From assembly GCA_946621895.1 (NCBI GenBank), contig CAMOOZ010000262.1, forward strand, positions 1-15,472: DNA of 15,472 nucleotides. The letters are read 5' to 3'. The stretch comes from an uncultured Lachnospiraceae bacterium (GTDB lineage: Bacteria; Bacillota_A; Clostridia; Lachnospirales; Lachnospiraceae). The notes under the pieces were generated by a model that saw only the letters and a program-made list of their open reading frames with translations, had not been told where the DNA came from and ran no database searches. Positions within the stretch are counted from its first letter, which is position 1, and the number at the start of each line of letters is the position of its first letter. This document shows, one piece after another, positions 1 to 15,472 of the stretch. Both the position numbers and the translations under genes were made by a program.

Positions 1-67
1 AAAGCGGGACATTCTGCACACCTGCTCGCTCCCGGCTTTGTCGGGAAATTTCCTTCGCAGGCTGTGC
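1..67 (+). repeat. Structured repeat element, copy 1 (cut by window start)
   Basis: The core ATTCTGCACACCTGCTCGC (11-29) matches 17 of 19 bases of a core on the minus strand at 14518-14536; including the flanking bases, 26 of 29 match. The copy folds as an outer stem GCACA-CCTGC (16-25) with GCAGG-c-TGTGC (57-67), an inner hairpin TCCCG/CGGGA (30-34/42-46), and a 3'-side bulge AATTTCCTTC (47-56). A strong terminator hairpin follows at 74-103. It probably forms the 3' end of a transcript entering from the left, or a small RNA. The element starts before base 1, so its first hairpin is only half visible. The family is not one I recognise. Confidence 0.6.
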
Positions 68-73
68 GATAAA

Positions 74-118
74 AAGAGCCGGGGCGCTGCCGTCCCGGCT
101 CTTCGAATTTCTTTTTTT
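74..118. terminator. Intrinsic terminator, probably bidirectional
   Basis: A perfect 10-bp stem, AAGAGCCGGG (74-83) with CCCGGCTCTT (94-103), has a 10-nt loop. On the minus strand it is followed by a run of five T (73-69), suiting termination of the FliD-like gene that ends at 132. On the plus strand it is followed by a T-rich tract including seven T near 112-118, suiting a transcript coming from the left. Confidence 0.85.
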
Positions 119-131
119 CCTCTGCTGCCCC

Positions 132-1439
132 TCAGCAGTAGCTGTTGAACATCATCCCGCTGTAGGCGCTGGTCATATAGGGGTTCGGATAATTCACGCC
201 GTTCGGATTCTTGTAGGCGGCGATCTTTTTATCCACATACTGCATGGGATCCAGTGAGACCTGATCTGTCTTTTTGATCAGCGAGTTCGCGAAGCCCCGG
301 ATCCCGTCAAAATGGGACTCCGCATCTGCTGCTGAGGCATTTTTGCGTAGGACCTCTTCGTTCACCGAGATGGTCCCGTCCTCCTCCATGGAAAGCCCCA
401 GTCCTGCCAGGGCGTCCCGATAGCTGCCCGTGAGCCGCCCCATTTCCCGGGTCAGCCTGACGGCATTTCCCTGCTTTCCGGCATATTCCGAGGCGGCTTT
501 GATGAAGCTGTTGTAGCCGCCTACCAGCTGAGAGATATTTCCGGCCAGAGACTCCACATCAGTCTTCAGGCCGATGTTCACGGTCTTATTCGGATCGGCG
601 CCGTTCAGGTGGATCTTAAACTGCCCGCCGACGGTAAATTCATTGCTGTAGGAATGGAATTCCTCGCCATCCAGCAGGAAGCTGGCGTTCTTCGGAAGCC
701 TTGAGGTGAAATCAAGCCCGAGATAGTTCACTGCCCCGGAGGCCTTGCTTGTGTTGGAATCGGTGATCTTAAAGAGCAGATCCCTGCCCTCCGGAAGACC
801 GGTGGCATTGGAGGAAATACGGAGAGAGGAGGCCCCCTCCTCGTTGTCCAGGATATCCGCCTTCAGCCCGATATTCGAATTATTGATCAGACGGCTAAGG
901 CGCTTCTGGATATCCCTGTTGGTCTCTCCGTCATTGACATTGAACTGGAATTCGTAGTTCATGTCATTTACATTTACATCGAAGGAGTAGGTGTCCGGGG
1001 AAAGTCCCGTCTCCTCGTCCGGAAGGAATTTGCCCAGATTCTGCTGTCCGCTGGCCAGCGAGGACACCTCCATCGTAAAGCTTTCCGCCGCCTCGGGGCT
1101 CTCACCGATGAATTCGGCGGTGAGGATGCCCTCGTCGCTGGAGAAGGCTGACTTTTTATTCAGCACATCGCTTTCTTCGGTGCCGCCCAAGGACGCGATC
1201 GTATTATGCAGCGACCGCGCGCTTTCCTTCACGCTGACCGCGAATTCCCTTGCGGCGCTTCCGCGGACGGAAAGATAGAGGGGAGAATCCTTGCTCAGCT
1301 TTACAATAGAATTGTAAACATTCTTCAGCTCGCTTTTTTTATGCGTATCGTAACGGGAAGAGCTCGGCTGAGGAGCATAGGTAGTCAGATAATAATTATA
1401 GACATTATTCAGTGCAGCATTGTTTACAGCGCCTGCCAT
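132..1439 (-). CDS. FliD-like (flagellar hook-associated protein 2-related) protein
   Basis: The protein has 435 residues. The start at 1439 is chosen because AGGAGGGG lies a few bases upstream; the frame stays open to 1640, but that extension would run through the promoter. The middle (about residues 130-330) is rich in beta-type sequence, and the C-terminal third holds a helical segment beginning SLAGNISQLVGGYNSFIK and a stretch RDALAGLGLSMEEDGTISVN, both like the C-terminal region of filament cap proteins. FliD normally caps the flagellar filament outside the cell. The N-terminus (NNVYNYYLTTYAP...) does not resemble a standard FliD start, and no other flagellar gene lies in the window. The protein ends in Cys. 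It could be a FliD relative used for something other than motility. Own promoter at 1612-1640 and terminator at 74-103, so probably monocistronic. Confidence 0.6.
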   Translation of the reverse strand: MAGAVNNAALNNVYNYYLTTYAPQPSSSRYDTHKKSELKNVYNSIVKLSKDSPLYLSVRGSAAREFAVSVKESARSLHNTIASLGGTEESDVLNKKSAFSSDEGILTAEFIGESPEAAESFTMEVSSLASGQQNLGKFLPDEETGLSPDTYSFDVNVNDMNYEFQFNVNDGETNRDIQKRLSRLINNSNIGLKADILDNEEGASSLRISSNATGLPEGRDLLFKITDSNTSKASGAVNYLGLDFTSRLPKNASFLLDGEEFHSYSNEFTVGGQFKIHLNGADPNKTVNIGLKTDVESLAGNISQLVGGYNSFIKAASEYAGKQGNAVRLTREMGRLTGSYRDALAGLGLSMEEDGTISVNEEVLRKNASAADAESHFDGIRGFANSLIKKTDQVSLDPMQYVDKKIAAYKNPNGVNYPNPYMTSAYSGMMFNSYC

Positions 1440-1605
1440 ATACCCCTCCTTTCTTCCCTGAATAGGGGAACCGTAATGAAGATCCAACGACCCGGCAGCA
1501 CCGCCCGCTTCTGCAAATGCGCCTGCGGCATGCCGGCTGTTTCCGGTTCCCGTCCTGTACATCCCTGTACAGCAATGGATACTGGCATAAAACCTATTTA
1601 GAGTT
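1440..1605 (-). promoter_or_regulatory. Structured 5' leader of the FliD-like gene
   Basis: About 165 nt separate the predicted transcription start from the start codon. It holds nested inverted repeats: GGGAACCG (1466-1473) with CGGTTCCC (1544-1551), and inside it CCGGCA (1492-1497) with TGCCGG (1531-1536). A TGTACA repeat pair lies near 1557-1572. No U-tract follows the main stem, and the SD is outside it. I could not match it to a known riboswitch; it has no recognisable cyclic di-GMP motif. Confidence 0.4.
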
Positions 1606-1611
1606 AGTATC

Positions 1612-1640
1612 AGTATATACCTGATGAAAAGTAAATGCAA
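1612..1640 (-). promoter_or_regulatory. Sigma-A promoter of the FliD-like gene
   Basis: On the minus strand TTGCAT (1640-1635) is followed after exactly 17 nt by TATACT (1617-1612). This is a near-consensus housekeeping promoter, not the sigma-28 type usual for late flagellar genes. It is back to back with the plus-strand promoter at 1729-1758. Confidence 0.7.
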
Positions 1641-1728
1641 CAGGAATTTGGAAAAATTATTAAAAAATTTTACAAATATTCAGTCTATTCAGACCTCGTT
1701 TGCCGGCTTCTTTTCGCAAACAAAGCTC

Positions 1729-1758
1729 TTGACAGCGTTAACGGCGTTATGTTAAAGT
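1729..1758 (+). promoter_or_regulatory. Sigma-A promoter of the rpmG-secE-nusG-rplKA operon
   Basis: Consensus TTGACA (1729-1734) is followed after 18 nt by TAAAGT (1753-1758), with a TGT extension immediately upstream of the -10 (1750-1752). Same design (18-nt spacer plus TGn) as the rplJ promoter at 10974-11003. Confidence 0.7.
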
Positions 1759-1762
1759 AAAA

Positions 1763-1828
1763 ACCCAAAGACGAAGGGGTCTTTTTTTTGTGCAAAGAAA
1801 ACCGTTCCCGCAGGGGCTCCGGTTTTTT
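1763..1828 (+). terminator. Leader attenuator candidates before rpmG
   Basis: Two hairpins with T-runs lie between promoter and rpmG. The first is weak: ACCC (1763-1766) with GGGT (1777-1780), then eight T. The second is better: AAAACCG (1798-1804) with CGGTTTT (1820-1826), with an inner CCC/GGG pairing and six T ending at 1828. Either could end transcription before the ribosomal genes. No antiterminator was identified. Confidence 0.55.
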
Positions 1829-1854
1829 CAACCCATCCATTCAGGAGGATCATG

Positions 1855-2004
1855 ATGCGTACCAAAATCACTCTTGCCTGCACGGAATGCAAGCAGCGCA
1901 ACTACAACACGACAAAGGAAAAGAAGAACCATCCTGAAAGGATGGAGATTAAAAAGTACTGCCGTTTTTGCAAGAGGCATACCTTACATAAGGAGACGAA
2001 ATAA
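1855..2004 (+). CDS. rpmG: 50S ribosomal protein L33
   Basis: A 49-residue protein beginning [17 protein letters not shown], the typical bacterial L33 start. Four cysteines in two CxxC pairs (C9, C12, C36, C39) identify the zinc-binding (C+) form. L33 sits near the E site of the 50S subunit. There are two in-frame ATGs, at 1852 and 1855; the second is preferred because it lies 6 nt from AGGAGG (1843-1848) and gives the family's normal N-terminus. The stop TAA shares its last base with the ATG of secE, so the two are probably translationally coupled. First gene of the operon. Confidence 0.96.
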
Positions 2005-2210
2005 TGGCTGCGGAAAATTCCGGGAAGAGTTTTTGGAAAGGGGTCAAAGCAGAATATAAGAAGATCGTCTGGCCGGGCAGAGAGGATCTGGTAAAGCAGT
2101 CCATTGCCGTGGCGGTGGTGTCCGTGGTGACAGGCGCCATTATCGCGGTGCTGGACCTCGGGATCCAGTATGGCGTGAACTACCTGACCAGCCTTCCCCC
2201 TGCGGTTTAA
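2004..2210 (+). CDS. secE: Preprotein translocase subunit SecE
   Basis: A 68-residue small SecE, the usual length for Gram-positive bacteria. It has a short amphipathic N-terminal part with the conserved pattern FWKGVKAEYKKIVWPGREDL (residues about 10-29) and one membrane segment, about residues 33-60. SecE clamps SecY in the membrane translocon. It starts in a TAATG overlap with rpmG. Its position between rpmG and nusG is the classical one, but the spacer to nusG is unusually long here. Confidence 0.95.
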   Translation: MAAENSGKSFWKGVKAEYKKIVWPGREDLVKQSIAVAVVSVVTGAIIAVLDLGIQYGVNYLTSLPPAV

Positions 2211-2373
2211 CCGGGGCGTAGGTTGCTGTTTGCCGTCGGATCACCCGCCCTGCATTGCGAATCCTGTTTATACCGGGAGCCGCGGCTGAGCATCCCGGCG
2301 GAAGGATCGGTAAATTTTACGAATCCGGTATTCGGCGTATGCATCGCAGAAGCGCTTTGGCATGGGGATTTAT
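2211..2373 (+). other. Structured spacer between secE and nusG
   Basis: 163 nt without a credible gene. It contains a nested stem: ATCCT (2261-2265) with AGGAT (2303-2307) enclosing CCGGGA (2273-2278) with TCCCGG (2293-2298), with palindromic AGCCGCGGCT (2278-2287) in the loop. A small hairpin CGAAT/ATTCG follows near 2320-2334. No T-run follows either. I found no convincing promoter. Confidence 0.4.
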
Positions 2374-3021
2374 ATGAGCAGAAACGAAAAGGAAAACCTG
2401 GAGGCCGAGGAGACCAGAGACTACGCGGAGGAAGGCGTCGGTGAAGAGGACGCCGCCTTCGGGGAGGCAGGCGCCGAGGATGAGGGCGCTGCCGCAGAGG
2501 AGGAGTCTCCGGCCAAATGGTATGTGGTGCATACCTATTCCGGCTACGAGAATAAGGTCAAGGCGAATATTGAAAAGACCATAGAAAACAGGGCGCTTCA
2601 GGAGCAGATCCTGGAGGTTCGCATCCCGGTGGTGGACACCTATGAGCTGAAGAACGGCGTGCGCAAGAATGTGCAGCGCAAGCTCTTTCCGGGGTATGTC
2701 CTGGTGAATATGATCATGAACGACGACACCTGGTATGTGGTCAGGAACACGAGGGGGGTTACGGGCTTTGTGGGCCCGGGTTCAAAGCCCGTCCCGCTTT
2801 CCGACGCTGAGGTCAAGCCGCTTGGGATCAAGAGCGGAAGGATCAATGTGGACTTCAAGGAAGGCGATCTGATCTCCGTGGTCGCGGGTGTCTGGAAGGA
2901 CACCCAGGGCGTCGTGCAGAAGCTGGATTTCGGCAAGCAGACCGCCACGATCAATGTGGAGCTCTTCGGCAGAGACACGCCGGTGGAGATCAGCTTTGCA
3001 GAGGTGAGAAAAGCAAATTAG
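2374..3021 (+). CDS. nusG: Transcription termination/antitermination protein NusG, with acidic N-terminal extension
   Basis: 215 residues from the ATG at 2374, which has GGGGA 5 nt upstream; an in-frame ATG at 2362 would add four residues. The NGN domain begins near residue 48 (KWYVVHTYSGYENKVKANIE) and the C-terminal KOW domain follows from about residue 164 (GDLISVVAGVWKDTQGVV). NusG binds the RNA polymerase clamp, and its KOW domain links to S10 or Rho. Residues 1-47 are unusual: about 18 Asp/Glu against three basic residues, with Ala and Gly filling, likely disordered. Most NusG proteins begin at or just before the KWYVV motif. The real start could lie nearer the NGN domain, but no ATG or strong SD was seen there. 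Confidence 0.95.
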   Translation: MSRNEKENLEAEETRDYAEEGVGEEDAAFGEAGAEDEGAAAEEESPAKWYVVHTYSGYENKVKANIEKTIENRALQEQILEVRIPVVDTYELKNGVRKNVQRKLFPGYVLVNMIMNDDTWYVVRNTRGVTGFVGPGSKPVPLSDAEVKPLGIKSGRINVDFKEGDLISVVAGVWKDTQGVVQKLDFGKQTATINVELFGRDTPVEISFAEVRKAN

Positions 3022-3081
3022 GGAAATTTCGGGCCGGGTGCGCCGGTCTGATCATTGATAAAGAATTCAGGAGGCAATCCC

Positions 3082-3507
3082 ATGGCTAAGAAAGTAGAAG
3101 GCTATATCAAACTGCAGATTCCCGCCGGCAAGGCAACGCCGGCTCCTCCCGTGGGCCCGGCATTAGGCCAGCACGGCGTTAACATCGTGGAGTTCACGAA
3201 GCAGTTCAATGCACAGACTGCGGATAAGGGGGATGTGATCATCCCTGTGGTGATCACCGTTTACGCGGACAGATCCTTCACCTTTATCACGAAGACTCCC
3301 CCCGCAGCGGTGCTGATCAGGAAGGCCTGCAATATCGACAAGGGCTCCGGTGTGCCGAATAAGACAAAGGTGGCCACGATCTCCAAGGAAAAGATCCGGG
3401 AGATCGCCGAGACAAAAATGCCCGATCTGAATGCGGCTTCCATCGAGGCGGCGATGAGCATGATCGCCGGCACCGCCAGAAGCATGGGAGTGACTGTAGA
3501 AGAGTAA
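3082..3507 (+). CDS. rplK: 50S ribosomal protein L11
   Basis: 141 residues, the normal L11 length. The ATG at 3082 lies 7 nt after AGGAGG (3069-3074); an upstream in-frame start at 3055 lacks a site and is rejected. Typical motifs are the N-terminal [20 protein letters not shown] (binding 23S rRNA near the GTPase centre) and C-terminal [14 protein letters not shown]11 forms the base of the L10-L7/L12 stalk. Lies 60 nt after nusG, in the same operon. Confidence 0.97.
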
Positions 3508-3712
3508 CTCCCGGATATTGTTGGGAGGCAGGTGTGATGCCTGCCGTTTGCACCAGGAAGCAGCGGCATTCCGCAGCGGTTTTCCGGTAAGCCGGAAAGG
3601 CCCGCGCTGATAAGCCGGGGATCACGGCAGGGCAGACCTCCGCGACGGAGGTCTTGCAGATCCATGCCGGGACGCCATGCAAGAAAGCCTTCTGCTTCGG
3701 AAAGGACAGGAG
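3508..3712 (+). other. Structured spacer between rplK and rplA
   Basis: 205 nt with three clear inverted repeats: GGCAGG/CCTGCC (3527-3532/3540-3545), TTTCCGG/CCGGAAA (3581-3587/3592-3598) and a perfect 9-bp AGACCTCCG/CGGAGGTCT (3634-3642/3646-3654). None ends in a T-run. L1 regulates its operon in other bacteria by binding its own mRNA, so a regulatory leader is possible, but I did not recognise an L1 site. Confidence 0.45.
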
Positions 3713-4402
3713 ATGAAAAGAGGAAAGAGGTACACCGCCGCAAGGGCAAAGATCGACAGGATGAAACAGTACGAGGTGCCTGAAGCGGTGAAGCTCGTAA
3801 AGGAAAATGCGGGCGCCAAATTCGATGAGACGATCGAAGTGCATTTAAGGACCGGCTGTGACGGCCGTCACGCGGATCAGCAGATCAGAGGAGCCGTGGT
3901 GCTGCCGAACGGCACGGGCAAGACCGTGCGCGTGCTGGTATTCGCGAAGGGCGACAAGCTGACCGAGGCCGAGCAGAACGGCGCGGACTTCTTCGGCGGC
4001 GACGAGCTGATCCCGAAGATCCAGAATGAAGGCTGGCTGGATTTTGATGTGGTCGTGGCCACGCCTGACATGATGGGTGTGGTGGGCCGTCTTGGTAAGG
4101 TGCTTGGCCCCAAGGGGCTGATGCCCAACCCGAAGGCCGGCACCGTGACCATGGATGTGGCAAAGGCGATCAGCGATATCAAAGCCGGTAAGATCGAATA
4201 CAGGCTGGATAAGGCCAATATCATCCATGTGCCCATCGGAAAGGCAAGCTTTTCCGAGGAGCAGATCATTGAGAATTTCAACACGCTGATGGAAGCGGTA
4301 AATAAGGCCCGTCCCGCGGCGTTAAAGGGGCAGTTCTTAAAGAGCGTGACGATCACCTCCACGATGGGCCCTGGCGTCCGGGTTAATTCGATGACCGCAT
4401 AA
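3713..4402 (+). CDS. rplA: 50S ribosomal protein L1
   Basis: 229 residues, standard length. The ATG at 3713 follows AAAGGA (3701-3706) by 6 nt; the longer frame from 3677 adds 12 unrelated residues and has no site. Family motifs include [20 protein letters not shown] and [21 protein letters not shown]1 forms the mobile stalk at the E site. The stop overlaps the ribosome binding site of the following CapA-like gene. Confidence 0.97.
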
Positions 4403-4408
4403 GGAGCC

Positions 4409-5632
4409 TTGAGAAAAACCGATAAACAACCGAAAAGAAAGACTGGCCTGGATTATTTTCTGATCTTCTGGGTCAGTCTTTTGATCGTTCTGGGCGTGGG
4501 ACTGGGAGGCCTTTTCCTGATCAGGGGCGGAGTGGCGAACCCCCCGGAGGAGGACCCGGAGGCCCCGGTTGCTTCGGTAGATGCCCGGCCGATCCCGCAG
4601 GCAGCTTCGCCGAAGGAGGAAACCGAGGAACCCCTGCAGGAGCCGGAACCCGAACCGGAGCCCGAACCGGAGCCGGCAGAACCTGTGACGCTGGCTTTCG
4701 CCGGGGATATCCTCTTTGACCCTTCCTATGCGATCATGTCCGCGATCAATAAGAACGGGGGCGAGATCAGCTCCGCTTTTTCTCCCGACCTGATGGAGGA
4801 AATGCGAAACGCCGATTTTTTTCTGGTAAACAATGAGTTTCCCTATACCACCCAGGGATCACCGCTGCCGAACAAGGCCTTTACCTTCCGGGCAAAGCCG
4901 GAGAGCGTAAGGTTCCTGCAGGATATGGGCGCCGATCTGGTGGGGCTTGCGAATAATCACGCGTCTGATTACGGTGAGATCTCCCTTCTGGACACGCTGG
5001 ATACGCTGGACGGGGCTGGGATCCCGCATATCGGCGCGGGACACGATCTGAGCGAGGCCGCCGCCCCTTATTATTACGAGACAGGGGATCTGCGGATCGG
5101 CTTTATTGCTGCCACGCAGATCGAACGCCTGGATCCGCCTGACACGAAGGGCGCCACGGATTCCTCTCCCGGGGTATTTCGCTGCTGGGATCCGAAGAAG
5201 CTGCTGGAGGTGATCCGGGACGCGAAAACGCAGTGCGATTTCCTTGTGGTCTTTATCCATTGGGGCACGGAAAGCCAGGAGGCCGTGGACTGGGCGCAGA
5301 CAGATCAGGCGCCGAAGATCGCGGAGGCCGGCGCGAATCTGATCGTGGGCGCGCATCCTCATGTGCTGCAGAAGATCGATATCGTTTCCGGCGTCCCTGT
5401 GGCCTACAGCCTCGGAAATTATCTGTTTAATTCAAAGACCCTGGACACGGGGCTTCTGAAGGCTGTGATCTCACCGGAGGGTGAGCTGCAGGAGCTTGCC
5501 TTTTTGCCGGTGCTGCAGTCCGGCTGCAGGGCGTCTTTGCTTTCCGGCGAAGAAAAGGAAAGGGTGCTGGCCCATATGCGGAGCATCTCGGGAAATGTGG
5601 AGATCGACAGGGACGGGAAGATCACATGGTGA
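4409..5632 (+). CDS. CapA-family (PGA_cap) metallophosphatase-like protein, membrane anchored
   Basis: 407 residues from a TTG at 4409; the SD AAGGAG (4401-4406) overlaps the rplA stop, implying translational coupling. A positively charged N-terminus precedes one membrane segment (about 15-40), then a Pro/Glu-rich linker with repeated EP dipeptides (about 74-92), then the extracytoplasmic domain. Metal-site motifs of the CapA/PgsA family are in order: FAGDI, NNEFP, LANNHASDYG, FIHWG, GAHPHV and SLGNYLF. Relatives take part in poly-gamma-glutamate capsule synthesis, but many have no proven substrate, and no capB/capC-type gene is here. Lying directly behind a ribosomal protein gene is unusual. 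The family call is firm; the function is open. Confidence 0.88.
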   Translation: MRKTDKQPKRKTGLDYFLIFWVSLLIVLGVGLGGLFLIRGGVANPPEEDPEAPVASVDARPIPQAASPKEETEEPLQEPEPEPEPEPEPAEPVTLAFAGDILFDPSYAIMSAINKNGGEISSAFSPDLMEEMRNADFFLVNNEFPYTTQGSPLPNKAFTFRAKPESVRFLQDMGADLVGLANNHASDYGEISLLDTLDTLDGAGIPHIGAGHDLSEAAAPYYYETGDLRIGFIAATQIERLDPPDTKGATDSSPGVFRCWDPKKLLEVIRDAKTQCDFLVVFIHWGTESQEAVDWAQTDQAPKIAEAGANLIVGAHPHVLQKIDIVSGVPVAYSLGNYLFNSKTLDTGLLKAVISPEGELQELAFLPVLQSGCRASLLSGEEKERVLAHMRSISGNVEIDRDGKITW

Positions 5633-5676
5633 TCTCTGATCCCCCGGTGACCTTCAATTCTGTATTTTCGCTGTAA

Positions 5677-5705
5677 TTGACAATATATTCCGGAATGTTT
5701 AGAAT
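5677..5705 (+). promoter_or_regulatory. Sigma-A promoter of the liv operon
   Basis: TTGACA (5677-5682) and TAGAAT (5700-5705) are separated by exactly 17 nt, one mismatch from consensus overall. It lies 45 nt after the CapA-like gene and about 100 nt before livJ, making the transporter an independent transcription unit. Confidence 0.85.
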
Positions 5706-5732
5706 GAGTTTGTGCATAATGTAAGATGATTT

Positions 5733-5779
5733 CCGACAGAGACGTCAGCGCAGGATGCCCGGCGTCTTCTTTTTGTCGG
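5733..5779 (+). promoter_or_regulatory. Leader hairpin / possible attenuator before livJ
   Basis: AGACG (5740-5744) pairs with CGTCT (5763-5767), followed at once by a T-rich tract (5767-5774). An enclosing stem CCGACA (5733-5738) with TGTCGG (5774-5779) uses the end of that tract. TCGGAAA (5784-5790), just before the SD, can also pair with TTTCCGA (5730-5736), a mutually exclusive option. The pattern suits attenuation or SD control, possibly by amino acid supply; no effector domain is recognised. Confidence 0.45.
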
Positions 5780-5803
5780 AGCATCGGAAAAGGAGGTAAT
5801 GCA

Positions 5804-7039
5804 ATGAAAAAGTTTATCGCAGTGTTGATGGCCGGTGTCATGACCTTAAGCGTGGCAGCGTGCGGCGGCGCCCAGGGCGGTTCCGGGAATGCCGCTTCGT
5901 CAGATACCGCAGCAGCGCCCTCGGCGGAAGCTTCCGCAGCCGGCGGTAATGTGATCCGCATCGGTGTGTTTGAGCCCTCCACGGGCGATTCCGCATCCGG
6001 CGGGAAGAAGGAAACGCTGGGCATGCAGTTTGCAAATCAGGAGACGCCCACGGTGGAAGTGGACGGCACTACCTATAATGTGGAGCTTGTCTACGCGGAC
6101 AACGGTTCTTCCTCCGACAAGGCCCCTTCTGCGGCTTCCGAGCTGGTGGGCAAGGATGTGTCGCTGGTGCTGGGATCCTATGGCTCGGGTGTGTCCATGG
6201 CCGGCGGCCCCAAATTTGAAGAGGCCGGACTTGCCGCGATCGGTGTCACCTGCACGAATCCGAATGTGACCGCCGGAAACGATTATTATTTCCGGATCTG
6301 CTTCCTGGATGATTTCCAGGCCGATGTGCTGGCCAATTTCGCAATGGAGAAATTCTCCGCAAAGAAGGCCTACTGCCTCGGTGAAAACGGCAATGAATAT
6401 GACCAGGGCCTGGTCGCGTTCTTTACGAGGGTCTTTGAAAGCGCGGGCGGAGAGGTGATCTCCGACTCCTTCCCGACGAACAATTCCGACTTTACCTCCT
6501 ATCTGAACAAGGCCAAGAGCGAAGGTGCGGATGTGATCTTCACCCCCGTTTCGATCGCCTATGCAAAGCAGATCATGGAGCAGGCCGCTTCGCTGGCCAT
6601 TGACATTCCCTTCCTGGGCTCTGATACGCTTGATGACAACATGGTGCTGGAGGCCACGGCGGGCACCGACCTTCAGCTTTATGTCTCTACCTTCTATCAG
6701 GAAGGCGGTGATCCCGACTTCGATAAGGGGATCAAGGAATATATCAACGGCAATTCCGAAGCCCTGACAAACAACGGCGGAAACGATATGATCAGCGCCG
6801 TGACCGCGATGGGCTATGATGCCTATTATGTGGCGCTGGAGGCGATCAAGGCAGCCGGCAGCGGGGATAAGGCCGCGATCAAGGCTGCGATCCCCGGCGT
6901 GACCTATGACGGCGTCTCGGGCTCCATCGCATTTAATTCCGTGGGTGATGCGGTCAGGGATACGGCCTACATCAAGACCGCCGATACCGCCTCCGGCACA
7001 TGGGCCTTCGAAAAGGTGCAGACCGGTTCCGCAAACTGA
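5804..7039 (+). CDS. livJ: Branched-chain amino acid type ABC transporter, substrate-binding lipoprotein
   Basis: 411 residues from the ATG at 5804, 7 nt after AGGAGG (5791-5796). A lipoprotein signal peptide is clear: MKK, a hydrophobic core, and lipobox VAAC with the lipidated Cys at position 20, followed by a Gly/Ser/Ala-rich tether. The mature domain starts IRIGVFEPSTGDSASGGKKE and continues with the type I periplasmic-binding fold of LivJ/LivK proteins (Peripla_BP_6). It should catch Leu/Ile/Val or a related amino acid outside the membrane and pass it to LivH/LivM. The ligand cannot be fixed from sequence alone. First gene of the liv operon; a hairpin-rich spacer before livH may allow it to be made in excess. 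Confidence 0.93.
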   Translation: MKKFIAVLMAGVMTLSVAACGGAQGGSGNAASSDTAAAPSAEASAAGGNVIRIGVFEPSTGDSASGGKKETLGMQFANQETPTVEVDGTTYNVELVYADNGSSSDKAPSAASELVGKDVSLVLGSYGSGVSMAGGPKFEEAGLAAIGVTCTNPNVTAGNDYYFRICFLDDFQADVLANFAMEKFSAKKAYCLGENGNEYDQGLVAFFTRVFESAGGEVISDSFPTNNSDFTSYLNKAKSEGADVIFTPVSIAYAKQIMEQAASLAIDIPFLGSDTLDDNMVLEATAGTDLQLYVSTFYQEGGDPDFDKGIKEYINGNSEALTNNGGNDMISAVTAMGYDAYYVALEAIKAAGSGDKAAIKAAIPGVTYDGVSGSIAFNSVGDAVRDTAYIKTADTASGTWAFEKVQTGSAN

Positions 7040-7182
7040 TCGGATCATGGTGGGATCCCGCATCGGGCGGGATCCCCTGTCGTTATGGCGGGGCCGCCGG
7101 AAGGAGACCCGGGTTTCCTTTCGGCAGCTTCGCCGGGCGGGCAGGGCGCGGAGCAAACCGTCCTGCCTGAATGGTGGTTTTT
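7040..7182 (+). other. Hairpin-rich livJ-livH spacer, probable fourth repeat copy
   Basis: 143 nt with three stems: a perfect 10-bp GGGATCCCGC/GCGGGATCCC (7052-7061/7067-7076); GCCGGAAGGA with TCCTTTCGGC (7096-7105/7116-7125, one G-T pair); and GGCAGG/CCTGCC (7140-7145/7162-7167) just before the livH SD. The first two can be aligned with the repeat elements at the window ends: first hairpin, linker, then GGCGGGGCCGCCGG and TTTCCTTTCGGC as at 14473-14518. The middle stem can alternatively fold as GCCG/CGGC around CCGG/CCGG, leaving a GTTTCCTTT bulge. No T-run, so it should not terminate strongly; it may stabilise the livJ mRNA 3' end. Confidence 0.5.
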
Positions 7183-8070
7183 ATGGAATATGTCATTTCT
7201 GTTTTGCTTTCCGGCATTTCAGTGGGGGGGCAGTACGCCCTTATCGCCATCGGTTATACATTGGTTTACGGTATTCTCCGCCTGATCAATTTTGCCCATG
7301 GGGATGTGTTTATGGTTTCGGGCATTCTGGGCATCTATATGACTGCGGTGCTCCCCATTTATCTTTCCATCCCGTTAGTGATCATCATCACGGTGGCGCT
7401 CGGTTTTACGATCGAACGGGCGGCTTACAAGCCGCTGCGCAGCGCGCCCCGGATGAGTGTGATGATTTCCGCGATCGGCGTCAGCTATCTGCTGCAGAAT
7501 ACGGCCACCTATGTGACGGGAGGACAGCCCATGACCTATCCCACGGTGGATTTTCTCGCGCAGACCATTGATGTGGCGGGCACGCAGACAAAATGGGGGG
7601 TGATCATCACGCCGATCCTTGTCCTGCTGCTCGTGGCGGCGCTGACGCAGCTGATCGACCATACGAAGGTGGGCATGGCGATGCGGGCCGTTTCCAAGGA
7701 TTTTGATACCAGCCGGCTGATGGGGATCAGGATCAACAGCGTGATCTCGGTGACCTTTATCATCGGCTCGGCGCTGGCGGCTGTAGGCTCCGTTCTGTTC
7801 TTTTCCAATTATCCCGCGATCACTCCCATGGCCGGCGCAATGCCGGGTTTAAAAGCCTTTGTGGCAGCGGTGTTCGGCGGGATCGGTTCCATCCCCGGAG
7901 CCGTGATCGGAGCCTTCCTCATCGGCATATGCGAGACGATCATCAAGGCGCTCCCTTCGAGCTGGGATGTGTCCGTATTTTCCGATGCCTTCACCTTCGC
8001 GCTGCTGATCATTATCCTGGTGTTTAAGCCCCAGGGGCTGTTTGGCGAGGCGGCCACGGACAAGGTATGA
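7183..8070 (+). CDS. livH: Branched-chain amino acid ABC transporter permease LivH
   Basis: 295 residues from the ATG at 7183, which has GGTGG 5 nt upstream; another in-frame ATG at 7171 lacks a site. The N-terminus carries the LivH hallmark GGQYALIAIGYTLVYGILRLINFAHGD. About eight hydrophobic segments span the protein, and VFGGIGSIPGAVIGAFLIG near residues 225-243 is the conserved C-terminal loop contacting the ATPase. It pairs with LivM to form the membrane channel. Confidence 0.95.
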   Translation: MEYVISVLLSGISVGGQYALIAIGYTLVYGILRLINFAHGDVFMVSGILGIYMTAVLPIYLSIPLVIIITVALGFTIERAAYKPLRSAPRMSVMISAIGVSYLLQNTATYVTGGQPMTYPTVDFLAQTIDVAGTQTKWGVIITPILVLLLVAALTQLIDHTKVGMAMRAVSKDFDTSRLMGIRINSVISVTFIIGSALAAVGSVLFFSNYPAITPMAGAMPGLKAFVAAVFGGIGSIPGAVIGAFLIGICETIIKALPSSWDVSVFSDAFTFALLIIILVFKPQGLFGEAATDKV

Positions 8071-8110
8071 AAAAAGTCCATACCCGCATTTGTATAACAG
8101 GAGTAAGCTC

Positions 8111-9349
8111 ATGAACCCCAAAAAACATCATTTTCTTCCGGCGCTGGCCGGCATCGTGATCCTGCTGGCGTTCGTGATCCTGCTGGAGAATGTCAGTGAT
8201 CTGATCCCCGGCATGCCGCAGTTTCTGCAGCCCACAAGTCCGCTTTTCACGGTGCTGAAAAAGGCGGCTGTCTATTCGCTGGTGGCTGTTTCCATGAATC
8301 TGCTGAACGGGTTTACAGGCCTCTTTTCCCTGGGACAGGCGGGCTTTATGCTTTTGGGAGCATATACCTACGCTATCCTCACTGTTCCGGCGAGTCAGAA
8401 GGATCAGGTCTACTATCTTTTCGGCGGCTGCGCCTTTGAATCCTCTGTCGTGGATCTGTTTTCCGGGATATTCGGAGATTCCGGCGCGGGCGGCGCCGTT
8501 TCCATGCTTTTGGGCGTCCTGGTGGCGCTGATCCTGGCAGGGCTGGTGGCGGCGTTTTTCGCGTTTCTGATCGGTTTCCCCGTGCTGAGATTAAAAAGTG
8601 ATTATCTTGCCATCGCGACCCTTGGCTTTGCCGAGATCCTGCGGGCCCTTTTTCAGTGGCAGAAGCTGGGCCCCATCACAAACGGCGCAAACATGATCAA
8701 GGGCTTTCCGACCTTTACCAGCTTTAATATCACCGGTGAGGGCGGAGCGGTCCTGCTCAGGCTTTCGACCTTTGTGCCGTTTCTGGTCTCTGCGGTCTGC
8801 ATTGCGCTGATCGTGCTGCTGATCCATTCCTCCTACGGAAGGGCCTTTAAGGCGATCCGGGATGACGAGGTGGCGGCGGAGGCCATGGGGATCGGACTGT
8901 TTAAGCATAAAATGCTCTCCTTTGTCGTGTCCAGCTTTTTTGCGGGCGTGGGCGGAGCGCTTTTTGCAATGTATGTGGCGAATGCCCAGGCCAAGGCCTT
9001 TACCTCCACGATGACCTACGAGATCCTTTTGATCGTCGTGATCGGGGGGATCGGCTCCGTGTCCGGCTCGGTGATCGCCACCTTCCTGTATGTGGCCTGC
9101 TCCGAGTGGTGGCTGAGATTTCTGGACAGCGAGATGGTCATCGGCGGCTTTAAGGTGCCGCTGCTGCGCAACGGTTTCCGGATGGTGGTGTTCTCCGTGG
9201 TGATCATGCTGATCGTGCTGTTCTTCTCGCGGGGCATCATGGGGGAAAAAGAGCTTTCCCTGTCCGGTCTGTTCCGAAGAAAGAAGCTCCCGACAGCGGG
9301 AGAGCCGAAAACGGGAGAGGATGGTCTGAAGGAAGAGGAGAAGGCGTGA
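8111..9349 (+). CDS. livM: Branched-chain amino acid ABC transporter permease LivM
   Basis: 412 residues from the ATG at 8111, 7 nt after AGGAG (8099-8103); the frame is open further upstream into livH but without a site. Motifs include NLLNGFTGLFSLGQAGFMLL near residue 65, the coupling-helix region YGRAFKAIRDDEVAAEAMGI and the late loop VIGGIGSVSGSVIATF. It has roughly ten membrane segments. A charged, Lys/Glu-rich tail of about 35 residues follows the last segment. A 40-nt spacer separates it from livH. Confidence 0.95.
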   Translation: MNPKKHHFLPALAGIVILLAFVILLENVSDLIPGMPQFLQPTSPLFTVLKKAAVYSLVAVSMNLLNGFTGLFSLGQAGFMLLGAYTYAILTVPASQKDQVYYLFGGCAFESSVVDLFSGIFGDSGAGGAVSMLLGVLVALILAGLVAAFFAFLIGFPVLRLKSDYLAIATLGFAEILRALFQWQKLGPITNGANMIKGFPTFTSFNITGEGGAVLLRLSTFVPFLVSAVCIALIVLLIHSSYGRAFKAIRDDEVAAEAMGIGLFKHKMLSFVVSSFFAGVGGALFAMYVANAQAKAFTSTMTYEILLIVVIGGIGSVSGSVIATFLYVACSEWWLRFLDSEMVIGGFKVPLLRNGFRMVVFSVVIMLIVLFFSRGIMGEKELSLSGLFRRKKLPTAGEPKTGEDGLKEEEKA

Positions 9350-9395
9350 CGGAAAGCAGGATATTGAAGCAGGCAGGACTTGGGAAGGAGTGATA

Positions 9396-10250
9396 ATGGA
9401 GCAGAGAGCGAACGCCTTGCGGCTGGAGAACATCACGATGCAGTTTGGCGGCGTGGTGTCGGTCAATAATTTAAGCCTCGAGGTTCCGGAGGGAAAGATC
9501 ATTGCGCTGATCGGACCGAACGGAGCGGGAAAGACCACTGCCTTTAACTGCATCACCGGGGTTTATCAGCCCACCAATGGTCTGATCGAGTTCATGGGTG
9601 AGCCCATGGTCCGTGCCTGTCCGAGAGGAAAGGACGCGAAGAGCTATAAAGGGATAAATAAGGATTCCTATTCCGCTGAAAAGGTGCTGGCGCCCACTCC
9701 GGATCAGATCACCAGACTGGGGATCGCCAGGACCTTCCAGAATATCCGGCTCTGGAAAAGCATGAGCGTGTTTGATAATGTACTCACCGCGAAGCATATG
9801 CGGGCAAAGCAGAATATTTTTTCCGCCACCTTCCGCGCGAATGCCGCGGAGGAAAAGCGGATGCGGGAGGAGACCCTGGCGCTTTTGCAGGAGCAGGGAC
9901 TGGAGAGCGTAAAGGATGAGCCGGCCACCAGCCTTCCCTATGGACTGCAGCGGCATCTGGAGATCGCCAGAGCGCTGGCTACGGATCCGAGGCTGCTGCT
10001 TCTGGATGAGCCGGCTGCCGGAATGAATCCGCAGGAGACGCTGGAGCTGGGTGAGCTGGTGCAGGAGATCCGCGAGAAATACCACCTGACCGTTTTCCTG
10101 ATCGAGCATCATATGGATCTGGTCATGAATATTTCGGACTATATCTATGTGATCGATTTCGGCAGCGAGATCGCCAGAGGGGTCCCGAGAGAGATCCAGT
10201 CGAATCAGAAGGTGATCGAGGCATATCTGGGGGTGGCTGAAAATGAGTGA
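9396..10250 (+). CDS. livG: Branched-chain amino acid ABC transporter ATP-binding protein LivG
   Basis: 284 residues from the ATG at 9396, 5 nt after AAGGAG (9385-9390); a GTG at 9390 overlaps that site and is less likely. Walker A GPNGAGKT is at residues 40-47, the signature region SLPYGLQRHLEIARAL near 178-193, Walker B LLLLDEPAAGMNP near 200, and the switch histidine in LIEHHMD near 237. The signature is LPYGLQ rather than LSGGQ, as usual in LivG. About 30 extra residues after GEPMVRA set it apart from the shorter E. coli form. It ends 8 nt inside livF. Confidence 0.95.
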   Translation: MEQRANALRLENITMQFGGVVSVNNLSLEVPEGKIIALIGPNGAGKTTAFNCITGVYQPTNGLIEFMGEPMVRACPRGKDAKSYKGINKDSYSAEKVLAPTPDQITRLGIARTFQNIRLWKSMSVFDNVLTAKHMRAKQNIFSATFRANAAEEKRMREETLALLQEQGLESVKDEPATSLPYGLQRHLEIARALATDPRLLLLDEPAAGMNPQETLELGELVQEIREKYHLTVFLIEHHMDLVMNISDYIYVIDFGSEIARGVPREIQSNQKVIEAYLGVAENE

Positions 10251-10959
10251 GATCCTGGAGATTAAAGATTTAAGGGTGAACTACGGCGGGATCGAGGCAG
10301 TCCGCGGGATCAGCTTCGGTGTAAATGAGGGAGAGATCGTTACGCTGATCGGCGCCAACGGAGCAGGGAAAAGCTCCACGCTGCGGGCAGTTTCCGGTCT
10401 GGTGAAGCCTGGCGGGGGAAGCATTCTTTTTGCCGGTGAGGAGATCACCGGAAAAGACCCGACGCAGATCGTTTCCAGAGGGCTGATGATGGTGCCGGAG
10501 GGCCGCAGGATCTTCCCGAATCTGACCGTGCTCGAAAATCTGAAGGTGGGCGCCTATTTAAGAAAGGATGACCTGAGCGAAGACATCGAAAAGGTATATG
10601 CCTATTTTCCCAGATTAAAGGAGCGCTCCTGGCAGGCCGGCGGCACGCTCTCCGGCGGGGAACAGCAGATGCTGGCAGTGGGCAGGGCGCTGATGGGAAG
10701 GCCGAAGCTGCTGATGATGGACGAACCTTCCCTGGGCCTTGCGCCCATTGTGGTGCAGGAGATTTTTGAGATTATCCGTAAAATCCACGAAGCCGGAACC
10801 ACAGTCCTGCTGATCGAGCAGAATGCGAATATGGCCCTGCATGTGGCGGACAGGGCGTATGTGATCGAAAACGGCCATATCGCCATGGAAGGGACGGGAA
10901 AAGAGCTGCTGGAGGATGAGAAGGTAAAAGCGGCATATCTGGGAAGCCAGGGAAAATAG
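10243..10959 (+). CDS. livF: Branched-chain amino acid ABC transporter ATP-binding protein LivF
   Basis: 238 residues, normal LivF length. The start overlaps the end of livG by 8 nt and has a G-rich site (GGGGGTGG) just upstream, so the two ATPases are probably made in equal amounts as a heterodimer. Walker A GANGAGKS is at 37-44, the signature LSGGEQQMLAVGRALM near 136, Walker B LLMMDEPSLGLAP near 156-168, and the switch histidine position is taken by LIEQNAN, as typical of LivF. No terminator follows; the rplJ promoter begins 14 nt after the stop. Confidence 0.95.
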   Translation: MSEILEIKDLRVNYGGIEAVRGISFGVNEGEIVTLIGANGAGKSSTLRAVSGLVKPGGGSILFAGEEITGKDPTQIVSRGLMMVPEGRRIFPNLTVLENLKVGAYLRKDDLSEDIEKVYAYFPRLKERSWQAGGTLSGGEQQMLAVGRALMGRPKLLMMDEPSLGLAPIVVQEIFEIIRKIHEAGTTVLLIEQNANMALHVADRAYVIENGHIAMEGTGKELLEDEKVKAAYLGSQGK

Positions 10960-10973
10960 GTGAAATTTTTTCC

Positions 10974-11003
10974 TTGACGCGAACCGATGGATCATGTTAT
11001 TCT
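10974..11003 (+). promoter_or_regulatory. Sigma-A promoter of rplJ-rplL
   Basis: TTGACG (10974-10979) and TATTCT (10998-11003) are 18 nt apart, with a TGT extension right before the -10 (10995-10997). The L10 leader starts just downstream, about 11010. Because livF has no terminator, read-through from the liv operon is also possible. Confidence 0.7.
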
Positions 11004-11009
11004 TTCCTA

Positions 11010-11148
11010 CGCCGAAGACAGCAGGCGCCGAAAGGCTTAATCGTACCTGCCGAGGCAGCAGGATAGTGGGATCAGCTTCGAGACCCTTGTATTCGAAGAG
11101 TAGATAACTGTGTTGCGCCCCGGTCTTTGGCCAGGGCGTTTCTTTTTT
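11010..11148 (+). ncRNA. Ribosomal protein L10 leader with attenuator
   Basis: This matches the L10(L12)4-binding leader of Firmicutes as I know it: GAAGACAGCAGG, a GCC-gaaa-GGC hairpin (11027-11036) followed by CTTAAT, closed by GCAGG (11021-11025) with CCTGC (11046-11050), then CCGAGG. A further stem CTTCG/CGAAG lies at 11076-11080/11094-11098. It ends in an intrinsic terminator: CGCCC (11116-11120) with GGGCG (11134-11138) plus inner GG/CC pairs, then TTTCTTTTTT (11139-11148). In B. subtilis excess L10-L12 complex binds such a leader and favours termination. The transcription start is inferred. Confidence 0.85.
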
Positions 11149-11315
11149 ATCGCACGGACGCGCAGATGTAATGGATGGCGCTGCCATCGCGCGGCCGGCG
11201 GGACAAGCAGGGCGTGATTCGCATTCCCTGTCCGAGCGGCAGGTGCAGCGAAATGAAGCGGGCCGCGCCGCCGGAAAAGAGCCCTCATTGAATAAATAAA
11301 GGAGGAAACCAAAAC
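11149..11315 (+). other. Long 5' leader downstream of the L10 attenuator
   Basis: 167 nt between the attenuator and rplJ hold no gene. GCGCGGCC (11189-11196) can pair with GGCCGCGC (11261-11268); inside, CTGCC/GGCAG pairing is not nested properly but CAGGG/CCCTG near 11208-11230 forms a hairpin. The last bases give a clean AAAGGAGG site for rplJ. Confidence 0.4.
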
Positions 11316-12005
11316 ATGGCAAAAGTTGAACTCAAGCAGCCCATTGTGGATGAGATTGCCGGGCATCTGAAGGATGCGAACGCTGTCGTCCTGGTGGACT
11401 ACAGAGGGATCACGGTGGAGCAGGATACGAAGCTTCGTAAAGAGCTCCGGGAAGCCGGCATCGTGTACAAGGTCTATAAGAACACGATGATGAACTTCGC
11501 CTTCAAGGGGACCGCCTTCGAAGAGCTTTCCAAATATCTGGAAGGCCCTTCCGCCATTGCCATCGGCCATGATGATGCCACGGCACCTGCCCGCATCATC
11601 TGTAAATTTGCGAAAACGGCAAATAAGCTGGAGGTCAAGGGCGGCTATGCGGACGGCGATCTTTACGATGCGGAGGGGATCAAGGCGCTTTCCGAGATTC
11701 CTTCAAGAGAAGAGCTGCTGGGCAGACTCTTCGGCAGCATGAAGAGCCCGATCACGAATCTGGCAAGAGTTCTGAACCAGATCGCGGAAAAAGGGGGCGG
11801 AGCGTCTGCTTCCGCGGACGCCGAAGATTCGGCCAAAGCCGAAGCTTCCGGAGAAGCAGCTGCTGAAGCACCTGCCGAAGCTGCGGCAGAAGAGAAGCCT
11901 GCAGAGGATGCCGCTCCCGCGGCAGAGGGAGGAAGCTTAAAGAATAGCTTTTTGCACCGGCAACGCAAAACGCCTGATATCGAAGGATTTGCAATGCGCC
12001 GGTGA
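11316..12005 (+). CDS. rplJ: 50S ribosomal protein L10, C-terminus extended by a probable frameshift
   Basis: 229 residues in the open frame, against about 165-175 usual. The normal fold covers residues 1-130, and the helix that carries L7/L12 dimers follows (about 131-158, REELLGRLFGSMKSPITNLARV). Residues 160-206 are a low-complexity Ala/Glu tail. Residues 207-229 are abruptly basic (SLKNSFLHRQRK...) and are encoded by an inverted-repeat region. Dropping one G of the GGG at 11927-11929 gives E-E-E-A-stop at 11940, a natural acidic ending of about 208 residues, so the last 23 are probably an artefact or recent mutation. The start follows AAAGGAGG. L10 anchors the L7/L12 stalk and represses its own leader. 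Confidence 0.93.
   Translation: MAKVELKQPIVDEIAGHLKDANAVVLVDYRGITVEQDTKLRKELREAGIVYKVYKNTMMNFAFKGTAFEELSKYLEGPSAIAIGHDDATAPARIICKFAKTANKLEVKGGYADGDLYDAEGIKALSEIPSREELLGRLFGSMKSPITNLARVLNQIAEKGGGASASADAEDSAKAEASGEAAAEAPAEAAAEEKPAEDAAPAAEGGSLKNSFLHRQRKTPDIEGFAMRR
11933..12004 (+). promoter_or_regulatory. Hairpins at the rplJ-rplL junction
   Basis: AAGCT (11933-11937) with AGCTT (11946-11950) is followed by TTT, a small terminator-like hairpin. A larger nested repeat follows: CACCGGC (11955-11961) with GCCGGTG (11998-12004), enclosing GCAAA (11965-11969) with TTTGC (11988-11992). These lie in what would be the rplJ-rplL spacer if rplJ ended at 11940. They may tune L7/L12 output, which must exceed L10 about fourfold, or protect mRNA ends. 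Confidence 0.45.
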
Positions 12006-12094
12006 ACAGTTATTCATTTCCGATTCCCAAGCTCCTGCGGAATCAGGAACGGCTTAAAGGATTTCAGGTTGATTAACAGGAGGAAAATGATATC

Positions 12095-12469
12095 ATGGCA
12101 AAATTAACGACTCAGGAATTTATCGATGCGATCAAGGAGCTTTCCGTTCTGGAGATGAACGATCTGGTGAAGGCATGTGAGGAAGAGTTTGGTGTATCCG
12201 CAGCGGCGGGTGTGGTGATGGCAGCCGGTCCTGCGGCAGGCCCTGTTGAAGAGGAGAAGGATTCCTTCGATGTGGAGCTGACCGAGGTCGGCCCGAACAA
12301 GGTCAAGGTCATCAAGGTCGTCAGAGAGGCCACCGGTCTTGGCTTAAAGGAAGCCAAGGATCTCGTGGATTCCGCGCCGAAGATGGTCAAGGAGGGTGCG
12401 CAGAAGGCCGAGGCCGAGGAACTGAAGGCAAAGCTGGAGGCGGAAGGCGCAAAGGTCACGCTGAAATAA
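12095..12469 (+). CDS. rplL: 50S ribosomal protein L7/L12
   Basis: 124 residues, normal length. An N-terminal dimerisation domain (1-33, [19 protein letters not shown]), an Ala/Gly/Pro hinge (about 36-51) and a C-terminal factor-binding domain ([20 protein letters not shown]) are all present. The ATG at 12095 is preceded by AGGAGG (12078-12083) at a rather long 11-nt spacing; the nearer ATG at 12087 is out of frame. It binds L10 as dimers and recruits translation GTPases. rpoB, which usually follows, is absent. Confidence 0.97.
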
Positions 12470-12490
12470 TCTGCAGTGGAGGACGAGGAG

Positions 12491-12658
12491 ATGACAAGGG
12501 AAGAACAGGCCACATTCCTGATCGATGTGCTGATGGACATCCGGCATGCAAAGCATTCCCAGGATCCGGGGAAGACGCTGGAGAATCAGGAAAAGGTAAT
12601 TATTGCCAAGCTGGAAACGCTGGGCGTGACGGTGTCAGATCTCCCCGAGGATTGCTGA
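12491..12658 (+). CDS. Small unknown protein downstream of rplL
   Basis: 55 residues from the ATG at 12491, 8 nt after GGAGG (12478-12482) and 21 nt after rplL, so likely co-transcribed. It is mostly predicted helical and charged, with a central HAKHSQDPGKTLENQEKVII stretch and an acidic C-terminus ending DLPEDC. No membrane segment or signal peptide is visible. I do not recognise it. A GTG at 12476 could add five residues but would overlap the SD. The good ribosome site and operon position favour a real gene over a chance ORF. Confidence 0.6.
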   Translation: MTREEQATFLIDVLMDIRHAKHSQDPGKTLENQEKVIIAKLETLGVTVSDLPEDC

Positions 12659-12699
12659 TCAAAAAACAAACAGCAATTGGCTGCCATGGGCGATCGACT

Positions 12700-12727
12700 G
12701 AAGGGGGAGGAGTGATCTTCCCCCTTC
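12700..12727 (+). terminator. Terminator of the rplJ-rplL unit
   Basis: GAAGGGGGA (12700-12708) pairs perfectly with TCCCCCTTC (12719-12727); the stem can be lengthened by TCGA/TCGA on either side. The tail (TTCGATTTATC) is only moderately T-rich, so termination may be incomplete. Confidence 0.55.
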
Positions 12728-12766
12728 TTCGATTTATCGCATGCGCAGCTGAAAGCAGAGACTTTA

Positions 12767-14332
12767 ATGGTACGAAAATTAATTAATAAACTGAAGCCTG
12801 CGGATCATATCCTGATCCTGTTTCTTGCTGCGCTGATCCTTTTCGAGGCCAGAAGCTGGGCGCTGCCCTGGTTTCCCCGGGAGATCCGGGAGGCCGATCA
12901 GCTGGCCGCGGCCACGGATCTTGCGAAGGGGATCAATATCTATTCGCCGGAGGTCATCCGGGGAGAGGAATTTCCGGCCTTCATCATGTACGGCTTCTTG
13001 AGTCCCCTGCTGATCGCGGCACTTTCTCTGCTGACGGGCGGCTCTGTGCTCGTTTCCGGGACGGTTTTTTATCTGTTCTGCAAGCTGGGCGCCTGCTTCC
13101 TGCTGGGCCTGACCGTTTACCGGAAAAAACAAAATCTGACGATCGCGCTTTTATGCGCGGCGCTGCTCTATCCGTGCTTCTGGCGTTATGAAGTCTTTGG
13201 CGGCATTTTCCCCGATGCCCTGGGGATCTTTCTCAGCGTACTTTTCTATTATGTGACGGAAACGGGGATCCTGCGGGGAAAAAATCATCCCTTTCAGATG
13301 GCGGGGATCATTCTGCTCCTCTTCTATACCAAATATTATTTTGTTTTTATCCTGTTTGGCGCGGGGCTTTATCTGCTCCTGCACAATAGAAAGGATTTCT
13401 TCCGGTTCAGCCTTTTCGGATCAGCCGCGGGTATCTGCTCGATCCTGCTCGTGGACAGGATTTTTCCGCTTTTTTTTACCTCCACGATCCCGGTGCTTTC
13501 CGTGTCCACCAGAACTTCCGTCTGGAATTCCGTAAAGCAGCTGCTGGCGCTGGGCAGATATTTTCCCCTGCCGATCCTGATCCTGCTGGTCTGGTTTTTT
13601 GCCGGCCTTTACCGGCTTTACCGGAAAAAGAAGGAAGCCCGGACATTTTTTTCGTTTCCGATGCTGGAGACACTCTGCATCTTTCCGTTTGCCTTTCTTT
13701 TCGGAAGAAATGACGGCACCTGGCTGACCTATTATCTGCAGATGCTCATGCCCGCGGCGATCCTGCTTTTCGGAGAGGTGTTCGGCGAACTGGCCACGGG
13801 AGAAAACAGGATTGCCGCGGCATGGAAAAAGCCGGCATTGCAGCTTCTGCTGCTGATCGCCTTCCTTCTGCCCACCTGCAAATATTCGCTGAACCTTTAT
13901 CTGACGCCGGAAATGGAGGCGGACTGGAACAATCTTTACGCGAGGCTGGATGTTCTTGCGGAGGATAAGGAGGGCGTGCTGCTTCTGGGGCCGGAGCTGG
14001 GATTTTACGCCATTGAGAAGGAGCTTTATCTGCTGGACGAGGGCGCCGGACAGTATATCAATGACGCCTTTTTAAAGAGCTGGGAGGAGTCTGCGCTTTC
14101 CCGGGCGCTTTTCCCCCACGCTCCGGAGCTCTGCAAAGCATACCGCGCGCAGACGGAAAAGATCAACCGGGATATCCGCGAAGGCCGGTACGCGTATGTG
14201 GTCATTGACGAAAACTGGACGGAATATTTTGTGGACCTCGAGGCGCTGCAGCAGACATATGAAAGAATTGAACGGCATGGACTGCAGGTGGGTCCCTTCG
14301 GTGTGAGCGTGGATATCTACCGGCGGCGGTGA
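12767..14332 (+). CDS. Polytopic membrane protein, probable GT-C-type glycosyltransferase
   Basis: 521 residues with about eleven hydrophobic segments from residue 13 to near 380, then a soluble C-terminal domain of about 140 residues. The first large outer loop begins with READQLAAATDLAKGINIYS; an acidic residue in this loop followed by G-x-x-x-Y recalls GT-C enzymes that use polyprenyl-phosphate sugars (ArnT/PMT or GT87-like). Such proteins glycosylate lipids, proteins or wall polymers on the outer face. The acceptor is unknown and I see no full family signature. The ATG at 12767 has only a weak site (AGCAGAG). It follows the terminator at 12700, but no clear promoter was found. Confidence 0.6.
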   Translation: MVRKLINKLKPADHILILFLAALILFEARSWALPWFPREIREADQLAAATDLAKGINIYSPEVIRGEEFPAFIMYGFLSPLLIAALSLLTGGSVLVSGTVFYLFCKLGACFLLGLTVYRKKQNLTIALLCAALLYPCFWRYEVFGGIFPDALGIFLSVLFYYVTETGILRGKNHPFQMAGIILLLFYTKYYFVFILFGAGLYLLLHNRKDFFRFSLFGSAAGICSILLVDRIFPLFFTSTIPVLSVSTRTSVWNSVKQLLALGRYFPLPILILLVWFFAGLYRLYRKKKEARTFFSFPMLETLCIFPFAFLFGRNDGTWLTYYLQMLMPAAILLFGEVFGELATGENRIAAAWKKPALQLLLLIAFLLPTCKYSLNLYLTPEMEADWNNLYARLDVLAEDKEGVLLLGPELGFYAIEKELYLLDEGAGQYINDAFLKSWEESALSRALFPHAPELCKAYRAQTEKINRDIREGRYAYVVIDENWTEYFVDLEALQQTYERIERHGLQVGPFGVSVDIYRRR

Positions 14333-14360
14333 ACTCCTGCTCTGCGGCAATCGATCAGGG

Positions 14361-14430
14361 AAGGATTCATCCGCACCTTACTCGCCGCCAGGGGGCGCAT
14401 CGTCAAATGGCGATATTTTCCTCTGTGCCC
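14361..14430 (+). repeat. Structured repeat element, copy 2
   Basis: The core ATTCATCCGCACCTTACTCG (14365-14384) resembles the cores at 11-29 and on the minus strand at 14536-14518. It is followed by an outer stem GGGCGCA (14393-14399) with TGTGCCC (14424-14430, one G-T pair), an inner TCG/CGA hairpin (14400-14402/14411-14413) and a 10-nt 3'-side bulge TATTTTCCTC (14414-14423). It lies 28 nt after the GT-C-like gene and 12 nt before the terminator hairpin at 14443. Confidence 0.55.
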
Positions 14431-14442
14431 ACGACATGAAAA

Positions 14443-14466
14443 AAGGGAAAGCCGGAGCTTTCCCTT
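14443..14466 (-). terminator. Intrinsic terminator between converging genes
   Basis: AAGGGAAAGC (14443-14452) pairs perfectly with GCTTTCCCTT (14457-14466) around a 4-nt loop. On the minus strand it runs into TTTT, giving six T in all: an excellent terminator for the transaldolase-side transcript. On the plus strand the tail is poor in T, so termination of the GT-C-like transcript is less certain. Confidence 0.85.
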
Positions 14467-14472
14467 ATGACA

Positions 14473-14555
14473 GGGCCGCCGAAAGGAAAATGCCGCTTCG
14501 CGGCCGGCGGCCCGCCGGCGAGTAGGTGTGCGGAATGTCCTGCTTTGCAGGACAT
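14473..14555 (-). repeat. Structured repeat element, copy 3
   Basis: Read on the minus strand: hairpin 1 ATGTCCTGC-aaa-GCAGGACAT (14555-14535, perfect 9 bp), then the core ATTCCGCACACCTACTCGC (14536-14518), then hairpin 2. Hairpin 2 has a perfect 9-bp outer stem GGGCCGCCG/CGGCGGCCC (14513-14505/14481-14473), an inner 5-bp stem GCCGC/GCGGC with a GAA loop, and a 10-nt 3'-side bulge ATTTTCCTTT (14491-14482). The terminator at 14443-14466 follows 6 nt later. It is the most complete copy, positioned as the 3' UTR of the transaldolase-family gene or as a processed or independent small RNA. Confidence 0.65.
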
Positions 14556-14590
14556 CGTCTTCCCTGCTCGATAGATATCGATTTTCCGAT

Positions 14591-15472
14591 TCAGCGAAGC
14601 GAGGCGATATGCGCCCTGGCGTTTTTCCAGGCGCTCTCGAAGCTGCTCCTGAAGAGCACCACGGGGCCGTAATCCTCGTATTCGTCCGGCTCGATCTCGT
14701 TCAGATAATAGGCCTTCCTGAAGGTGGGGATCTTTTCCGTCAGCTCATCGATGATCTCCATGTCCACAGGGTTATAGAAACGGGAGACCACGGGCTGATC
14801 CAGCTCCAGCAGCTTGTCTGCCGTGCCGGCCCAGTTGATCGTGATCGCGGCGTCCGCGCCCACCATTTCCGTGAAGTGATGGAGGCCTCTGGCGCCGCCG
14901 CCGATGAAGTGGCAGTCATAGCCCCTGCGCTTTACGATCTCATAGATCTTTTTCGCCACGGCCAGTCCCGCTATCCAGACCTTGTCCGGGGAGATATCGA
15001 TCTCCTCCTCCTTCACCTCATTTTTCACATACTGATCGAAGATGCCGGTGATCACGCTGTAATACAGAGGAGCGGGATTTACCATGTTTTTAGTCGTCTT
15101 TTCATATATTTCGCAGACATCCAGCACCTGCCTGGCTGCCATACATTCGGTTGCGTTGATCGGCACTCTTTCCTTAATTAAGGTTTCGATGGCCTTCAGT
15201 CCTCCGGGCACAGCGGGAATCTTGCACATGATGTTCTCCCCGGCCTCCCGGTTAAAGCGCCCGTACTCCACGATGGCCTCCGCTGTCTCATTGAAGGGGT
15301 CCCCCTGAATGGAAACAAAGCCGTTTTTCCCATGGCTTTTCTCATACATCGGATGAAACCCCTTGGCCACGCCGCCGATCAGCTCTCTCTGAAGCTTTAC
15401 CAGCGCCTTGTTATCATCCGGTTCCTCGGCGATAACACCCTTGATGATCCCGTTTACATAGTCCTTTTCTTC
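14591..15472 (-). CDS. Transaldolase-family protein (5' end outside window)
   Basis: 293 residues are visible before the stop at 14591; the frame stays open to the window edge, so the N-terminus is missing (a GTG at 15370 is internal). The stretch IMCKIPAVPGGLKAIETLI holds the Lys expected to form the Schiff base in a TIM-barrel transaldolase, followed by VPINATECMAARQ, the strand-helix that follows in the family. Transaldolases move a dihydroxyacetone unit between sugar phosphates in the pentose phosphate pathway. The C-terminal part diverges from TalB-type enzymes, so the substrate may differ. It ends 35 nt before repeat copy 3. Confidence 0.8.
   Translation of the reverse strand, partial: EEKDYVNGIIKGVIAEEPDDNKALVKLQRELIGGVAKGFHPMYEKSHGKNGFVSIQGDPFNETAEAIVEYGRFNREAGENIMCKIPAVPGGLKAIETLIKERVPINATECMAARQVLDVCEIYEKTTKNMVNPAPLYYSVITGIFDQYVKNEVKEEEIDISPDKVWIAGLAVAKKIYEIVKRRGYDCHFIGGGARGLHHFTEMVGADAAITINWAGTADKLLELDQPVVSRFYNPVDMEIIDELTEKIPTFRKAYYLNEIEPDEYEDYGPVVLFRSSFESAWKNARAHIASLR

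Follow-up and report, generated by a model that had tools for sequence, protein, structure and literature searches.

A dispersed family of bulged-hairpin repeats, probably mobile, in a Lachnospiraceae contig and related genomes

Five copies of a structured element (A to E, Table 1) lie in the stretch of 15,472 nucleotides analysed here (the window), which comes from an uncultured Lachnospiraceae bacterium, and related copies are dispersed over other genomes. Pairing within the elements is conserved, they have spread in multiple copies, and their 3´ end tends towards gene ends and terminators. The reading we favour, with moderate confidence, is that they constitute a new REP/MITE-like family of dispersed repeats, probably non-autonomous mobile elements that are recognised in the folded state and settle beside intrinsic terminators. 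A strongly conserved fold, absent from Rfam, recurs in one third of the family genomes sampled (83 of 250), its copies tend to gene ends, and one of them stands inside a ribosomal-protein control region.

Copies in the window

Table 1. Copies of the repeat and adjoining features, in positions of the window
Feature	Position	Strand	Remarks
Copy A	1..68	+	contig start truncates 5´ part; bulge AATTTCCTTC at 47-56
Terminator-like hairpin adjoining copy A	74..103	+	T-rich stretches on both sides; terminator scan and sequence
GC-rich hairpin adjoining copy E	7052..7077	+	3´ of binding-protein gene; weak T-run; fold and sequence
Copy E	7075..7167	-	degenerate; flanked by livH and the branched-chain amino-acid binding-protein gene, antisense to the two genes
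L10 leader and terminator, adjoining copy D	10994..11153	+	Rfam RF00557, 64.4 bits
Copy D	11142..11233	-	between L10-leader terminator and rplJ, antisense to both
Copy B	14349..14430	+	between stop codon of 521-aa gene and terminator hairpin common with C
Terminator hairpin common to B and C	14443..14466	-	T-run on - strand; terminator scan
Copy C	14473..14571	-	3´ of transaldolase-like gene; top-scoring window member

The sequence-only reading had described three copies with differing stems and 10-nt bulges. These are present as A, B and C, and predicted folds show the stems that the reading named, together with the bulges AATTTCCTTC, TATTTTCCTC and ATTTTCCTTT; the outer stem of A is built by the core itself (GCACACCTGC), in which B and C differ. 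The covariance-model search that it proposed yielded D and E, both absent from that reading, as well as copies in the genomes of relatives. Copy A adjoins a terminator-like hairpin, and B and C converge on a common terminator hairpin from opposite strands, each lying in sense orientation between a stop codon and this hairpin. All five copies adjoin a GC-rich hairpin in the sequence, and in all five the 3´-side gene points at the element. A strict terminator scan flagged one of the five on each strand, and the hairpin beside E was unflagged by the terminator scan.

The claim of a common core stood in part. A and C agree in 26 of 29 bases (AAAGCRGGACATTCYGCACACCTRCTCGC), a match equalled by none of 500 single-letter shuffles, and one shuffle did as well as the pair B-C, whereas 243 did as well as A-B. 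Since the A-B likeness is at chance level, the membership of B comes from its structure and from the model built on relatives, not from the core alone, and A belongs chiefly by virtue of the core that it has in common with C. When the window was scanned for the hairpin geometry (a 3´ bulge of 9-11 nt that contains either TTTCCT or TTTTCC, plus an outer stem of 6 or more, a cut-off below which A falls), B and C were the sole matches, and none of ten dinucleotide shuffles gave any.

Three covariance models, the E-values of which are rough, were applied. R1 was trained on sequences from genomes G505 and G730 only, R2 on 16 sequences including copy C, with G730, G505 and G549 among the sources, and R3 on copy C, two G730 copies and one G575 copy; D was in no training set. 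R1 matched C (35.8 bits, E 2.6e-5) and, weakly, D (E 0.028), left A, B and E unmatched, and also matches window-type copies in G730. With R2, D reached E 3e-5, A only 0.26 and B only 0.74, and E was absent from the matches. R3 found D (E 4.2e-10), E (1.3e-6) and B (8.5e-6, matched at 14377-14447), and matched A weakly at 21-81 with 15.6 bits (E 0.01); E, B and A were likewise outside its training set. In 338 kb, mostly of G730, the same model gave E-values of 9e-9 for D, 3e-5 for E, 2e-4 for B and 0.23 for A. One further hairpin, at 3629-3671 (+) between the L11 and L1 genes, scored above A and B with R2 (20.5 bits, E 0.0017); it is not counted as a copy because it has no inner hairpin and receives 6.1 bits from R3.

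It is extremely improbable that the copies are chance look-alikes, GC-rich hairpins that merely happen to stand beside terminators. Such an origin would agree with the chance-level core likeness of A and B, and with the score of A, which is about that of a place in G730 contig L102 lacking other support (15.5 bits with R3). Models without these copies in their training nevertheless find C, D, B and E, R3 scores no higher than 11.2 bits anywhere in 126 kb of unrelated DNA, and the pair-count controls described below also speak against chance.

The family had gone unrecognised in the sequence-only reading, in agreement with Rfam 15, which gives only matches below the gathering score over the elements of the window and of its relatives. 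Among these are M23 over copy C (24.9 bits, cut-off 41.2) and, in relatives' elements, mir-9457, rli61 and L2-Alphaproteobacteria.

Two proteins encoded beside the copies were looked at. The 502-aa product of 132-1640 (-), next to copy A, has a FliD C-terminal match (E 1.3e-7). The 521-aa product of 12767-14332 (+) has no Pfam match; among 7996 candidates scored at least three proteins were found for it, one of them 99% identical, and it has a Lachnospiraceae relative at 47%. The window starts inside copy A, and several copies in other genomes also stand at contig ends; such copies may break draft assemblies.

Conserved fold

In a complete unit of ~120-160 bp, hairpin 1, which is variable, is followed by the closing (G)CGC stem, the central bulged hairpin and then hairpin 3, also variable, in place of which units of the window type have a terminator hairpin. 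The central hairpin has an outer stem of 8-9 bp and an inner stem of 5-6 bp, the latter with a bulge of ~10 nt on its 3´ side. This bulge holds a near-invariant TTCC, the four positions of which are kept in 78, 74, 79 and 68 of 80 distinct rows of alignment A13 (87 matches; C and D included, A, B and E left out).

The covariation predicted for the changing stems is borne out by this alignment: 98.2% of its 1353 cells are paired, compared with 71.0% in shuffles, and 329 both-sided changes, compared with 96, are seen at 15 of the 17 pairs. When the partner was slid by 1-3 columns, pairing dropped to 25-47%. Because the rows are related, and because fitting the alignment to the model favours structure, these pair counts do not represent independent events.

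Hairpins 1 and 3 vary in sequence between genomes, and the flanks of the core fold more stably than control stretches do: the median is -10.4 vs -4.6 kcal/mol for the 36 nt 5´ of the core and -19.5 vs -9.4 kcal/mol for the 56 nt 3´ of it. Near-identical copies carry matching changes on both arms of hairpin 3 (G730 L124 and L132; G505 L114), which could stem either from selection or from palindrome correction. Between the central hairpin and hairpin 3, GGAG occurs in 67 of the 80 distinct rows, and a pseudoknot of the bulge with GGAG, or with GGGAA, is a possible candidate.

Some units are elaborated further. Two G730 copies (L091 6779-6843 and L129 1529-1593) have an extra nested hairpin (CAAGCTTTGCTGCGCAAAGCATG) right after the central one. 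In four from G505 (L107, L123, L130 and L133) hairpin 3 is longer and encloses an inner hairpin of the type CCCCCACCT...AGGTGGGGG, which we take to resemble IS605-type ends.

Spread and position among genomes

Among the genomes found, G730 stands nearest to the window (L1 89%; nusG 96% and L11 94% on one contig). The geometry scan of 20 G730 contigs gave three near-identical units of ~130-155 bp with the same bulged hairpin. BLAST of one of its units against 18 genomes returned 63 matches in G730, including part-length matches and matches of palindromes on both strands, at least 40 in G505 (the best 40 of 83 candidates), 11 in G549, one in G696 and none in the other 14. Near-identical copies occur within G505, G730 and G549, and the sole match in G541, another species, has a core identical to that of a G505 copy. 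Near-identity within genomes, and once between two species, fits mobile DNA. The window copies would, on our inference, be older and divergent members of the family.

The wider prevalence was assessed with R2 (E<=1e-3) in 250 genomes of one family, a draw that includes the training genomes G730, G505 and G549. The 83 genomes with matches comprise 32 with at least five matches, 14 with two to four and 37 with exactly one, the high counts being lower bounds because the best 21 candidates per genome were scored. The family concerned is probably Lachnospiraceae: the organisms named among the top L1 protein matches all belong to it, most matches being without a name. In 378 phylum-wide genomes, a draw possibly including family members, as an earlier phylum draw did, R2 gave no match among the best 14 candidates per genome.

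Relatives were reached by structure-led search and not by the core sequence. The exact core gave nine matches in a scan of genome contigs, none of them in records named Lachnospiraceae, where we estimate ~15 by chance, and 15 matches in a viral scan, judged by eye to be chance. With two mismatches allowed, 299 family genomes yielded 62 matches (in 55 genomes) vs ~64 for the reversed control, and the core pattern had no match in G730. Since these scans stay at chance level and G730 has none, the sequence core looks local to the lineage of the window.

Units also occur in tandem, in genomes G647, G730 and G575. Window-type units in L091 9700-10500 and L192 1728-2010 are joined where TGTG.. meets AATCNA, with changing sequences, and G647 has three-unit arrays with ~120-126 bp spacing (L152 2004-2307 and L201 1948-2263).

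By crude ORF calls, overlap with an ORF of at least 200 aa is limited to 8 of 90 copies, and 60 of 88 have a 3´-side gene that points towards them. The multi-copy elements of G730 depart from this trend in gene orientation, with the 3´-side gene on the same strand in six cases and on the opposite strand in two. Terminator-like sites 10-170 nt 3´ of the element were found on the opposite strand in 32 of 87 copies and on the same strand in 24 of 87; on the 5´ side there were 10 and 9 among 85, and at random positions 47 and 41 among 435.

At the L10-leader site, copy D extends the leader in the window, and G730 carries a hairpin that bears the motif of hairpin 1, AATCGAG..GGGAAGA, in the same place and the same orientation; R3 has no match there. 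Inspection by eye reveals no such insert in six other genomes. That the site is common to the window and G730 suggests that some copies are old.

The elements had been proposed to be a selected RNA structure. Strong covariation and related copies elsewhere support a structured family; its RNA nature fares less well. As an RNA, the element would be a sense-strand element or small RNA near gene 3´ ends, with its UUCC bulge bound by a protein or pairing with purine-rich RNA. Besides the covariation and the near-invariant unpaired TTCC, such a role would account for the position of B and C, in sense between stop codon and terminator hairpin, for the frequent GGAG after the hairpin, which could pair with TTCC, and for the excess of G.T over A.C in the central hairpin (25 vs 9). 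But G.T is rare there (25 of 1353 cells), two recurrent columns contribute 13 of the 25, and the excess drops to 12 vs 9 without them; scored evenly, the counts are 3 vs 3 in hairpin 1 and 32 vs 21 in hairpin 3. With G.T barely above A.C, the pairing bias does not clearly mark an RNA strand. Moreover, for 42 of 90 copies both neighbours lie antisense to the element, and for only 11 do both lie in sense (crude ORF calls), D and E are themselves antisense, and near-identical multi-copy spread would be unusual for an RNA gene. We therefore consider an RNA element possible, if doubtful.

Proposed mobility and relation to known systems

Returning to a mobile repeat family, we infer mobility, a mover acting in trans and recognition of a folded strand. 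A protein provided in trans would recognise the folded single strand via the bulge and the closing stem and would copy the unit, in fixed orientation, beside intrinsic terminators, movement proceeding as for REP-type and IS200/IS605-type elements. The analysis found neither an autonomous element nor a mover. Of 23 copy-rich genomes 13 have Y1 transposase genes, as have 11 of 20 copy-free ones, which is no association; the other ten copy-rich genomes show none, an absence that is soft as many genomes are in many contigs. Target-site duplication was not seen by eye in ten G505 loci. The repeats would point to a mover or binding protein.

Movement by a DDE transposase is quite improbable in our estimate. 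The copies would then be MITEs, with inverted-repeat ends moved by the transposase of an insertion sequence and with the inner hairpin as cargo. Like MITEs, the repeats are short and multi-copy, and an inverted end of the form TARGGAAAYGCTGA, with small variations, is common to the first and last hairpins in G730, G549, G523, G544 and G640. Other types, for example that of G505, lack common ends, and the conserved inner fold further sets the family apart: if it were cargo, the covariation of the inner hairpin across all types would be left unexplained.

A more far-reaching version of mobility is tentative and, we think, unlikely to be right: the repeats might be mobile elements of a new class, directed to intrinsic terminators and travelling as folded single-stranded RNA or DNA by means of machinery that is neither a RAYT nor an IS200 transposase. 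In the case of RNA, the element would be a bacterial SINE-like retroelement.

A search of open-access literature by sequence and for Lachnospiraceae repeats and MITEs, REPs and repeat RNAs did not find the family. BOX is another dispersed structured intergenic repeat; the architecture of BOX, ERIC and RUP appears to differ from that of the new family, and they belong to other lineages. Passages of one survey list BIME, ERIC and RUP as dispersed structured intergenic repeats, its table of stem-loop repeats includes Clostridium perfringens and C. tetani, and Lachnospiraceae are unnamed in these passages (PMC2267715). Group IIC introns, in passages of another paper, share with the new family the use of intrinsic terminators as insertion sites (PMC4424553). 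The unit is too short for such an intron (~120-160 bp), and Rfam scans gave no group II intron match.

Closer parallels exist among elements moved by single-strand transposases. PATEs, derived from IS200/IS605, have palindrome-marked ends and no clear target duplication; the new family is like them in its ends and, by eye in the ten G505 loci, may be so in the duplication. It differs in having no apparent tnpA/tnpB partner and in that the central bulged hairpin is best conserved. REPs and BIMEs are extragenic, many-copy, hairpin-structured repeats at gene 3´ ends, the stems of which vary while the structure is kept; they are associated with RAYT (Y1) transposases, and GTAG or GGAG stands at the hairpin foot in the REP/RAYT system. 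The new family resembles them in its dispersed extragenic hairpins, its many copies, its changing stems and its position at gene 3´ ends, but it is longer, has three hairpins and a ~10-nt bulge, is seen in one bacterial family and shows no Y1 link. It looks undescribed as a family and, in kind, looks like the dispersed extragenic structured repeats.
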